Positions 1 through 64,000 of a DNA stretch of 64,000 nt are shown piece by piece. The stretch's first letter is position 1. Every line of letters starts with the position of its first letter. A program made the position numbers and the translations under genes. Below the pieces are notes generated by a model. The model saw nothing but the letters and a program-made list of their open reading frames with translations, did no database searches and was not told where the DNA came from. The stretch comes from an uncultured Hyphomonas sp. (GTDB lineage Bacteria; Pseudomonadota; Alphaproteobacteria; Caulobacterales; Hyphomonadaceae): positions 1,426,001-1,490,000 of the forward strand of contig NZ_OY782759.1 of assembly GCF_963678195.1 (NCBI RefSeq). Direction: 5' to 3'.

Positions 1-1156
1 CGACCCCGCCAAACATGTCGAGTACAATGTCGTTGCGATTAGTCACATCGAGTATGGCATCCGCGATCAGGGCGATCGGCTTGATCGTCGGATGTAGCGC
101 GAGATCGCGATGGCTGTCGCTACCCGGCGTATTGGCACCGGCATAGTCCCAGACATTTGTCCGGTTGCGCCCATGTTTTCCGAGCTGGACATTATTGGTG
201 TGCCCTGCACCCGGAATCCGGAATACCCAAACGAGTTCATGTTTAGAGCGATAGAGCGACCCCATCGCCCCATTGGTCTTATTCCAGACGCAGAGATTGA
301 GGGTTTCAAGTCCGGCGGCGTCTGCTGCACGCTTGAGGACATCGATTGATCGCCAGTCCATGCAGACAAACAGAACCGCTCCTTTGGCGGCATGTGTGGC
401 TGCATTTTCCAGCCCGCTTCGCAACAGGGCGCTGAAGGCTTCAGGAGGCATTTCTCCTGAAGCCATCAAGAATTCACGATGCTTGTGGCGGCCAAGGCCA
501 CCCATGTGGCCGGCAACGGGGACATTGTAAGGAGGATCCGTGAAGACCGCTTTGACCTGATCCTCGCCGAGAAGGGCGGTATAGGCCAGGGTATCCCGCG
601 CATCTCCGCAGTGGAGACGGTGCGGCCCGATCGCCCAGGTGTCTCCGGTGCGGGTGACCGGCTCCCGGTCCGGGTTCAGAGCCTGTATGTCATCGGCCGG
701 ATCGGCATCTGTGCCGGGAGGTACAAGGACCATATCGATTTGGGGTGTCTCAAAGCCCGTGATCGTAATGTCCAGCTCAAGGGTAATCAGATCCCCGAAC
801 TCCTGTTGTAGGTCCGGGAGGTTCCATTCTGCCTCTTCGGCAAGCCGGTTGTCCGCAATGCGGTAGAGGCGGATTTCCTCATCGCTAAGGTGCTCGACGC
901 GGAGTGCCAGAGCGGTCGTCAGACCAAGTTCTTTCGCCGCCTGTATCCGGGCCACGCCCGCAATGACGTTGTTGTGCCGGTCGATCAGGACCGGGCTGAC
1001 AAATCCGAATGTGTCGAGGCTTCTGGCAATCTTCCGGATCTGCGACTTTGCGTGCCTTCGGAGCTGGCGCCTCGGAATCTTCAGGTCATCAATTGGTATA
1101 TGTGTCAGAGACGACGTGTTCGGTCTCAATTGTTCTGCGGAATGGAATTCCGACAT
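1..1156 (-). CDS. ParB-domain DNA methyltransferase (3' end beyond window)
   Basis: The frame is open from an ATG at 1156 to base 1, so the C-terminus is missing; about 385 residues are visible. AGGAGA lies about 7 bases before the start. Residues ~15-110 look like a ParB/sulfiredoxin-type N-terminal domain (SLDTFGFVSPVLID, then IAGVARIQAAKELGL). The catalytic half has DPPYNVP (D207-Y210) and, near the window edge, LDMFGGV, which is the AdoMet-binding motif. Motif IV before motif I is the beta-class order of N6-adenine/N4-cytosine methylases (N6_N4_Mtase family). Such ParB-methylase fusions are common in alphaproteobacterial prophages and islands. The target base and site cannot be read from sequence. 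It is probably an orphan methylase, since no nuclease is co-oriented with it in view. Confidence 0.88.
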   Translation of the reverse strand, partial: MSEFHSAEQLRPNTSSLTHIPIDDLKIPRRQLRRHAKSQIRKIARSLDTFGFVSPVLIDRHNNVIAGVARIQAAKELGLTTALALRVEHLSDEEIRLYRIADNRLAEEAEWNLPDLQQEFGDLITLELDITITGFETPQIDMVLVPPGTDADPADDIQALNPDREPVTRTGDTWAIGPHRLHCGDARDTLAYTALLGEDQVKAVFTDPPYNVPVAGHMGGLGRHKHREFLMASGEMPPEAFSALLRSGLENAATHAAKGAVLFVCMDWRSIDVLKRAADAAGLETLNLCVWNKTNGAMGSLYRSKHELVWVFRIPGAGHTNNVQLGKHGRNRTNVWDYAGANTPGSDSHRDLALHPTIKPIALIADAILDVTNRNDIVLDMFGGV

Positions 1157-1411
1157 GGGACTCTCCTGCGTGGAGGTTCCCGGAGTTCGGATGGGTACAG
1201 ACAGGCGTTCGCCCACAGCCATCGTCCACTCTCATGGAGCCTCTGGAGCTGTGGGTGCCGCGACTTGTAGCGAATCCCATGTGTGAATTTGCGTCCGGCT
1301 TCTAATCAGCCACGCAGAACTCACATAGCCATTCTGCACGGTTTGTCCAGATCAGGAGTGAAATCCCTGTGACACGTATCCATGGATTGCGGTTGGCAGG
1401 CCTGTGCTTCG

Positions 1412-1840
1412 CTATTTTTTGCAAAGTTCAAGCCCCATCTGGATGAAGAGCGCGCTGTTGCCTGCATAGGCGCCGAACTGGTCCCGTCCCATCAGCTCTC
1501 TGCTATCCCGATAGCCAGCAGCACCTATCGCTGTACCATTTAGTCCATACGTCTTGCCGCCGAGTTTAATCAGAACGATCGGGCGCCGCACATTTTTGAA
1601 AGTGCGATTGTAGCAGCGCAGTCGCCCGCTTTCGTACGCTGGCCATGGCCATGCGTCCGGATAGTCCTTTGCGAAAACGGTCCCTTTTGGAACTTTCTTG
1701 GTCGAGGCCGTGCGGGCATCTGTATCGGTTGACTGCGAATTTTCGTTCTGAGGTGCGGCTTCGGCTGCAGGCGCCATAGTCGGGTCGATCAGGCTAAATG
1801 CCACGAGCAGAGCAGCGGCGAGGGATCTATGAATTCGCAT
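1412..1840 (-). CDS. small secreted protein, DUF2511 (YebY)-like
   Basis: 142 residues starting at an ATG with GGAG upstream. An N-terminal signal peptide (LAAALLVAFSLIDP, with Ala-rich cleavage near residue 28) is followed by a polar linker rich in Ser/Thr/Gln. The folded part has a DAWPW motif, two cysteines (LRCYN and LELCKK) that could form a disulfide, and IKLGGKTYGLNGTA. The last resembles the 'G-K-x-Y-x-L-N-G-x-A' core of the DUF2511/YebY family. It is probably periplasmic. The function is unknown. It stands alone between the methylase and the controller-like gene, with no obvious operon partner. Confidence 0.7.
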   Translation of the reverse strand: MRIHRSLAAALLVAFSLIDPTMAPAAEAAPQNENSQSTDTDARTASTKKVPKGTVFAKDYPDAWPWPAYESGRLRCYNRTFKNVRRPIVLIKLGGKTYGLNGTAIGAAGYRDSRELMGRDQFGAYAGNSALFIQMGLELCKK

Positions 1841-1908
1841 GGAAACTCCTTTTGCATTCGATGAGTCTCATTACTGCTCAGGTTGCCGCAGAGTTCAAGT
1901 CAAAAAGA

Positions 1909-1919
1909 GACTCATAGTC
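1909..1919 (+). promoter_or_regulatory. C-box operator GACT-CAT-AGTC
   Basis: The sequence GACTCATAGTC is an exact GACT-N3-AGTC palindrome, the operator form bound by controller (C) proteins of type II restriction-modification systems. It sits 39 bases upstream of the HTH gene at 1958, where autoregulation would act. A second, poorer half-site (GATC-N3) may follow. The match is seen directly; binding is inferred. Confidence 0.6.
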
Positions 1920-1957
1920 TGTAGATCAATCGGCAGCATCGGCGTCGCTTGGGCGCC

Positions 1958-2167
1958 ATGAATGTCGGCAAGCGATTTGGTAAAAGGCTGAAGGCTCTCA
2001 GGGCAGAGCGAGGCTGGTCTCAGGAAGAGTTTGCAGACCGCGCAGGGCTACACAGAACCTATGTGTCGGCTGTGGAACGTGCTGTCCGGAATCCGACGCT
2101 GCCCATTCTTGCAAAAATGGCAAAGGGGTTCGGGATGTCTTTAGCGGAGTTAATGGAGTCCGTCTGA
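1958..2167 (+). CDS. XRE-family HTH protein, controller (C-protein) type
   Basis: 69 residues from the ATG at 1958; a TTG nine bases upstream would add three residues. Almost the whole protein is one helix-turn-helix domain: RLKALRAERGWSQEEFADRAG, then HRTYVSAVERAVRNPTLPIL, then MAKGFGMSLAELM. Size and sequence match the C proteins that time expression of restriction-modification genes. A perfect C-box lies just upstream. The gene is convergent with the EcoRII-like endonuclease gene (35 bases between stops), not in one operon with it. Direct control of that endonuclease is therefore not evident, and the gene may be a leftover of another system. Confidence 0.85.
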   Translation: MNVGKRFGKRLKALRAERGWSQEEFADRAGLHRTYVSAVERAVRNPTLPILAKMAKGFGMSLAELMESV

Positions 2168-2202
2168 GTCAGGTAGCTGGTGCCGAGCAGAATGAGCAAG
2201 GC

Positions 2203-3426
2203 TCAGGTTTTGACCAGATCCAGAAAATCGCCCACACCCAGAAGCCATTCCTGTTGTGATGCCTGGAACGTGCCATGCAATGGCGTTGGCAGAACCAGTT
2301 GCAAGTTCTGCCCCCGCATCTCATTCGTCTGCGCAGCCGAGATCGCCGGCTGAAGCGTCAGCAGGTGCTTCGGACTGATCCGGTCTGCTTCGGCCAGCAC
2401 CTGACGCCAGCGATCCTTGAGCGTTGTCTTGACCGCCAGCATGTGAAGCTGTTCTGATGGAAAATCCGCCTTCTGATACTCTGCCTCTCCCGGGAACAGA
2501 AAATCCGCCGCATTCCGCTTCTCAGTCGTCGCTTCCCGCGTATAGCGGATCTTATGAGCTTTCAGAATGGCTTCGACATGATGCGCGAACGCAAACCCGG
2601 CCCGTGATTTCCGCCGGTTCTGCACGCTGAGCGAAAACGACAAAAACCCGTCCACGTCGGCGTTGCCATCACTCATGAAGCCAGTCTTCAGACGCTCCGC
2701 CACGATCTCCCGTTCCAGTCGTCTGAACAGCGCTTCCTCGTGCTCCATCCAGGCGATCAGGGTGTCATCGGGTGCGCCAACAGGATCGCAGTCGGGCAGC
2801 GAGGCGCGCGCGAAGTCTGAGAAGATTGCGGTCGTCGGGAACTTAAGCCCGAACGCTTCAACCAGGCGGGCAAACGCATCGGGTTCCTGTTCCTCCGGTT
2901 CTATCCCGAGTTCATCGAGAATATACCGCGCCGCCCAGGACAGAGATGTCGCTGTGCCGGCGTTGAGGAGTTTCGTGTCTGAAGGCCGGGCCATCAGATC
3001 GAGTCCGAACAGCCAGAGGAGCTGCTGCCCTATGGTCGAGCCGGCCGGGGAGAGCAGGATGAGCAGGGAGCCGTCCTTCTTCTGTGCGATGACAAGCAGA
3101 TCTCCGGCCCTTGCCCGGTGCACAATGGGCTCGCTCTCGGCGGCATAGTAGAGATGATACTCTGCGCTGCGGTCCGGATTGTCCCGCCGCACATCGCTCC
3201 AGGTGCAGAAGGCTTCAATGCGGGGTGTTTCCGTATCTTCGGTGTCGTCGAGCCAGAGGAAGGTCGCCGGGAACGTCTTCTTGTCAGCAGGCGTGCCCAG
3301 GAAAGACCGGAAGCTGCCCACACCCTGAAACTCGTGCTGGTTTGAGATGAGCTTATTGACCTCAACCTCGGTGAGGTGTTTGGCGCCGGCACCATGGAAG
3401 AGGTCGGCAAGGGATCCGAACTTCAC
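2203..3426 (-). CDS. EcoRII-like type II restriction endonuclease
   Basis: 407 residues, nearly the length of EcoRII (about 404), from a GTG start with AGGA upstream. The C-terminal half carries D308, K333, K337 and E346. Their spacing (D-X24-K, K+4, K+13) is the one known for the EcoRII catalytic site, including the VKTTLKDRWRQ motif typical of the EcoRII/PspGI/SsoII group. The N-terminal half would be the effector-DNA-binding domain. It is the last gene of the dcm-vsr-endonuclease operon, 14 bases after vsr. The predicted recognition site is CCWGG or a close relative, by family and by its Dcm partner; the specificity is not proven. Confidence 0.88.
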   Translation of the reverse strand: MKFGSLADLFHGAGAKHLTEVEVNKLISNQHEFQGVGSFRSFLGTPADKKTFPATFLWLDDTEDTETPRIEAFCTWSDVRRDNPDRSAEYHLYYAAESEPIVHRARAGDLLVIAQKKDGSLLILLSPAGSTIGQQLLWLFGLDLMARPSDTKLLNAGTATSLSWAARYILDELGIEPEEQEPDAFARLVEAFGLKFPTTAIFSDFARASLPDCDPVGAPDDTLIAWMEHEEALFRRLEREIVAERLKTGFMSDGNADVDGFLSFSLSVQNRRKSRAGFAFAHHVEAILKAHKIRYTREATTEKRNAADFLFPGEAEYQKADFPSEQLHMLAVKTTLKDRWRQVLAEADRISPKHLLTLQPAISAAQTNEMRGQNLQLVLPTPLHGTFQASQQEWLLGVGDFLDLVKT

Positions 3427-3440
3427 GTCTGAGTATCCTG

Positions 3441-3893
3441 TCAGCTGCCACGAAGGGTCAGCATCTTTTCACCTGATACGATCCAGTCCGCAACCCTCGT
3501 GAGAAGTTCGCCCGGCTCCATTCGGCCCGGCCCCTTCAGGGCGCACTCCCAGATGACGACACGTCGCCAGCCAGCTTCATCTATGGCCGCGTAGTTGCGT
3601 CTGTCCCGCGCGATATTGGCGCCGATCTTCTCTTTCCAGAATTCCTGTCTTGTGCCTGGCCACTTGAAGAGGTTGCAGTCATGGCCGTGCCAGAAGCAAC
3701 CATTGACGAAAATCACGGCGTGGTATTTCGGCAGGACCAGATCAGGCCGCCCGGGGAGCTTGCGATCGTGCAGGCGGTAGCGGAACCCGCGCGCATGCAG
3801 ACCTTTGCGAATGATCAGCTCAGGCTTTGTGTCTTTGCCCTTAATCGCCGCCATATTTCGGCTGCGGGTCGCCCGATCATGGACATCAGGCAT
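3441..3893 (-). CDS. vsr: Very short patch repair (Vsr) endonuclease
   Basis: 150 residues from the ATG at 3893, which overlaps the dcm stop by 8 bases; E. coli also has overlapping dcm-vsr genes. E25 (KPELIIRK) and D51 (GRPDLVLP) fall at the same residue numbers as in the E. coli enzyme, and the Zn/active-site region reads [12 protein letters not shown] with H69. Position 64 is Asn where E. coli has catalytic His64; many other Vsr proteins have this substitution. Vsr nicks next to T in T:G mismatches made by deamination of 5-methylcytosine, so it protects Dcm sites from C-to-T mutation. A longer in-frame start at 3986 would lie inside dcm and is less likely. Confidence 0.95.
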
Positions 3894-5118
3894 AGCGCAG
3901 GAGCGGGATGTCTTCTGTCGGGGCGAGATGCTGCAGGATGTGCGGACGCATGATGCGGGCAACTTCCTGGAACACCGGCACGGCAACAGAGTTGCCGAAC
4001 TGCTTATAGGCCTGGGTGTCGGAGACCGGGATGCGGAACGTGTCCGGATAGCCCATCAGGCGGGCGCATTCTCTGGGTGTCAGGCGTCGCGGGTTCTTGC
4101 GTGCGCCGCGGCTGATAAGGATTTCCGAACCATCCTTGTAATAACGGGCTGACAGGGTCCGGCAGGTGTCGTCCGGACCAACAAGCCCGTAGCCGAACCC
4201 GTTTCCGGCGGCTTTGTGTTTAGCGGCATAGTCGCGGAGATATTTCCAGAGGTGAGAGGTCAGCGTGTATTTGTCGCTGACCGTCGCCATTGGTCCGTCT
4301 GTATAGTGTGGTTCTGCCGCTTCAGAGCCATCCTCGGGGTGCAGGATGCTGTTCATCTTCACTTCGCCCAATGGCGGCAGGTTGAGATCATCCCAGCTGA
4401 AGCCGGTCTCTTTCCGGAAACCCACCATCACAATCCGCTCCCGGTGCTGGGGCAGGAAGTGTTTGGCATTGATGATGCGGGTGTGGAGCTGGTAGCCGAG
4501 TTCGTCTTCCAGTGTCCGGCGGATCACCTCGAAGGTGCGGCCCTTGTCGTGGCTCTTCAGATTCTTGACGTTCTCGAGCAGGAAAGCGGCTGGCTGATGA
4601 GCCTTAATGATCCGGGCGACATCGAAGAAGAGCGTGCCCTGGGTTTCATCGAGGAAGCCGTGAGAGCGGCCAAGAGCATTCTTCTTGGAAACACCGGCAA
4701 TTGAGAAAGGCTGGCACGGAAAGCCGGCCAGCAGGACATCATGCTTAGGTATGTCTTCTGCGTCGATCTTTGTGATGTCACCTTCAATCGGCCGGTTGTC
4801 GCGGTAGTTGGCCTGGTAGGTGAGCTGAGCGTACTTGTCCCATTCGCTGGTGAACACGCAGCGGCCACCGATTTCGTCGAAGGCGGTACGCAGGCCGCCT
4901 ATGCCGGCGAAGAGGTCAATGAAGGTGAAGGTCTCCGGGGCAGGGGAAGCCTGCACCTCCCTGGCCCGGGCTTCCATCCATTTCAGAACAAAAGCCTTTG
5001 GTTTCACTTCGCCGGTTTCCCAGCGGAATACTGTCCTCTGCGAATAACCAAGCTCCCTTGCCAGCTGTTCGACCGTCAGACCGGCCTGACATCGGAGAAT
5101 GGTGAATTCGCTGGCCAT
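3886..5118 (-). CDS. dcm: DNA (cytosine-5) methyltransferase, Dcm-type with N-terminal HTH
   Basis: 410 residues. An XRE-like HTH occupies residues ~14-40 ([20 protein letters not shown]). It is followed by the canonical C5-methylase motifs: [11 protein letters not shown] (67-75), [10 protein letters not shown] with catalytic C135, [22 protein letters not shown] and [10 protein letters not shown]. This layout matches M.EcoRII/M.SsoII, in which the N-terminal HTH also represses transcription of the methylase gene. It is the first gene of the minus-strand operon dcm-vsr-endonuclease and is divergent from the MvaI-like gene. Expected product: 5-methylcytosine at the inner C of CCWGG-like sites. 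Autoregulation through the palindrome at 5213 is inferred. Confidence 0.95.
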
Positions 5119-5212
5119 GGGAATCTCGCTTTATGAGGGAATCTGCATGACGGCATGTCAGCATTTGTCCCGCCGGTCAACGATGTGTTCTGGTTTTGTT
5201 TGCGTAAAGCTG

Positions 5213-5222
5213 GGGAATTCCC
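5213..5222. promoter_or_regulatory. Palindrome GGGAATTCCC between divergent dcm and MvaI-like genes
   Basis: A perfect 10-bp palindrome lies about 95 bases upstream of dcm and about 90 (TTG) to 130 (ATG) bases upstream of the endonuclease gene. Methylases of the SsoII/EcoRII type bind a palindrome in such divergent promoters through their HTH. The palindrome is seen; the operator role is inferred. Nothing else stands out in 5119-5312. Confidence 0.35.
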
Positions 5223-5354
5223 AAAGCGTGAGCTCTTTCCCAATAAGGTAGAGGGCAAACCGAGCTGCTCACTCCCGATGGTAGATCTTCGAAATTCCGG
5301 GATCTTCATCTATTGCCTCTTGTGCTGAAGCATCGGGTGCAGCAAATCCATCGG

Positions 5355-6710
5355 ATGGGATTGAATGTACTCGCTGAAGTTCAGAGCATTTTCCGCAAGC
5401 ACGGTGTCAGCACGATCTATGTGAAGGCGCTTGCCGAGAAACAGGACAATGAAAAGAACCAGGTCTTTCTGGGCAGGGAGGTCACCGAACTTCTCAGTGT
5501 GTTCCCCGGGCGGCTTGAAATTCGCCAGCCGAGTGAAAGTGAACTCAAGCGCCAGTCAGAACCTGGGCGCCCCATTACCGAAGCCACTCTGAACTTTTAT
5601 TGGTTGAACCGAGCGGGCGAAAGCTTCCTTGCCCCCGGGACCCGCCTGATCGATTACTTTCAGTATCCCGAGGCGAGGCTTTCTGGATTTCTGCAGGGAT
5701 GTAAGTGGGCGCCGGATGCGATCCGGCGCGGGAAACAGGCAGAATACGGTGCGCGCGTTCTGTTTCTGGGGGCGAACAGAGAAGGTAATGTTTTTGGTCT
5801 CCTGCTGACAGAGCGTGAAGACCCGCTGGTTCAGCACCTTCCTGAGTTTTCCGAATCTGGTGCCTCGAGTGTTCTGAAGACCTTTTCAGCCGATAGCGAT
5901 ACGCTGGAGACATCAGCGCACCTGTTGGAACTTAGGCTCCGCGAAATCATCGGGGCTGGCTGGCATGCGTCGGTCATCAACCGGGGAGGCCAGGTCGAGC
6001 CATTTAAAGGTAATCAGGGGGCAGGATACACTCTGGAGGCTTTACTTGGCGTGCAGGCGAATGCGGAAAAGGAGCCTGATATTCTCGGTCATGAGCTGAA
6101 GACATTCCGGTCCGGAAAGCTCAGCCTGATGACGCCGACCGCGGACGGTGGTCCGGAAGGTGATCTGTCGTTTCGTGAGTTTATGGAGCGGTATGGCACG
6201 CCCGGGAAGTCAGGAGACGGATCAACGCGGTTCACGGGTGTGGCACGTGTCTCGAAACCTAATGCTTCTACAGGCAGGCAGCTGAGGGTGACGGGGTACG
6301 ACCATGCAACGGGACGTTTCTCCCCGAATCCGGATGATGTCCGCATCGAGCAGTTCGATGCCGGATCAGAAGATCTGTTATCAGTCTGGACCCTCAGGCG
6401 CCTGGCAGATGGCTGGAATAAGAAGCATGCTCAGGCCGCCTATGTTGAGGCGGCGGCGAGTGATGGGTCCAATGAGTACCGGTATCTCATGCCGTTCTTT
6501 CTTTGCAGCGGAACGGATATCTGGCGGTTCCTGAAAGCAGTGGCGGAGGATGTTGTATACTACGATCCAGCGCATTCGGTTTATGCCAGTGGGGAAGCGA
6601 AAGTACGTCCGCAGTGGCGGATCAGTACAGCAGACTTCGCGAACAAGCTCTCACGGTTGTACACGACCGTCCGGACGGTTTCAGAAGTGCCGTCTGAGCG
6701 ACATTTGTGA
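5355..6710 (+). CDS. MvaI/BcnI (MutH-like) restriction endonuclease, long form
   Basis: 451 residues from the ATG at 5355; a TTG at 5313 would add 14. The N-terminal ~200 residues begin with an IYVKALAEKQDNEKNQVFLG stretch, as in long MvaI/BcnI-family proteins. The C-terminal domain has GNQGAGYTLEALLG, PDILGHELKT and LSLMTP. With the TTG numbering these give E242, D256, E261 and K263, matching the E...D...ExK site of MutH and MvaI. MvaI itself (about 250 aa) cuts CCWGG and BcnI cuts CCSGG, so this enzyme may share its site with the neighbouring Dcm/EcoRII-like pair. It is divergent from dcm. Role of the N-terminal domain unknown. Confidence 0.85.
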   Translation: MGLNVLAEVQSIFRKHGVSTIYVKALAEKQDNEKNQVFLGREVTELLSVFPGRLEIRQPSESELKRQSEPGRPITEATLNFYWLNRAGESFLAPGTRLIDYFQYPEARLSGFLQGCKWAPDAIRRGKQAEYGARVLFLGANREGNVFGLLLTEREDPLVQHLPEFSESGASSVLKTFSADSDTLETSAHLLELRLREIIGAGWHASVINRGGQVEPFKGNQGAGYTLEALLGVQANAEKEPDILGHELKTFRSGKLSLMTPTADGGPEGDLSFREFMERYGTPGKSGDGSTRFTGVARVSKPNASTGRQLRVTGYDHATGRFSPNPDDVRIEQFDAGSEDLLSVWTLRRLADGWNKKHAQAAYVEAAASDGSNEYRYLMPFFLCSGTDIWRFLKAVAEDVVYYDPAHSVYASGEAKVRPQWRISTADFANKLSRLYTTVRTVSEVPSERHL

Positions 6711-6728
6711 TGCCCCATAATCCATCAG

Positions 6729-8015
6729 TTATGTTGATTTGCGTATGATGATGGATACTGCCAGAAGGGCCAGGGTGCCGAGGGCGGGAGCTCCGGACAT
6801 GATCCATACGAGCTTATCCGCCTGAAGTCCTTCAGTGTAGTCAAAAGTCGAGAGAGCGCCGCCGAGCCCGAGGATGCTGGCTGCCTGGGCGTTCTTCGAG
6901 AAGAATGTGAATAGGCCAAAGCGGCGGGTGGTGTGGTCTGGCCTGGCCGATGCGGCCTTCGCGAGCAGGCTCCACAAAGTCATGAATATCCCGCCAGAGC
7001 ATGCTCCGTACGCCACGCCAACGAGCAGCGTGCCATAGGGCTCCCATCCCGCAAGTAAAAGAAAGCTGATTGCCGCCAGAAAAGTCGAGAGGATGGAAAC
7101 CTGAAAGGCGGAGGGCAATCCAAACTTCTCAACTAGTCGAGACCAGAGCGGCTGCGATACCGTCTTTCCCAGCGCGACGCACGCCATGAAGGCTAGTGCG
7201 GTCAGTTCGATTTTGACGAAATAAGCTGTGAAGTAAGCCTCGAGTTTTGTGAAAGCTGACGCGGTAAGCGACAAGCAGAAAATACTCCCCAGAAGCAGCG
7301 GAAAAATATCTGGGCGTTTTGGCGTTCTGATCAAAGCAGCTTCTGCGTGTTTTGACGATTCTGCCTTATCTGCGGGCGGTGCGGGGCGGGGCTTGCGCGT
7401 GTTCAGAAACAAGAGCAACGCGCTGAGGATTACGATGAATGTCAGGAATACTCCAATCCCCAGAAACTGGATCGCGCCGTCGTCGGCATTTGCGTTGCGT
7501 ACGAGGGGCGCGAAAATCAGTGTAATGAACAATATGGAAGTGCCCGCTGCCATGTAGCGAATGGAGGCGAGTTTGGCGCGTTCTGCATCTGTGGAACTGG
7601 CCAGCGACATGAAAGCGTTTTGCGGGACGTCGTAAAAGGAGTAGCCGAGCCGAAAGAGCAGCAAGGAAAAGATGGCATAGCCGACTTTCCAGCTATCCGG
7701 CACCATGCCGGTGGCAGTGAATGTTATGAAGGCGAACCCGGCAAACAAACTGGCCAACAGCTGTGCCCGCGCTGCTGAATGTGTCGTTCTGACATAGGCC
7801 GACAGTACGCGCCCGGCAGTCAGGTCGACAAAAGCGTTAAAGACGAGAGAACTCGCCAGAACATAGCCCATCACGGAGGGTGAAAACCCAGCTAGCTCCG
7901 TCAGGAAGAAAGCAAAAATCAGCGAACTCGTGTTCCAGAACAGGCTTTTTCCGAAATGGGCCACTCCGTAAATGCGCTGAAGAGAGGGGGTCAGAGGAGG
8001 TTTTGGGGCCACCAT
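6729..8015 (-). CDS. GPH-family (MelB-like) sugar:cation symporter
   Basis: 428 residues from the ATG at 8015; a TTG at 8036 would add 7. About twelve hydrophobic segments are visible. The N-terminal half has the MFS_2/GPH hallmarks: a YGVAHFGKSLFW opening, LRLGYSFYDVPQNAFM and RYMAAGTS. A hydrophilic loop (KPRPAPPADKAESSKHAEA) separates the two halves. GPH carriers take up glycosides or other polar organics with Na+ or H+. It follows the broken ROK gene on the same strand. A truncated second copy of its 5' end is at 31669-31781, next to an intact ROK gene, so MFS+ROK was the ancestral pair. The substrate is unknown; the ROK and TBDR neighbours point to a sugar or sugar phosphate. Confidence 0.85.
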   Translation of the reverse strand: MVAPKPPLTPSLQRIYGVAHFGKSLFWNTSSLIFAFFLTELAGFSPSVMGYVLASSLVFNAFVDLTAGRVLSAYVRTTHSAARAQLLASLFAGFAFITFTATGMVPDSWKVGYAIFSLLLFRLGYSFYDVPQNAFMSLASSTDAERAKLASIRYMAAGTSILFITLIFAPLVRNANADDGAIQFLGIGVFLTFIVILSALLLFLNTRKPRPAPPADKAESSKHAEAALIRTPKRPDIFPLLLGSIFCLSLTASAFTKLEAYFTAYFVKIELTALAFMACVALGKTVSQPLWSRLVEKFGLPSAFQVSILSTFLAAISFLLLAGWEPYGTLLVGVAYGACSGGIFMTLWSLLAKAASARPDHTTRRFGLFTFFSKNAQAASILGLGGALSTFDYTEGLQADKLVWIMSGAPALGTLALLAVSIIIRKST

Positions 8016-8039
8016 GCCTGCGCTTCCGGTTTGCAAACC

Positions 8040-8500
8040 TTAAGCGATAACAGCCATGTTTGTCAGCGAGATGAAGGAACATGCTGCCAATGGAAGAATT
8101 TCTGCGCCAATGGTCGCGATAATTCGGCCCGACCTGCGCCGCTGCGCCGCCACGATGGCCGGGGTGAGATGGGCCATGCCGCACTTGACGCGTCGCCCTC
8201 GCTCTTCAGGATTGATCGCGCAGGCGTCGGCAAGTCTGCGCGTTAGCGTGGTCCTAAGCCTGCCGCCTACGATTAAGGCCTCAACGTCACAAGAATATTG
8301 AAGAAGGTGGGCAAGGAGTGTGAAGGTGGAGGCGCGCGTTGCAATCCGCACTTCCACGCCGGGCCAGTCCGGATCGGGATCGACCGCCAGCGCCTTGACC
8401 GATGGGGTGTCAACGCCGTCGACCGAGAGCGTCTCACGCAGAGTTTCCAAGTTCGGAGGCTCTGTGCCGGCATGTTTCAAAAGGGCGGCAAACTCGCCCG
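8040..8500 (-). pseudogene. ROK-family regulator, C-terminal fragment
   Basis: About 150 codons match the C-terminus of the intact ROK gene at 31806-33026 (for example EFAALLKHAGTEPPNLETLR and LLAHLLQYSCDVEA), at roughly nine in ten bases by eye. The N-terminal HTH and first kinase-like lobe are absent. Homology stops at about 8500, where the sequence switches abruptly to the tail of an esterase gene in the opposite sense. The open frame continues across the join to 8519, but the first residues are not ROK. It is a deletion scar and almost certainly non-functional. Confidence 0.85.
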
Positions 8501-8501
8501 A

Positions 8502-8585
8502 AATGACGATCAGCTTCACCTTTCCACAGATGGGCTTTTGGAGCTCCGGCTACGAATTGCTGACGCTTGGCTGCAAGAACAATGA
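8502..8585 (+). pseudogene. SASA esterase, last 28 codons only
   Basis: This stretch encodes the end of the esterase at 36937-37758: NDxQLHLSTDG (Leu/Arg changes follow), then IADAWLQEQ and the TGA. It is fused directly to the truncated ROK gene. Similarity ends just after the stop codon. The rest of the esterase gene is missing here. Nothing recognisable is seen from 8586 to 8698. Confidence 0.85.
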
Positions 8586-8698
8586 GCGAGCCCGGTAGCG
8601 CGGCGGGGAATCCGGACCGTCATTCCGTGCTGCGGCGTGTTCTGAGGGACGTCGAAGCCCATGAATGCGGCGAATATTGCGTAGGTCGGCTCGGCCCG

Positions 8699-9871
8699 TC
8701 AGCTGAAGAACTGTGACTTCAATGGTGTGGCGGCTGCACCGATCGCCGCAGCGTCACCTTCGACCTCGCTGACAATGATTGCCGGAAAAGGTTTGGCGAC
8801 GCCCCGGCGTGGCATGCTGTAGTATTTCAGTTCTTGTGCAAGGCGTGCAGCAAGCGGCTTCGGAAGCCGCCCACCGAGCACAATCGCGTCCGGGTCGAGT
8901 ACGGCAGCCACGGCCGAGACAATGGCATTCAGTTTTGGAACCGCATGGGTGACCCAGTCCTCAACGCCGGGTGTATCCATCTGGAAGTCCCGGATCATGT
9001 CGTAAATGTCGGCCGGAGCGGTTCCCCGGCTGGCGATCATGCGTCGTAGGAGTTCAAGCGTCGGGCGCGCATCATAGTCTTCGGGTGGCAGGACGCCCCC
9101 AAACTCGCCCGCGTTGCCAAACGCGCCGGGAAACACCTGGCCGTTAATCACCACGGCCCCACCAATTCCCATCGCGAAAAAGATGTAGCCAAAGTTTGCG
9201 TATTTCTGGCCAGCGCCGGTCAAGGCTTCGCCCATCGCAGCGACATTGCCGTCATTATCAACCCACACGGGTCGTTGCAGTCTTTCTGCAAGGAGGTGGT
9301 CAATCTCCACCATTGCCAGAGCATCGAGCGGCTCTGGCGGGTTCACCTGGCGGCCCAGACCGGTAAAATAGCCCGTGACCCCTGCGCCGACGCCGGCGAC
9401 CCGTTTGTGATCGACCCCGGATAGAACGAGCAGCCTGTGATAAAGCAGGCTGCAGGAATCGAGAATGGAATCGATATCTACAGCGGTCAGCGTCAGCCAG
9501 TCCTGGGCGACGATCCGGCCCGCGAGATCCATCACGGTGCCGGAAATGGCATCGGTCATGATGGAGAGCCCCACGCCGAAGGCGGCGTCGGCCCGGATTG
9601 AGAGCATGCAGCTTGGCTGTCCTCGCCCGTTCGGGATTTTGTCGCCTAGGATCAGGAAGCCCTGATCCGTCAATGAGTCAACGATTCGCGAGATAGACTG
9701 GGCGGTCAGTTCAGTTTCGTGCGTGACGTCTGCCCGGGTCGAATTCGGTTCACGGCGAACGATTTCCAATACCCTGCGCTCGTTCGGCGACAGCGCGACG
9801 GTTGAAATGTCCACCGATGGCCATGACGGGGCATTCGGCGAGAATCCAGCGGGGCGGGAGTGTGACTTCAT
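8699..9871 (-). CDS. ROK-family transcriptional regulator
   Basis: 390 residues from the ATG at 9871; a GTG at 9931 is possible but would place the operator-like palindrome inside the gene. Residues ~25-90 form a MarR-like winged HTH (LSPNERRVLEIVRREPNSTR, then LTAQSISRIVDSL). The rest is a ROK kinase-like fold: GVGAGVTGYFT, WVDNDGNVAAMGEAL, GIGGAVVINGQVFPGAFGNAGE and DPDAIVLGGRLP. ROK repressors (NagC, Mlc, XylR type) release DNA on binding a sugar or sugar phosphate. The canonical Zn-binding ROK cysteines are not visible. It is divergent from the TBDR at 10040, which it probably controls. It is a diverged paralogue of the ROK at 31806. Confidence 0.9.
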   Translation of the reverse strand: MKSHSRPAGFSPNAPSWPSVDISTVALSPNERRVLEIVRREPNSTRADVTHETELTAQSISRIVDSLTDQGFLILGDKIPNGRGQPSCMLSIRADAAFGVGLSIMTDAISGTVMDLAGRIVAQDWLTLTAVDIDSILDSCSLLYHRLLVLSGVDHKRVAGVGAGVTGYFTGLGRQVNPPEPLDALAMVEIDHLLAERLQRPVWVDNDGNVAAMGEALTGAGQKYANFGYIFFAMGIGGAVVINGQVFPGAFGNAGEFGGVLPPEDYDARPTLELLRRMIASRGTAPADIYDMIRDFQMDTPGVEDWVTHAVPKLNAIVSAVAAVLDPDAIVLGGRLPKPLAARLAQELKYYSMPRRGVAKPFPAIIVSEVEGDAAAIGAAATPLKSQFFS

Positions 9872-9922
9872 AGTGGGACAAGTGACCCGATTTGAGTGAG
9901 GGCGCAATCGTAACACAAATAA

Positions 9923-9937
9923 TTCACTCACAGTGAA
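9923..9937. promoter_or_regulatory. Operator-like inverted repeat between ROK and TBDR
   Basis: TTCACTCACAGTGAA has 6-bp arms (TTCACT/AGTGAA) around a 3-base centre, with further A/T pairing outside. It lies between the divergent ROK gene and the TBDR, about 100 bases upstream of the TBDR. A block ATTAATGTYAC at 9940-9950 also occurs upstream of the other ROK-partnered TBDR (33079-33089). ROK binding is inferred. Confidence 0.4.
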
Positions 9938-10039
9938 AAATTAATGTCACGGATCGCCGGTAGGGCCCCAGCGTGCGTTGACCCGACAGCGTGACGCTCA
10001 CGGGGATCAGCGCAGCCAAGCCAATTGCAGGGGTAAATC

Positions 10040-12631
10040 ATGTCGGCTTTTTACAAGGGAATATCACTGGTCGCGTTGGCGTCGGCGCTGGCTGCTGGAG
10101 CTGCAGTCGCGCAGGATGCAGTTGAGGATGCTGCGGACAGCGCTGTGCGCCTCGAGACGGTGACAGTGCGGGGGTTCGCATTGCAAAACCAGCTCGCCAT
10201 CGCCGAAAAGCGCAACAACGATACCACGGCAGACTTCCTGGCCGCGGACGAGATCAACCGCCAGCCGGACTACAACATCGCTGATGCGTTCCGCCGGGCA
10301 CCCGGTGTGTTCACCATCTTCGACGAAGATGAAGGCCGTTATGTCGGCATCCGGGGCCTGAACGCCGACTACACGATCGCTTCGCTGGACGGCTCGCTTA
10401 TCGCAACGGCCGAACGCGGAAACCGCCGTGTCAACCTCGAAGCCATCCCGTCGAGCGCCGTGAAGCGCCTCGAAGTCTTCAAATCGCGCACGGCAAACCT
10501 GGAAGGCAACGCCATCGGCGGCACCATCAACATGGTGACGCGTTCCGCCTTCGATGCAGATGGCCTCTACGCAGTCGGCTCGGCCGGTATCGGTTACACC
10601 ACCGACCAGGATGTGCCCGGCGAAGGATATGGCCGCGACAGCGATAACGGCCCGTCTTACCGAGGTGAGTTCACGATCTCGAACACCTTCGCGAACGACA
10701 CGTTCGGCGTCGTCGCATCGGGGTCTTACCTTCAGCGCCGCCGCGACCAGCAACGCTTCGGCGGCAGCTATAGCGGGTCCACCCCGGCAAATGATTTTCC
10801 GAACACGAACAGCGTGATCTATCAGGGCTACCCGAACACGATCGAGCGGTTCGGCGGCTTCCTGAAGTTCGAGTATCAGCCGAACGAGGACTTCTTCGTC
10901 GATACACTGTTCTCGCGCTACACGCAGGAAGACACCGAACTCCGCCTCGGGCAGCAGATCAATCTTCGCGGCGCGCAGACCGCCGTGGACGGCGACACGA
11001 ACGCCTACGCGCGCGGCCAGGCCTTCATCCGGTTCAACGACTTCTTCATCGACAAGCCGATCTTCACGGCCCAGAGCCACATGCGCTGGACCCCCGGAGA
11101 AGACCATGTGATCAAGGCCTCGGCCAGCTATTCGGAAGCCACCTTCCACGAACCGTCGAACCAGATCCTGTTCACGACCCCGAACAATCTGGACGAACTC
11201 GGCGGTGAGTATGATTGGCGCGATGGCGCGCCGGTCGTCTCTGTCAATGATCCGGCATTCCTGCTGAATGGTGCGAACTATCCTTTCACCAGCTACATCT
11301 TCTACGATCAGGATAATGACGACTACGTGAGCGAGTACTCCGCCGACTACGGGTACAATACCGACCGCGGCGATATGGGGCTGGGCTTCGATACCGGCTT
11401 CCAGTTCCGCAACAATACGCGTGACTTCGATGAGCAGCGTTCGACCTACACGCTGGCGGACGGCAATACCCTGGACGCGTCGGATTTCATCCTGAACGAC
11501 ACATTCAGCGGTCCGTACAACAATTACGACATGCTGATCCTCGATGGCGGCGCCTTCCTCGACTATTTCCGCGCCAATGGCAGCCTTTTCGACGAGGCGG
11601 TTTCGAATACCAGATCGGATTACAACTTCTCTGAAGACGTGACCGCGGCCTACGGGCAGGCCGTTTACAAGGCCGACCGGTTCAAGATCCTGGCCGGCCT
11701 ACGCTGGGAGCAGACGGAAACGACCGTGAAGCGCCCCCGGACCGAAAACGGGGTGGCAACCGTGGTGTCCCGCACCAGCAAGTACGACAACCTGCTGCCG
11801 TCAATCACCGGCTATTACGACCTGACGGAAAACCTCAAGCTGCGCGGTTCCTACTTCCAGGCTGTCGGACGGCCCAACCCGAGCGATCTCGCCGGGTCGG
11901 AGAACGTCACCATTGGCGGCGACGGCATGCCCCAGCTCTCGCGCGGCAACCCCGATCTCGAAGCCCGGACGTCGGACAATTTCGATATGTCCCTGGAGTA
12001 TTTTTTCCCGGAGAACCAGGGCCTGCTGGCGGTCGCTCTTTTCAGTAAGGATATCGACAATGAAATCTTCCGTTTCCAGACGGAGGAAACCATTGACGGC
12101 GTTGTGACCCGCGTCACCCAGCCGCGCAACGTGGCCTCCGCAAGCCTGAAAGGCTTCGAGGTCAGCTATGTCCAGAACAATCTTGGCGACCTGGTCGACA
12201 TGCTGGACGGCTTCGGTGTGCAGGCCAACTATACCTGGTTCGATGGCAAGTCGGACGTCGTGGGCGCAGATGCGGAAGTGTTGCGTGAAATCGACCAGCT
12301 GCGCCAGCAACCCAAATACGTGTTCAACGCGTCCGTCTTCTATGACCGGGGCCCGTTCGAGACGCGTGTGACCTATGCCCTTGCGAGCAGCTATCCGACC
12401 AGCGTGTCCAGCTCGGCAACCTCCTACGGCGACCGGGAAGACGAAGAGTACTTCCAGCTGGACTGGACGGCGCGTTACGACCTGACCAGCCGGCTGCAGC
12501 TGACGGGTGAAGTGCGTAACATCACCAATGAAACGAAGAGCAACTACCAGACGTCCGAGTGGGGCAATGCCCTGCGCGACTACAGCACGTATGGCCGGAC
12601 CGTGTTCTTCGGCGTCGCGTTTAAATACTAA
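10040..12631 (+). CDS. TonB-dependent receptor (Xanthomonas/Caulobacter type)
   Basis: 863 residues; AGGGG precedes the ATG. Signal peptide ends at AGAAVAQ. The plug domain starts around residue 35 (TVTVRGFALQNQ) and has a TIGR01782-like series: QPDYNIADAFRRAPGVF, YVGIRGLNADY, RLEVFKSRTANLEGNAIGGT. The barrel follows, with the typical FxxEYxxP stretch and an aromatic C-terminus (VFFGVAFKY). It should import a ligand of the sugar or glycan class across the outer membrane. It is divergent from a ROK regulator and followed by the EEP-NAGPA protein and a secreted propeller-like protein. These probably form one locus. Confidence 0.93.
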   Translation: MSAFYKGISLVALASALAAGAAVAQDAVEDAADSAVRLETVTVRGFALQNQLAIAEKRNNDTTADFLAADEINRQPDYNIADAFRRAPGVFTIFDEDEGRYVGIRGLNADYTIASLDGSLIATAERGNRRVNLEAIPSSAVKRLEVFKSRTANLEGNAIGGTINMVTRSAFDADGLYAVGSAGIGYTTDQDVPGEGYGRDSDNGPSYRGEFTISNTFANDTFGVVASGSYLQRRRDQQRFGGSYSGSTPANDFPNTNSVIYQGYPNTIERFGGFLKFEYQPNEDFFVDTLFSRYTQEDTELRLGQQINLRGAQTAVDGDTNAYARGQAFIRFNDFFIDKPIFTAQSHMRWTPGEDHVIKASASYSEATFHEPSNQILFTTPNNLDELGGEYDWRDGAPVVSVNDPAFLLNGANYPFTSYIFYDQDNDDYVSEYSADYGYNTDRGDMGLGFDTGFQFRNNTRDFDEQRSTYTLADGNTLDASDFILNDTFSGPYNNYDMLILDGGAFLDYFRANGSLFDEAVSNTRSDYNFSEDVTAAYGQAVYKADRFKILAGLRWEQTETTVKRPRTENGVATVVSRTSKYDNLLPSITGYYDLTENLKLRGSYFQAVGRPNPSDLAGSENVTIGGDGMPQLSRGNPDLEARTSDNFDMSLEYFFPENQGLLAVALFSKDIDNEIFRFQTEETIDGVVTRVTQPRNVASASLKGFEVSYVQNNLGDLVDMLDGFGVQANYTWFDGKSDVVGADAEVLREIDQLRQQPKYVFNASVFYDRGPFETRVTYALASSYPTSVSSSATSYGDREDEEYFQLDWTARYDLTSRLQLTGEVRNITNETKSNYQTSEWGNALRDYSTYGRTVFFGVAFKY

Positions 12632-12643
12632 TCGCCAGCGTCC

Positions 12644-12683
12644 GGCCGGACGGGAAGGGTTTTACGATCCTGCCCGTCCGGCC
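12644..12683 (+). other. Intercistronic hairpin after TBDR
   Basis: GGCCGGACGGG and CCCGTCCGGCC pair perfectly (11 bp) around an 18-base loop, 12 bases after the TBDR stop. No T-run follows, so this is not a textbook intrinsic terminator. It may stabilise the TBDR end of the mRNA or partly attenuate transcription into 12746. Confidence 0.6.
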
Positions 12684-12745
12684 TTCGCTGATTGTGGCGT
12701 CGAACTGACGCCTGGCTGACATTTTTTGATGATACCGAGCACTTC

Positions 12746-14527
12746 ATGACCTTCCTCCTCCGAAACCTGTTCCTTCTGGGCCTTGCCGCGATGTCTGCAG
12801 TCTGCGTGGCACCCGTGCGCGGCGCCATTGCTGAGCCAGCGGCGCCTGTTGTGACCTTGCGGACCGGGTTAGTCCGAATGCTCAGCTACAACGTACGGGT
12901 CGAGACAGACGAGACCGCCTGGGAGCGCCGGCGCGAGACGGTGATGCAGGTTCTGACGGCAACCGACTATGACGTGATTGCGATCCAGGAAGCCAGCGAG
13001 TTGATGATCGCGGACTATCAGGCCGCCCTGCCAGACCACTACTATGTCGTAGGTGAGCGCAGCGACGGTCACCGGGGCGATCAGTCCTGGTATGAGTTCA
13101 ATCCGATCTTTTTCAATCCGGCCCGTTTTGAGAAATTGGATGCGGGGTCGATATGGGTCGGGGAAGATCCCGCCCGTCCAGGCGATACGTTGGTGGGCAG
13201 CAAGCCTCACGGGCGGGTGTTCACCTGGATCGTTCTACGGGAATGCGCAACCGGCCGTCGCCTCGCCGTAGGTAATGTTCACGTGCATGGGGCAGAATCC
13301 AGCAGAGCGATAGATTTGCTCGTGGAGACGCTTCGCGCGCACGCCGGCGACGCAGAGATGGTTCTGTTGGGAGACTTCAATTCCGAACCGGGCAGCGAGG
13401 CCTACACACACCTCACCGGCCGGGACGGATATGGTTTTGTTGACGCGATGTTGACGGCGGCGGACGTTAGCGGGGATGGCGTCACGACGATCGGGCAGGG
13501 ACAAGCTGTCCCTGAAGGGGATGCCGGGTTCAAGACCGGGTCTGATGCCCGGCGGATTGACTTCATCTTCGCTGAGCAGGGGCTTGGCGTGGAAGCCTAT
13601 AACGTCCCCGACAGTGCAATCCGCGACGGCGTGTTCGCATCCGATCACATGCCGCTGGCGGTGATTCTTGAGCTGCCCGACCGTTCACCACCTCCGCCGC
13701 AGCCGGAAGGTGAAATAGCGGAGGGGGTGACCTATTCCCGGATCCTGCGCGAGGGCGAGCGTCCGCTGGTTGCTCATATCGTGACAGTTGATCTGACAAA
13801 CCCGAACTACCGCTTCACGGTGACGCCACAAGATACCTCAGCCGGGGCCGAGTATACGGCTCGTCTGACGTCGAACTATCTTGAAACGACAGGCGCGGCG
13901 CTCGCCTTCAATGGAAGTTATTTTCTGCCTTTCTCCGGAGGTAGCCCGGGGGGCGATGACTACTATCCCCATGTCGGAGACCCTGTCAGCGTTTCCGGGG
14001 CAGCGATATCAGGGGGCGAGACGGTGTCACCTGTAGAGACAGACATCGATATTCGGGTGAACGCAATGATCTGTTTCGATGCGCTTCGCATTGCCATCAA
14101 GGACGGCCAGGCCTGCCCGGCGGGATATTCCGACGGTCTTGCAGCAGGGCCGCATCTTCTGGCAGACGGCAAAACGCGGGATTTCGCGGCTTTCGACAAC
14201 CGCTACGCATCGACGCCTGCACCGCGAACCGCGGTTGGCATTTCCGCAGACCGAAAAACGGCGTGGATCGTTGCCGTGGACGGTCGTCAGCAGGGATACA
14301 GCCTCGGTGCGGACCTGAACGACCTCGTCGCGATCTTCACAAGTCTGGGCGCCAGCGATGCCATCAACCTTGATGGTGGTGGTTCCACAACGCTGGTCGC
14401 CCGGTCCGCCGACGGCCTGCCACTTGTCCTGAACCGTCCAATCCATACCGGTGTTCCCGGCCGGGAACGTCCGGTTGCCAACCAGATTGTTTTGCTTCCT
14501 GCTACCCAAGCCCGACAAGGAGACTGA
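12746..14527 (+). CDS. Secreted EEP phosphodiesterase fused to phosphodiester glycosidase (NAGPA)
   Basis: 593 residues from the ATG at 12746, chosen because a signal peptide starts there (LLRNLFLLGLAAMSAV, cleavage near AIA). Residues ~45-310 are an endonuclease/exonuclease/phosphatase (DNase I-like) domain: RMLSYNVRVE, IAIQEAS (metal-binding Glu), VLLGDFNSEPGS and ASDHMPLAVIL. Residues ~330-590 are a phosphodiester alpha-GlcNAcase (NAGPA, PF09992) domain: FNGSYFLPF, PRTAVGIS and the hallmark NLDGGGSTTLV. EEP enzymes cut phosphodiesters; NAGPA removes sugars from sugar-1-phosphodiesters. Together they could dismantle a phosphodiester-linked glycan outside the inner membrane. It sits between a TBDR and a secreted propeller-like protein. 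Substrate unknown. Confidence 0.88.
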   Translation: MTFLLRNLFLLGLAAMSAVCVAPVRGAIAEPAAPVVTLRTGLVRMLSYNVRVETDETAWERRRETVMQVLTATDYDVIAIQEASELMIADYQAALPDHYYVVGERSDGHRGDQSWYEFNPIFFNPARFEKLDAGSIWVGEDPARPGDTLVGSKPHGRVFTWIVLRECATGRRLAVGNVHVHGAESSRAIDLLVETLRAHAGDAEMVLLGDFNSEPGSEAYTHLTGRDGYGFVDAMLTAADVSGDGVTTIGQGQAVPEGDAGFKTGSDARRIDFIFAEQGLGVEAYNVPDSAIRDGVFASDHMPLAVILELPDRSPPPPQPEGEIAEGVTYSRILREGERPLVAHIVTVDLTNPNYRFTVTPQDTSAGAEYTARLTSNYLETTGAALAFNGSYFLPFSGGSPGGDDYYPHVGDPVSVSGAAISGGETVSPVETDIDIRVNAMICFDALRIAIKDGQACPAGYSDGLAAGPHLLADGKTRDFAAFDNRYASTPAPRTAVGISADRKTAWIVAVDGRQQGYSLGADLNDLVAIFTSLGASDAINLDGGGSTTLVARSADGLPLVLNRPIHTGVPGRERPVANQIVLLPATQARQGD

Positions 14528-14531
14528 GCCG

Positions 14532-15446
14532 ATGTTTAGACTGCGTGATGCTGTGCCCCTGTTTCTGGGGGCCCTTGTTCTGGCGGGCGGGGCCGGGGCA
14601 GAGCGTTCATGGCCAGCGGACTGGCCTGTTTACGTGCCGCCAGAAATTCAGAAACTCCAGGCAACTGAAACGGCACGTTTCCCGGCGCCGGAAGCCGGTC
14701 AGGGCGTGGCGGTCGATGCGGACTATGTTTATGCGGTCGGCAACTTCGTCATCGCGAAGTATGACCGCGATACTGGCGAGCGCGTTGCGCAATGGCGCGG
14801 AGAGCGTGGCGGATACATCGGGCACCTTAACTCCTGCTACACGGAAGAGAGCGAGCTTTGGTGTGCCAATTCCAACCATCCGAAGCTGCCCTTCGCCAAC
14901 TCCGTCGAAGTCTTCAATAAGTCTGATCTGTCGCCCCGCAAATCCATCCCGCTCGGTGTGATGGATGAAGGCTCGCTTGTCTGGTTCGATCACTACGGCG
15001 ACGACTGGATCGTCGGGATGGCGCATTACAATGATGAAACCGGGCTTCCGTTCAAGGACAATACTTTTGCAAGCGTATACATCCATGATTTCCGCTGGCG
15101 TCAGGTCGGTGGATGGGCGCTTCCGCTGACGCTCGTCGAGCGAATGGCACCTCAGGCGGCTTCCGGCGGCGCGATCGGTCCGGACGGACTTCTCTATATG
15201 ATGGGGCATGACCGGCCGGAAATGTACGTCATGGCGCGGCCTCCTATGGGGCCTTACCTTGTGCACATAGCAACGATTTCCATCGATGCCGAAGGACAGG
15301 CGTTCGATTTCGACGAGAGCCGCCCCGGGGAAGTCTGCGCGATCAGCCGCCCGAATCGGGAGATCCGCTGCTTCAAGCTTCCTGCTGTGAGTTTGCCGCA
15401 GGGGTTGCTTTCGTTCGAGGGCGAGAAAGATTCCGAGCGCCAGTGA
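14532..15446 (+). CDS. Secreted beta-propeller-like protein, function unknown
   Basis: 304 residues from the ATG at 14532, with AAGGAGA about 9 bases upstream and only 4 bases after the previous stop, so it is translated from the same mRNA. Signal peptide LFLGALVLAGGAGA. The body has repeated beta-strand blades with Trp/Tyr and Asp turns (GVAVDADYVYAVGNF, VIAKYDRDTGERVAQW, GAIGPDGLLYMMGHD), as in NHL/SMP-30-like propellers. Four cysteines (CYTEES, LWCAN, EVCAIS, IRCFK) may form disulfides. No catalytic signature is evident. It may bind or process the product of the EEP-NAGPA enzyme. Confidence 0.7.
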   Translation: MFRLRDAVPLFLGALVLAGGAGAERSWPADWPVYVPPEIQKLQATETARFPAPEAGQGVAVDADYVYAVGNFVIAKYDRDTGERVAQWRGERGGYIGHLNSCYTEESELWCANSNHPKLPFANSVEVFNKSDLSPRKSIPLGVMDEGSLVWFDHYGDDWIVGMAHYNDETGLPFKDNTFASVYIHDFRWRQVGGWALPLTLVERMAPQAASGGAIGPDGLLYMMGHDRPEMYVMARPPMGPYLVHIATISIDAEGQAFDFDESRPGEVCAISRPNREIRCFKLPAVSLPQGLLSFEGEKDSERQ

Positions 15447-15447
15447 A

Positions 15448-15780
15448 GGGTTTGTCAGAGGAATTGGCCTTCAGACGACGCATTCTGGAGCTTAGGCTCC
15501 GGAATTAATCCAGAGCCCATTTCGCTACTTCAAGACATCGCCCGATATCATCCAGCTTGCGGTGATAATGTATGTCCATTCTCCGCTGTCATTAGGCAAT
15601 GCCGAGGACCTGCTCCACGAGCGCGGGATCGACATCTGCCATGAGACGGTACGACATTGGGTAGACCGCTTCGGCACTCTCTTCGCGACATCGCTCTTCT
15701 CGAATGGCGCGAGTTGGTTGCGGCCTGAGGCCTGCTCGTCCGCGAAAACGGAGACTGGTTCGAGTTAGTCTGACACCACC
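15448..15780 (+). mobile_element. IS6-family element with internal deletion
   Basis: A left end (GGGTTTGTCAG) and right end (TCTGACACCACC) resemble those of the full IS6 copies here, but only 333 bp lie between them instead of about 815. The frame encodes PFRYFKTSPDIIQL through RHWVDRFGTLFA, then jumps to the C-terminal SLFSNGAS region; about 480 bp with the DDE core is gone. The usual ATG is also absent. No 8-bp flanking duplication is seen. It cannot encode a transposase. Confidence 0.88.
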
Positions 15781-15799
15781 AGCGCGTACATTCAAAGGC

Positions 15800-15836
15800 G
15801 AGGGCCGGTCGGAACCAAGACCGGCCCTCATTTTTT
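15800..15836 (+). terminator. Rho-independent terminator
   Basis: GAGGGCCGGTC and GACCGGCCCTC form a perfect 11-bp stem with an 8-base loop, followed by A and six Ts. It would end plus-strand transcription from the 10040-15446 genes, now interrupted by the IS6 relic. From 15837 to 16097 nothing recognisable is seen. Confidence 0.88.
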
Positions 15837-16097
15837 CCAAGCTTAACATAGGACAATAACGCGGCGCGACCTTGTTCTCGGTACATCCCTCATGCCTCCC
15901 GCGGCAGACGCGATGTCGCGCTCGATCAACGAGCCGGCGCTGGCAACTTTCTGATCAGTCTCCTTCCATCCTGCTTCTGAACGCAACGAGCAACGAAAGT
16001 GCAAAATGTATTCAGGCCTTCTTCAACTTCAGTATTGGATTTATCATCGCATCCTAAGACGGTAATAGCGCTTGGGCGATATGGGGCTGGAGCAGGT

Positions 16098-17354
16098 ATG
16101 GAACGACCAGCCACGCCTTTCTCGCGGACCCTCTTTTTTTACTTTGCGCACGTCTTTTTATACGACTTCATCTTCGGCTATGCGATTTTTCCCGCTTATT
16201 TTCAGCTGAAGGGCGCGTCCCCTGAACTGATTGGCGCGCTCCTGGCGTTCTGGGCCGCCTGTATCATCCTGCTTGAAATTCCCGCCGGCCTACTGGCCGA
16301 CATTGCCGACCGGCGCCGCCTCCTGTGCCTCGCTCCGCTGGTAAAGGCGACCTGTTTCCTGATCTGGGTGACGGCCCATGGAAATGTTGCCTTCTATTTC
16401 GTCGGCATCGCCTTCTGGTCGCTCGCTTCGGCGCTTCGGTCCGGCACGAAGGAAGCCTTGCTTTACGAGCATATCATCGCCAGTGACCAGATCCATCGAT
16501 ACACCGCGATCCTCGGACGCGAGCGCGCGTTCCAGGAAGGCGCAACCCTTTTGGGAGCGGCGCTGGGAAGCCTGGTAGCCAGCCGGAACCTTGAATTGGC
16601 GTTCTGGATGTCGATCCCGCCGCTGGTCCTGTGTGCCGTGGCTGCAGGCTTCGTTGCTGATATTCGCCGCGACAGGGCCCGTGTGACGGATACACCCTCA
16701 AGCCGGTCTGCGGGGCTGCTGAGAAACACACTGAAGGATTACCTCTCCAAGCCGGACGTGCGTTACCTCACCCTTTATGTGGCGCTATGCGTGACGTTTC
16801 TCGGCACGCTGGAGGACTTCAACCAGTTGTTCCTGCTGGCAATTCGCATGCCGGTCTGGTCCATTGGTCTGATTATTTCCGGCATTGGAGTCGCGCGGCT
16901 GGCACTGGCCTACCATGCCAGCCTGTTCGAGCGCTTTCCGGCGACCAGCTGGCTGTCGCCCCTGGTCTGCGGCGGGGCGCTGGTCGCCGCCGGGTTCCTG
17001 CCGCCGGTGTTCGCTCTCGCCGCCATGGCTGCCGCGTTCATCTTGGTCTCGCCCCTGGTCGTCGTGACGATGAGCCGTTTTCAGAAGACGCTGGACAATG
17101 CAAGCCGCGCGACAACCACGTCTGTCATGAGTGCGTTCATGGAAGGGCTGTCAGTCGTTTTCAATCTTGGAATTGCCGTCCTATTCAGCCAACTGAACGT
17201 TGTGAAAGCCTATCAGGCGGGGGGCATTTATCTGCTGATATTCGCGCTCTGGGAACTCAGCCGGCACCTCAGGATTTCCCGTGCGCTGCCCGTAGCTGAA
17301 CCAACAAAAAAACTTCACAGAACTGTCGTTGTCCCAAGCGACCACGTTTCGTAA
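16098..17354 (+). CDS. Major facilitator superfamily transporter
   Basis: 418 residues from the ATG at 16098, preceded by GGAG-like bases; an upstream ATG at 15999 gives a polar extension unlike an MFS N-terminus. About twelve hydrophobic segments. The loop after TM2-TM3 carries an MFS motif-A-like GLLADIADRRRLL. The protein looks like the drug/metabolite-efflux branch rather than the GPH branch at 6729. It stands alone between a terminator and the TBDR-PhoX pair. Substrate unknown. Confidence 0.8.
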   Translation: MERPATPFSRTLFFYFAHVFLYDFIFGYAIFPAYFQLKGASPELIGALLAFWAACIILLEIPAGLLADIADRRRLLCLAPLVKATCFLIWVTAHGNVAFYFVGIAFWSLASALRSGTKEALLYEHIIASDQIHRYTAILGRERAFQEGATLLGAALGSLVASRNLELAFWMSIPPLVLCAVAAGFVADIRRDRARVTDTPSSRSAGLLRNTLKDYLSKPDVRYLTLYVALCVTFLGTLEDFNQLFLLAIRMPVWSIGLIISGIGVARLALAYHASLFERFPATSWLSPLVCGGALVAAGFLPPVFALAAMAAAFILVSPLVVVTMSRFQKTLDNASRATTTSVMSAFMEGLSVVFNLGIAVLFSQLNVVKAYQAGGIYLLIFALWELSRHLRISRALPVAEPTKKLHRTVVVPSDHVS

Positions 17355-17555
17355 GGACGGGGCGCTCGGCTTACCGGCAACTTCCTTATCGCGAACATTC
17401 ATTCGAATGTTTTCCAATGCCGTTCGCGTGTGGGACCAGGGCTTAGAAGTTCGAGGCAAATCCAGGTCTGGATGATGCCCGACGGTCTTCTGAACGAATG
17501 CCCGATGCCCTTGGCTGTCTCCAGACATATTGCGAAATGCCTGCGGGAGATGACG

Positions 17556-20471
17556 ATGGCACAAGGTTTGACGGGGTCCAAATTCGGACACGCACTGCGC
17601 GCAAGCGCGTGCGCTCTTTCTACAATTTCACTGGTTGCAGTCGGGGCCCTTGCTCTGCCCGCAGCTGCTCAGGAACAGCAGGCCGGCCAGATCAGCGGCC
17701 GTGTGACAAATGAGGGCACCAACGCCCCGCTCACCGGTGCGCAGCTGGTGCTGGTCGAGACAGGCGCGGAGACGGCCACGCGCGATGGCGGCGCGTTCGA
17801 TCTACGCAATGTACCGGCCGGCGACTATACGCTGAAGGTCTCTTATATCGGCCTCGCTGACTTCATGGTTCCGGTGCGGGTCGATGGCGGGCAGACCGTC
17901 AACCTGAACATAGCGGTACCGGATCATATGACACTGGACCGCATCACCGTAGTCGGCCAGCGCGCGGCTCAGGCGTCTGCCCTGAACCAGCAGCGTGTGG
18001 CTGCGAATCTCTCCAATGTCGTCTCGTCCGATCAGGCTGGCCGGTTCCCGGACGCCAATGCGGCAGAAGCACTGCAGCGTGTGCCGGGTATCGCCATCAA
18101 CCGTGAGGAAAAGGGCGGTGAAGGCCGCTATATCTCTATCCGCGGACTCGATTCGGGCCTCAACAATTTCAAGCTGAACGGCATCAACGTCGCCCAGACA
18201 GACAAGGAATCGCGCCGCGTGCCGCTGGACGTGGTGCAGGCTGATGCGTTGTCGAAGATCGTCGTCAACAAGACGCTGCTGCCGGACATGGACGGCGAGG
18301 GGATCGGTGGTTCGGTGGAGCTTGAGACGGGCTCCGCCTTCGATCTCAGCGAGCGCCTGATCCGCGTCAAGCTCGAAGGCAACTATAACGACTTCGCCAG
18401 AAAGCTGGGCGGTAAAGTAGCGGCGACTTATGGCGATACGTTCGGTGCGGAAGACCAGTTTGGTGTGCTGCTCTCCGGGACATACAACAAGCGCCACACG
18501 CTTGGTTACAACAACCTGCAGGATGAGGAATACATCCCCTTCTTCGAGCAGGATGAAGGCGAGCCAATTGACTTCAGCGGCGGTAATACGCTGATCCCGT
18601 GGTGGTTCGGCCTCGGCAATTTCGACAATGAGCGCGAGAATATCGGCGGGTCCATCGCGCTCGACTATCGTGTGAACAACGCCACCAGCCTCTACCTGAA
18701 AGGTAGCTACAACAAGCTCGAAGATATCGAGCTTTCCAGCGGCTTCTTCATCATCGCGGATGACGATGAGCTTTACCAGGACGGCGAGTACAACCCGGAA
18801 GGCGGCACGGTCTATCAGGTGCGCAGCGAGTATGAAGAGTCTGTCTTCACCAATAGCACACTGACTGTTGGCGGCACGACGGCGATGGGCCAGTTCGTGT
18901 TCGACTATTCGCTCGGCTATGCCAGCGGCATCTTCGAAGAGCCGAACGATTACGAAGTCGCGTTCGAGTATGAGCTGTCCGGCCCCGTGCTTTACGACTA
19001 TTCGCAGGAGCATTTCCCGCAACCGGTCCTGACCGCGGAAGACGAGGCGGCAATCCGCGATCCGGCGAACTTCTATCTCGGCGGCAACGATATCGACCTC
19101 GATGATTCCAAGGACGAGAAATACATCGCCCAGTTCGACACGACCTACGAGCCGGCGTCCGACTGGCTGACCTTCGTGAAGGCTGGCGGCAAGTTCCAGC
19201 GCTCGGAACACTCGCTGTTTGAGGCGAACGTGCTGGAAGCCGATGGCGACCTGGCATTGCAAGGCTCCGTGTTTGAAGGCGGCTTGCTGGACACATCGGA
19301 CATTGGTTCGCCCTATGGCCAGATCCTGCGGCTGAATCCGGCTTCGGTGCGCAACTGGCGCCGTATCGGCGAGCAACTGGTGGCCGACGGTATTCTTGAA
19401 AATGAGTATGACGGCGACCCTCCGGACGAGGACAGCTACGAAGCCACCGAAGATCTCTACGCAGGTTACGTCATGGCCCGCGCGGATGTCGGCAAGTTCG
19501 AGTTCATCGGCGGGGTCCGCGTCGAATATCTCGACTTCACCACTGACGGCTTTGAAGTGATCGAGACTGAAGACGAGGAGATCGTCGCCCCGCGCAGCCG
19601 CAGCGCCGACAACACGCAAGTGCTGCCGCGCTTTCAGGTGAACTACCGCCCGTCTGACAAGCTGGTCGTGCGCGGCGCAGCGTTCACGTCGCTCGCCCGT
19701 CCGGAATTCGCATTCCTGAACGCTGCGACGGAAATCGAGATCGAGGACGACAACAGCCTTGAAGCCTTTATCGGCAACCCGGAGCTGAAGCCGGCTTATG
19801 CCTGGAACTTCGACCTTGGGGTCGAGTACTATCTCAACAGTATCGGCATGATCTCAGCCGGTGTCTTCTACAAGTCGATTGATGACTTCATCTTCACGGA
19901 TGCAGCACCGGAAGGCGAGACCACGGTTCCGGAACTGGTGGAGCGCTTCCCCGGCTACAACATCGATGTGGAAACCGTGTTCAACGGCAACAAGGCTGAG
20001 GTCTACGGGATCGAACTGGCTTACATGAATCAATTCACGAACCTCGGCGGCTTCCTCGGCGGCTTCGGCGTGTACGCCAACATGACCCTGCAGGAAACCA
20101 GCGCGGATACCGGCCTCGACGGACGGGACGATGTGCCTTTCTTCAACGCACCTGACTATGTCGGCACTGTTGCGCTGACCTATCAGAAATACGGAATCGA
20201 AGGAAACCTTGCCTACACGTTCCGCGGCGACTCGCTGGAGGAACTCGGCCCTTATCTGATCGACAAATATCAGCAGTCGTACAATACGCTGGACGGCCAG
20301 CTCCGCTACGCCGTCAACGAGAAGGCCAGCGTCTATGTAAACGCCATCGATATTCTTGATGACGGGCTGGATCCGGTGGTGAACAAGACGCTTGGCAAGG
20401 GCGGACGTTATCCGGAAGATGTGACCTTCAACGGCCGGACGGTCACTTTCGGCGTCACGCTGGAATTCTGA
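17556..20471 (+). CDS. TonB-dependent receptor with N-terminal carboxypeptidase-regulatory-like domain
   Basis: 971 residues from the ATG at 17556 (GGGAGA upstream; ATG 17550 also possible). The signal peptide ends at LPAAAQ. Residues ~45-125 form a CarboxypepD_reg-like beta-sandwich (GQISGRVTNEGTNAPLTGAQ, NVPAGDYTLKVSYIG). The plug follows (DRITVVGQRA, AAEALQRVPGIAINRE, RYISIRGLDSGLNNFKLNG, VNKTLLPDMDGEGIGGSVEL), then the barrel to TFGVTLEF. This is the Xanthomonas/Caulobacter TBDR class. The PhoX gene starts 23 bases downstream, so the pair is almost certainly one operon. A possible role is taking up something PhoX releases, or the intact phosphoester. Confidence 0.93.
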   Translation: MAQGLTGSKFGHALRASACALSTISLVAVGALALPAAAQEQQAGQISGRVTNEGTNAPLTGAQLVLVETGAETATRDGGAFDLRNVPAGDYTLKVSYIGLADFMVPVRVDGGQTVNLNIAVPDHMTLDRITVVGQRAAQASALNQQRVAANLSNVVSSDQAGRFPDANAAEALQRVPGIAINREEKGGEGRYISIRGLDSGLNNFKLNGINVAQTDKESRRVPLDVVQADALSKIVVNKTLLPDMDGEGIGGSVELETGSAFDLSERLIRVKLEGNYNDFARKLGGKVAATYGDTFGAEDQFGVLLSGTYNKRHTLGYNNLQDEEYIPFFEQDEGEPIDFSGGNTLIPWWFGLGNFDNERENIGGSIALDYRVNNATSLYLKGSYNKLEDIELSSGFFIIADDDELYQDGEYNPEGGTVYQVRSEYEESVFTNSTLTVGGTTAMGQFVFDYSLGYASGIFEEPNDYEVAFEYELSGPVLYDYSQEHFPQPVLTAEDEAAIRDPANFYLGGNDIDLDDSKDEKYIAQFDTTYEPASDWLTFVKAGGKFQRSEHSLFEANVLEADGDLALQGSVFEGGLLDTSDIGSPYGQILRLNPASVRNWRRIGEQLVADGILENEYDGDPPDEDSYEATEDLYAGYVMARADVGKFEFIGGVRVEYLDFTTDGFEVIETEDEEIVAPRSRSADNTQVLPRFQVNYRPSDKLVVRGAAFTSLARPEFAFLNAATEIEIEDDNSLEAFIGNPELKPAYAWNFDLGVEYYLNSIGMISAGVFYKSIDDFIFTDAAPEGETTVPELVERFPGYNIDVETVFNGNKAEVYGIELAYMNQFTNLGGFLGGFGVYANMTLQETSADTGLDGRDDVPFFNAPDYVGTVALTYQKYGIEGNLAYTFRGDSLEELGPYLIDKYQQSYNTLDGQLRYAVNEKASVYVNAIDILDDGLDPVVNKTLGKGGRYPEDVTFNGRTVTFGVTLEF

Positions 20472-20494
20472 TCCTACAGCAAGGAGCACCCTCT

Positions 20495-22399
20495 ATGCGC
20501 ATCTCGAATGATCGCGGCCTTTCGAGACCTTATGTAAAACGGACTGAGGCTGCCCCGCTGGGCAGCCTCATTTCCCGCCGGGCCATGCTTCTGGGTATGG
20601 GCGCTGGTGTGGCTGGGCTCGCCGCCTGTCGCTCTGTGCCCGGCCCACCCGGCGACACAGCAAGCCCCTCCAGCCTTGGCTTCGAAGAAATCAAGCTGTT
20701 GCGTACGCCCGGCGAAGTGATGCCGCCAGGCTACCAGTCTGATTTCATCATCCGTTGGGGCGACGCCTTGTTTGAAGGCGTCCCGGATTTTGATCCGCAG
20801 ACCCTGACCGCCGCCGATGCGGAACAGCGCTTCGGCATCAACAATGATTTCCTCGCCTTCCTGCCAATCGAAGGCGAACCGAACCGTGGCTTGCTGTGGG
20901 CCAATCACGAATACCCGAACCCGCACCTGATGTGGCCCGGACTGACCGAAGCCAATATGGCCAGGACAATGACCGCCACCCAGGTGGAGGTGACCATGGC
21001 CAGCGTCGGCGGGTCGGTCGTCGAACTCGCCCGCGAGCGCGGCGTATGGACCCCCGTACTCAGCCGCCGTTACAATCGGCGTATAACGGCCAGCACACCC
21101 ATGCGCATTTCCGGCCCGGCTGCGGGACATGAGAAGATGCGCACAGGGTATGATCCAACCGGCACGAAAGCGCTCGGCACCCTCTCCAACTGCAATGGAG
21201 GCGTGACCCCATGGGGCACGATCCTCACCTGCGAAGAAGGCGCAGCGTGGATATTCAGCGGCAGCCCGGCTGGCTTGCCAGATGAAGCCCTGCTGAAGCG
21301 CTATTATTACGATGAACCGGAAAATGACCGTTGGAGTTGGTCACGCGTCGCACCGCGTTTCTCTCTCGCGAATGAACCCAATGAACCGAACCGGTTTGAG
21401 TGGGTGGTGGAGATCGATCCGTCTGACCCGGACTCCACGCCGGTTAAACGCACCGCGCTGGGCCGGTTCGCGCATGAAGGCGCCAGCACGACCCTGGCGC
21501 CGGATGGACGCGTCGTCGTCTATCTTGGGGACGATTGGGAATTCGAATACTGCTACCGTTTCGTCAGCACACATCCTGTCCGGCCGGGCGGAGCAAAAGC
21601 CAACCGGGATATCCTGGACGAGGGCGTGCTGTCTGTCGCCAGGTTCAGTGAAGATGGCCGCCTCGAATGGGTGCCCCTGATCTTCGGCGAAGGGCCTTTG
21701 ACGCCGGATAACGGGTTTCACTCCCAGGCCGATGTTCTGATCAACACACGGGGCGCGGCAGACCTTCTGGGTGCAACACCGATGGACTCCCCGGAAGGCT
21801 TTTCGCCGAACCCGGTGACCGGGACAGTCATCATTGCGCTCTCCAGCAACGCCTACCGGGAAGAGACGGACGCCGCAAATCCACGCGCACACAACCGGTA
21901 TGGGCACTTGCTGGAACTGGCACCCCCCGTAACAGCAGATGGCCCCGACCATGCTGCCGACGTATTCTTATGGGAGGTGCTGGCACTTTGCGGCGACCCG
22001 GAGGACCCGGCGCTGCAGGCACGCTATCATCCGGACACAAGCGCCAGCGGATGGTTTACCGATCCGGACAATATCGGCTTCGACATGCGGGGCCGGCTTT
22101 GGGTCTGTACCGACGGCGTGCAGCCCACCGGGCATGACGGGCTTTACGCCATGGATTTGAAGGGTGACGGCCGGGCCCTGCCCAAGCTGTTCTACGCCCC
22201 TCCTGCCGGCGCCGAATGCTGCAGCCCGACCTTTGTTGATGCTGGCCGCACGCTCTTCCTGGGCGTCCAGCATCCCGGTGAGGGCGCAAAGTCGCTGTCA
22301 GACGTGCCGACACTCTGGCCCGACTTTGACCCTGCAATGCCCCCGAGGCCTTCCATTGTCGCGATTACGCGTCGGGATGGCGATATAGTGGGAAGCTGA
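20495..22399 (+). CDS. phoX: PhoX-family alkaline phosphatase (DUF839), Tat lipoprotein
   Basis: 634 residues; AAGGAG sits about 10 bases before the ATG. The N-terminus has a twin-arginine motif (SRRAMLLGMG) followed by a lipobox ending GLAAC, so the folded enzyme should be exported by Tat and lipid-anchored. The body matches the PhoX/DUF839 propeller: LLWANHEYPNP, NCNGGVTPWGTILTCEE, RFAHEGAS, YLGDDWEFEYCYRFV, DNIGFDMRGRLWVCTDG. PhoX is a Ca/Fe-dependent phosphomonoesterase that frees phosphate from organophosphates. It is cotranscribed with the upstream TBDR. No clear Pho box is seen before that TBDR. Confidence 0.92.
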   Translation: MRISNDRGLSRPYVKRTEAAPLGSLISRRAMLLGMGAGVAGLAACRSVPGPPGDTASPSSLGFEEIKLLRTPGEVMPPGYQSDFIIRWGDALFEGVPDFDPQTLTAADAEQRFGINNDFLAFLPIEGEPNRGLLWANHEYPNPHLMWPGLTEANMARTMTATQVEVTMASVGGSVVELARERGVWTPVLSRRYNRRITASTPMRISGPAAGHEKMRTGYDPTGTKALGTLSNCNGGVTPWGTILTCEEGAAWIFSGSPAGLPDEALLKRYYYDEPENDRWSWSRVAPRFSLANEPNEPNRFEWVVEIDPSDPDSTPVKRTALGRFAHEGASTTLAPDGRVVVYLGDDWEFEYCYRFVSTHPVRPGGAKANRDILDEGVLSVARFSEDGRLEWVPLIFGEGPLTPDNGFHSQADVLINTRGAADLLGATPMDSPEGFSPNPVTGTVIIALSSNAYREETDAANPRAHNRYGHLLELAPPVTADGPDHAADVFLWEVLALCGDPEDPALQARYHPDTSASGWFTDPDNIGFDMRGRLWVCTDGVQPTGHDGLYAMDLKGDGRALPKLFYAPPAGAECCSPTFVDAGRTLFLGVQHPGEGAKSLSDVPTLWPDFDPAMPPRPSIVAITRRDGDIVGS

Positions 22400-22557
22400 C
22401 AGTATCTGCGTGTTGCCGACGAAATTGACTCCCATTCGGCTACAGTTTCTGAATCGGGCAACGCTCAAAGAGACCCAGCTGAAAGTTTCATTAGGGCCAA
22501 TCCCGGTCACCGACACGACCTCAGCCGAATGTCTTTTTTTGCGCCTATTCAGTCTGA

Positions 22558-24093
22558 TCAAGCCAGGCCTGGCCTGCGTCGATCGATTGTGAGCTGATGG
22601 CGAGGATGAGTGATCGCAACCGGATCAAGCACGCTGTCCACAATGCGTATGCTGGCGTCAAGACGGTCTCGGGAGAGGTCGCAGAGTAGGTAACCGTTGT
22701 GCCGGTTCTCGAAATAGAAGGGGTGGCCGAGGCTCTGGTAGAAATCGCTCTCTGCGGCATGGCGTTGGTCACCGCCGCCGCCCGAGGAAATGGCACCAAC
22801 TACCAGTTCGCTTGCGAACGGCTCTGCGCCCGGCACGTCTGACAGGCCGCTCGCATAGAAGGCGTGGATGTCGCCGCCGAGGAAAACCGTGCCGGGCAGG
22901 CCCTTCGATTTCACCAGGTCGAACAGGCGCGCGCGGGCCGCCGGATAGGCGGTCCAGCGATCCGAGCTGTAATGGGGCGCGCCCTCGATTGTACGCAGAT
23001 AGGAGGTCATCTGTGTCGTCTGAGTGATGAAGTTCCAGGCCGCGCCTGAGACGCCGAAACCGCGGCCCAGCCAGGTTTCCTGCGGCTCGCCCAGCATTGT
23101 GCGGGCGGGATCTGAGGCATCGCAGGTGACCCAACCGGGTGTTTCGCCACCCGGGCCCCGGCAGGGGTGATCTGAACGATACTGGCGCGTGTCGAGCAGG
23201 TCGAACTGTGCGAGGTCACCGAAGACGGCGCGTTGGTAGAGTTGCATCGCTCCGTCGGGGCCTGGGCGAGCTCGCCGGCGGATGGGCATGTGCTCATAAT
23301 AGGCCTGATAGGCGGCGCGGCGGCGGGCCGCCCAGCTTGTCGCGGTGTGGCCCTCCGGCGTATGCCCATCGCGGTAATCGTTCAGCACTTCATGATCGTC
23401 CCAGATGACGAGCCAGGGCGCGACAGCGTGGGCGGCCTGCAGGTGTGGGTCGGTTTTGACTGCTGCGTGATAGGCGCGATAGCTCTTCAGGTCATTGGCT
23501 TCCGGCGCTGGCATACGTCGGACCGGCATGGTCCAGGGAGTTTCATAAATATAGTCGCCGACATGAAGGATGAGGTCGGGCGCCTGCTCGGCCATGTCGC
23601 GGTATGCACCATAATAGCCGACCGAATAGCTCTGGCAGCTGGCCACGGCGAAGCGTAACCGGTCCAGAGGGGAGCCGATGAACGGCGAGGTGCGCGTACG
23701 GCCTGTGGGGCTGACAGCGTCGCCGGTGTGGAACCGATAGAAATAGTCTCTCCCGGCCCGGAGACCACCAACTTCCACATGAACGCTGTGCGCCATTGCG
23801 GGGCGCGCAAGCGCGCGACCGGACTGGGCGATGCGGCTGAAATCCTCGGTCTCGCTGACCTCCCAGCCCACAGCGATATCGCCCTGCAGCACGTCATCCT
23901 CGAACGGCGCAGGCGCAAGCCGGGTCCAGAGTACGAATCCATCGGCCAGCGGATCGCCGGAGGCAACGCCCAGTGTGAAAGGATAGGCATCGAAGCGCGT
24001 TCGTCCTGCCGGGAGGCTCTGGCAGCCTGCGAGAAAGAGCCCTGATGACAGGGCCGATCTGAGAAGCCAGCGGCGGTCGAAGTTCTGGGACAT
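22558..24093 (-). CDS. phoD: PhoD-family alkaline phosphatase, Tat lipoprotein
   Basis: 511 residues. The start has a twin-arginine-like DRRWLLRS and a lipobox LAGC. A PhoD N-terminal Fn3-like domain (TLGVASGDPLADGFVLWTRL) precedes the metallophosphatase domain: FAVASCQSYSVGYY, LILHVGDYIYETPW, WLVIWDDHEVLNDY, GTVFLGGDIHAFYASGL. PhoD cleaves phosphomonoesters and some phosphodiesters (for example teichoic-acid-like polymers in Gram-positives) with Ca/Fe. It is the second gene after the TBDR at 26332, 76 bases apart, on the same strand. It converges with phoX. Confidence 0.93.
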   Translation of the reverse strand: MSQNFDRRWLLRSALSSGLFLAGCQSLPAGRTRFDAYPFTLGVASGDPLADGFVLWTRLAPAPFEDDVLQGDIAVGWEVSETEDFSRIAQSGRALARPAMAHSVHVEVGGLRAGRDYFYRFHTGDAVSPTGRTRTSPFIGSPLDRLRFAVASCQSYSVGYYGAYRDMAEQAPDLILHVGDYIYETPWTMPVRRMPAPEANDLKSYRAYHAAVKTDPHLQAAHAVAPWLVIWDDHEVLNDYRDGHTPEGHTATSWAARRRAAYQAYYEHMPIRRRARPGPDGAMQLYQRAVFGDLAQFDLLDTRQYRSDHPCRGPGGETPGWVTCDASDPARTMLGEPQETWLGRGFGVSGAAWNFITQTTQMTSYLRTIEGAPHYSSDRWTAYPAARARLFDLVKSKGLPGTVFLGGDIHAFYASGLSDVPGAEPFASELVVGAISSGGGGDQRHAAESDFYQSLGHPFYFENRHNGYLLCDLSRDRLDASIRIVDSVLDPVAITHPRHQLTIDRRRPGLA

Positions 24094-24120
24094 GGCGCGG
24101 TCCTTTTGATGTCGGTGAGA

Positions 24121-24150
24121 GGCGGGCCGGAGCCCGCCCCTCCGGAGGGG
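24121..24150 (-). other. Tandem hairpins between TBDR and phoD
   Basis: GGCGGGC-CGGA-GCCCGCC (7-bp stem, 4-base loop) runs into the 14-bp palindrome CCCCTCCGGAGGGG. Both lie in the 76-base gap between the TBDR stop and the phoD start. No T-run follows. They probably act in mRNA processing or attenuation. Confidence 0.55.
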
Positions 24151-24169
24151 GGAATCTCCTGATTGAAGA

Positions 24170-26332
24170 TCAGTAGGAGGCGGTCAGGCGCACGCCGTAA
24201 AGACGGGGCGGGCCAAGCACTTCCGCGTCGACGATAAAGTTCGACGGGATCTGGACATATTCCTCATCGAATAGGTTCGAGCCGAACAGCTCCACCTGCC
24301 AGCGATCGTCGGCGCTGCGCAGGCCGACAACGGCGTTGAACAGGCCATATTCCTCGACACTGAGGTCAGGCTCGTTTCCGGCACCGGAGAAGTACTGGCC
24401 AGTCCAGCCATAATTGGCGTTGGCAAATAATTCCGTCTTGCCATCTAGGACCGGGTACCATCCCTGGGCGGCGATGGAGTACTGGTTCTCGGGCGAATTG
24501 CCGAGGCGGTTTCCGGTATTGCCGGCCGATCCCGGGATTTCAAAGCTGTTAAACTCGGTGTTGAGATAGCCATAGGTGGCGTCGATGCTGAAATAGTCGC
24601 TGAGCTGCCAGCCGGCTTCGAACTCGATGCCCTGGATCGTGGCGTCGGCGGCGTTCTCCACCGTGCCGAAGAAGGTGAGGCGGTTGAACACGAATTCCTG
24701 CTTGCCCTCATAGCTCTGGTCGAAAGCGGTGACATTGAGATATCCGCGCCCATCAGCGAACACAGTGCGCGCGCCGATCTCAAAGGATTTGATCTTTTCT
24801 TCGTCGAAGGGCTGCTCGAATTCCGCCAGACTGTCATCGGTGGTGTTGAAGCCACCAGCGGTGAAGCCCTCGGAGTAAGAGCCGTAGAGGGTCAGGTTAT
24901 CATTCGGGCGCCAGGTGAGCACCGCCCGCGGGGTGACGGCATCGAAATCCTTGCTCAGCCCCTGAGCGTTGAAGTTGGCGCTGGCATTGTTGAGGTTGCG
25001 ATAATCGAGTGAGCCGGTCCGCTCCTCGAAAGTGTAGCGCAGGCCGCCGGAGAGTTCGAGCGTGGGCGTCAATTCGTAGGTCGCGTCGGCGTAGACCGCA
25101 TAAGCATCGGTTTCCGCGCCCTGGAAGTAGATTTCGCTCAGGGTCACGGCACCCGTGCCGGCGGCGCGGCGCTGGCGGAATGTGGCGGCCTCGGAATCTT
25201 CGCCGAGATAGTAGACCCCGGCGATGAAATTGAGCGGGCCGTCATAATCGCTGGTGAAGCGGAATTCCTGGGACCAGGTCTGCGGCTTCTCGATTTCGGT
25301 GTTCACCTGCTGAAAGCCGAAGGGCAACAGCGCGAAGTTCAGGCCATTGAAGCTGAAATCCTCGCGGGCATCCGACCGGCGGTAGCCCGTGATCGACAGG
25401 AACTCGCCTGCATCGGTCTTGTAGGACGCGCGAAGCGACAGGCCGAAGATGTCGCGCTCGAAGGCTTGCGGCACGCCGACGGCCGAAGTGCGGCGGTCGC
25501 CATCATCAGAGATTTCAATCGCGGAAATCGTGCGACCGGAGTTCTCGTCATGCTGGTAATCGGCCGACAGAACCGCGTCGAGCTGGGCATTCGGTGCCCA
25601 GCGGAGCGCACCGCGCATGCCCGTGGCGTTGAAACCGTTCTGCTCCTGGCCTGTGAGAATGTCGTGGCCATAGCCGTCACGATCCTCATAAGACACCGAA
25701 AATTTGCCGGCCAGACTATCCGTAATAGGACCATTGATCGCGCCGCGCGCTTCGAATGCGCTGAGGTTTCCGAAGCCGATCTGCCCCTTGGCGGTGAATT
25801 CATCGAATGACGGTTCAGCCGTGCGCAGGATGATCGCGCCGGAAGCAACGTTGCGACCGAAGAACGTGCCCTGCGGGCCGCGAAGCACCTCAACGCTCTG
25901 AAGATCGAACAGGTCGATATCGCCTGCGCTTGGACGAGGAATGAAAACCTCGTCGATGAAAACAGCGACCGGCTCATTGGTGCCGAGCGCGCCCAGCGTG
26001 TTAGCGCCGCCACGGATTGCGAAGATCGGCTGGGTGTCAGAGAAATTGGTGGCGAGGAAGTTCGGGGTGACGCGGGAGATGTCGGTAATGGAGTCGATGT
26101 CGAAGTCTTCCAGCGCCTCGGCAGAAAAGGCGGTGATAGCGGCTGGCGTGTCCTGCAAAGTGGTCTCGCGCTTCAGTGCTGTGATCACGACCGGCTGGAT
26201 GCGGAGAGTAGTCTCGTCTTTCGCGGCGACATCGACTGCTTCCGCCTCCTGTGCGGTGGCCAGCGGCGCGGAAAATAACAGGGCGATGAAGCTTGCGGCG
26301 CTGAGCGCGGCGAAGCGGTTGTTGGCAGGCAT
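24170..26332 (-). CDS. TonB-dependent receptor
   Basis: 720 residues from the ATG at 26332, preceded by GAGGGG; upstream in-frame starts lack a signal peptide. Signal peptide LSAASFIALLFSAPLATAQ. Plug: VVITALKRETTLQDTPAAIT, IFAIRGGANTLGALG, VEVLRGPQGTFFGRNVASGA. The barrel ends YGVRLTASY. It is closely similar along its length to the STN-bearing receptor at 28174, which shares the RVTPNF, TQPIFAIRGG and RGPQGTFFGRNVA motifs. It heads the TBDR-phoD unit and is divergent from fecI at 26569, so FecI may activate it. The ligand is unknown; sequence is not of the siderophore class. Confidence 0.92.
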   Translation of the reverse strand: MPANNRFAALSAASFIALLFSAPLATAQEAEAVDVAAKDETTLRIQPVVITALKRETTLQDTPAAITAFSAEALEDFDIDSITDISRVTPNFLATNFSDTQPIFAIRGGANTLGALGTNEPVAVFIDEVFIPRPSAGDIDLFDLQSVEVLRGPQGTFFGRNVASGAIILRTAEPSFDEFTAKGQIGFGNLSAFEARGAINGPITDSLAGKFSVSYEDRDGYGHDILTGQEQNGFNATGMRGALRWAPNAQLDAVLSADYQHDENSGRTISAIEISDDGDRRTSAVGVPQAFERDIFGLSLRASYKTDAGEFLSITGYRRSDAREDFSFNGLNFALLPFGFQQVNTEIEKPQTWSQEFRFTSDYDGPLNFIAGVYYLGEDSEAATFRQRRAAGTGAVTLSEIYFQGAETDAYAVYADATYELTPTLELSGGLRYTFEERTGSLDYRNLNNASANFNAQGLSKDFDAVTPRAVLTWRPNDNLTLYGSYSEGFTAGGFNTTDDSLAEFEQPFDEEKIKSFEIGARTVFADGRGYLNVTAFDQSYEGKQEFVFNRLTFFGTVENAADATIQGIEFEAGWQLSDYFSIDATYGYLNTEFNSFEIPGSAGNTGNRLGNSPENQYSIAAQGWYPVLDGKTELFANANYGWTGQYFSGAGNEPDLSVEEYGLFNAVVGLRSADDRWQVELFGSNLFDEEYVQIPSNFIVDAEVLGPPRLYGVRLTASY

Positions 26333-26568
26333 GGTGTTCCCCTCGAATGAAACCCGATTGATCTGGCGCGGGATGGCAAAGCGAGGGGGGCGCACCGTTT
26401 CCCGCCTCACGAATGGGGAGAGGCCTGCGACCGCGCAAATTGGTTACCGATTCATAAAAATTTCACATTGTAGCGGCCGGGCCGAACTTTTTCGTAGCCA
26501 GATTGGTTGCGCCGATGCCTCTTGATAATCATGGACAGGCAAGCGCGACCAGCAGGCAGTAAAGACAC

Positions 26569-27096
26569 ATGGTGGAACAAGACGACGAGACGCCCGGGCG
26601 TGCCGCTTCGCCCGAGGAGTTGTTCCGGGCCTATGGACCGGTCCTGCGCCGTTACCTTGTCTCGCGTACTGGCAATGAAGCCGACGCTAATGACCTCGCT
26701 CAGGAAGCCTTTATCCGCTTTTCGCAGGTGCCCGATGCCGAAGCGATCGAGAATCCTCAAGCCTACCTCTTCCGGATCGCGGCAAATCTCGCGGGAAAAT
26801 TCCTCAAGTCCCGCGGCTCACAGCCGCGCGTGGTTGATCTCGATGATGTGGCCGAAACCGCAGAGGCAAGCGACGGCGATACCTTCGAGCGCGCCATTGA
26901 GGCCCGCTCAGCGATCGCGAAGCTGGACCAAATCCTCGGGCAGCTGCCACCGCTTTATCGCGCCGTCATTCTGCTCAGGAAGCGCGACGGTCACAGCCAT
27001 GCCGAAATTGCGGAAAAACTCGGAATCTCAACGCACACCGTGCACCACTATTTGACGAAGGCGCTTGCGCGGTGCCGCGAAGACTGGACGGAATAA
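26569..27096 (+). CDS. ECF sigma factor, FecI-like
   Basis: 175 residues. Region 2 is visible as YGPVLRRYLVSRTGNEADANDLAQEAFIRF and region 4 as LPPLYRAVILLRKRDGHSHAE, then GISTHTVHHYLTKAL. This is the FecI group of extracytoplasmic sigma factors, which respond to an outer-membrane transducer through a FecR protein. The stop is 4 bases before fecR, so they are cotranscribed. A TGATAAT half of a Fur-like site sits at 26523-26529, but its other half is poor. It is divergent from the TBDR at 26332. Confidence 0.92.
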   Translation: MVEQDDETPGRAASPEELFRAYGPVLRRYLVSRTGNEADANDLAQEAFIRFSQVPDAEAIENPQAYLFRIAANLAGKFLKSRGSQPRVVDLDDVAETAEASDGDTFERAIEARSAIAKLDQILGQLPPLYRAVILLRKRDGHSHAEIAEKLGISTHTVHHYLTKALARCREDWTE

Positions 27097-27100
27097 GACA

Positions 27101-28177
27101 ATGACAGATCAGTCCAACACGATGGAACATCTTCGCGAGGAGGCCGCCGGCTGGGCGGTCAAGCTGGACGCAGGCCCCCCTTCCGCTGACGAGCGCCGCG
27201 AACTGGCCCGCTGGCTGAAAGGGTCGCCCGCCCATGTGGACGAGTTCCTGACCGCCTGCGCCCTGTTTGACTTACTTAGTGACACTGAGGATCGCGCCGC
27301 CATCGATCTGGCCGATCTCATGGCTCCGGCTGACGAAGCGGTGGTGTCGCTTCAGGCCGAACGCGCCCGTCGCGGGTTTGTGGCACGGCATGTGCGATCG
27401 ATTGGTACTGTGGCGGCGGCTCTCGCTGTTGCCATCATCGGTATTGCGCTCTGGCGCGAGCCGGTAGCTCCTTCGACGCCGGAAACCACGCCGATTTTCG
27501 CGGCGACCGCCTTCGGAGAAACGGACACGCTCGCGCTTGAGGATGGCTCGACTCTGGCGATGAACACGGAAACTGAGCTGCGCGTTATGCTGAGCGACAA
27601 TGCGCGCACAGTGTCGCTGAGTTACGGAGAGGTCTTCGCTGACGTGGCGCGCGCGCCAGAGCGCCCTTTCCGGGTGCTCGCGGGAGACAAGCGCATTGAA
27701 GCGCTGGGGACGGCCTTCAATGTGCGCTACCTTGACGGCAATCTGCGCGTGGATGTGCGCGAAGGTGTGGTCCTGGTCGGCGCAGGCGACCCGGTTGACC
27801 GGGCGGCTTATGCAGAGGTGCTGCAGACCGGCCCGGTGCGGCTTCAGGATGGCCGGGTCCTGCTGGGCGCCGGGCAGTGGATGGCGCTCGACACCGGTTC
27901 AACCGAGCCACGGCTGGGACGCATCGATCTCGCCAATGTCGCCGCCTGGCAGGAGGGGCGACTGGTCTTCGAAAATGCGCCACTGGCCGACATCGCCGCC
28001 GAGTTCAATCGCTACAATCGTACGCGCCTTGTGATTGCTGATGAGGATCTCGCAGGACAGCGCGTCTCCGCCGTCTTCGACGCCCGCGATCCCGAGGCCC
28101 TGGTGGCGTCGCTGGAACTCACGGGCCGGGCCCACGCGGAGCGCCGAGGCAGCGAGATCAGGCTGGCGCGCGATTAG
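27101..28177 (+). CDS. FecR-type anti-sigma/sigma-regulator
   Basis: 358 residues from the ATG at 27101. N-terminal cytoplasmic DUF4880-like part (EEAAGWAVKLDAGPPSADER, ARWLKGSPAHVDEFL), one transmembrane segment near residue 100 (SIGTVAAALAVAIIGIALW), then the periplasmic FecR domain (ALEDGSTLAMNTETEL, RPFRVLAGDKRIEALGTAFNVR). A C-terminal STN-like segment (VFENAPLADIAAEFNRYNR) closes it. It relays the signal from a transducing TBDR to the sigma factor just upstream. The last 4 bases overlap the end of the convergent STN-TBDR at 28174, the likely transducer. Confidence 0.92.
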   Translation: MTDQSNTMEHLREEAAGWAVKLDAGPPSADERRELARWLKGSPAHVDEFLTACALFDLLSDTEDRAAIDLADLMAPADEAVVSLQAERARRGFVARHVRSIGTVAAALAVAIIGIALWREPVAPSTPETTPIFAATAFGETDTLALEDGSTLAMNTETELRVMLSDNARTVSLSYGEVFADVARAPERPFRVLAGDKRIEALGTAFNVRYLDGNLRVDVREGVVLVGAGDPVDRAAYAEVLQTGPVRLQDGRVLLGAGQWMALDTGSTEPRLGRIDLANVAAWQEGRLVFENAPLADIAAEFNRYNRTRLVIADEDLAGQRVSAVFDARDPEALVASLELTGRAHAERRGSEIRLARD

Positions 28178-30660
28178 TGCTTCAGCCTCAACCGTACGCC
28201 GTAGAGGCGCGGTGGGCCGAGATACTCGGCCTGAACAACAAAGTCTGATGGGATCAGGACATAGTCTTCATCAAGAAGGTTCGACCCGAACAGCTCCAGG
28301 GCGACACTGCTATCGGCAGAGCGCCAGCCGATCGTGCCACCTAGCAGGCCGTAGCTTTCAATGAATAGGTCCGGATCGTTAGTGGCACCGGTAAAGTACC
28401 CATCAGTGTAGCTGAAATCCGTCCGGCCATAGAGCTCTGCGCGACCACCCATCACCGGCCAGTCGCCTTCAAGCCCGAGGGCAAACTGGTGGCGCGGGGA
28501 TGAGCCCAGGCGGTTGCCCGTATTGCCGGGCGTGTCGCCGATCCGGAAGTCATCATACCGCGCATCGAGATAGCCGTAGGAGAGGCTTGCTGAAACGGCA
28601 TTATTCAGCCGCCAGCCAGCCTCCACCTCGACACCCTCAAGGGTCGCCTCGGCGGCGTTCACAATTGTGCCGAAGCCGGTATCAGGCACGATCACGAATT
28701 CCTGCTTGTCTTTGTATTCCTGGTGAAAGGCGGCGAGATTCAGGTAGCCGCGCCCGCCGGAGAGATTGAATTTCGCCCCGATCTCATAGGAGGTGATGGT
28801 TTCCGGCACGAAGGGCGTGGAGAATTCCTCGATCGTATCAGCTTCAGTGTTGAAGCCACCGGCGGTAAAACCGCGCGTTGTAGACACATAATAAGTCGCG
28901 TCTTCGCTCGGTCGCCAGACAAGCGCAAGGCGCGGGGTCAACGCATCGAAACTCTCTTCCAAGCCCGAAGCCGAGAAGGATGCGGCTGGATCCGTCCTGT
29001 CGGTAAAGTTGAGCGAGGCGCTTCGCGTCTCCACGCTGTAGCGGACCCCTGCGGTCAGATCGAGTGTATCGGAAAGCCGCCATGTGCCATCGGCATAGGC
29101 GGCGCAGGCTTCGGCCTCGACATTCTGATCGACACGCAGGTCTGCAATCAGAGTGCCAGCGCCCGCCGCAAACCGCTCAAGGTCCACAATGCGATTGGAG
29201 TCCTCGGCGAGGAGATAGAGCCCAGCGACAAAGTCAAATCTGCCGGTGTCGGTGCTGACGAAGCGAAACTCCTGCGTCACCGTGGAGGGACTTTCGGCAA
29301 TCTGGTCGACCTGCTGAAATCCTGAGTTAAGTAACGCGAAATTCAGCCCGCTGAAGCCGAACACCTCATCGCTCTCAGACAGCCGCGCGCCCGTGATCGA
29401 TATCCAGTCTCCCGCAGGCGTGTTGTAGGTCAGCCGCAATGACCCACCGAAAATATCCCGTTCGAAACGTTGGCCGACACCGAGCTCCGAGGTCCGCCGA
29501 TTCCTGTCGCCTTGCCTGATCGCCGACAAGGTGCGCCCGCCATTGCGGTCCGAAGCATAATCTACTGACAGCAGAGCCTCGAAACGGGCGTTTGGCTGCC
29601 AGAGCAGCGCACCGCGGACAGATGTCCGGTCAAGATCATCCTGGTCGCGCCCTGAGAGCACGTCGCGGCCATATCCACCGCGCTCGACCCGCGAAAGGCT
29701 GAGTTTCCCGGCAAAATCATCGCTTATGGGACCGTTCAGGGATCCGCGCAGGCCATACGATTCCAGATTTCCGGTTTCCGCACTGATGCGCGCCTCGGAG
29801 GTGTCGAGCGATGGCGTCTCCGTTGTCAGGATGATCGCTCCAGCCGCCACATTGCGCCCGAAGAATGTGCCCTGCGGCCCGCGAAGCACTTCGACCCGCT
29901 CCATGTCGAAGAGGTCGAAATCCGCCGAGGAAAAACGCGGCAGGTAAACCTCGTCCACATAGATTGCGATCGGCTTGCTGGTCGCGATGGCCGAGAAGGT
30001 GTTCGAGCCTCCGCGAATGGCGAAGATGGGCTGGGTATTGTTGAAGGTCGAGCCGACAAAGTTCGGCGTCAGGCGCGTCACATCGCGCAGGTTCTGAACG
30101 CCTGAAAGTTCCAGTTCAGGCATCGAAAAACTGGTGATCGGGGCTGGCACATCCTGGAGGTCCTGATTACGTTTCAGGGCCGAAACAATGACTGGCGCCT
30201 GCCGCAGGGGGCGCTCGGGTTCGGGCGGTGGCAGCGGCGCAGGATCCAGGCGCGGCGCTTGACGGGCGGGCTCGGGGTTCACGGGCGGCAGCGGCGGAGA
30301 AAATCGCCAGGGCGCGGCCACGGCGATGGTTCGCTCATTGACGAAGCGATACTCAAGCCCGGTCCCGACGAGGAGCGCGTCCAGCGCGCTTTCCAGAGTA
30401 TATTGCCCTTTCAGTGCGTTGCTCTGACGAGGACTGGCATCCTCACTGAAGACGATGATCTGGTAGCCACTTTGCTCAGCCAGCGCGTTCAGAGCGGACT
30501 CCAGACTGCCGGCTTCGGTCTGGATGTCGATCACGATCTCGTCAGCACTGTGGGTCTGGGCAGCGGCACTCATCCAGCAGCTGAAGCATATACCTACAGC
30601 TGCCAGGAGCACCCTGCCTATGCCCGTATCCGTGCCACGTCCCCGATGAATTACTTGCAC
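28174..30660 (-). CDS. TonB-dependent transducer receptor with STN domain
   Basis: 828 residues from a GTG start. After the signal peptide (CWMSAAAQ), residues ~40-115 form an STN (secretin/TonB N-terminal) domain: IDIQTEAGSLESALNALAEQ, LKGQYTLESALDALLVGTGL. A Pro-rich linker (SPPLPPVNPEP, PLPPPEPERP) leads to the plug (VIVSALKRNQDLQDVPAPIT, QPIFAIRGGSNTFS, EVLRGPQGTFFGRNVA). The STN domain marks FecA-like receptors that signal to FecR. It is the natural partner of the FecI/FecR pair it faces. It is a paralogue of the STN-less receptor at 24170. The Pro-rich linker is unusual for the family. Confidence 0.92.
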   Translation of the reverse strand: MQVIHRGRGTDTGIGRVLLAAVGICFSCWMSAAAQTHSADEIVIDIQTEAGSLESALNALAEQSGYQIIVFSEDASPRQSNALKGQYTLESALDALLVGTGLEYRFVNERTIAVAAPWRFSPPLPPVNPEPARQAPRLDPAPLPPPEPERPLRQAPVIVSALKRNQDLQDVPAPITSFSMPELELSGVQNLRDVTRLTPNFVGSTFNNTQPIFAIRGGSNTFSAIATSKPIAIYVDEVYLPRFSSADFDLFDMERVEVLRGPQGTFFGRNVAAGAIILTTETPSLDTSEARISAETGNLESYGLRGSLNGPISDDFAGKLSLSRVERGGYGRDVLSGRDQDDLDRTSVRGALLWQPNARFEALLSVDYASDRNGGRTLSAIRQGDRNRRTSELGVGQRFERDIFGGSLRLTYNTPAGDWISITGARLSESDEVFGFSGLNFALLNSGFQQVDQIAESPSTVTQEFRFVSTDTGRFDFVAGLYLLAEDSNRIVDLERFAAGAGTLIADLRVDQNVEAEACAAYADGTWRLSDTLDLTAGVRYSVETRSASLNFTDRTDPAASFSASGLEESFDALTPRLALVWRPSEDATYYVSTTRGFTAGGFNTEADTIEEFSTPFVPETITSYEIGAKFNLSGGRGYLNLAAFHQEYKDKQEFVIVPDTGFGTIVNAAEATLEGVEVEAGWRLNNAVSASLSYGYLDARYDDFRIGDTPGNTGNRLGSSPRHQFALGLEGDWPVMGGRAELYGRTDFSYTDGYFTGATNDPDLFIESYGLLGGTIGWRSADSSVALELFGSNLLDEDYVLIPSDFVVQAEYLGPPRLYGVRLRLKH

Positions 30661-30724
30661 TCAGACCGCCTCCATCTCCGCACTCTGGCAGGTGGATGTG
30701 ACAACCGTCTAACGCGTTTCACGT

Positions 30725-30853
30725 CTATATCCAGTTGTGCGCGCGGTGAGCGGTTTGAGCCACGGCGTCACAGCTCAAAGCTCCATGCTCTTCAGCTAGC
30801 GCCAGCGCATCTTCCACCTCGACGCCAAGATACCGTACCGTGCTGCCGATATT
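30725..30853 (-). pseudogene. Tyrosine recombinase, C-terminal fragment cut by IS6
   Basis: The minus frame encodes STVRYLGVEVEDALALAEE near the IS6 edge and ends at 30725. This is the familiar C-terminus of a class of alphaproteobacterial site-specific integrases, in which the Tyr of 'STVRYLG' is the nucleophile. Everything upstream is replaced by the IS6 at 30854. It is a remnant of an integrated element, unrelated to the integrase at 60326. Confidence 0.65.
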
Positions 30854-31668
30854 GGTGTTGTCAGCGGCACCGGACTTGAGGTGAGCAATCCAGGCGTTTA
30901 GCCTCAGGAAATGGCCAAGAACCCGTTTCGCTACTTTAAAACCTCGCCTGAGATCATCCAGCTTGGCGTGATGATGTATGTCAGATTCCCGCTGTCTCTG
31001 CGCAATGTCGAAGACCTCCTGCATGAGCGTGGGATCGACATCTGCCACGCAAGCGTCCGGCTTTGGGTCGACCGCTTCGGTACTTACTTCGCCCATGAGA
31101 TCCGCAAGCGCCGGTCGGAATCGATGCGGCGAAGCCCGCAATGGCGATGGCACCTGGACGAGGTATTCGTCAAAATCAGAGGCGAGCGACACTACCTCTG
31201 GCGCGCGGTGGATCACGAGGGCGAAGTCCTTGAATCGTATGTGACGAAGAAGCGTGACAAGGCTGCGGCGTTGAAATTCCTCAAGAAAGCAATGAAGCGA
31301 TACGGTAAACCGCATATAGTCGTAACGGACAAATGTCCCTCCTATCGGGCGGCAATGAAGATGATTGGAAATGAGACGCGCCAGGAAACGGGCAGGCATT
31401 TGAACAACCGTGCCGAGAATTCGCACTTACCGTTCCGAAGGCGAGAACGGGCGATGTCCCGATTTCGGCGTATGCGAAGTCTGCAGAAGTTCGTCTCAGT
31501 TCATTCGTCAGTGTACAATCACTTCAACTTCGAAAGGCACATCAACACAAGAATCCGGTTCAAGCAGAAACGCGACGTCGCGCTTCGCGAGTGGCGCGAC
31601 CTTCTCGTCGCTTAGGACCTGCTGGTCCGCGAATTACGGAGACTGGTTCGAGTTACTCTGACAGCACC
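30854..31668 (+). mobile_element. IS6-family insertion sequence, copy 2
   Basis: 815 bp between GGTGTTGTCAG and CTCTGACAGCACC, imperfect terminal inverted repeats. One full transposase gene. No 8-bp target duplication (flanks CCGATATT and AGGAAGAA). The left end cuts an integrase remnant and the right end cuts a GPH transporter gene, so it marks a recombination join. Its first 368 bp are identical to copy 5. Confidence 0.92.
30911..31615 (+). CDS. IS6-family transposase
   Basis: 234 residues. N-terminal HTH-like region (LRNVEDLLHERGIDICHASV), then the DDE core: WHLDEVFVKIRGERHYLWRA (first D), VVTDKCPSYRAAM region (second D), NNRAENSHLPFRRRER (E), and C-terminal RSLQKFVSVHSSVYNHF. All three catalytic residues are present. 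Here the second-D segment reads IVVTDKCPS. IS6 transposases act by copy-in and cointegrate formation. Confidence 0.93.
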   Translation: MAKNPFRYFKTSPEIIQLGVMMYVRFPLSLRNVEDLLHERGIDICHASVRLWVDRFGTYFAHEIRKRRSESMRRSPQWRWHLDEVFVKIRGERHYLWRAVDHEGEVLESYVTKKRDKAAALKFLKKAMKRYGKPHIVVTDKCPSYRAAMKMIGNETRQETGRHLNNRAENSHLPFRRRERAMSRFRRMRSLQKFVSVHSSVYNHFNFERHINTRIRFKQKRDVALREWRDLLVA

Positions 31669-31781
31669 AGGAAGAAAGCAAAAATGAGCGAACTCGTGGT
31701 CCAGAACAGGCTTTTACCGAAATGGGCCACTCCGTAAATGCGCTGAAGAGAGGGTGTCAGAGGAGGTTTTGAGTCCACCAT
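31669..31781 (-). pseudogene. GPH symporter, N-terminal fragment truncated by IS6
   Basis: From an ATG at 31781 the frame reads KPPLTPSLQRIYGVAHFGKS and on to IFAFFL, matching the start of the transporter at 8015. It then runs into the IS6 right end at 31668. About 38 codons remain. It follows the intact ROK gene with the same spacing as at 8015-8042, showing that the MFS+ROK pair is duplicated in this window. Confidence 0.88.
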
Positions 31782-31805
31782 GCCTACGCTTCCGGTTTGC
31801 AAACC

Positions 31806-33026
31806 TCAAGCGATAACAGCCATGTTTGTCAGTGGGATGAAGAAGCATGCTGCCAATGGAAGAATTGCTGCGCCAATGGTCGCGGAATCCGGCCCGACCT
31901 GCGCCGCCACGATGGCCGGCGCGGGATGGGCCATGCCGCGCCTCACGCGTCGCCCTCGCTCTTCAGGATCGATCGCGCAGGCGTCGGCAAGTTTGCGCGC
32001 TAGCGCGATCGGAAGCCTGCCGCCCAGGATCACGGCCTCAACGTCACAAGAATATTGAAGAAGGTGGGCAAGGAGTGTGAAAGCAGGCGCGCGCGCTGCA
32101 GTCCACTCTTCCACGCCGGGCCAGTCCGGATCGAAATCGGCCGCCAGCGCCTTAACCGATGGGGCGTCAACGCCTTGGGCCGAGAGCGTCTCACGCAGAG
32201 TTTCCAAGTTTGGAGGCTCTGTGCCGGCATGTTTCAAAAGGGCGGCAAACTCGCCCGCATTCCCGAAGGCGCCACGCCATAATTGCCCGTTCAGGACGAG
32301 TGCGCCGCCAAAACCTGCAGCGACACTGACATAGGCATAGCTTCCATAGTTCTGACCGCTTCCCAGAACGCCTTCACCGACCGCCGATGCGTTCGCGATA
32401 TTCTCGATCAGGACCGGCGTTCCCAGAGTGCGTTCTGCTACTTCTCGCAGGTCAATCAGGGCCCAGTCATCGAGCTCGCTGGCTGGATTAACCTGTCCGG
32501 ACGCACCGGTGAAGAAGCCGGCAATGGCAATACAGCCGCCGATCAGGCGGTGTTCATCGCGCCCGGCCTGTTTCAGCTGAGTGTCCAGAAATGCTTTTAG
32601 TTTCAGCAGTATGGCTTCACGCGGCATGCCGGGGAGACTGAGGTCGATGTCGGCCACAATCTGGCCTTTGAGGTCCATCAGAACTGCGCGCGCCGTGTCT
32701 GTCATAACGGACAGACCAAACGAAAATGCAGACGTGTCCTGCAACTCAATCAGATTGCTCGGTTGACCGCGCCCCTCTTTGACCGGGTCCCCGAGGACGG
32801 CGTAGCCCTTGGTGACCAGATCCTGTGTGGAGCGGAATACGGCCGTGCCGGAAAGGCCGGTTTCCTTGATGATGGCGGACCGCGTCATCGACCCAAAACG
32901 CCGGATGAGACTAAGAATGTATCGCTCTCGCTGAGTCAGCCGAAGCGCCGCGCGTTCGGCAAAAGCGAACTCGTCATCAGTATGGAAGGATGCTGGCACG
33001 GATATCTCCTGTGGGGGGGCAGCCAA
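31806..33026 (-). CDS. ROK-family transcriptional regulator
   Basis: 406 residues from a TTG start; an in-frame stop lies shortly upstream, so no longer start is available. Winged HTH at residues ~30-85 (LTQRERYILSLIRRFGSMTR, LSGTAVFRSTQDLV), then the ROK fold (IGGCIAIAGFFTGASG, GFGGALVLNGQLWRGAFGNAGE, EAVILGGRLPIALA). It is the intact parent form of the fragment at 8040. Divergent from the TBDR at 33146, which with its GDPD and esterase genes is the likely regulon. It probably senses a sugar or sugar phosphate. Confidence 0.9.
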   Translation of the reverse strand: MAAPPQEISVPASFHTDDEFAFAERAALRLTQRERYILSLIRRFGSMTRSAIIKETGLSGTAVFRSTQDLVTKGYAVLGDPVKEGRGQPSNLIELQDTSAFSFGLSVMTDTARAVLMDLKGQIVADIDLSLPGMPREAILLKLKAFLDTQLKQAGRDEHRLIGGCIAIAGFFTGASGQVNPASELDDWALIDLREVAERTLGTPVLIENIANASAVGEGVLGSGQNYGSYAYVSVAAGFGGALVLNGQLWRGAFGNAGEFAALLKHAGTEPPNLETLRETLSAQGVDAPSVKALAADFDPDWPGVEEWTAARAPAFTLLAHLLQYSCDVEAVILGGRLPIALARKLADACAIDPEERGRRVRRGMAHPAPAIVAAQVGPDSATIGAAILPLAACFFIPLTNMAVIA

Positions 33027-33046
33027 CTCAGGTTTCGCAGCCTTTT

Positions 33047-33064
33047 ATGTCATATTAATTTCAT
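33047..33064 (+). promoter_or_regulatory. Pho-box-like direct repeat upstream of TBDR
   Basis: ATGTCAT-ATTA-ATTTCAT has the 11-base periodicity of a PhoB site (CTGTCAT-N4-CTGTCAT) with about three mismatches. It lies about 82 bases upstream of the TBDR-GDPD-esterase operon. An AT-rich block ATTAATGTTAC at 33079-33089 is shared with the ROK/TBDR region at 9940. The match is modest in AT-rich DNA. Confidence 0.3.
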
Positions 33065-33145
33065 GCACAATGTAATTTATTAATGTTACCCGCAATTTCG
33101 ATGCTTGTTCCATTTCGGACGAGCTTGCGAACATGAGGGGAAATC

Positions 33146-35878
33146 ATGAGCACTCAGAAATCACTGCGCCTTGCCTCCGCAAGCGTTGTTGCAATTCTCG
33201 GCGGAATGGCGCTTTACGCGCCGGCCCGGGCTCAGACCACAGAAACCGATGACGGCGACCTGGTTCAGGAAACAGTCCTTGTAACCGGGTATGCGGCCGC
33301 AAACCGCGACTCGATTGAAGCCAAGAGAGACTCCGATCTCGTGATTGATGCCATCAGTCAGGACGACATCGGCCTGTTGCCCGACCTGACCATTTCCGAT
33401 GTCGCGCGCCGCATTCCGGGCGTGACCACAGTCTCTGTCGATGGCGTAGCGGGCACGCGGTCGGTCAATTCCGAGCAGAATGTCGTTATTCGTGGTCTGA
33501 GCCCGGACTTCAATCTTACCACGTTTGACGGCGTACCGATCGCATCGACGAGCGAAAACAGCCGGGCGGCGAACCTCTCCATCTTCCCGCCAACAGTCGT
33601 GCGCCGGATTGAGGCGACGAAAACGCTGACGTCCGATCTTAATCCGCACGGGCTGTCCGGGCAGTTGAACCTGGTCACGACCAGCGCTTTCGATCGCGAT
33701 GAGGCGTTTTTCTCATCACGGTTCTCGATGGGCCGGGATTCGACCGCAGACAAAGGCCCGTCCGACGGTGGTAACGACCTTCGCGGCAGTGCCGTTTACT
33801 CTACAGCCTTCGGCGACAATGATCAGTTCGGCATTGTGGCTTCCGGCTCGTATGAGCAGTTCTATTATTCGTCCTATGACAATCGCGCCGGCGGTGCGAC
33901 GGACACCTATCTATTTTATTCCGACGACACGACAAGCGACGACCGTGAAGACTTCTTTGAAGGTTCCGTTGGTTATCCGGCGGCGCGCCAAAACCAACTC
34001 TATGTCTTCGACGGCGAAAAAGAGCGCGCATCCGGTGTGTTGAAACTGGAATACGCACCCCACGGTACTACCTACGCCTCATTGTTCCTGGGCGTTTTCT
34101 ATCAGAATGAAGAAGAAACGCGCTATGAGTATCAGGAGATCGGCGATCCGAAATCACGGCCTCTCGACCAGACCCCAGCGTCTGGAACCTGGGCCCGGGG
34201 ACAGGTCGATCGCGGTTACGTTTACCAGCCGGAAGAAAGTCTGACTACTGTCGTTACGGGGAAATTCCAACACGATTTCGGCGGCCATCGCGAGCTTGAT
34301 CTGGTTGGGTCTTTCTCGCACGCCGATGTCGACGTTATCCGCAACATGTCGAAATTTCAGGCCGGGTATTCCGCCGATACGGCCTTCTCCTACGAGTTCG
34401 TCCGCGGCCGCCCGCAGATTGATTTTGCCAATCCGGATGTCGTGAATGATCTGACGCGATACGAAAACAATTATATTCGCGAGCGTAGCCAGGACATCGA
34501 GCAAGATCTATTCTATCTGTCTGCCGCATATGCTGACAATTTCGAAGCTGGCAGCCAGGGGTTCGGTTATCGCGTCGGAGCAAGCTTTACCGACAGTAGC
34601 CAGGATTTCGATCGCGGGTACATAGAAGGCGACGTGTTCGACGCAAACGGCGACCTTGTCACCATGGACAATTATGTGCTCGATAATACCCGGACTGGAA
34701 ATGATCGCGACGTCATATTTTACTTTATCGATGACCAAAAACTGCGCGCCGATTGGTTGGCGCAAGGGCAGACGATCACCAATGACCGTTCGGACAATGC
34801 GGTCCGAGACGACTATTCCCTGAGCGAACAGATCATGGCCGCTTATGGTCAGCTTTCCTGGCGTACAGAGCGCATGAGCATACTGGCCGGCTTTCGCTAC
34901 GACCGTACGGAGGCGGATGTTTCACTGTACGCGCGGGATGACCGCTTGGACGACGACCCGGACGATGCTGCGCAATATGTGCCGCTATCGCGGTCCACTG
35001 ACTACGATTTCCTGTTGCCCTCGATCATCGGGAGTTTCGACCTGACGGACAACGCCGTGCTGCGGGTGGGTTACAGTCGCACGATTGGCCGCCCCACCTA
35101 CGGTCAGATCTCTCAGCAGGAGCGATATGGGGACCCGGATCTCAATATCGGCGTGATCAGCGTTTCCCGCGGAAATCCCGATCTGAAGCCGCTTGTGTCA
35201 GACAATTTCGATCTGTCAGGCGAGTATTATTTCGACAGCAATCAGAGCATGGTTTCGCTCGCCGCCTTCTATAAGGAAGTGTCGGACCTGATTTACAAGC
35301 AAAAGGTCATCGACCCGAATTTCGTTTATGAGGGCAATACACTGAAGGCAACGATTTCTCAACCGATCAACGCGACCGACGCGTCAATTTACGGTCTCGA
35401 GTTCAGCGTCAGAAAGGACTTTTCCGACACGCTGCCGGCACCGCTTGATGGGCTCGTGCTGGATGCAAATATCACCTGGATTGGAAGCGAATTCGCCTTC
35501 ATCAATTCGGAAGGTGACGAACGCGATCCAGGTGGTTGGGAAGATCAGCCCGAACTTCTGGCGAATGTTCAGCTCTCGTACGAAAAAGGACCATTTGGCG
35601 CCAAGATTGGGTACAATTACGTCGGCTCGTTCCTCTCATCCATTCTCGCGGATGAAGGCGATATCTACGACATGTATCGCGATCCTCGTGACGTTTGGGA
35701 TACGCAGGTCCGGTACAATCTGACCGACAGTCTGCGTCTGGTGGCAGAGATTCAGAACCTTACGGAAGAGGGCGTCGACTTTACCCGGGACATTCCGGGC
35801 TACGGCGAGCTCTACGGCGCCAGCGTGGAACGCGGCCGGACAGTCTGGCTGGGTTTCAGCTGGACCCCGGGTCTCTGA
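33146..35878 (+). CDS. TonB-dependent receptor (Xanthomonas/Caulobacter type)
   Basis: 910 residues; AGGGGAA precedes the ATG. Signal peptide ends ARAQ. Plug: VLVTGYAAANRDSIEAKRDS, LPDLTISDVARRIPGV, VVIRGLSPDFNLTTFDG, RRIEATKTLTSDLNPHGLSG. The barrel ends VWLGFSWTPGL. Its neighbours are a ROK regulator (divergent), a glycerophosphodiesterase and a SASA esterase downstream. It is a distant relative of the receptor at 10040, also ROK-linked. The likely ligand is a sugar-containing phosphodiester or its breakdown product. Confidence 0.93.
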   Translation: MSTQKSLRLASASVVAILGGMALYAPARAQTTETDDGDLVQETVLVTGYAAANRDSIEAKRDSDLVIDAISQDDIGLLPDLTISDVARRIPGVTTVSVDGVAGTRSVNSEQNVVIRGLSPDFNLTTFDGVPIASTSENSRAANLSIFPPTVVRRIEATKTLTSDLNPHGLSGQLNLVTTSAFDRDEAFFSSRFSMGRDSTADKGPSDGGNDLRGSAVYSTAFGDNDQFGIVASGSYEQFYYSSYDNRAGGATDTYLFYSDDTTSDDREDFFEGSVGYPAARQNQLYVFDGEKERASGVLKLEYAPHGTTYASLFLGVFYQNEEETRYEYQEIGDPKSRPLDQTPASGTWARGQVDRGYVYQPEESLTTVVTGKFQHDFGGHRELDLVGSFSHADVDVIRNMSKFQAGYSADTAFSYEFVRGRPQIDFANPDVVNDLTRYENNYIRERSQDIEQDLFYLSAAYADNFEAGSQGFGYRVGASFTDSSQDFDRGYIEGDVFDANGDLVTMDNYVLDNTRTGNDRDVIFYFIDDQKLRADWLAQGQTITNDRSDNAVRDDYSLSEQIMAAYGQLSWRTERMSILAGFRYDRTEADVSLYARDDRLDDDPDDAAQYVPLSRSTDYDFLLPSIIGSFDLTDNAVLRVGYSRTIGRPTYGQISQQERYGDPDLNIGVISVSRGNPDLKPLVSDNFDLSGEYYFDSNQSMVSLAAFYKEVSDLIYKQKVIDPNFVYEGNTLKATISQPINATDASIYGLEFSVRKDFSDTLPAPLDGLVLDANITWIGSEFAFINSEGDERDPGGWEDQPELLANVQLSYEKGPFGAKIGYNYVGSFLSSILADEGDIYDMYRDPRDVWDTQVRYNLTDSLRLVAEIQNLTEEGVDFTRDIPGYGELYGASVERGRTVWLGFSWTPGL

Positions 35879-35929
35879 TACAGAACTTGAATGTCGTCAG
35901 CTCTGTCTGATGAGGTTGTAAATCTCAAA

Positions 35930-35976
35930 GCGCACGGTCATGCCTGTTTCCTGTGGCCGTGCGCGTCCTTTTTTGA
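35930..35976 (+). terminator. Hairpin with T-run between TBDR and GDPD genes
   Basis: GCGCACGG and CCGTGCGC pair (8 bp) around a 19-base loop and are followed by GTCC and six Ts. It lies 52 bases after the TBDR stop. It could terminate most transcripts and let some through to the downstream hydrolase genes. Confidence 0.7.
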
Positions 35977-35992
35977 GTTTTGGATGGTCTCA

Positions 35993-36940
35993 ATGCGGTT
36001 CCTGCTTTTTATGATTTGTTTTTTTGTTTCAACGGCGTGTGCGAGCACCGAGAATGCGCCACCCGACCCGGCTGCCGCGCTTATTCGTTCGCTTCGTCAA
36101 TCAGATGGCCGCGTAATGGTTGCGGCACATCGCGGTTGCTGGTCCGGTTCGGATGCGCCGGAGAACTCACTTGCAGCGCTCGATGCCTGTATCGAAATCG
36201 GCGTTGATATCATGGAGATTGATCTCCGTCTGACCGTTGATGACCAATTGGTGCTCTCCCACGACGCTTCGCTGGGGCGCATGACAGGTGTCGACATATC
36301 GATCGAAGACCATACCCTTGCGGATCTGCAGGACCTGCCATTGAGAGCGCGCGACGGCGGCGACGAACAACGCGTCACGTCTGAGACCCCTCTCAGTTTC
36401 GCTGAGGCGTTGGAGCACGCGGACCGGCGGATACTGTTTATTCTCGACATTAAAGGTCCACACCCCGATCAGGTGGCCGCGCGGGCGGCAGAAATGCTTT
36501 TGGCGCGCGGCGATTGCGACATTGCCATGTTTGCCTATGTCGCGTCTCCTCAGGAAATGAAATCAGAGTTTGATCCGCTTCTCAACTGTGCGGGGTTCCT
36601 GCCAAATCTGCGCGTGCCCATGGGCGTTATGAGCGATGTTGCGGTGAGCTATAAAGACTTGAACCCGGTCGCTGTCGCCGTCAGGTTTGACGACTGGGCA
36701 TATCTCTATGAGGGCGCGGACGAGGTGCATGATCTGCCGGCCCGGCTCTGGGTGAACACGCTCAGTGATTATCACGCTGGCGGGCTGACCGACGCCGATG
36801 CGCTTTCAGATCCGGACGCACTTTGGGGGCGCCTGATTGACGCTGGCGTGAACATGATTCAGACAGATGAGCCTGCCGCGCTGATTACCTATCTGAATTC
36901 ACGCAAAGTGCTCGACCTGCCGGAAAGTAGTCCTAGATGA
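35993..36940 (+). CDS. Glycerophosphodiester phosphodiesterase family lipoprotein
   Basis: 315 residues from the ATG at 35993, chosen because a lipoprotein signal starts there (LLFMICFFVSTAC lipobox); the longer frame would include the terminator. GDPD signatures: AAHRGCWSGSDAPENS (catalytic H46), DIMEIDLRLTVDDQLVLSHD and a C-terminal NMIQTDEP. Members hydrolyse glycerophosphodiesters to glycerol-3-phosphate and an alcohol; some act on glycerophospho-sugars. It should act in the periplasm or at the outer membrane. The ATGA overlap with the esterase at 36937 shows translational coupling. Confidence 0.9.
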   Translation: MRFLLFMICFFVSTACASTENAPPDPAAALIRSLRQSDGRVMVAAHRGCWSGSDAPENSLAALDACIEIGVDIMEIDLRLTVDDQLVLSHDASLGRMTGVDISIEDHTLADLQDLPLRARDGGDEQRVTSETPLSFAEALEHADRRILFILDIKGPHPDQVAARAAEMLLARGDCDIAMFAYVASPQEMKSEFDPLLNCAGFLPNLRVPMGVMSDVAVSYKDLNPVAVAVRFDDWAYLYEGADEVHDLPARLWVNTLSDYHAGGLTDADALSDPDALWGRLIDAGVNMIQTDEPAALITYLNSRKVLDLPESSPR

Positions 36941-37758
36941 CATGTCGATTTGTGCTGTGTTCCGTGGTGTTCGTCATGTCAGCGTGTGCCGGCGTTTCGT
37001 CAGATTTGCAGACCTTGCCGCCGGAACCACCAGAAGTGTTTCTTCTCATGGGGCAGTCGAACATGTCGGGCCGAGGACACTTGGAAGACCTGCCGGATGG
37101 CAGGCTGGCCCCAACCCCGAATATTCAGGCCTACGGCAATGACGGCATGCTGCGGATGGCAGCTGCGCCCGTGGATTCTGCTCTCAATCAGATAGATCAG
37201 GTGTCCGCAGACCGGAGCGCCGGAGTCGATCCGGGGCTTGCTTTTGCGCATGAAATACTCCGTGAGCATCCATTTCGGAACATCATCCTTGTCCCGTGCG
37301 CCAAAGGCGGGTCTGCCATTTCAGAATGGGCGCGCAGCTTGTCGCGCGACACGTTGTATGGATCGTGCCTGGCCCGCGCGATTGAAGCGTCTGAGTACGG
37401 CGCGGTCTCCGGCATTCTTTGGTATCAGGGCGAAAGCGATACAGACCGGTTTGAAGACGCCGCCGCTTGGTCGGACCGTTTCCGGACCATCGTTGCAGAC
37501 CTGCGGACCGATCTTGCAGACAATGACCTGCCTTTCGTAATGATCTCGATCGGTGACCGGCCGGAAAAAGGACGGTTCGCGGAGCGCTTTCCGGCCTGGG
37601 GGGCTCTTCAGACGGCACAGGATGCGTTTCAGGCGGACACTGTGATCGTCGTGCCCGCAGCAGGCTTGGGCCGCAATGACGACCAGCTTCACCTTTCCAC
37701 AGATGGGCTTTTAGAACTCGGGCAACGAATTGCTGATGCTTGGCTGCAAGAACAATGA
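36937..37758 (+). CDS. SASA-domain carbohydrate esterase lipoprotein
   Basis: 273 residues. Lipobox MSAC (C17). The nucleophile motif is FLLMGQSNMSG (S41), with a central GILWYQGESD and the catalytic Asp/His region DDQLHLSTDG near the end. This is the sialate-O-acetylesterase/SGNH family (DUF303), which removes acetyl groups from sugars. It starts inside the GDPD stop (ATGA). The two enzymes may strip acetyl and glycerophosphate groups from one substrate. A fragment of its last 28 codons is repeated at 8502-8585. Confidence 0.88.
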   Translation: MTCRFVLCSVVFVMSACAGVSSDLQTLPPEPPEVFLLMGQSNMSGRGHLEDLPDGRLAPTPNIQAYGNDGMLRMAAAPVDSALNQIDQVSADRSAGVDPGLAFAHEILREHPFRNIILVPCAKGGSAISEWARSLSRDTLYGSCLARAIEASEYGAVSGILWYQGESDTDRFEDAAAWSDRFRTIVADLRTDLADNDLPFVMISIGDRPEKGRFAERFPAWGALQTAQDAFQADTVIVVPAAGLGRNDDQLHLSTDGLLELGQRIADAWLQEQ

Positions 37759-37779
37759 GCCAGCCGGCATTGTCAGAGG

Positions 37780-38603
37780 GGCATTGTCAAAGGAACCGGG
37801 CTTGAGGTGAGCATATCTGGCGTTTAGCCTTGGAAAATGACCAAGAACCCGTTCCGCTACTTCAAAACCTCGCCAGAGATCATCCAGCTTGCGGTGATGC
37901 TGTATGTTCGTTTCCCGCTGTCGCTGCGCAATGTTGAAGATCTGCTCCATGAACGCGGTATCGATATCTGCCACGAAACGGTCCGTCACTGGGTAGATCG
38001 TTTCGGCACTTACTTCGCGCACAAAATCCGGAAGCGCCGCTCGGAAAGAATGAGGCAGTCACCGCAATGGCAGTGGCATTTGGACGAAGTCTTTGTGAAG
38101 ATCCGTGGGAAGACTCACTACCTGTGGCGCGCAGTTGATCACGAAGGTGAGGTTTTGGAGTCCTTCGTGACGAAGACCCACGACAAGGCTTCCGCATTGA
38201 AATTCCTAAGGAAAGCCATGAAGCGGTATGGCAATCCACATGTCGTGGTGACTGACAAGTGCCCATCGTATCGAGCCGCGATGAAAGTGATTGGGAACGC
38301 GGGCCGCCAGGAAACAGGGCGTCATCTCAACAATCGGGCTGAGAACTCTCACTTGCCATTCAGAAGGCGAGAGCGGGCGATGTCTCGATTCCGGCGCATG
38401 CGAAGTTTGCAGAAATTCGCTTCAATCCATTCGTCTGTGTACAATCACTTCAATCATCAAAGGAATATCGAGAGCAGGGCCAGGTTCAAATCGCTACGTG
38501 ACGCCGCTCTTCTCGAATGGCGCGAGTTAGCCGCTGCCTGAGACCTGCTCGTCCGCGAAAACGGAGACTGGTTCGAATTTGTCTCCCCCCCCGTGACAGC
38601 ACC
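37780..38603 (+). mobile_element. IS6-family insertion sequence, copy 3
   Basis: 824 bp from GGCATTGTCAA to TGACAGCACC. The right end is interrupted by a run of eight Cs (TTTGTCT then C8) that the other copies lack. That may weaken transposase binding there. Flanks GTCAGAGG and CATTGCGT do not match. It follows the SASA gene by 21 bases. Confidence 0.9.
37837..38541 (+). CDS. IS6-family transposase
   Basis: 234 residues, full length. DDE core intact: WHLDEVFVKIRGKTHYLWRA, VVVTDKCPSYRAAM, NNRAENSHLPFRRRER. C-terminus RDAALLEWRELAAA. It belongs to the subgroup with QSPQWQWHLDE, shared with the copy at 59464 and distinct from the RSPQWRWHLDE form of copies 2 and 5. Nothing suggests loss of function within the gene. 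Confidence 0.93.
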   Translation: MTKNPFRYFKTSPEIIQLAVMLYVRFPLSLRNVEDLLHERGIDICHETVRHWVDRFGTYFAHKIRKRRSERMRQSPQWQWHLDEVFVKIRGKTHYLWRAVDHEGEVLESFVTKTHDKASALKFLRKAMKRYGNPHVVVTDKCPSYRAAMKVIGNAGRQETGRHLNNRAENSHLPFRRRERAMSRFRRMRSLQKFASIHSSVYNHFNHQRNIESRARFKSLRDAALLEWRELAAA

Positions 38604-38805
38604 CATTGCGTGTAGGCGAGCGACGAGAAACAACCGGCATTACATCATCTTAAACCGATTTCCTCTGACAATGCCTGTCAAAGTCATGGCGTGCCAGATC
38701 TCATACTTGTCTCACGTGGCGTCGCAATTCTGTCACCGGAGATGACTACGCGTGCGCTCGTACTGACGGTTTGTTCTGTCATGTGAGTTGAGGGCAACAC
38801 GGGCG

Positions 38806-39447
38806 ATGAGTACCGATCAGGTTTTGCTGAAGAGTTCGGGGCTGTCTCTCGCGGCAGGGGCGCCAAAGCACAGGCAGGATGCCACCCACACGACAGGCGG
38901 CGCCGGTCAATTCAAAACCCGAAGGCACATGTTTGCGCTCCAGTCACTTTTGAAGGAGCATGGCGAAGCATTGAAAATTGCGCTCATGAAGCGCTTCCGC
39001 GCGCCTCCACCAGATCCTGACGATGCGATCCAGAGTGCGATATTGAAGTTTCTGGAAATCGAGCGGTCGGGAAGCGTACGCAATGTACGAGCCTTTCTTT
39101 ACGCGCTTTCGCGCAACCTGATGCTGGACGAACTTCGCAAGATGAAAGTCCGCGCGAGTTACCGGGATCAGGAGGTTTTGGATTCTGAAGGCGTTGACGC
39201 GTTTGAACCGTCGACGCCGGAATCGGTCATGCTTCATCGCGAGCGGTACATATTGCTCAACCGGGCGATTGCGAGCCTGGATGCAGAGGCCCGTCAACTT
39301 GTGGTGCTCAGCCGGATCGAGAACCTATCATACGCCGAGATATCCAAGCGGACCGGACGGTCTCCGGCTTATATCAGCCGGAGTATCCAGAAGTCGCTGA
39401 AAATCCTGTCTGAATTTCTGACAAGAAACGGTTTGGGGGACGATTGA
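38806..39447 (+). CDS. ECF sigma factor
   Basis: 213 residues from the ATG at 38806; a later ATG at 38929 would give a more typical ~172 residues. Region 2: ALMKRFRAPPPDPDDAIQSA, RAFLYALSRNLMLDELRKM. Region 4: LNRAIASLDAEARQLVVLSR, LSYAEISKRTGRSPAYISRS. It is the first gene of a sigma/FecR/TBDR/PhoD operon and overlaps fecR (TTGA). The stretch 38604-38805 upstream holds an IS6-end relic and nothing else clear. Confidence 0.9.
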   Translation: MSTDQVLLKSSGLSLAAGAPKHRQDATHTTGGAGQFKTRRHMFALQSLLKEHGEALKIALMKRFRAPPPDPDDAIQSAILKFLEIERSGSVRNVRAFLYALSRNLMLDELRKMKVRASYRDQEVLDSEGVDAFEPSTPESVMLHRERYILLNRAIASLDAEARQLVVLSRIENLSYAEISKRTGRSPAYISRSIQKSLKILSEFLTRNGLGDD

Positions 39448-40457
39448 CCATTTCTGCATCATACAAAGATGAAGCTCTTGAGTGGTTCGCAATTCGCCTG
39501 AGCGGCGAGATTGATGAAACACAAAGTGCAGAATTGCGAGCCTGGCAGAGCCAGTCGGAACTGCACCGGCGTGCCTATGAGGAACTGGTGCGGCTCTGGG
39601 GCGATCTGGATTGGGACGAAACGCTTAATCAGGAAGCCATGGATGACATTGTGACTTTCGCGCCGGCGTCGGAGAAGCCTGTACGGCGCTTTGTGCCAGC
39701 AATGTCACTCGTTGGGGGATTGCTGGCAGCGTGCGTCGCGTTGACGGCCCTGTTCGTTTCATATGGCTCAACCGTAACGCATCCTGTTTCGACACTGAGC
39801 CCGATCCCGCCGGAGACTGTTTATCAAACAGCAATCGGTGAAGTTCGTAACGTTACGCTGGACGATGGCTCTGAAGTCACGCTGGCCGGCCAGTCGCAGC
39901 TGGTCATCAAGCAGATGGATGACAAGCGATTGGTCGAGCTCCGAAAGGGGGATGGCTATTTCAAGATCAGCCGCGATGCGTCCCGGCCCTTTGAGGTTGA
40001 AACGGATCAGCTAAAGGTGATCGTTCTTGGTACGGAATTCGAGATCAACTCAAAGCCGGATCACGGCGAGGTCAGCGTCGCAAAGGGGGTTGTGGAAGTG
40101 ACTAGCCTCGATCTGGCCCGGAAGGTTCAGATTTCGGTTGGTGAGCGAGCTGTGGTGGGCTGGCGCGGTGAAATCGAGACATCGGATTTCGACGTGTCCC
40201 GCATCGCCAACTGGCGCGACAATAGACTGAGCTTCGTCAACACTTCACTCCAGGAACTGATTTCTGAAACGAACCAGTATTACCCTGAGGGAATCTATCT
40301 GGGGTCGAGGGATATCTCTGAGCTGAAAGTCACGGCGTCCTTCCGGACGGATCAGGTCGAAACGGCAGTGTCCGGCATCGCGCGAAGTCTTGGCTTGTCC
40401 GTCATCAGGACGGAAGCGGGCGCACTGGTCCTGCTGGAGCAAGACGCGGGAAAATAA
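39444..40457 (+). CDS. FecR-type sigma regulator
   Basis: 337 residues from a TTG that overlaps the sigma-factor stop. Cytoplasmic DUF4880 region (EWFAIRLSGEIDETQSAELR, WQSQSELHRRAYEEL), a transmembrane helix near residues 75-100 (LVGGLLAACVALTALFVSY), then the periplasmic FecR fold (VTLDDGSEVTLAGQSQLV, ASRPFEVETDQLKVIVLGTE). It couples the downstream STN receptor to the sigma factor. The operon order sigma-fecR-transducer matches the fec paradigm. Confidence 0.92.
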   Translation: MTISASYKDEALEWFAIRLSGEIDETQSAELRAWQSQSELHRRAYEELVRLWGDLDWDETLNQEAMDDIVTFAPASEKPVRRFVPAMSLVGGLLAACVALTALFVSYGSTVTHPVSTLSPIPPETVYQTAIGEVRNVTLDDGSEVTLAGQSQLVIKQMDDKRLVELRKGDGYFKISRDASRPFEVETDQLKVIVLGTEFEINSKPDHGEVSVAKGVVEVTSLDLARKVQISVGERAVVGWRGEIETSDFDVSRIANWRDNRLSFVNTSLQELISETNQYYPEGIYLGSRDISELKVTASFRTDQVETAVSGIARSLGLSVIRTEAGALVLLEQDAGK

Positions 40458-40594
40458 GAAGGTTTCGTGAAATCCCCACTCGGCCTGAAATGGCCTCCCG
40501 GGTCGCACGTCTAGTTTTCATGAGGCCGTTGGGCACGGGGTTCCAACGGCCAAGCATGCCCGGCCCCGGGCTTGGTTCCAACTTGGATATGATC

Positions 40595-43321
40595 ATGAAA
40601 AAGACGACCTTCAGCTTTCGACACCTTCTGTTCTGCTCGGCAGCCGGCCTCATTCTTTCGAATTCTGCACTGGCCGACGAGGAGACCTTCAGCAAAGCGG
40701 ATATCCGGATCCCGTCCCAGTCTCTTGAAACGGCGATCAACGACCTTTCGGTGCAGACGGGGGCTGTTATCGTTGTTCCCGGGGCGCTCACCGACGGAAT
40801 TCGCAGTGGCACAGTTTCGGGTGTCATGACCCCCATCGAGGCGTTGTCGAAATTGTTGCAAGGGACCCAGCTCACTTACGCAATTGATGAGCAAGGAGCG
40901 ATCATCATATCAAAGGTTGAGGTTCGTGGCGCAACCGGTGGTGCTGCGAGCCTTGAAACAAGTGCCGGTGACTCTGAGACGGATGTTGCCGTACTTGGCA
41001 CGATCACGGTGACCGGCACGCGTCTGGATCCTCTGAACCAGCTTCAGAAAGGTGCCACGGATTCTCTGACGGGTCTGTCATTGTCCCTTCTGGAAACGCC
41101 GCGGGCGGCCAGCCGTGTAAGCGAGATCACGATTGACCGCTATGGCATGGAAGATGTCGACGATCTGCTCTCTGCCGTTCCGGGGACGTTCACCGCAAGT
41201 TTTTTTGGCGTGCCGGGCAACCTGAATGTACGGGGTACACTGGCGGATACCTATTTTCAGGGGTTCAAGCGGATTGAGAACCGCGGAAACTATTCTTCCA
41301 ACCTCAGTGCCGCTTCCTATGTCGAGGTTCTTCGCGGTCCGGCATCTCCGATTTACGGTCCCGGGAAAGTCGGAGGTCTACTGAACTTCATACCGAAAAC
41401 GGCTCGCGGAGAAGACAAGGAATATGTCGAAACAATTGGTGGGTCCGTATCTGCAACGGTCGGTTCCTATGACAAGAAGCTGGTGTCGGGCGAAGTTTAC
41501 ATTCCAGCCGGCAAGGGCGGGTTCTCCTTGTTCGGCGAGTACGAAGACTCCGGATCTTACTATAACAATGTCGATCCCCAGCATAAAAACCTCCAGGGTA
41601 CATATGTTGGTGATCTGACCGAAAATTGGTCGGTCGAGCTCAATGCGATGTATTTCCAGGAGTCTGGACGCATCCAGACCCCGGGCTGGAACAGGGTCAC
41701 CCAGGAACTCATAGACAACGGCACTTATATTACCGGATGGGACACGGATATCCAGGACACAGATGGCGACGGTTATCTCAGCTACGAAGAGATCGATGCT
41801 GTCGTCGGAGCCAATTATGGCACCTCGAATATCCGGCAGATTGCCGAATATTATGGTTCAAATCGCCCCGAATTTGCGCTGGATGAAGGTGTCGGTACGA
41901 CTAAGCTGGACGGAAGCAATATTCTCGCCGCCAAGGGGGACTATAACGACACGGACACTTTTACGGCGTATGCCGGGCTTGAGCGAACCATTGGCGAAAC
42001 AGGGACGCTGCGCTTCCAGGCTTTCATCGACAAAATGGAAAACCAGCGCTTCAACAGCTTTGGTTTTGCTGCAGACTATGAAGCCCAGGCGGAAGAAGCG
42101 CGTGCCAGCTACGCGTTCAAAACCGACTTCGGCTCAGTTATCACCACTGACAATGTCGTGGGGGTAGGCTATCGCCACCACGACGCGAAACAATATGAAA
42201 CCTTCCTGTCGGGTTATATTGCGTCCGACCGCCGCGATCTGTCCGTGGGTTCGCAGGCGAATGATCGCATTATGGCCGTTCGCTTCGATGAGGCCGGAAA
42301 GCCTGTCTGGGACAGCCGCTACGATATGGAATGGTCATCCAGGTCGGTATTTGCAGTGTCGGACATGAAGATTTTCGACAGACTGGCGCTTCTGGTCGGC
42401 TGGCGATATGACGACTATGATGCAAACGCGATCAATACGGGGCAGACCGTGTTTGGTATCGCGAACAAGCTCGTCAAGGACTCGGATGGAGTTCAGAGCT
42501 GGTCCGCGGCCCTGCGCTATGAAACGCCCTTCGGTATTACGCCTTACATCACCTATGCAGATTCCCGTTCGTTGGAGTCGACCCAGACAGGCGGTATCAG
42601 CACAGGGACGATTGCCGCCAATCTCTTCATCTCTCCGTCAGAGCTGAAAGAGGCTGGTGCCAAGTTTTCGGTGCTCAACGGCAACCTGTTCGGTGGCGTG
42701 GCCTATTACGAACAATTCCGTCGACAAGCCGATCAGTTCGGAAATGTTGACGGGACGACTGCCAAAGGCGTCGAACTTGAGGTTCACTGGCTGGCATCTG
42801 ACAATCTCTCATTTGCAGGTTCGGTGACTGATCAGGAAACGCGTGTCGATGCGCCCGGAGCCGGAAAGGGGGAATACTTGCAGGTTCGTCCCGACCAGTT
42901 CGGGGTCGACAATGTTCTCGGATATGGTGGTACGTTTGCCTTCAACAATGCGGGACACGTACCTGAACTTGCAGACGGCTACACCCTGACGACCATCCCG
43001 GATCGGGTGGCCAGTCTCTACGGGACCTATACGACGAACAGGTTCCGTCTGGCCGATTTGTCTTCTCAGGCTGGCGTCACACTTGGGGCAACTTATGTTT
43101 CCGAGACGGGGGGCATCCTGCCGAATGACATCGTTCTGCCGTCATACACATTGGCCAATGGTGCGGCCTTCCTGGACCTGGGGAATTTCACCATCTCCGC
43201 GAACGTCGACAATATTTTTGACGAACGTTACTTCACGCCGGCCGCTGAAGTTTACAAGGAAGTCGCGGTCATGCCGGGCCTTCCGAGGACTTACAAGATG
43301 ACGATCAAGTATCGTTTCTAG
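40595..43321 (+). CDS. TonB-dependent transducer receptor with STN domain
   Basis: 908 residues from the ATG at 40595 (40589 also possible). Signal peptide CSAAGLILSNSALA. STN domain residues ~32-105 (IRIPSQSLETAINDLSVQTG, MTPIEALSKLLQGTQL). Plug: LETPRAASRVSEITIDRYG, AVPGTFTASFFGVPGNLNVRG, YVEVLRGPASPIYGPGKVGG. The plug resembles FhuE/FpvA-type siderophore receptors more than the others in the window. An acidic repeat in a loop (DTDIQDTDGDGYLSYEEIDA) looks like an EF-hand/Ca-binding site. It is followed by a PhoD phosphatase. Confidence 0.92.
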   Translation: MKKTTFSFRHLLFCSAAGLILSNSALADEETFSKADIRIPSQSLETAINDLSVQTGAVIVVPGALTDGIRSGTVSGVMTPIEALSKLLQGTQLTYAIDEQGAIIISKVEVRGATGGAASLETSAGDSETDVAVLGTITVTGTRLDPLNQLQKGATDSLTGLSLSLLETPRAASRVSEITIDRYGMEDVDDLLSAVPGTFTASFFGVPGNLNVRGTLADTYFQGFKRIENRGNYSSNLSAASYVEVLRGPASPIYGPGKVGGLLNFIPKTARGEDKEYVETIGGSVSATVGSYDKKLVSGEVYIPAGKGGFSLFGEYEDSGSYYNNVDPQHKNLQGTYVGDLTENWSVELNAMYFQESGRIQTPGWNRVTQELIDNGTYITGWDTDIQDTDGDGYLSYEEIDAVVGANYGTSNIRQIAEYYGSNRPEFALDEGVGTTKLDGSNILAAKGDYNDTDTFTAYAGLERTIGETGTLRFQAFIDKMENQRFNSFGFAADYEAQAEEARASYAFKTDFGSVITTDNVVGVGYRHHDAKQYETFLSGYIASDRRDLSVGSQANDRIMAVRFDEAGKPVWDSRYDMEWSSRSVFAVSDMKIFDRLALLVGWRYDDYDANAINTGQTVFGIANKLVKDSDGVQSWSAALRYETPFGITPYITYADSRSLESTQTGGISTGTIAANLFISPSELKEAGAKFSVLNGNLFGGVAYYEQFRRQADQFGNVDGTTAKGVELEVHWLASDNLSFAGSVTDQETRVDAPGAGKGEYLQVRPDQFGVDNVLGYGGTFAFNNAGHVPELADGYTLTTIPDRVASLYGTYTTNRFRLADLSSQAGVTLGATYVSETGGILPNDIVLPSYTLANGAAFLDLGNFTISANVDNIFDERYFTPAAEVYKEVAVMPGLPRTYKMTIKYRF

Positions 43322-43332
43322 CGATTGCATAC

Positions 43333-43364
43333 AGCGGCTGACGGCGGTTGCGTCGTCAGCCGCT
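43333..43364 (+). other. Intercistronic hairpin between TBDR and phoD
   Basis: AGCGGCTGACG and CGTCAGCCGCT pair perfectly (11 bp) around a 10-base loop, 11 bases after the TBDR stop, followed by a pyrimidine-rich TCTTCTCCTT. It may be a weak terminator or a 3'-end stabiliser. Confidence 0.65.
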
Positions 43365-43392
43365 TCTTCTCCTTGCATTGGGCGACGTACAC

Positions 43393-45114
43393 ATGAACGA
43401 CAAATCATCGACACCGAAATCCGGGACTCTTACACGCCGCGATGCGCTTCGCCGCGTCACAGGTGCTGCGGGCCTTGCCGCTCTGACGGGCTGCCAGGCT
43501 ACCGGACGGGACCTCAGTAGCGCAGCGCCTGAGCAGGCGAAGTTCGGGTGGGGCGTTGCCAGCGGTGATCCAACCCGGTCTGCCGTCGTCATCTGGACGC
43601 GCGCGATACCGGAAAATCCTGCAGCAACGAGCCTGGAGCTGGTTTACGAACTGTCGGAAGATCCAGGTTTCATGCGCATTGTGAGGTCTGGCGCCATTCG
43701 GACTTCAGCCGGGAGGGATTTTACCGCCAAGGCGGATGTGACAGGACTTGAAGCCGGGTGCACCTATTTTTACCGGTTTCGGGCGGGGCGGGCATTGTCT
43801 CCTGTCGGACGGACCAGGACGCTTCCGGCAGACGATAGCAAGCCGATCAACATCGCGCTGGCCTCCTGCGCCAACTTTCCGTCCGGCTTCTACAACGCGT
43901 ACAGGGAAATCTCGAAGATTGAAGATCTCGATGCCGTTATTCATGTCGGCGACTATATCTATGAGCATGCTGCCGGCGAGTATGATGGGGCTGTCGGTGA
44001 GCGTATCGGGCGGGTCCATATCCCTGCCAATGAAATTGTCACGCTGGAAGACTATCGTCAGAGGCTGGCTCAGTACCGGGAGGATGTGGACCTGCAGGCG
44101 GCCCATGCACATGCACCATTCATTACCGTTTGGGACGATCATGAAACCGCAAACAATAGCTGGCAGGAAGGAGCATCCGGACATGACCCTGAGACGGAAG
44201 GGCGTTGGCGAACGCGCCGGGATGCAGCCCTGCAGGCCTATTTCGAATGGTTGCCCATGCGGGACCCTCAGCCGGGCTCAGCCCGCGAACGACTGAACCG
44301 TGTTTACGATTTTGGATCCATTGCGAGCGTGGTGGTTATTGAAACCCGCCTGACCGGCCGGGACAAGCAGCTTTCCTATGCCGAAGATATGCCCATGCAC
44401 AAGGATGGTACGCCGGATATTGAAGCCTTTGAGCGGAACGTGCTGGAGTCTCCTGATCGCAGCATGATGGGTGCGTCGCAAGAAGCTTGGTTTGCGGAAG
44501 CGCTGCAGAGTTCACGTCAACGGAACATGCAATGGCAGGTTATCGCCAACCAGACGGTTATGGCGCGTATGCGCACCCCGGATTTCATGACGGTTCTGCC
44601 AGCAGATATTGTGGAGCCTGCAATCGAAAGGGGCGGATACGTCGCAGGATGGCTGCAACGCAGCACATTGGGCTTGCCGGTCGGACTGGACTCCTGGGAT
44701 GGCTATCCCGCGGCTCGGAAGCGGCTTTATGAGGCGGCTCAATCGGCGGGTGCCAACCTCGTTGTGTTGTCAGGCGACAGTCACATGTTCTGGGCCAACG
44801 ACCTACATCATCCGGACTCGGAATCCTTCGTCGGCGTCGAGTTGGCAACGGGCAGCATTACCTCACCGGGTGGCTATGGGTACATCAGCAATACTCCGGA
44901 ATTCTATGCCACTGTCGAAGACGCAGTCATCAGGAAAAATCCAGATGTGAAATATGCGAACGTTCGAGATCACGGGTTCATCCATCTTACGCTTACGCGG
45001 GATCGTGTGCGGGCCAGATATATCGCTGTCAGCACCATAACCGATCCCAACTACGTTGCGCATTGCTTCCTCGACGTTGTTGCGACGCCGAAGTCCGGTC
45101 TGAAACGGAGCTGA
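43393..45114 (+). CDS. phoD: PhoD-family alkaline phosphatase, Tat lipoprotein
   Basis: 573 residues from the ATG at 43393. Twin-arginine motif LTRRDALRR and lipobox LTGC. PhoD N-terminal domain (FGWGVASGDPTRSAVVIWTR), then the catalytic domain: ALASCANFPSGFY, AVIHVGDYIYEHAAGEY, FITVWDDHETANNSW, VVLSGDSHMFWANDL. It is only distantly like the phoD at 22558 and has extra insertions. It is the fourth gene of the sigma-controlled operon. PhoD under a fec-type sigma rather than PhoB control would be unusual. Confidence 0.92.
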   Translation: MNDKSSTPKSGTLTRRDALRRVTGAAGLAALTGCQATGRDLSSAAPEQAKFGWGVASGDPTRSAVVIWTRAIPENPAATSLELVYELSEDPGFMRIVRSGAIRTSAGRDFTAKADVTGLEAGCTYFYRFRAGRALSPVGRTRTLPADDSKPINIALASCANFPSGFYNAYREISKIEDLDAVIHVGDYIYEHAAGEYDGAVGERIGRVHIPANEIVTLEDYRQRLAQYREDVDLQAAHAHAPFITVWDDHETANNSWQEGASGHDPETEGRWRTRRDAALQAYFEWLPMRDPQPGSARERLNRVYDFGSIASVVVIETRLTGRDKQLSYAEDMPMHKDGTPDIEAFERNVLESPDRSMMGASQEAWFAEALQSSRQRNMQWQVIANQTVMARMRTPDFMTVLPADIVEPAIERGGYVAGWLQRSTLGLPVGLDSWDGYPAARKRLYEAAQSAGANLVVLSGDSHMFWANDLHHPDSESFVGVELATGSITSPGGYGYISNTPEFYATVEDAVIRKNPDVKYANVRDHGFIHLTLTRDRVRARYIAVSTITDPNYVAHCFLDVVATPKSGLKRS

Positions 45115-45136
45115 CGCGATTCCAGGAACTCAGCCG

Positions 45137-45951
45137 GGCATTGTCAAAGGAGCTGGTCTTGAGGTGGGCGATCCTGTCGTCTGGCCTTGGGAAATGCCCC
45201 AAAACCCATTCCGCTACTTCGAGACATCGCCCGAGATCATCCAACTTTCGGTCATGATGTATGTTCGATTTCCGCTCTCATTGCGCAATGTCGAAGACCT
45301 ACTCCATGAGCGCAGGATCGAAATTTGCCATGAAATTGTCCGTCAATGGGTGGACCGCTTCGGCACTTATTTCGCGCACAAGATCCGCAAGCGTCGCTCG
45401 AAAGCTATGCGACAGAGCCCGCAATGGCATTGGCATCTGGATGAGGTCTTCGTGAAGATCCGGGGTGAGCGGCATTACTTGTGGCGCGCGATCGATCATG
45501 AAGGTGAGGTGCTTGAATCCTATGTTACCAAGAAGCGGGACAAGGCTGCTGCATTGAAATTCCTAAAGAAAGCAATGAAGCGTTACGGGAATCCGCATGT
45601 CGTGCTAACGGATAGATGCCCGTCCTACAGAGCTGCCATGAAGGTGATTGGAAGCGAGGGCCGCCAGGAAACTGGCCGGCATCTCAACAATCGTGCTGAA
45701 AATTCCCACTTTCCATTCCGACGAAGAGAACGGGCCATGTCACGGTTCCGGCGCATGCGAAGTCTGCAGAAATTCGCTTCAATCCATTCGTCAGTATACA
45801 GTCACTTAAATCATCAAAGGGGTATCGAGAGCAGGCCCAGGTTCAAATCGCTACGCGACGCCGCTCTTTTCGAATGGCGGGAATTGGTCGTCGCCTGAGA
45901 CATGCCGGCTCGCCAAAAATGGAGACGGGTTCGCATTCGTCTGGCAGCACT
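45137..45951 (+). mobile_element. IS6-family insertion sequence, copy 4
   Basis: 815 bp from GGCATTGTCAA to CTGGCAGCACT; the right repeat has drifted at two positions. Flanks CTCAGCCG and TGAGCGGG do not match. It separates the phoD operon from the phosphonate cluster. The left end begins 22 bases after the phoD stop. Confidence 0.9.
45194..45898 (+). CDS. IS6-family transposase
   Basis: 234 residues from the ATG at 45194; an upstream in-frame start at 45164 adds ten residues inside the IS end. DDE core present: WHLDEVFVKIRGERHYLWRA, VVLTDRCPSYRAAM (second D kept), NNRAENSHFPFRRRER. It differs from the other copies by substitutions such as EICHEIV and VYSHLNHQRG, so it is an older or separate lineage. 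Confidence 0.92.
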   Translation: MPQNPFRYFETSPEIIQLSVMMYVRFPLSLRNVEDLLHERRIEICHEIVRQWVDRFGTYFAHKIRKRRSKAMRQSPQWHWHLDEVFVKIRGERHYLWRAIDHEGEVLESYVTKKRDKAAALKFLKKAMKRYGNPHVVLTDRCPSYRAAMKVIGSEGRQETGRHLNNRAENSHFPFRRRERAMSRFRRMRSLQKFASIHSSVYSHLNHQRGIESRPRFKSLRDAALFEWRELVVA

Positions 45952-45965
45952 TGAGCGGGGCTCGA

Positions 45966-46859
45966 TCAGATGAGGCCACGTGCAGTCGCGAATGCGTTTG
46001 CTACTGTCAGGGCCAGCCGGATGGCTGGCAAACGTTTGCGTTCACCCCGGATTGCAAGATATCCGTTAACGGTAAGCGACTTTGAGTTTGATGATATTTC
46101 AACCGTCCGTATGCGTGGGTCTGGTGGGCATTCGTGGCGAAGCATCAGGCTGATGCCTATGTTGTTGGCAATTGCTTCCCGGATCATCTCGCGCGTATGC
46201 ATTTCCATGATCCGTGCGGGCTCGACTGAGGATTCCGACAAGATGCGCTTGATCGAGCTAAGAGTACGAGAGGTGGGTTCACGTATCAAAAGTACTTCGC
46301 TCTGCAGGCGCAATAAATCAAATTGCTTCGCACCATGATCATCCCAATCGGCATGAACGACGGCAACAAGCGTATCGCTATAGAGGGGGGCGTAGACATA
46401 GTCGCTGTGTACAAATGGTTCGCAGACAATAGCGACGTCTATCTGCGCTTTCAGAAGAAGTTCATTCGTCGCCTGTGCATTTGATACGGTCACCTTGAAA
46501 TCGGTTTCCGGAGCATGTGCCAGATATGCTGCCATAAACTCAGCAGTCTGTGGTGGAGAATCCGTTCCAAGGCGAATTGTGCCGCCTTCTTCGGTTTTGG
46601 TTTCGCCGAGCAAAAGTGAGATTTCATCTGCGACACCGAACAGCGCGGTTGTCCTTTTCAGCAGGCTTTCGCCTGCTGGTGTGAGGCTGAGCGGCGGACG
46701 CGTCCCTTCGATCAGTTTCAATTGGTATCTGTCTTCGAGAGCCTTGAGTTGTTTCGAAAGCGTGGGCTGGGAAACATTTAGACGGCGGGCGGCCCGGGAG
46801 ACGCCCTGTTCAAGGGCAATCGCATGAAATGCCCGGAGGTGCTGGAAATTGATGGTCAT
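45966..46859 (-). CDS. LysR-family transcriptional regulator
   Basis: 297 residues. N-terminal HTH: FQHLRAFHAIALEQGVSRAA, LNVSQPTLSKQLKALEDRY. The effector domain begins near residue 90 (GGTIRLGTDSPPQTAEFMAA) and ends without oddities. It is divergent from the FAD oxidoreductase/phosphonate genes, and an inverted repeat with LysR-box geometry lies between them. It probably activates the cluster in response to an aminophosphonate or its aldehyde. Similar LysR genes adjoin 2-aminoethylphosphonate clusters in other bacteria. Confidence 0.92.
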   Translation of the reverse strand: MTINFQHLRAFHAIALEQGVSRAARRLNVSQPTLSKQLKALEDRYQLKLIEGTRPPLSLTPAGESLLKRTTALFGVADEISLLLGETKTEEGGTIRLGTDSPPQTAEFMAAYLAHAPETDFKVTVSNAQATNELLLKAQIDVAIVCEPFVHSDYVYAPLYSDTLVAVVHADWDDHGAKQFDLLRLQSEVLLIREPTSRTLSSIKRILSESSVEPARIMEMHTREMIREAIANNIGISLMLRHECPPDPRIRTVEISSNSKSLTVNGYLAIRGERKRLPAIRLALTVANAFATARGLI

Positions 46860-46923
46860 GTGCCCTCAAACGGTTCCTGATTGAGTGTACCTGCGTTGTT
46901 AGAACTTCAGGCGCCCAATATCT

Positions 46924-46943
46924 ATCTATAGCTTCTCGGCTAT
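46924..46943. promoter_or_regulatory. LysR-type operator: CTATAGC-N6-GCTATAG
   Basis: CTATAGC-TTCTCG-GCTATAG is a perfect 7-bp inverted repeat in the 169-base gap between divergent lysR and the FAD oxidoreductase gene. It lies 65 bases from lysR and 85 bases from the oxidoreductase start. It contains the T-N11-A pattern of LysR boxes. Binding is inferred from position and symmetry. Confidence 0.6.
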
Positions 46944-47028
46944 AGCCCCTATGTCTCAAATGTATTCGCGTAGACTGCGTTTATTCGCGAAACCCATGCA
47001 GGTGAAAACTGTTTGCGGGTTTAGTTAT

Positions 47029-48171
47029 ATGGCGAACGAATATGATGTTGTGGTGGTCGGGGCAGGTATTGTCGGAATTGCCCACGCGCTTGCCGCCGCG
47101 AAGTTCGGAGCGCGGGTTGCACTGGTCGAGGCCAGGCCCAAGGCAGTTGGCGCGAGCATCCGGAATTTTGGCTTCGTGACAGTCACGGGACAGGAGCGAC
47201 ACCAAATGTGGTCGCTGGCCCGCCGTTCGCGAAACAGATGGGCGGAGGTTGCGTCAGCTACAGGTATAAAGGTCGAGCAGACTGGAATGATCATGGCTGC
47301 GCGGCGCCGTGAGGCTGCGGCGGTTCTGGAAGAGTTTCTCGACACTGAGATGGGTGAGGATTGTATTCTCGCCGACCCGAGGGAGCTTCAGCGCCATGCG
47401 CCCGGTGTTCCATTCGAAAACCTGATATGTGCCCTTGTCAGCCCACACGAGATCAGGGTTGAAGCGAAAAGTGTATTGCCTGTCCTTCTGGAGTGGGTGT
47501 CATCTGCGTGGGATGTTGACGTCCATATGTCCTCATTCGTGGTGGACGTGCATGCAGGTTGCGTCGTAACGGCACGTGGGGAGTTGCGCGGGAAGACGAT
47601 TTTTGTCTGTCCCGGTGACGAAGTCGCTAGCCTAATGCCTGAACTGGCTCGCGAAATGGGTGTGCAACCCTGCAAGCTCCAAATGATGCGTCTCGCTGAC
47701 CCAGGATACAAGCTCCCGTCACCCGTGATGAGCGATCTTGGGCTTGTTCGCTATCAGGGCTATTCTGAACTCGCTTCAGCAACGGCTCTGAAAGAGCGGT
47801 TGGAAAAAGAGCAATCGGCGGAACTTGCAGCCGGTGTTCACCTCATTGCAGTGCAATCGGGCGATGGAAGCATGATCGTAGGCGACAGTCACGCCTATTC
47901 CGACGCGTTGGATCCGTTCCAGCGAGCGAGTATCGACCAGCTTATTCTGGATGAGTTCGCGAATGTTCTTGGAACGCCACCAGTTGTTATCGAACGGTGG
48001 GTCGGAACATACGCATGGTCGCCGGAGCGCAATTGGTTCACCAAGGAGGTAGAGCCGGACGTCCATGTCACAGTGATTACATGTGGCGCCGGTATGTCGA
48101 CAGCTTTCGCGATTGCAGAAGATGTCGTTGCGAGTGCGTTTCAGCCTTTAAGCGGGAGTGCCTCACGATGA
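47029..48171 (+). CDS. FAD-dependent oxidoreductase of phosphonate clusters (TIGR03364/HpnW type)
   Basis: 380 residues from the ATG at 47029; longer in-frame starts lack homology-like sequence. N-terminal Rossmann FAD fold YDVVVVGAGIVGIAHALAAA, then RPKAVGASIRNFGFV, a signature of the TIGR03364 subfamily of DAO-like oxidases. C-terminal VITCGAGMSTAFAIAEDV contacts FAD. This subfamily regularly sits beside phosphonatases and is thought to oxidise aminophosphonates to phosphonoacetaldehyde-type products. That is consistent here, where the next gene is phosphonoacetaldehyde hydrolase with an ATGA overlap. The exact substrate is not known from sequence. Confidence 0.88.
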   Translation: MANEYDVVVVGAGIVGIAHALAAAKFGARVALVEARPKAVGASIRNFGFVTVTGQERHQMWSLARRSRNRWAEVASATGIKVEQTGMIMAARRREAAAVLEEFLDTEMGEDCILADPRELQRHAPGVPFENLICALVSPHEIRVEAKSVLPVLLEWVSSAWDVDVHMSSFVVDVHAGCVVTARGELRGKTIFVCPGDEVASLMPELAREMGVQPCKLQMMRLADPGYKLPSPVMSDLGLVRYQGYSELASATALKERLEKEQSAELAAGVHLIAVQSGDGSMIVGDSHAYSDALDPFQRASIDQLILDEFANVLGTPPVVIERWVGTYAWSPERNWFTKEVEPDVHVTVITCGAGMSTAFAIAEDVVASAFQPLSGSASR

Positions 48172-48998
48172 GTGTCATCAGTACTGTCATATTCGATTGG
48201 GCGGGTACGATTGTAGATTTCGGATCCCGCGCACCAGTTGCCGCGATGAAGCGCGTATTCGAAGATGCCGGAATGCGGGTCTCCGAGGCGCAAATTCGGA
48301 AATATATGGGACTTGCAAAACGCGATCATGTCATCGCGATGCTTTCGGCACCAGAAGGACAAAGTGCGTGGCATTCCGCCAACCAGCGCGACTGGAATGA
48401 AAGCGATGTCGACCATCTTTTGACGCATCTGACGCCTGCCATGGCTATGTCTGCAGTGGAGTGTTCAGAGCTGATATCGGGGGCCAGAGAAATGATCGAC
48501 TGGCTGGTCGTTCGAGGAATTCGGATTGGCTCCACGACGGGATACAACCGGGCAATGATGACCGACATTCTACCGCTTGCGGCAAAGCAAGGCTACACGC
48601 CCGAAGTCATTATCTGTGCAGGTGAAACCAGTTTGGGGCGGCCTGCTCCTCTGATGATCTGGAAGGTTCTGGAGACGCTGGAAAGCTGGCCGGTGCATTC
48701 TTGTCTCAAAGTAGATGATGCCCCCGTCGGGATTGAGGCGGGCGTAAATGCCGGCGTCTGGACGGTCGGCGTTGCTGGTTCGGGCAACGGGGTGGGAATG
48801 TCGCAAGACGAATTTTCAAGGTTAACTCCACAAGAGAAGGCTGCTGCGATGGCCCCTGCGGCAAAAGAGTTCGAACGTGCGGGGGCGGACTTTGTTGTGG
48901 AGAGCGTTGCGGACATATCTGGCACTATTGAACGGATCGACCGTCTTCTTCTGGAAGGTGAGCGGCCAGGTCGGCGACCGTGCGAGTCGTTCGTTTAG
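48168..48998 (+). CDS. phnX: Phosphonoacetaldehyde hydrolase (phosphonatase)
   Basis: 276 residues. HAD-fold motif I VIFDWAGTIVDFGSRAP (nucleophile D10), the Schiff-base lysine in KYMGLAKRDHV (K51, at the position of K53 in Bacillus PhnX), motif II GSTTGYNRAM and motif III/IV GRPAP with KVDDAPVGIEAGVNAG. The presence of the lysine marks a true phosphonatase, which splits phosphonoacetaldehyde into acetaldehyde and phosphate. It starts in the stop of the oxidoreductase gene, and the next gene's GTG lies within its end, so the three are tightly coupled. Confidence 0.93.
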   Translation: MSVISTVIFDWAGTIVDFGSRAPVAAMKRVFEDAGMRVSEAQIRKYMGLAKRDHVIAMLSAPEGQSAWHSANQRDWNESDVDHLLTHLTPAMAMSAVECSELISGAREMIDWLVVRGIRIGSTTGYNRAMMTDILPLAAKQGYTPEVIICAGETSLGRPAPLMIWKVLETLESWPVHSCLKVDDAPVGIEAGVNAGVWTVGVAGSGNGVGMSQDEFSRLTPQEKAAAMAPAAKEFERAGADFVVESVADISGTIERIDRLLLEGERPGRRPCESFV

Positions 48999-50326
48999 AG
49001 CCCGGCGCATTCTCATCCCACTGGACACTTTCGGGAAACTTTGACGTGAGCTCCAAACTGAATCCAGCGGGTAGGTCTGCCGTACAAAGCGTTCTGTTCG
49101 TTGTTTATGCGGGAAGTGCTGCCTTCGCAGCATATTTCTCGATGTATGCCTTCCGGAAACCTTTCGCTGCTGCGAATTATGAAGACGTGGCGAGTTGGGC
49201 ATTCGGGCTGGATTTCAAGATCGCTCTCGTTCTTGCTCAACTTGTGGGATATGCCGCATCAAAGTTTTTGGGTGTCAAAATTCTTTCCGAGATGGGGAGA
49301 AGCAGACGAGGGGCTGCAATTGTTGGGCTGATCAGCATTGCCTGGGTCGCCCTGCTATTCTTCGCCGTGCTTCCCATCAGTCTGAAACCGCTGGCCATGG
49401 TGCTGAATGGTTTGGCGCTCGGTATGATTTGGGGGTTGGTTTTCGGCTATGTGGAGGGGCGGCGCACCAGTGAAATCCTCGGTGCGATCCTGTGCGCCAG
49501 CTTTATCGTCTCGTCAGGAATCGTGAAGAGCGCAGGAGTCTGGTTGATGAATGCATTCGGCGTCACGGAATTCTGGATGCCGGCAGCTACGGGTCTGTTA
49601 TTCTTTCCATTGCTCCTTGTCTCAACGATTGGACTCTCCCTTCTTTCGCCTCCTGATCAGGACGACATCAATCTTCGTGTTGAGCGAAAACCGATGAATA
49701 CCACTGACCGTCGTTCTTTTCTTGCGGCACTCGGTCCGGGCCTAGTCCCGGTTATCATCGCCTATGTTATGTTTACCATTATCCGGGACTTCCGTGACAG
49801 TTTCGCAGCAGAGATCTGGACCGACCTGGGATATGCGGGTGTGTCGAGTGTATTCACTGCCAGTGAAGCGCCGATCGCCATTGTCACACTGGCTGTGCTC
49901 GCAGCACTTTTTGTTATACGCAGCAATCGTCACGCGATATGGGCCATATGCCTGATCGTTATGTTTGGGTCTTCCCTGATAGTTGGGTCTACCTTTGCCT
50001 TTCAATCTGGTGGGCTGACACCACTCATGTGGATGGTCCTGTGTGGCGGGGGACTCTATCTCGCCTATACTCCGTTCAACGCCATGTTCTTTGACCGCCT
50101 CATCGCGGCGAGCGAGCGATCCGGCAATGCGGTTTTCCTGATCTATCTTGCGGACGCGTCGGGCTATGCTGGCAGTGTTGCTTTGCTGTTGGTCAAAAAC
50201 TTCCTGAATCCGAATGTGGAATGGAAGAGCTTTTTTATCGGGCTCGCTTATGTCGGCGGCATCGCAAGTTTCTTACTCATTCTTGTGTCTTCACTGTACT
50301 TCCATAGTCGCCTTAAGACCGGCTGA
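48980..50326 (+). CDS. Multi-pass transporter-like protein (DUF5690-like), phosphonate cluster
   Basis: 448 residues from a GTG overlapping phnX; a GTG at 49046 with GGGA upstream (426 residues) is an equally good start. About twelve hydrophobic helices are visible, in an MFS-like arrangement. The first carries YFSMYAFRKPFAAANY and the next region GLDFKIALVLAQLVGYAASK. This resembles the DUF5690 family, which turns up beside TIGR03364 oxidases in other phyla. No ABC phosphonate transporter is present here, so this protein is the best candidate for aminophosphonate uptake across the inner membrane. That role is inferred from context. Confidence 0.75.
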   Translation: MRVVRLEPGAFSSHWTLSGNFDVSSKLNPAGRSAVQSVLFVVYAGSAAFAAYFSMYAFRKPFAAANYEDVASWAFGLDFKIALVLAQLVGYAASKFLGVKILSEMGRSRRGAAIVGLISIAWVALLFFAVLPISLKPLAMVLNGLALGMIWGLVFGYVEGRRTSEILGAILCASFIVSSGIVKSAGVWLMNAFGVTEFWMPAATGLLFFPLLLVSTIGLSLLSPPDQDDINLRVERKPMNTTDRRSFLAALGPGLVPVIIAYVMFTIIRDFRDSFAAEIWTDLGYAGVSSVFTASEAPIAIVTLAVLAALFVIRSNRHAIWAICLIVMFGSSLIVGSTFAFQSGGLTPLMWMVLCGGGLYLAYTPFNAMFFDRLIAASERSGNAVFLIYLADASGYAGSVALLLVKNFLNPNVEWKSFFIGLAYVGGIASFLLILVSSLYFHSRLKTG

Positions 50327-50388
50327 TGACAGGCGACATTCCAAGTTCTGCCTTGGCTTGCTGAGGCTTGCATATGAGGTTGCATTCC

Positions 50389-52101
50389 ATGATTGACGCC
50401 AAAAATATCCTTCTGCTGATAATGCTGTCATTTGGGCTTGTTGCTTGTTCTTCAGAGGAGAATGGCCATCAAGCGGCCGACCTGATCTTGCGCAATGGCG
50501 TTGTGGTCACGATGGAAGCAGAGGCTCCCCAGGCCTCCGCTGTCGCAATCCGTGACGGGGTTATTACTGCTGTCGGAGACGATGCTGATGTGGACATGCT
50601 AATTGGAGGCAAAACGACAATAATCGATGCGGCAGGCCGCTTCGTGGTGCCCGGCTTCATCGACACCCATATGCACCCGCACCCGCTTTTCGATGAGATG
50701 AGTCCTTTTGGGAATTTGGATTTGACGCCGGAAGGTGGGATCATTTCCCGTGCCACGCTCATGGACAAGCTTCGCCAGAAAGTTTCGGTGACACCACCCG
50801 GTCAACTTATCATCGGTATGGGGTACAATGACAATATAGTGGACGGACATCCAACTGCGAGAGAGTTGGATCTCGTTGCACCGAATAATCCGGTGATTTT
50901 AGTCCATTCGAGCGGCCACCGTTCTGTTGTGAATACGTTCGCCCTCGACGCTGCGGGTATTACGGATGAAACGCCAGATACGCCTGGCTCGAAGATTGAG
51001 CGCGATGAAGATGGTCACGCAACGGGCATTATTCTTGAGCGTGTGCCGGAGCTCTATACGCTCTACGAAAACCGTCCGGAACCTGGTGAGGCAGAAACGC
51101 TTGAAGCGTATCGTAAGGAATTTCGCCAGTTTCTGTCCAATGGAATTGTCGCCGTTGCGGACGCCAGTGCAACACCCGAGACACTTTCTCTATACCGTAC
51201 GCTTCTGAACGATGGTTTGCCAATACGGGTATATGCGATGACGTTGTCTACTCATCTTGATTGGCTTATCGAGAACCGAGGTGAAGCTGAGTGGCAGGTG
51301 CCCGGGCTGACCATGCGCACGGTAAAGGTATTTCACGGTAACTCTCTTTCCGGCAGAACGGCTTGGCTGTATGAACCCTATGCGAACGATCCCAATTATT
51401 TCGGCATTCCTCCATCGCGACCGCAGAAAGCCCTGAATGACTTAATTGGTCGCATCCATGCTGCGGGGCTCCAGGCGGCCGTGCATGCGAATGGTGATCG
51501 CGAGATTGATATGGTGTTGGACGCATTTGAACACGCACAGAAATCCGATCTAAATTTGGACGCGCGGCATCGGATAGAGCATGGTAGTGTCGTGAATACA
51601 GATATTCTGGATCGAATGAAGCATGGGCGCGTCGCATTAGCCCCGCATTCCTATGTTCTCAACCATGGGGAAAAAATGGAGGATTATGGTGCGATGCGCT
51701 GGAATTGGATGCATCCGAATCGTAGCGCACTTGATTGGGGTATCCCGATTGGCGGGAATTCCGATTATCCGGTCAGTCCTGCAAAGCCGATGCAGAGAGT
51801 TCAGAGTATGGTGACCCGAAAGGCACGCAGCAACGGTAAGATCTATGGCCTCAAGCAACGTATAACAATCGAGGACGCTTTGAAAGTCTGGACTCTCGGG
51901 AGCGCATATCTCCAGTTCGAAGAGAACACGTCCGGATCGATCAAACCTGGCAAACGAGGGGATCTTGTCGTGCTCTCAGAAGATCCACGGGCTGTCGACG
52001 AAGACCAAATTGGTGACATCTCCGTGGATTATACAATCGTCGGGGGTGCTATTGTGTATAAGAGAGATGTCGCCGCTGGACCTGAAGCGGACACTTGGTA
52101 A
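50389..52101 (+). CDS. YtcJ-like amidohydrolase lipoprotein
   Basis: 570 residues from the ATG at 50389; ATGs 15 and 21 bases upstream are possible. Lipoprotein signal LLLIMLSFGLVAC. Amidohydrolase_3 features: ADLILRNGVVVTME at the start, VVPGFIDTHMHPHP (metal HxH), AAVHANGDREIDMVLDAF, RHRIEHGSVV, GGNSDYPVSPAKPM and GKRGDLVVLSED. The enzyme should hydrolyse an amide, carbamate or cyclic compound outside the inner membrane. It follows the phosphonate operon by 62 bases on the same strand. It may release an aminophosphonate from an amide, but substrate is not deducible. Confidence 0.87.
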   Translation: MIDAKNILLLIMLSFGLVACSSEENGHQAADLILRNGVVVTMEAEAPQASAVAIRDGVITAVGDDADVDMLIGGKTTIIDAAGRFVVPGFIDTHMHPHPLFDEMSPFGNLDLTPEGGIISRATLMDKLRQKVSVTPPGQLIIGMGYNDNIVDGHPTARELDLVAPNNPVILVHSSGHRSVVNTFALDAAGITDETPDTPGSKIERDEDGHATGIILERVPELYTLYENRPEPGEAETLEAYRKEFRQFLSNGIVAVADASATPETLSLYRTLLNDGLPIRVYAMTLSTHLDWLIENRGEAEWQVPGLTMRTVKVFHGNSLSGRTAWLYEPYANDPNYFGIPPSRPQKALNDLIGRIHAAGLQAAVHANGDREIDMVLDAFEHAQKSDLNLDARHRIEHGSVVNTDILDRMKHGRVALAPHSYVLNHGEKMEDYGAMRWNWMHPNRSALDWGIPIGGNSDYPVSPAKPMQRVQSMVTRKARSNGKIYGLKQRITIEDALKVWTLGSAYLQFEENTSGSIKPGKRGDLVVLSEDPRAVDEDQIGDISVDYTIVGGAIVYKRDVAAGPEADTW

Positions 52102-52140
52102 TGCGCATGTAATTACCACCACTCCGAGCAGGCCTTGTTA

Positions 52141-52232
52141 GTAGCGTCTGCAACGAAGTCTGCAAAAGTTTGATTGAAATAGTTTGTCTGTGTGCAATCA
52201 TTTCAACCTACAAAGGGATGCCTAAAGCTGGG
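52141..52232 (+). mobile_element. Decayed IS6 C-terminal scrap
   Basis: The sequence reads RSLQKF, then a stop, then SVCNHFNLQR in the transposase frame, matching the C-terminal region of the IS6 transposase with stops. It lies 26 bases before the left end of IS6 copy 5. It is a remnant of an older insertion. Confidence 0.7.
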
Positions 52233-52257
52233 CTCGTTCAAATTTCCAGGTATTGTT

Positions 52258-53072
52258 GGTGTTGTCAGCGGCACCGGACTTGAGGTGAGCAATCCAGGCG
52301 TTTAGCCTCAGGAAATGGCCAAGAACCCGTTTCGCTACTTTAAAACCTCGCCTGAGATCATCCAGCTTGGCGTGATGATGTATGTCAGATTCCCGCTGTC
52401 TCTGCGCAATGTCGAAGACCTCCTGCATGAGCGTGGGATCGACATCTGCCACGCAAGCGTCCGGCTTTGGGTCGACCGCTTCGGTACTTACTTCGCCCAT
52501 GAGATCCGCAAGCGCCGGTCGGAATCGATGCGGCGAAGCCCGCAATGGCGATGGCACCTGGACGAGGTATTCGTCAAAATCAGAGGCGAGCGACACTACC
52601 TCTGGCGCGCGGTGGATCACGAGGGAGAGGTGCTCGAGTCGTATGTAACAAAGACTCGGGACAAGGCTTCCGCATTGAAATTCCTGAAGAAAGCCATGAA
52701 GCGGTACGGAAATCCACATGTTGTGGTGATGGACAAATGTCCATCATATCGAGCGGCTATGAAAATGATCGGGAGCGAAGGTCGCCAGGAGACTGGCCTG
52801 CACCTCAACAATCGCGCTGAGAATTCATGCTTGCCCTTCCGCCGACGAGGGCGGGCGATGTCTCGGTTCCGGCGGATGCGAAGTTTGCAGAAGTTCGTTT
52901 CAGTTAATTCGTCAGTGTGCAATCACTTCAACTTCGAAAGGCACATCAACACCAGAATCCGGTTCAAACAGAAACGAGACGCCGCGCTTCGCGAGTGGCG
53001 CGACCTCCTCGTCGCTTAGGACCTGCTGGTCCGCGAATTACGGAGACTGGTTCGAGTTTGTCTGACAGCACC
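52258..53072 (+). mobile_element. IS6-family insertion sequence, copy 5
   Basis: 815 bp from GGTGTTGTCAG to TCTGACAGCACC. Flanks GTATTGTT and GTCCGCCG do not match. The first 368 bp equal copy 2 base for base, but the middle resembles copy 3. It is a mosaic. Confidence 0.92.
52315..53019 (+). CDS. IS6-family transposase
   Basis: 234 residues. WHLDEVFVKIRGERHYLWRA carries the first D, VVVMDKCPSYRAAM the second (Thr-to-Met change before it) and NNRAENSCLPFRRRGR the E. Small changes such as SVNSSVCNHF set the C-terminus apart. The N-terminal 100 residues are identical to the transposase at 30911. It is probably active or recently active. Confidence 0.92.
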   Translation: MAKNPFRYFKTSPEIIQLGVMMYVRFPLSLRNVEDLLHERGIDICHASVRLWVDRFGTYFAHEIRKRRSESMRRSPQWRWHLDEVFVKIRGERHYLWRAVDHEGEVLESYVTKTRDKASALKFLKKAMKRYGNPHVVVMDKCPSYRAAMKMIGSEGRQETGLHLNNRAENSCLPFRRRGRAMSRFRRMRSLQKFVSVNSSVCNHFNFERHINTRIRFKQKRDAALREWRDLLVA

Positions 53073-53323
53073 GTCCGCCGGGCAGGCGCACTGGCATGAA
53101 CCTGGGCCCCTCCGGGCAACGAATTCAGGTGACACCCCTGCCGAATGGTTGGTGGTGACGTTCAAACACTAGAATTTTTTGGTCAAGAGAGATGCGGACC
53201 GTCTCTGCGAGCCCGGCAGGAATTATGGATCAGGCCGGGGCTGCATGCGGATGGTCCCGTCGCTCTCGCAGGACCCATTTCGATCATCGCGCAGCAATTT
53301 TCACTGTGACTCAATTTCGCAAT

Positions 53324-53338
53324 TGAAAATCATTCTCA
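53324..53338 (+). promoter_or_regulatory. Fur-box-like site upstream of TBDR
   Basis: TGAAAAT-C-ATTCTCA fits the 7-1-7 Fur core (TGATAAT-N-ATTATCA) with one mismatch in each half and near-perfect internal symmetry. It lies 50 bases before the TBDR start, where a promoter would be. It implies repression by iron through Fur. Nothing else recognisable is seen in 53073-53388. Confidence 0.65.
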
Positions 53339-53388
53339 CATGTGTTTTCAGATATTGTTATTCTATTTCATCGGGAAGGGGCCTCGGA

Positions 53389-55524
53389 ATGTATCGTTGC
53401 TGGAGTGTTGGAGCGTTGTTAGTGCTGGCTGCGCCGGCTGCGCCGGCTGCGATAGCGCAGGAAAATGAAGGCAAGACAGATTCTGTATCCGTTCAGGATA
53501 CCGTGGTTGTGACGTCTGCAAGAGATCGGGCGCTTGCCTCTGGCAGGCTGGCAGATACGATCGAACAGACTGAAGTCATCGACTTCAAGGATCTGGTTTC
53601 GACGCAATCTGTCGTCCTGTCGGAGGCGTTGGCCCAGACACCGGGCGCGCGGGTGAACAATGAATGTTCGATGTGCGGCGTGAAGCGGATCATGTTGAAC
53701 GGGCTGGGCGGACAGCATACGACCCTATTGGTCGATGGCATGCCAGCCCACACGCTTGTCTCCGGCTTCTACGGGCCGGACGCGCTGGGCATGGCCGGTG
53801 TCGAGCGGGTCGAAGTAGCCCGGGGCGCGGGTGCCTCGCTGACCGCGCCGGAAGCCATTGGTGGCACGGTGAACATCGTCACCCAGGATCCGACGCGCAC
53901 TGGCGCACGCCTCAACGGCGCGTTCGGCGAGAATGGTTACGGTCAGGGCGATGCAGTGGCGACGCTCGTCAATTCATCCGGCACTGCGCGTGGCTTGTTC
54001 GCATTCCAGTATGACACACGCGATCAATATGATGGCGATGGTAATGGCGTCAGCGAAAACCCTTTCGTGGAGAACTACAACTATTCCGGACGCGTATCGG
54101 TCGACCCGACATCGCGCTCAACGTTGACTCTGCGTGCGGCCTATATCGATAGCGAAATCTTCGGTGGTCCGGTCATAGGCGATGTAGTGGGGTCGATCAG
54201 TGAAGCTCTTGCCGGCTTCGATGACGTGCCATCCGATCACTTGTTCATCGGTGACGATGTACGCAATCGCTATATCGGCAAGCCGTGGGAAACGACTGAG
54301 TGGATCGCCACAACCCGGCATGAACTGGGCGGCAAGTACTTCCAGGAACTCACCGACACGCTGAATTTTGAAGCCGGTGCCAGTTGGTCAAAACATGAGC
54401 AGGACAGCTTTTATGAAGGGTTTGACTATCGTGCGGACAATGAAATGCTCTTCCTCACTGCGCGAGTGAACTGGGCGCTGAATGACAGCCACCTGATCAC
54501 GCTAGGCGTCGACCGGCGGGACGAGGACATGCGCTCCCACAGTGATGCAGCGGATGGCGATCCGGCCTATATCTCCGACAGTTTCAATTACCTCACCCAG
54601 GCCTTGTTTGCGCAGGATACCTGGACGCCGACAGATAAGCTGGAAGTCTCGGCCGCAGTGCGGATCGACGATATCGAAGCGGACTTCATCGATCCAGCCC
54701 GTCCGGGGACGGAGATTGACGAAACGCTGATCTCACCGCGTCTTGACATGCGCTACAAGCATAGCGACCGTTGGACTTCGCGATTTTCTGTCGGGCAGGG
54801 GTACCGGGCCCCGCTATCATTCTTCGAAAGCGATCATGGCATTCTCGATGCCGGGCTGGGTTTCCAGATTGATGTCGACGAATTGGAGCGATCGGTGTCT
54901 GCGACCTATGCGCTATCCTATCTGGGCGACCGGCTGAGTTGGACCGGGTCGCTTGCCTGGACGCGCGTGGATAATCTCGCCGCACTGGATGAGACGGATG
55001 CAGGCGTCCCGCTGCTGACCCAGCGCGATGAGTCTGGTGAAGTTTATGGAGCAACTTTCGATCTCGGCTATGCGCTGACGGATACGCTGAATATCAGCCT
55101 GACAGCCGAGGCGTTTCATCAGGATACGGTCATGCGGTCCATCTTCGGAGTTGCTCCCGTAGAAGAGCGACTCATCCTCGGTGCCGACTGGGATCCGGGC
55201 AATTGGGATATTACAGCCTCCTACACCCTGATCGGTCCGCGGGACCTCACCGACTACGGATATGAAGCCTGGAACGATCTGGCGCTGACGATCCCGAAAT
55301 CAACCGATGCCGATGCGTACGGCACGCTCGATGCGCGGGCCGAATACAAGGTCCGCGACGGCCTCGCCATCTATGCCGGTGGCCGTAACCTACTCGACTA
55401 TACGCAGGTCGAAGATGAGGATACGCCGCTCTTCTACGGCGCCGACGGAGGCTATGATGTTGCCTACATCTACGGCCCCTTGCGCGGACGCGAACTCTAT
55501 GCCGGCCTGAGGCTGGAATTCTGA
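53389..55524 (+). CDS. TonB-dependent receptor with Cys pair in the plug
   Basis: 711 residues from the ATG at 53389, the start that yields a signal peptide (VGALLVLAAPAAPAAIAQ); GGGAAGGGG lies upstream. Plug: DTVVVTSARDRALASGRLAD, then NNECSMCGVKRIMLNGLGG with C93 and C96, then TTLLVDGMPAHTLVSGFYG and VEVARGAGASLTAPEAIGGT. CxxC near the plug loop occurs in a receptor subfamily that often adjoins redox genes. The receptor overlaps a thioredoxin-like gene by TGATG. A Fur-box-like site upstream suggests an iron or heme-type ligand; copper is an alternative. Confidence 0.9.
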   Translation: MYRCWSVGALLVLAAPAAPAAIAQENEGKTDSVSVQDTVVVTSARDRALASGRLADTIEQTEVIDFKDLVSTQSVVLSEALAQTPGARVNNECSMCGVKRIMLNGLGGQHTTLLVDGMPAHTLVSGFYGPDALGMAGVERVEVARGAGASLTAPEAIGGTVNIVTQDPTRTGARLNGAFGENGYGQGDAVATLVNSSGTARGLFAFQYDTRDQYDGDGNGVSENPFVENYNYSGRVSVDPTSRSTLTLRAAYIDSEIFGGPVIGDVVGSISEALAGFDDVPSDHLFIGDDVRNRYIGKPWETTEWIATTRHELGGKYFQELTDTLNFEAGASWSKHEQDSFYEGFDYRADNEMLFLTARVNWALNDSHLITLGVDRRDEDMRSHSDAADGDPAYISDSFNYLTQALFAQDTWTPTDKLEVSAAVRIDDIEADFIDPARPGTEIDETLISPRLDMRYKHSDRWTSRFSVGQGYRAPLSFFESDHGILDAGLGFQIDVDELERSVSATYALSYLGDRLSWTGSLAWTRVDNLAALDETDAGVPLLTQRDESGEVYGATFDLGYALTDTLNISLTAEAFHQDTVMRSIFGVAPVEERLILGADWDPGNWDITASYTLIGPRDLTDYGYEAWNDLALTIPKSTDADAYGTLDARAEYKVRDGLAIYAGGRNLLDYTQVEDEDTPLFYGADGGYDVAYIYGPLRGRELYAGLRLEF

Positions 55525-56021
55525 TGCGGACACTTTTTGGTCTGCTGACGCTGCTGGTCACGGCTGCGCTTCCTGCGCAGGCCGAACGGGGGGAGACCAG
55601 CGGTGTCTACCATGCACCAGCGACGGCGCTTCGGGGCGCGCCGCCACTGGAAGCTTATGCGGGCGGTTCGTCTGTGGTCATCCTGTTCCAGCCGCATTGC
55701 CCCTGGTGCCTGAAGCAATTTCGCGAGGCGGAAGCCTTTGCCGAGGCAAGGCCAGACGTGCCGATTCTGGCGGCTTCTCTGAAAGGCAGCAGGGCCGACC
55801 TGATAAGTGAGTTAAATAGAGCACATACCGATTTGCCGGCTTACCGGAGTTCTCCGGCCTTGCTGCAACAGCTTGGTGAACCGGAAGGGACGCCGCGGAT
55901 TTATGTCCTCAATGCCGACGGGACGATTACCGCGGTGGCTCGTGGCCTTCAGGATATCCACGCATTGGAAGCTCTGGTTAGTTCGTCCGAACTTTCTTCT
56001 TCGGAATTGCGCGATCAGTAG
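55524..56021 (+). CDS. Periplasmic thioredoxin-fold protein
   Basis: 165 residues with signal peptide (LFGLLTLLVTAALPAQA). Redox motif VILFQPHCPWCLKQF (CPWC) and a C-terminal GTPRIYVLNADGTITAVARGL typical of the thioredoxin/TlpA fold. It begins in the stop codon region of the receptor (TGATG), so translation is coupled. It may reduce the CxxC in that receptor's plug or act on the imported ligand. A DsbC/DsbG-like role is an alternative. Confidence 0.85.
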   Translation: MRTLFGLLTLLVTAALPAQAERGETSGVYHAPATALRGAPPLEAYAGGSSVVILFQPHCPWCLKQFREAEAFAEARPDVPILAASLKGSRADLISELNRAHTDLPAYRSSPALLQQLGEPEGTPRIYVLNADGTITAVARGLQDIHALEALVSSSELSSSELRDQ

Positions 56022-56161
56022 TTCAACCGCGTCCCGAAATAGGTTTCCCCTGAATGATATCTGGACCGCGAAACTGAGTTTTGCCTATGACTGCAGCCTT
56101 AGTTTCTGCGGATCCAAAAGTCCTGATCCCTGGCCGCCAGGCGTGAGCCCCCTGGTCTTCG

Positions 56162-58360
56162 TCAGTATCTTGCCTCGAGTTCGATGCCGACGATCCTTGG
56201 AGCATCCAGAGGCGCATAGAAGAGACCATCTGAGCCAAACGCCAGATTCTCGATCGCGAGGCCGCTGCCTCTCCGCTCGTCAGTCAGGTTCTCGCCGAAG
56301 AGACGGATAGCCCAACGGTCTGTTTCATAACCTGCCTGGAGCCCAAATGTCTGGACGGCGCCCTGTACAACATCTCCGCGAGCCCGAAGCGCGGTGTTTC
56401 CGGTGAGACCAACTTCACCGCGCAAAAAGACACCATTTGGCCATTCATAGCGCAAGGCGACCCCGCCATCATATTCCGGGACGAACTGGATGGGCCGGCC
56501 TTTCACATTCGTCGTTTCATCAATTTGGAGATCGCGATATTCAGCGTCGACGTATCCGATATGCGCATCCGCCGAGAGCGCGTCGTTGACCTGCCAGTGG
56601 GTTTCGAATTCCGCGCCCTGGCTGCGGATCGAAGCATCGGAGCCGATGAAATCGGAGCTGACCGGGCGGCCGGTATCGTCCGTGGCAATCTGAACTTCCT
56701 GCCAATTGTCGGATGTGATGTAGAAGATGGCGCCAGACGCCCGTATGCGATGGTCCTGAGACTGCCACTTGAAGCCGATTTCCCGGCTCCACAGGGTCTC
56801 GCTATCATAGGCAATAACATCTTCGTCCTCGAAGCCTTCCTGAACGGCGACGAGATTGAAGCCGCCCGGAATATAGCCCTTTGCAGCCGTCGCATGGATG
56901 GAGAGACTTTCTGAAAGCTTGTAGTGTGCAGACAGTCGCGGGAGAAGCGCGTCGTAGGTCTTTGAGAGATCGGCATCGACATAGTACACGATCGAGCCGC
57001 CACCGAGATCGAGTTGCCCCTCCTTCTGAAGGGTGTTGCGTGTGGCTTTGTCGTATCTCAGCCCGCCGCTGATGCGCAGCTTCGGCGTCATATGCCAGTT
57101 GGCAGACCCGAAAAGACTGTAGTCCTCGCTTTCTTTCCGCTGGGCTGGTGCAGCAATATAGGAATCTAGATTGCCAGCCCCGATAAAGCTGGCTTTGGTG
57201 TTCTCTTCGTAATCCTCATAATAGGACGCACCGAGAATATAGTCGAAGATGTCGCTCTCTGGTGAGCTGAAGCGGACTTCGATATTCGTGAACGCTTCCT
57301 GCTCTTTTTCCTGCCCTGAAACCACTGGTGTGGCTGTGAGGTCGAAGTCCAGCCCTTTGGCGTTCTCTTCGAGTTTACGGTAAGACGCGGCGAAATCGAG
57401 CTGTCCGTAGCCAAGTTCCTGAGTGGCGCTGAGCCCAGCGACCCACTCCTTCTCTGTTGTATATTTGGGCGCATCCTCAAAAGCAGTCCACTTCTCTGCG
57501 CGACGCCCACTATTGAAGTAATCAGAATAGAACGTGTTGTAGAGTGAGAGGTTCAGAGGCACGTATTGCTGATCAAAAAGGCCGGGCGCATCCATGTCCA
57601 GCAGGTAGGCCGTGGCATTCACCGTGAGCTGATTTGTCGGCGTCCAGCGGAGGCGCCCCTGAACGAAGGTTTCGTTTATCTTGCCGGTTTCGCCAGTCGA
57701 GGTTCCGACATTCTTCACGAATGCGTCTTCCTCTGCGAGATTGAAAGCCAGTGAGCCGGCAAGTGTGTCGCGGACGAGGGGACCGGATACAAAGCCGTCA
57801 GCCTCGATGCCTGACCCGGATTCGAAGTGAGTTCCGGTTAGTCGAAATTCCGCATTGACATCTTCCGACGGCTGCTTGGTCGTAACGATGATCAGGCCGG
57901 ATTCGGTATTCGCACCATAGAGGGTGGCCTGAGGCCCACGAAGGACTTCAATCGACTGGACCTGGTTGAGAACGGAATTGCTGAGTTCCCGGAAGGGGAT
58001 TCCGTCAATGTAAACGGCTGCCCGGTTGATGATGAAGGGGTTGGACTCAACGCCGCGCACCGTGATGTAGATACTGCCGCGTTGTCCGGACTCATTGAAT
58101 TGCACATTTGGTGCAAGATCGTCGATCCTGCGGAAGTCCCTCAGGCGAGCCTCCTCGATTGCTTTCGTATCGAGAACGGTGACCGACAGGTCGGAGTCCA
58201 TAAGCGCCGTGTCGCGTTTCGACCCGGTCACGATAATTGTGTCTTCCCGGCGCTCTGCTTCGGCCTCGCCTGTCCCGGTTTCTGTCGGCTGGGGCAGGGC
58301 GGAGGCGCAGAAACAAGGGAGCATTGCAGCGATTGCGCTGCAGAAAAGGCGATTGGGCAT
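56162..58360 (-). CDS. TonB-dependent receptor
   Basis: 732 residues from the ATG at 58360; a TTG at 58399 would add 13. Signal peptide LFCSAIAAMLPCFCASA. Plug: DTIIVTGSKRDTALMDSDLS, YITVRGVESNPFIINRAAVY, IEVLRGPQATLYGANTESG. The barrel ends RIVGIELEARY. It is divergent from an AraC regulator 144 bases away, a layout typical of siderophore receptors controlled by their own ligand. Ligand unknown. There is no linked hydrolase. Confidence 0.92.
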   Translation of the reverse strand: MPNRLFCSAIAAMLPCFCASALPQPTETGTGEAEAERREDTIIVTGSKRDTALMDSDLSVTVLDTKAIEEARLRDFRRIDDLAPNVQFNESGQRGSIYITVRGVESNPFIINRAAVYIDGIPFRELSNSVLNQVQSIEVLRGPQATLYGANTESGLIIVTTKQPSEDVNAEFRLTGTHFESGSGIEADGFVSGPLVRDTLAGSLAFNLAEEDAFVKNVGTSTGETGKINETFVQGRLRWTPTNQLTVNATAYLLDMDAPGLFDQQYVPLNLSLYNTFYSDYFNSGRRAEKWTAFEDAPKYTTEKEWVAGLSATQELGYGQLDFAASYRKLEENAKGLDFDLTATPVVSGQEKEQEAFTNIEVRFSSPESDIFDYILGASYYEDYEENTKASFIGAGNLDSYIAAPAQRKESEDYSLFGSANWHMTPKLRISGGLRYDKATRNTLQKEGQLDLGGGSIVYYVDADLSKTYDALLPRLSAHYKLSESLSIHATAAKGYIPGGFNLVAVQEGFEDEDVIAYDSETLWSREIGFKWQSQDHRIRASGAIFYITSDNWQEVQIATDDTGRPVSSDFIGSDASIRSQGAEFETHWQVNDALSADAHIGYVDAEYRDLQIDETTNVKGRPIQFVPEYDGGVALRYEWPNGVFLRGEVGLTGNTALRARGDVVQGAVQTFGLQAGYETDRWAIRLFGENLTDERRGSGLAIENLAFGSDGLFYAPLDAPRIVGIELEARY

Positions 58361-58412
58361 GATCGGCGGTCTCGGGAGGTGGTGTGGGAAACGGTTCAAA
58401 CTCTCAATAGTG

Positions 58413-58431
58413 CGAGTTATATTGTAACTCG
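58413..58431. promoter_or_regulatory. Inverted repeat between TBDR and AraC gene
   Basis: CGAGTTA-TATTG-TAACTCG, a perfect 7-bp inverted repeat in the 143-base gap between divergent genes. Short CTCAA/TTGAG arms flank it at uneven distances. It is a candidate binding site for the AraC-family protein or a promoter element. Confidence 0.4.
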
Positions 58432-58503
58432 TCTTGAGTGCGCCACTCCGTTCCTGTCGTTGGGAATTTTTCGGGCAACTCTTCGGAAAATACAGAGGGA
58501 AAA

Positions 58504-59331
58504 ATGCGCGAAGACCTGGAAGAATACGCCCTCACGCCCATTCAGTATGTTTCAAATGAGTCCGGATCTGTTGTTCTGATCCGGTCGCAATTTCTTGCCT
58601 TTGAAGGCGAAATCGCCGCGTCGCACTACACCAAATTCGCGCTCAACATCGGACGGACAAGTCATCTGTTCCGCCGGTCAGGTGCCGGAGAAGTCAATGC
58701 CGCCTGGCGGCGAAACAGTATAGCTGTGCAGCTGGCCAATGATGCTGCTATTGGCAGATCGGACAGGTCCACCATGATCGGACTTGCGATTGATCTGTCT
58801 GCGCTCGGGCTTGCGGCTAAAGCTGGAGCAATTGAAACCCGGGCAGGGCATATCGTTTCGGATACTGTTGCCGCGCATCAGATACGTTCGATGTTCATGG
58901 GGGCCGAACATCATGCGTGCTCGAATGCATTCTTTGAACAATACGCCCTTTCAATCATGCGGCAACTCACAGCCAACCGCAGCAGTTCTGCTGCGAAAGC
59001 CATCAGTCCGTTGGGAATTCGTCAGCTGGCTCGCGTTCAGGCTTTCATAGATGCAGATCTCACCGCGAATCTATCGGTGCGTGACATGGCCCGTGAAGCC
59101 GGCATGTCCGAGACCTGGTTTGCAAAGCGCTTTGCAGCCTCAACCGGCCTTGCGCCATTTGCCTACCTTACGGCACGGCGAATGGAGCGAGCCAAAGACC
59201 TGCTCAAGGCAGGAAACACTGTCACGGAGACGGCGCTTGAAGTCGGCTATGAAAATGCGAGCAAGTTTGCGGCAGCCTTCAAACGCTATAGCGGCCAGCC
59301 GCCAAGTGCCTGGAAACATTCATCATGCTGA
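58504..59331 (+). CDS. AraC-family transcriptional regulator
   Basis: 275 residues from the ATG at 58504, with GAGGG upstream; a longer in-frame start at 58438 is less likely. The N-terminal ~170 residues are an effector domain of AraC_binding_2 type. The C-terminal domain has both HTHs: LTANLSVRDMAREAGMSETW, FAKRFAASTGLAPFAYLTAR and the signature TALEVGYENASKFAAAFKRY. It likely controls the divergent receptor, binding a ligand the receptor imports. Family relatives include AraC regulators of siderophore receptors. Confidence 0.9.
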   Translation: MREDLEEYALTPIQYVSNESGSVVLIRSQFLAFEGEIAASHYTKFALNIGRTSHLFRRSGAGEVNAAWRRNSIAVQLANDAAIGRSDRSTMIGLAIDLSALGLAAKAGAIETRAGHIVSDTVAAHQIRSMFMGAEHHACSNAFFEQYALSIMRQLTANRSSSAAKAISPLGIRQLARVQAFIDADLTANLSVRDMAREAGMSETWFAKRFAASTGLAPFAYLTARRMERAKDLLKAGNTVTETALEVGYENASKFAAAFKRYSGQPPSAWKHSSC

Positions 59332-59406
59332 CATCTGCATCCGCGATCAGGTCGTGGAATGGAAACGAACAATGTGTGCCCTCATTTGCTATCGCAATAC
59401 CATCAT

Positions 59407-60213
59407 GGCATTGTCAGCGGAATCCGGGTTGAGGAGGTGATTTCTGGGGCGTAGCGTCAGGAAATGACAAAATCACCGTTCCGCTACTTAAAGACGTCGC
59501 CCGAGTTCATCCAGCTTGCGGTGATGATGTATGTGCGTTTTCCGCTTTCACTTCGGAACGTCGAAGACCTGCTCCATGAGCGCGGCATCGATATCTGCCA
59601 TGAAACGGTCCGCCATTGGGTAGACCGCTTTGGTGCTCACTTCGCGCACAAGATCCGCAAACGTCGATCTGAACGAATGCGGCAATCGCCACAATGGCAG
59701 TGGCACCTGGATGAGGTCTTCGTGAAGATCCGTGGGAACACGCACTACCTATGGCGTGCGGTCGATCATGAAGGCGAAGTCCTGGAGTCCTTTGTGACAA
59801 AGACTCGCGACAAGGCTTCTGCATTGAAATTTATGCGAAAAGCCATGAAGCGGTATGGTAATCCGCAGGTCGTAGTCACGGACAAGCTTCGCTCGTATGG
59901 GGCCGCTATGGACGAGATCGGCAATGCTCATCGCCGGGAAATCGGCAGGCACTTAAATAATCGTGCCGAGAATTCACACTTACCATTCCGTAGACGAGAG
60001 CGAGCCATGTCACGCTTTAGGCGCATGCGAAGTTTGCAGAAATTCGCCTCTATCCATTCGTCTGTATACAACCACTTCAACCATCAAAGGAATATCGAGA
60101 GCAGGGCCAGGTTCAAATCGCTACGCGCTTCTCCAATGGCGCGAGCTGATCGCTGCCTAAGACCTGCTCGTCCGCGAATTACGGAGACTGGTTCGAGTTT
60201 GTCTGACAGCACC
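59407..60213 (+). mobile_element. IS6-family insertion sequence, copy 6
   Basis: 807 bp from GGCATTGTCAG to TCTGACAGCACC, 8 bp shorter than its sisters owing to a deletion near 60125. Flanks ACCATCAT and GCCAGTTT do not match. It abuts the integrase gene on its right. Confidence 0.9.
59464..60160 (+). pseudogene. IS6 transposase with C-terminal frameshift
   Basis: The DDE core is present (WHLDEVFVKIRGNTHYLWRA, VVVTDKLRSYGAAM, NNRAENSHLPFRRRER), but about 8 bp present in copy 3 are missing near 60125. The reading frame then changes after FKSLRAS and stays open to 60516, through the IS end and into the integrase. The normal C-terminus (EWRELIAA) lies in another frame. The middle (DKLRSYGAAMDEIG) also differs from all other copies, suggesting a second mosaic. 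Transposase activity is doubtful. Confidence 0.85.
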
Positions 60214-60325
60214 GCCAGTTTCTTGAAAACCCAAGGAAAAACAGGCGTTTGTCAATGCTGGCACCGTTGGGCACCCAACAGTGTCACAATGCACTGTCAC
60301 AATTGCTATGTTTGGGCTGCCTGTC

Positions 60326-62023
60326 ATGAGCGGGCGGCGGGTCCCACACTTAGTGCAACGCGGCGGTGTGTATCAGGTTCGCCTGCCGGTGCCCAAAGTC
60401 CTGCATGGCGTATTTCAGCGACGCGAAATCCAGCGTTCGCTCAATACGCGAGACTTTCAAGTGGCCCGTCGACTCGCGCTTCGTGCCGGTTCCCGGTTCG
60501 CAGACCTGTGTGCTAGCGTACTGGCTATGAGTGACGTGCGCGACTTCGATGTTTCCGACCTAGTCGATAGGTTCTTTCAGTCCCTATTGGCGGATTACTC
60601 CCCGCCAGATCCGGTACACCCAAAGCTTATGGATCAGGACCTCAACGACCAAGAGTTCGTTGCTGAGGACTTGCAGGCTGAACTCTCCACCATGCTGGCC
60701 GAGCGTTCTTACTCCGAAGCGATCATGCGGGACGCGTCGGCATTGCTAGCGGAACGTGGCATGTCCGAAGGAGACCTGAATAAATTGGAGTGGGGACAGC
60801 TGCTAGAAGGCGTTGCCCGCGCGCGGCGGGAATACATCAACTATGCGATGTTCCGTCAGCGCTCGCTCCTTGACCCTTACGAGCCAGAGGACTCCTTGTT
60901 CGCAGGTAGCCGCGTGCACCTAGGTGCACGCCCAATCTCCACTTTGGTGTCCGCGTCTAAACCACAAACATTGCAGCAAGGCTCAGGTGGCACGGTTCGC
61001 GACCGGATCGAGCAGTACCTCAGTAGCGCAGACGGCAAACCAAATACCATTGCTGAGAAGCGCGGAGTCTTGAACTGGTTCGCAGAGTTTGTCGGCGGCG
61101 AAATGGATGTGCGAGCGATCACGGCTGACCATCTTGTAGAATTCAAGAAGATCGTGACCGAGTTGAAGACGAATGTCGCTACCGACACGCCTCTGAAGCT
61201 CGCGCGTACGTCTATAGAGTCGGAGCGGGTTCATCCGACTACGGCCAAGAAGAAGTTCGATACGACGAAAACCTTCCTGCGGTGGCTATCGTCTGTGGGG
61301 GCCATCCACACGGTTCCTGGGGCTCAATTGCAGATCAAGGTTCCAAAGACACCAAAAAGTCAGAAGCGGCGGCCGTTCACACCAGTCGAACTGGACCAGC
61401 TGTTCTCGTCACCCATGTACACAGGCTGCAAGAGCGCCGCGAAAAGACACGAACCTGGCAATCTGATCCTGAAAGATGACTACTACTGGATGCCGTTGGT
61501 CTTGCTGTACACTGGTATGCGCTTGGCCGAACCGTTGCAGATAGCTGCACAGGACGTGGTGGTGGACACGGACCACCCGTACTTCGACGTCGACTTGGCC
61601 AAGATCGAACTCAAGCAGGATGTCTCAGACAGGTACGTGCCGATCCATCCAGACCTGATCAGCTTTGGATTTGGAGACTTTGTCCGAAAGAGACAGAAGG
61701 AGGCGCCTACCAAGCGGCTATTCCGCGGGATCAATTCCAAGGGGCCTGTGGGCAATTACTATTCCAAGGTAATAGGCCGGTACCTGAACCGCGTAGGCCT
61801 GACAGATAAGCGGCTTGTCGCTCATAGTTTGCGGCATAGCTTCAAGGACGCTCTGCGCAATGCGGCCGTGCCGGAAGGAGAGCAGCATTTTATCATGGGA
61901 CATAGCAACAGCGAAGCGGCCCATAACTACGGCGCAGGCAGCAAGATTGACGTGCTGTGGAGGTGGGTCGCGAAGCTTGATCTGGGTTTATCAGAAGATG
62001 TGAAAGCGCGCCTTATAAACTGA
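60326..62023 (+). CDS. Tyrosine-type site-specific integrase
   Basis: 565 residues from the ATG at 60326; starts at 60281 and 60308 are possible, the first inside the frameshifted IS6 read-through. An N-terminal arm-type region (VPHLVQRGGVYQVRLPVPK, LNTRDFQVARRLALRAGS) resembles the DUF6538/phage-integrase N-terminal module. The catalytic domain has TGMRLAEPLQIA (R), VAHSLRHSFKDAL (H-x-x-R), FIMGHSNSEAAHNYG (H and the Tyr). Such integrases insert genomic islands or phages. No tRNA or att site is visible downstream to 62239. Confidence 0.9.
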   Translation: MSGRRVPHLVQRGGVYQVRLPVPKVLHGVFQRREIQRSLNTRDFQVARRLALRAGSRFADLCASVLAMSDVRDFDVSDLVDRFFQSLLADYSPPDPVHPKLMDQDLNDQEFVAEDLQAELSTMLAERSYSEAIMRDASALLAERGMSEGDLNKLEWGQLLEGVARARREYINYAMFRQRSLLDPYEPEDSLFAGSRVHLGARPISTLVSASKPQTLQQGSGGTVRDRIEQYLSSADGKPNTIAEKRGVLNWFAEFVGGEMDVRAITADHLVEFKKIVTELKTNVATDTPLKLARTSIESERVHPTTAKKKFDTTKTFLRWLSSVGAIHTVPGAQLQIKVPKTPKSQKRRPFTPVELDQLFSSPMYTGCKSAAKRHEPGNLILKDDYYWMPLVLLYTGMRLAEPLQIAAQDVVVDTDHPYFDVDLAKIELKQDVSDRYVPIHPDLISFGFGDFVRKRQKEAPTKRLFRGINSKGPVGNYYSKVIGRYLNRVGLTDKRLVAHSLRHSFKDALRNAAVPEGEQHFIMGHSNSEAAHNYGAGSKIDVLWRWVAKLDLGLSEDVKARLIN

Positions 62024-62127
62024 AGGTCCGCAAAATATTGGGCAGTCGTTCAACTCCGTCGTTGCCTAATTTTCAGTGTCCGGCGTGTATTCATTCTCAG
62101 GCACTGTCTGATTAGTGCGTACTAAAC

Positions 62128-62228
62128 GTTTTCGGGTGAAGCCCTGAAATAGCGGAAGAGGCAATTCGTTATATCCTGAGGCCAGACGTTAGGATGGGGC
62201 ACCTCAAGGCAGTTTCGTTTGACATTCA
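62128..62228 (-). mobile_element. IS6 left-end scrap, inverted
   Basis: Read on the minus strand it begins with TGTCAAACG and CTTGAGGTG, then reaches CLFRYFRASPENV in the transposase frame. It therefore carries an IS6 left end and the first ~18 codons. It is the only IS6 relic here in the opposite orientation. It separates the integrase from the nuclease gene. Confidence 0.7.
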
Positions 62229-62239
62229 CATGGTGTTCT

Positions 62240-64000
62240 TTATCCGGCGACGTGCCGCCACCCTTTGTGGCTCGCCTCATAGACTTGGCCGCGCCCGGTG
62301 CCGATGCAGCGCCCCTCTTGCAGGAAGCACAGCGCACAGACGTTGGCACCGACGCCGCCGCGCAAGATGGCGTCGATCATAAAGCGCATCGGTGCGAACG
62401 GCTGACCGCATAGGTCACAATCGCTGATGTCGCCGCACCAGTACGTTTCCGCTGCTGGTGCAGCTTCACTCTCAAGCATCTCTGCGAGCTTGCGTTCTGC
62501 GACATTGTGGTCGCTGTTGACAAAGGCCTGGATCGTCTCTGCAAAGCCTGGATCGGTCGTCATGAATATCTCGACGAGCTTGCCGATCTCTTCTGCGTGC
62601 TCTCCGATCATGGCGTTTATCGAACGGATAGCGCCTTTGACCGGGACAATCGATGCACCCTGAACGCGGACCCGTTCGGGGCCGGATTCGCCTTCGCGGA
62701 ACACCGAGTAGCGCAAACCTAGATCGGTCATGATGTCGTGGTTCATAGACCTTTGCTCGCCGAAGTGGCAGGCTATGAAATAGCCGAAGCTATCGCCAGA
62801 AAAATGCTCGGTGATCACTTTGTCGAAATCTGGCGGCGAGACATCCCATTCGGGGAGACCTAAGAAACGCTCGACCGCGCCATTGCACTCGATGTCGAGC
62901 CTAAACATCGGGACATAGCCGGGGAACCCAAATGCGGAAGCGGCGATCGCGCGCAGGATATCGTCTGGGCTATAGGCAACGAGCTCAATCCTCGCACACC
63001 CACCCTTGCGTTCAGCGTACCTAATGAGCTGCATGACTGCGCCAAGCCACTCCTCGTTGAAGAAGAAGACATTTTCGACCCGTTGACGCAATGCCGCCAT
63101 CTGCGGTGGCGAATCCGTTTGCGCCGAGAAACGCAGGCGGACGTCAGATTCGCCACCTTCACCGCGGATTTCATCGATGATGGTCTGGTCCTCAAGCCAA
63201 GGGTCAACGAACCGGCCAAAGCGATGGATGACGATATCCTCCTGCGCGCCATCCTCAAACCATTTACTCCCCTTTTCGGGATGAGCGATCTCGGCCGTGT
63301 CGGCGCCGATCTCGCGATAGGGCACCCCGCCATGGAGGTGCCACACTGCATCAGATGCCTCGGCCACCTGATCTTCAAGTTCGGAGAGATCTGCAATGTT
63401 CTCGCGAAACTCCTCGAGTTGTTCTTCACTGAAGCTGGCACTAATCAGTGTTAGGTATTCTTCGAAGCGTAACTCGCGCTGCGCGAAATAGAGGAAGGAG
63501 CGGCCGCCGAGGATCGGCTTGGTCGCGCGGCTCTGAATGAGCACGAAGTCGGTGAGACCGAAGCGCTGCACCCGATGCGCAATCACCGCCACCGCTTTGG
63601 CAGCAGTCGCTTCATCCGGGAACCCCCAGAGGAAATGTCGGACCCCCATCTTGCGCTCGCTTGGAAGCGTGGCCGACGTCATGGGCTCGATCGCGACCGG
63701 CGTGCCATTTACATCGAGAATGATTGCGCCGGCGGTCACCTCAAACGGAGCCATGGCAGCAAATTCGGCGTAGGGCGTGGCGAGTTCGTGCCACTCCACT
63801 GACAATAGGATCAGGCGGACATCTGTGTCCTTCACCAGGAATTTCTCGCGCAGCAGCGGAACATATTTGTAGAGTTCCTGGATCGCCTCGCGCGCCGCCG
63901 AGTCGGTCCGCTTAATCTCTATGATCACAAGCTTGCCCGCCGCGTCGCGCGCGAAGATGTCGAGAAAACCTGAAGCGCCTTGCTTGTTCGGCAGGCGGAA
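62240..64000 (-). CDS. PD-(D/E)XK nuclease-like protein with C-terminal zinc-finger-like motif (5' end beyond window)
   Basis: The frame is open from 64000 down to 62240 (about 586 residues visible, N-terminus missing). Near the visible start it reads GASGFLDIFARDAAGKLVIIEIKR, whose D...ExK pattern matches NucS/DUF91 and other PD-(D/E)XK nucleases. The long middle (~400 residues) shows no recognised domain. The C-terminus has CDLCGQPFAPMRFMIDA and VCALCFLQEGRCIGTGRGQVY, a four-Cys zinc-ribbon-like array ending in a GTGRGQxY motif also seen in phage- and island-borne proteins. Location next to an integrase suggests an island cargo gene, possibly defensive. Function not established. Confidence 0.6.
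   Translation of the reverse strand, partial: FRLPNKQGASGFLDIFARDAAGKLVIIEIKRTDSAAREAIQELYKYVPLLREKFLVKDTDVRLILLSVEWHELATPYAEFAAMAPFEVTAGAIILDVNGTPVAIEPMTSATLPSERKMGVRHFLWGFPDEATAAKAVAVIAHRVQRFGLTDFVLIQSRATKPILGGRSFLYFAQRELRFEEYLTLISASFSEEQLEEFRENIADLSELEDQVAEASDAVWHLHGGVPYREIGADTAEIAHPEKGSKWFEDGAQEDIVIHRFGRFVDPWLEDQTIIDEIRGEGGESDVRLRFSAQTDSPPQMAALRQRVENVFFFNEEWLGAVMQLIRYAERKGGCARIELVAYSPDDILRAIAASAFGFPGYVPMFRLDIECNGAVERFLGLPEWDVSPPDFDKVITEHFSGDSFGYFIACHFGEQRSMNHDIMTDLGLRYSVFREGESGPERVRVQGASIVPVKGAIRSINAMIGEHAEEIGKLVEIFMTTDPGFAETIQAFVNSDHNVAERKLAEMLESEAAPAAETYWCGDISDCDLCGQPFAPMRFMIDAILRGGVGANVCALCFLQEGRCIGTGRGQVYEASHKGWRHVAG

Follow-up and report, generated by a model that had tools for sequence, protein, structure and literature searches.

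Two nuclease genes accompany a single dcm-vsr pair in the analyzed DNA of an uncultured Hyphomonas sp., herein referred to as the window (the whole stretch of 64,000 nucleotides). The locus contains the following features:

2203..3426, minus strand: EcoRII-type restriction endonuclease, 407 aa, with a B3-like N-terminal domain and an EcoRII-C catalytic domain (PF09019, 2.7e-67)
3441..3893, minus strand: vsr, very short patch repair endonuclease, 150 aa (PF03852, Vsr, 3.1e-34; TIGR00632, 3.4e-44)
3886..5118, minus strand: dcm, C5-cytosine methylase, 410 aa, with an N-terminal helix-turn-helix (PF00145, DNA_methylase, 3.5e-87; HTH_31, 2.5e-08)
5119..5354, no strand: spacer between dcm and the MvaI-like gene, compared with the near relative G421 by blastn and by the letters at the junction
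5355..6710, plus strand: second nuclease, 451 aa from the ATG at 5355, with a B3-like N-terminal domain and an MvaI/BcnI-type catalytic domain (PF15515, MvaI_BcnI, 5e-26)

In the ORF map, the dcm, vsr, and EcoRII-like genes form one operon-like row, and the MvaI-like gene is divergent from them. The open reading frames and the Pfam matches bear out the original observation: a single Dcm-Vsr pair is accompanied by two nucleases from CCWGG-type families, both full-length. The vsr frame is also open from an upstream TTG at position 3986. The MvaI-like ORF, ending at 6710 on the plus strand, is open from a TTG at 5313; the ATG at 5355, close to the starts of the relatives, is better placed and is the predicted start. 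No promoter-like site was found between dcm and the MvaI-like gene by a consensus scan (0.3 expected by chance), and the spacer contains only short inverted repeats, with no clear operator. The C5-methylase family has only one match in the whole genome of this organism.

Domain architecture of Dcm and the two nucleases

The Dcm protein is predicted to be a C5 methylase with a CCWGG-type recognition part. This part is identical to that of Escherichia coli Dcm at 50 of 93 positions (54%) and to that of the methylase beside EcoRII on L182 at 51 of 93 positions (55%). For the LlaMI-linked control L015, the identity is 33 of 95 positions (35%).

The EcoRII-like protein has the predicted D-X24-K...E arrangement of an EcoRII-C catalytic domain. 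The spacing proposed originally is present as D308 and K333, and these residues together with E346 are identical in all 28 aligned EcoRII-like proteins. The family profile matches EcoRII (1na6) at 6.5e-125, spanning residues 10-397 of 1na6, and EcoRII-N (3hqf) at 1.3e-23. The structure model matches EcoRII as well as 3hqf (3e-4), 3zi5 (8e-4), and the UbaLAI B3 domain 5o63 (2e-3). Model and profile both identify the N-terminal part as a B3-like effector domain, although Pfam EcoRII-N has no match in this protein; the homolog encoded in L105, a locus discussed below, matches it at 2.7e-27. A further Arg of this domain is kept in 26 of the 28 proteins and is replaced by His (H91) in the window and in G421. 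The ratio dN/dS for the EcoRII-like gene against G421 is 0.094, indicating purifying selection.

For the second nuclease, the residues E242, D256, E261, and K263 (numbered from 5313) were confirmed as proposed, being identical in 13 of 13 MvaI-like proteins and in 93 of 93 in a larger set. Together with the Pfam match, these residues and the fold matches identify an MvaI-like catalytic domain with the E...D...ExK motif. The structure model (pLDDT 92.9) has matches including MvaI, BcnI, and the BfiI B3 domain. By foldseek, the catalytic domain matches MvaI at E 5.8e-13 and BcnI at E 1.9e-11; a profile search gives 3.5e-9 and 5.9e-6, respectively. The nearest relatives of the gene are 56% identical, with saturated synonymous sites. 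MvaI and BcnI have chains of only 249 and 238 residues; the window enzyme shares their catalytic domain and differs by an additional N-terminal domain of ~190 residues and by a C5 methylase as its partner. The N-terminal domain is B3-like by profile comparison and by foldseek (BfiI B3 domain 3zi5, E 2.8e-3, prob 1.00).

The two nucleases were originally described as belonging to unrelated families, which holds for the catalytic domains alone. Their N-terminal domains align with each other by profile comparison (prob 90, E 1.4e-6), and both resemble B3/EcoRII-N effector domains. In this alignment, K16/K24, Q30/Q36, and E89/E106 are in register. The K, Q, and E are kept in 28/28, 27/28, and 28/28 EcoRII-like proteins, respectively, and each of them in 93/93 MvaI-like proteins. 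Because of this alignment and the resemblance to B3/EcoRII-N, the second nuclease appears to be built like UbaLAI, an enzyme whose catalytic half is MvaI-like and joined to B3, with CCWGG as its site. The likeness lies in the domain build, with a B3 domain (PDB title of 5o63) as at the N-terminus of the MvaI-like protein. Of the 562 fold matches of the MvaI-like model, 50 were listed, and 5o63 is absent from these 50. A PDB profile search with the MvaI-like N-terminal domains gave no credible relative (best E 1.2) and did not match 5o63.

Genomic distribution and exchange of the nuclease genes

MvaI-like enzymes carrying the N-terminal domain of ~190 residues have Dcm as their usual partner. 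Among the best 80 genome loci of this subfamily, dcm is adjacent in 79, vsr in 64, and EcoRII in only one. No vsr was found beside the remaining 16 genes, some of which lie near the end of their loci. A Dcm-type gene was also found beside the MvaI-like gene in 12 of 12 viral loci and in all 10 plasmid loci read. The dcm-vsr-EcoRII module was found on five plasmids; an EcoRII-like search of viral contigs gave 10 stretches and no relative. A passage of an earlier report describes this three-gene module in phage KL3 (PMC3091744). The window's genes share with the EcoRII R-M system (R.EcoRII, M.EcoRII) the EcoRII-C domain, the B3-like N-terminal domain, and the Dcm-type methylase, and vsr is present as in dcm-vsr-EcoRII modules. 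They differ by the second nuclease and by an N-terminal domain that has diverged beyond recognition by Pfam EcoRII-N.

The only EcoRII-adjacent case among the 80 loci is L105, from a Treponemataceae MAG (Spirochaetota). Its gene order is that of the window (EcoRII, dcm, divergent MvaI), but vsr is absent. EcoRII-C was found over the cut-off in 17 other Treponemataceae genomes, with MvaI near EcoRII-C in none of them. One of these genomes, G624, encodes a single-domain MvaI/BcnI enzyme elsewhere, which adjoins an N6_N4 methylase rather than Dcm. In the phylum of the window's genome, EcoRII-C was found in 23 of 397 genomes and MvaI_BcnI in 11; both were found only in the window's genome, as was also the case among 105 genomes of the family. 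A conserved and undescribed dcm-vsr-EcoRII-MvaI quartet, as originally proposed, is rejected on these counts. Recurrence of the linkage in other genomes came close to failing altogether, L105 being the sole other case found.

Outside the window, either nuclease accompanies the same Dcm lineage, and one replaces the other at a fixed locus. Two loci from congeneric genomes, L128 (G464) and L039 (Ponticaulis koreensis), are 91-95% identical in DNA over their flanks, dcm, and most of vsr, and positions 7602-9006 of L128 (EcoRII) occupy the place of 9880-11456 of L039 (MvaI). The Dcm proteins of these loci are 97.5% identical. The starred branches of a Dcm tree with 129 rows (97 MvaI, 26 EcoRII, 2 both, and 4 none) cannot be reconciled with fewer than 13 changes of the MvaI label or fewer than 14 of the EcoRII label. 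In Treponema, L105 with both nucleases matches L088 and L114 (MvaI only) across dcm-MvaI and L162 and L166 (EcoRII at dcm) across EcoRII-dcm. Because L105 groups with L088/L114 at only 87/93 support, it is uncertain in which order genes were gained and lost here. EcoRII scars were found in three Treponema loci. In L088, L114, L084, and L087, the DNA downstream of dcm gave no match to EcoRII above chance level (best E 0.044).

The near relative G421 has the same dcm-vsr-EcoRII genes. Its homology to the window stops at position 5220 (GGGAATTC), before the MvaI-like gene, and no MvaI_BcnI gene was found in its genome. Thus, the MvaI-like gene and the DNA just upstream of it appear to come from another module. 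The MFS gene on the right flank has a close match only in its own genome among 42 genomes of the genus, with 40-41% identity in two others; therefore, no empty site was found.

Interpretation of the two-nuclease state

The locus likely belongs to the Type II R-M loci built around Dcm and Vsr and holds two alternative nuclease genes at once; this would be a rare stage of nuclease turnover rather than a separate system. Dcm would methylate the inner C within CCWGG, and unmethylated CCWGG would be cut by both nucleases, which are probably blocked by the same inner-C 5mC; each may engage a second site through its B3 domain in the Type IIE manner. Vsr would repair T:G mismatches arising from deaminated 5mC. 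A common CCWGG site is suggested by the alignment of the N-terminal domains with their conserved K, Q, and E and by the likeness of the Dcm recognition part to CCWGG methylases. For the MvaI-like enzyme, both this specificity and the block by inner-C 5mC are further suggested by the partner swap behind a near-identical Dcm. MvaI itself cleaves CCWGG DNA carrying a methyl group on the inner C, so that blocking by the Dcm mark is an assumption for the window's subfamily. The original reasoning, whereby the Dcm mark has to be spared by the second enzyme, is upheld. Among the options first listed, 5mC sensitivity is favored by the Dcm-type gene beside nearly all genome loci and all viral loci; another site, nicking, mismatch cleavage, and partnership in Vsr-type repair are unsupported. 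The double state, here found in the window, would be rare and probably passing.

One nuclease may already be non-functional, leaving a single-nuclease system, but this is unlikely. The Treponema scars and the His in place of a conserved Arg in the EcoRII-like protein are consistent with such a loss; against it stand the full-length frames and kept catalytic residues of both enzymes and the low dN/dS of the EcoRII-like gene. The likelihoods of the explanations do not sum to one, because this one overlaps with the preferred reading: loss of function in one nuclease would bring the double state towards its end.

Equally doubtful is a selected dual-nuclease system, in which functionally redundant nucleases that differ in fold and mechanism hamper phage escape or anti-restriction. 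As a recurrent architecture, it would combine a common B3 domain for CCWGG with a base-flipping homodimer and a strand-by-strand nicking monomer behind one methylase, with at least two assemblies in the same gene order, in Alphaproteobacteria and in Spirochaetota. Both intact frames with conserved catalytic residues and the recurrence of the order in the distant L105 agree with selection, but there are just two cases. The scarcity of EcoRII beside MvaI loci, the 17 other Treponemataceae genomes, the 397 genomes of the phylum, and the absence of the MvaI-like gene from G421 all count against it.

An MvaI-like enzyme that has another site, or is insensitive to 5mC, and depends on a different methylase for protection is improbable; a candidate for such a methylase is the N6_N4 methylase encoded at the window's left edge (G000:C1:1425921-1426556, a match in a 492-aa frame). 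The partner methylase of MvaI proper is N4C, and the single-domain relative in G624 adjoins an N6_N4 methylase. This candidate was nevertheless rejected as less likely, since the left flank is common to G421, where the search for MvaI_BcnI found no gene, and the two-domain relatives adjoin Dcm almost without exception. A role in repair as a nickase or mismatch enzyme akin to MutH or Vsr, suggested by the MutH-like fold of MvaI/BcnI and by vsr within the operon, is very improbable and was rejected in view of the Ponticaulis swap, the 16 relatives beside which no vsr was found (some loci ending near the gene), and the EcoRII-like N-terminal domain.

The locus appears to be a restriction system of a familiar kind in which the nuclease is doubled, a rare state, and not a new system. 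Keyword searches of an open-access collection of papers listed none whose title or abstract opening names a Type II system with a pair of isospecific nucleases; the phrase "two restriction endonucleases" in PMC4081073 stands in the title of a cited reference. A restriction nuclease depends on its methylase, and the exchange of one nuclease fold for another without damage to the host poses an evolutionary question. Natural stages of such replacement exist around one Dcm lineage, with EcoRII alone, with MvaI alone, with both, and with scars, and they include a clean exchange at a single chromosomal position between two congeneric genomes. In this family, nuclease turnover becomes directly testable, and the MvaI-like subfamily is predicted to be blocked by Dcm methylation, unlike MvaI.

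Gene arrangement and shared domains

Four genes with strong Pfam matches were found at one end of the window:

5118-3886, minus strand, dcm
3893-3441, minus strand, vsr
3426-2203, minus strand, EcoRII-type nuclease gene
open from TTG 5313 (ATG 5355 fits the relatives), plus strand, MvaI/BcnI-type nuclease gene

The open reading frames and Pfam matches thus confirm the four-gene observation of the original prediction. The dcm and vsr genes overlap by 8 bases and vsr is followed by the EcoRII-type gene after 14 bases, a spacing as in an operon. The MvaI-like gene lies 236 bp upstream of dcm on the plus strand. The genome (3.67 Mb, one contig) contains a single C5-methylase match. The catalytic residues named earlier are real: D308, K333, and E346 are kept in 28 of 28 aligned EcoRII-like proteins, and E242, D256, E261, and K263 in 93 of 93 MvaI-like proteins (numbered from TTG 5313; the alignment counts from ATG 5355, 14 lower). 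The EcoRII-like gene is under purifying selection (dN/dS 0.094). Convergent with it, a 69-aa HTH_3 protein is encoded at 1958-2167 (plus strand); R-M controller proteins are of similar length.

The N-terminal ~150 residues of both nuclease families can be aligned by profile comparison (probability 90, E 1.4e-6), with K16/K24, Q30/Q36, and E89/E106 in register. These three residues are kept in 28, 27, and 28 of the 28 EcoRII-like proteins, respectively, and in all 93 MvaI-like proteins. The position two residues past E89, which is itself invariant, holds Arg in 26 of 28 EcoRII-like proteins but His (H91) in the window and in the congeneric genome G421. The predicted model of the EcoRII-like protein (pLDDT 85.8) matches EcoRII and the effector domain of EcoRII (3hqf), as well as the B3 domains of BfiI and of UbaLAI (5o63). 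The MvaI-like model (pLDDT 92.9) matches MvaI, BcnI, and, at E 2.8e-3 and probability 1.00, the B3 domain of BfiI (3zi5). UbaLAI is reportedly a B3 domain joined to an MvaI-like catalytic domain and cuts CCWGG. Given the matches of its model, the second nuclease appears to be built like UbaLAI, although 5o63 was absent among the 50 fold matches listed.

Distribution of the second nuclease and its co-occurrence with EcoRII

The 18 closest relatives of the MvaI-like protein in alignment A2 are 42-56% identical to it. Among the best 80 of 411 genome loci encoding a relative, a Dcm-type gene was found within 4 kb in 79 and vsr in at least 64; in 22 of the 80, the sequence to one side of the MvaI-like gene runs out before 4 kb, so the vsr and EcoRII counts are lower bounds. 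In the sole locus lacking dcm (L086), the match lies 143 bases from the contig end. The MvaI-like gene is on the same strand behind dcm in 52 loci, convergent in 13, divergent in 13, and has dcm downstream in one. Viral contigs have dcm in 12 of 12 loci and vsr in 6 of 12 (at least two duplicate genome loci). The 10 plasmid loci covered (of 18 plasmid records) have dcm in all 10 and vsr in 7; one of them, L015, encodes an LlaMI-type enzyme, of which only the catalytic part matches. Because of the linkage in the genome loci, the second nuclease is a member of an ordinary R-M nuclease family. Genome G624 (Treponemataceae) contains a single-domain MvaI/BcnI enzyme (274 aa; C6:19508-20245) directly after an N6_N4 methylase, far from its dcm-EcoRII genes. 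Thus, in these data, the single-domain enzyme is partnered with an amino-methylase (one case), whereas two-domain enzymes are partnered with a C5 methylase.

Apart from the window, EcoRII was found beside MvaI in at least one of the best 80 genome loci (L105, Treponemataceae), in none of the 12 viral loci, and, by tblastn, in none of the 10 plasmid loci. Whole-genome searches for 50 of the 80 loci revealed EcoRII-C in two genomes, those of L105 and L048, the latter on a different contig from MvaI. In the 105 genomes of the family, EcoRII-C was found in 12 and MvaI_BcnI in 4; in the 397 genomes of the phylum, which include the own genome by construction, in 23 and 11, respectively. Both occur together only in the own genome. 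Outside it, ~0.6 overlaps in the phylum set are expected by chance and none was observed, which gives no indication that the two types are retained as a pair. The claim of an undescribed system of one methylase, two nucleases, and Vsr is not supported.

One Dcm lineage with either nuclease

The Dcm tree contains 129 proteins, labelled by neighbour as MvaI (97), EcoRII (26), both (2), or none (4). On its starred branches, the MvaI label must change at least 13 times and the EcoRII label at least 14 times; the labels are still more clustered than in shuffles. The clearest partner swap was found between two congeneric genomes, G464 (locus L128) and Ponticaulis koreensis (L039). These loci have 91-95% DNA identity on both sides, including dcm and most of vsr, around a segment of 1,405 bp with the EcoRII gene in G464 vs. 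1,577 bp with the MvaI gene in P. koreensis; typA/bipA is the next gene beyond it. The break falls in the 3' end of vsr, and the Vsr proteins are 84.6% identical. A PF15515 search of the G464 genome found no MvaI gene elsewhere. Since the Dcm proteins are 97.5% identical, one such methylase should protect against both nuclease types. The target-recognition part of the window Dcm is 54% identical to that of E. coli Dcm and 55% to that of a methylase that a Citrobacter plasmid encodes next to EcoRII. Both of these methylases have the site CCWGG; identity to the control, a methylase beside an LlaMI-type nuclease, is 35%.

In the proposed mechanism, Dcm would mark CCWGG, and unmarked foreign DNA would be cut by the EcoRII-type homodimer and by the MvaI-type enzyme, with the B3 domain anchoring or activating each of them through a second site. 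Vsr would repair T:G mismatches arising at marked sites. That both nucleases are expressed and active, which site they recognize, and how they respond to its methylation are inferred. The strongest reservation comes from MvaI proper, which tolerates inner 5mC; such tolerance in the two-domain subfamily would make little sense given its near-universal pairing with Dcm.

Origin of the double state

G421 has the same left flank and dcm-vsr-EcoRII genes as the window (93.9% identity over 5.2 kb), and a profile search of this draft (about 120 contigs) yielded no MvaI_BcnI match. Homology ends at window position 5220, and the place of the MvaI gene is taken by a toxin-antitoxin-like pair, Xre/MbcA/ParS antitoxin and RES-domain protein (L127, 14879-16026), the contig ending 1.3 kb past this junction. 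For this reason, the window MvaI gene is a module of its own, and the junction upstream of dcm where it lies is variable; either state could be the older. Identity to G421 is only 81-90% in the N-terminal half of the EcoRII-like gene (2601-3400), compared with 94-97% in its C-terminal part and mostly 96-99% in dcm/vsr, suggesting either intragenic exchange or fast effector-domain change. At the left edge, a 492-aa frame has an N6_N4 methylase match (G000:C1:1425921-1426556); the same stretch of G421 contains two overlapping ORFs, ParB_N and N6_N4_Mtase, adjoining a terminase. This flank looks prophage-like.

In Treponemataceae, EcoRII-C was found above the cut-off in 18 of 274 genomes (20 at E 0.001 or better). 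Whole-genome searches of these 18 detected MvaI_BcnI in G488, the genome of L105, and the single-domain enzyme in G624. Regions around EcoRII in the other 17 contain no MvaI, five of them (L159, L163, L164, L166, and L170) being on contigs that break off before dcm or no more than 0.8 kb from it. L105 is 78-80% identical to the MvaI-only loci L088 and L114 across dcm and MvaI, and 79% identical to L162 and L166 across EcoRII and dcm; the Dcm tree groups it with L088 and L114 (support 87/93). The simplest history would be a gain of MvaI beside dcm-EcoRII followed by loss of EcoRII. In L171, L172, and L173, also Treponemataceae, dcm is followed ~1 kb on by an EcoRII C-terminal scar of 70-79 residues. 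L172, the only one of the three with ORFs listed, has an HNH_2 protein in between, perhaps a third nuclease replacement. On Agrobacterium and Marinobacter plasmids (L175 and L181), dcm-vsr-EcoRII adjoins genes for a DEAD/DEAH helicase, an HNH nuclease, an ATP-binding protein, and an EcoRII-N domain standing alone; PMC2292703 describes gene neighbourhoods related to these.

The remaining interest lies in a nuclease family whose members can replace one another around one methylase, and in the double state, which was encountered twice, in the window and in L105.
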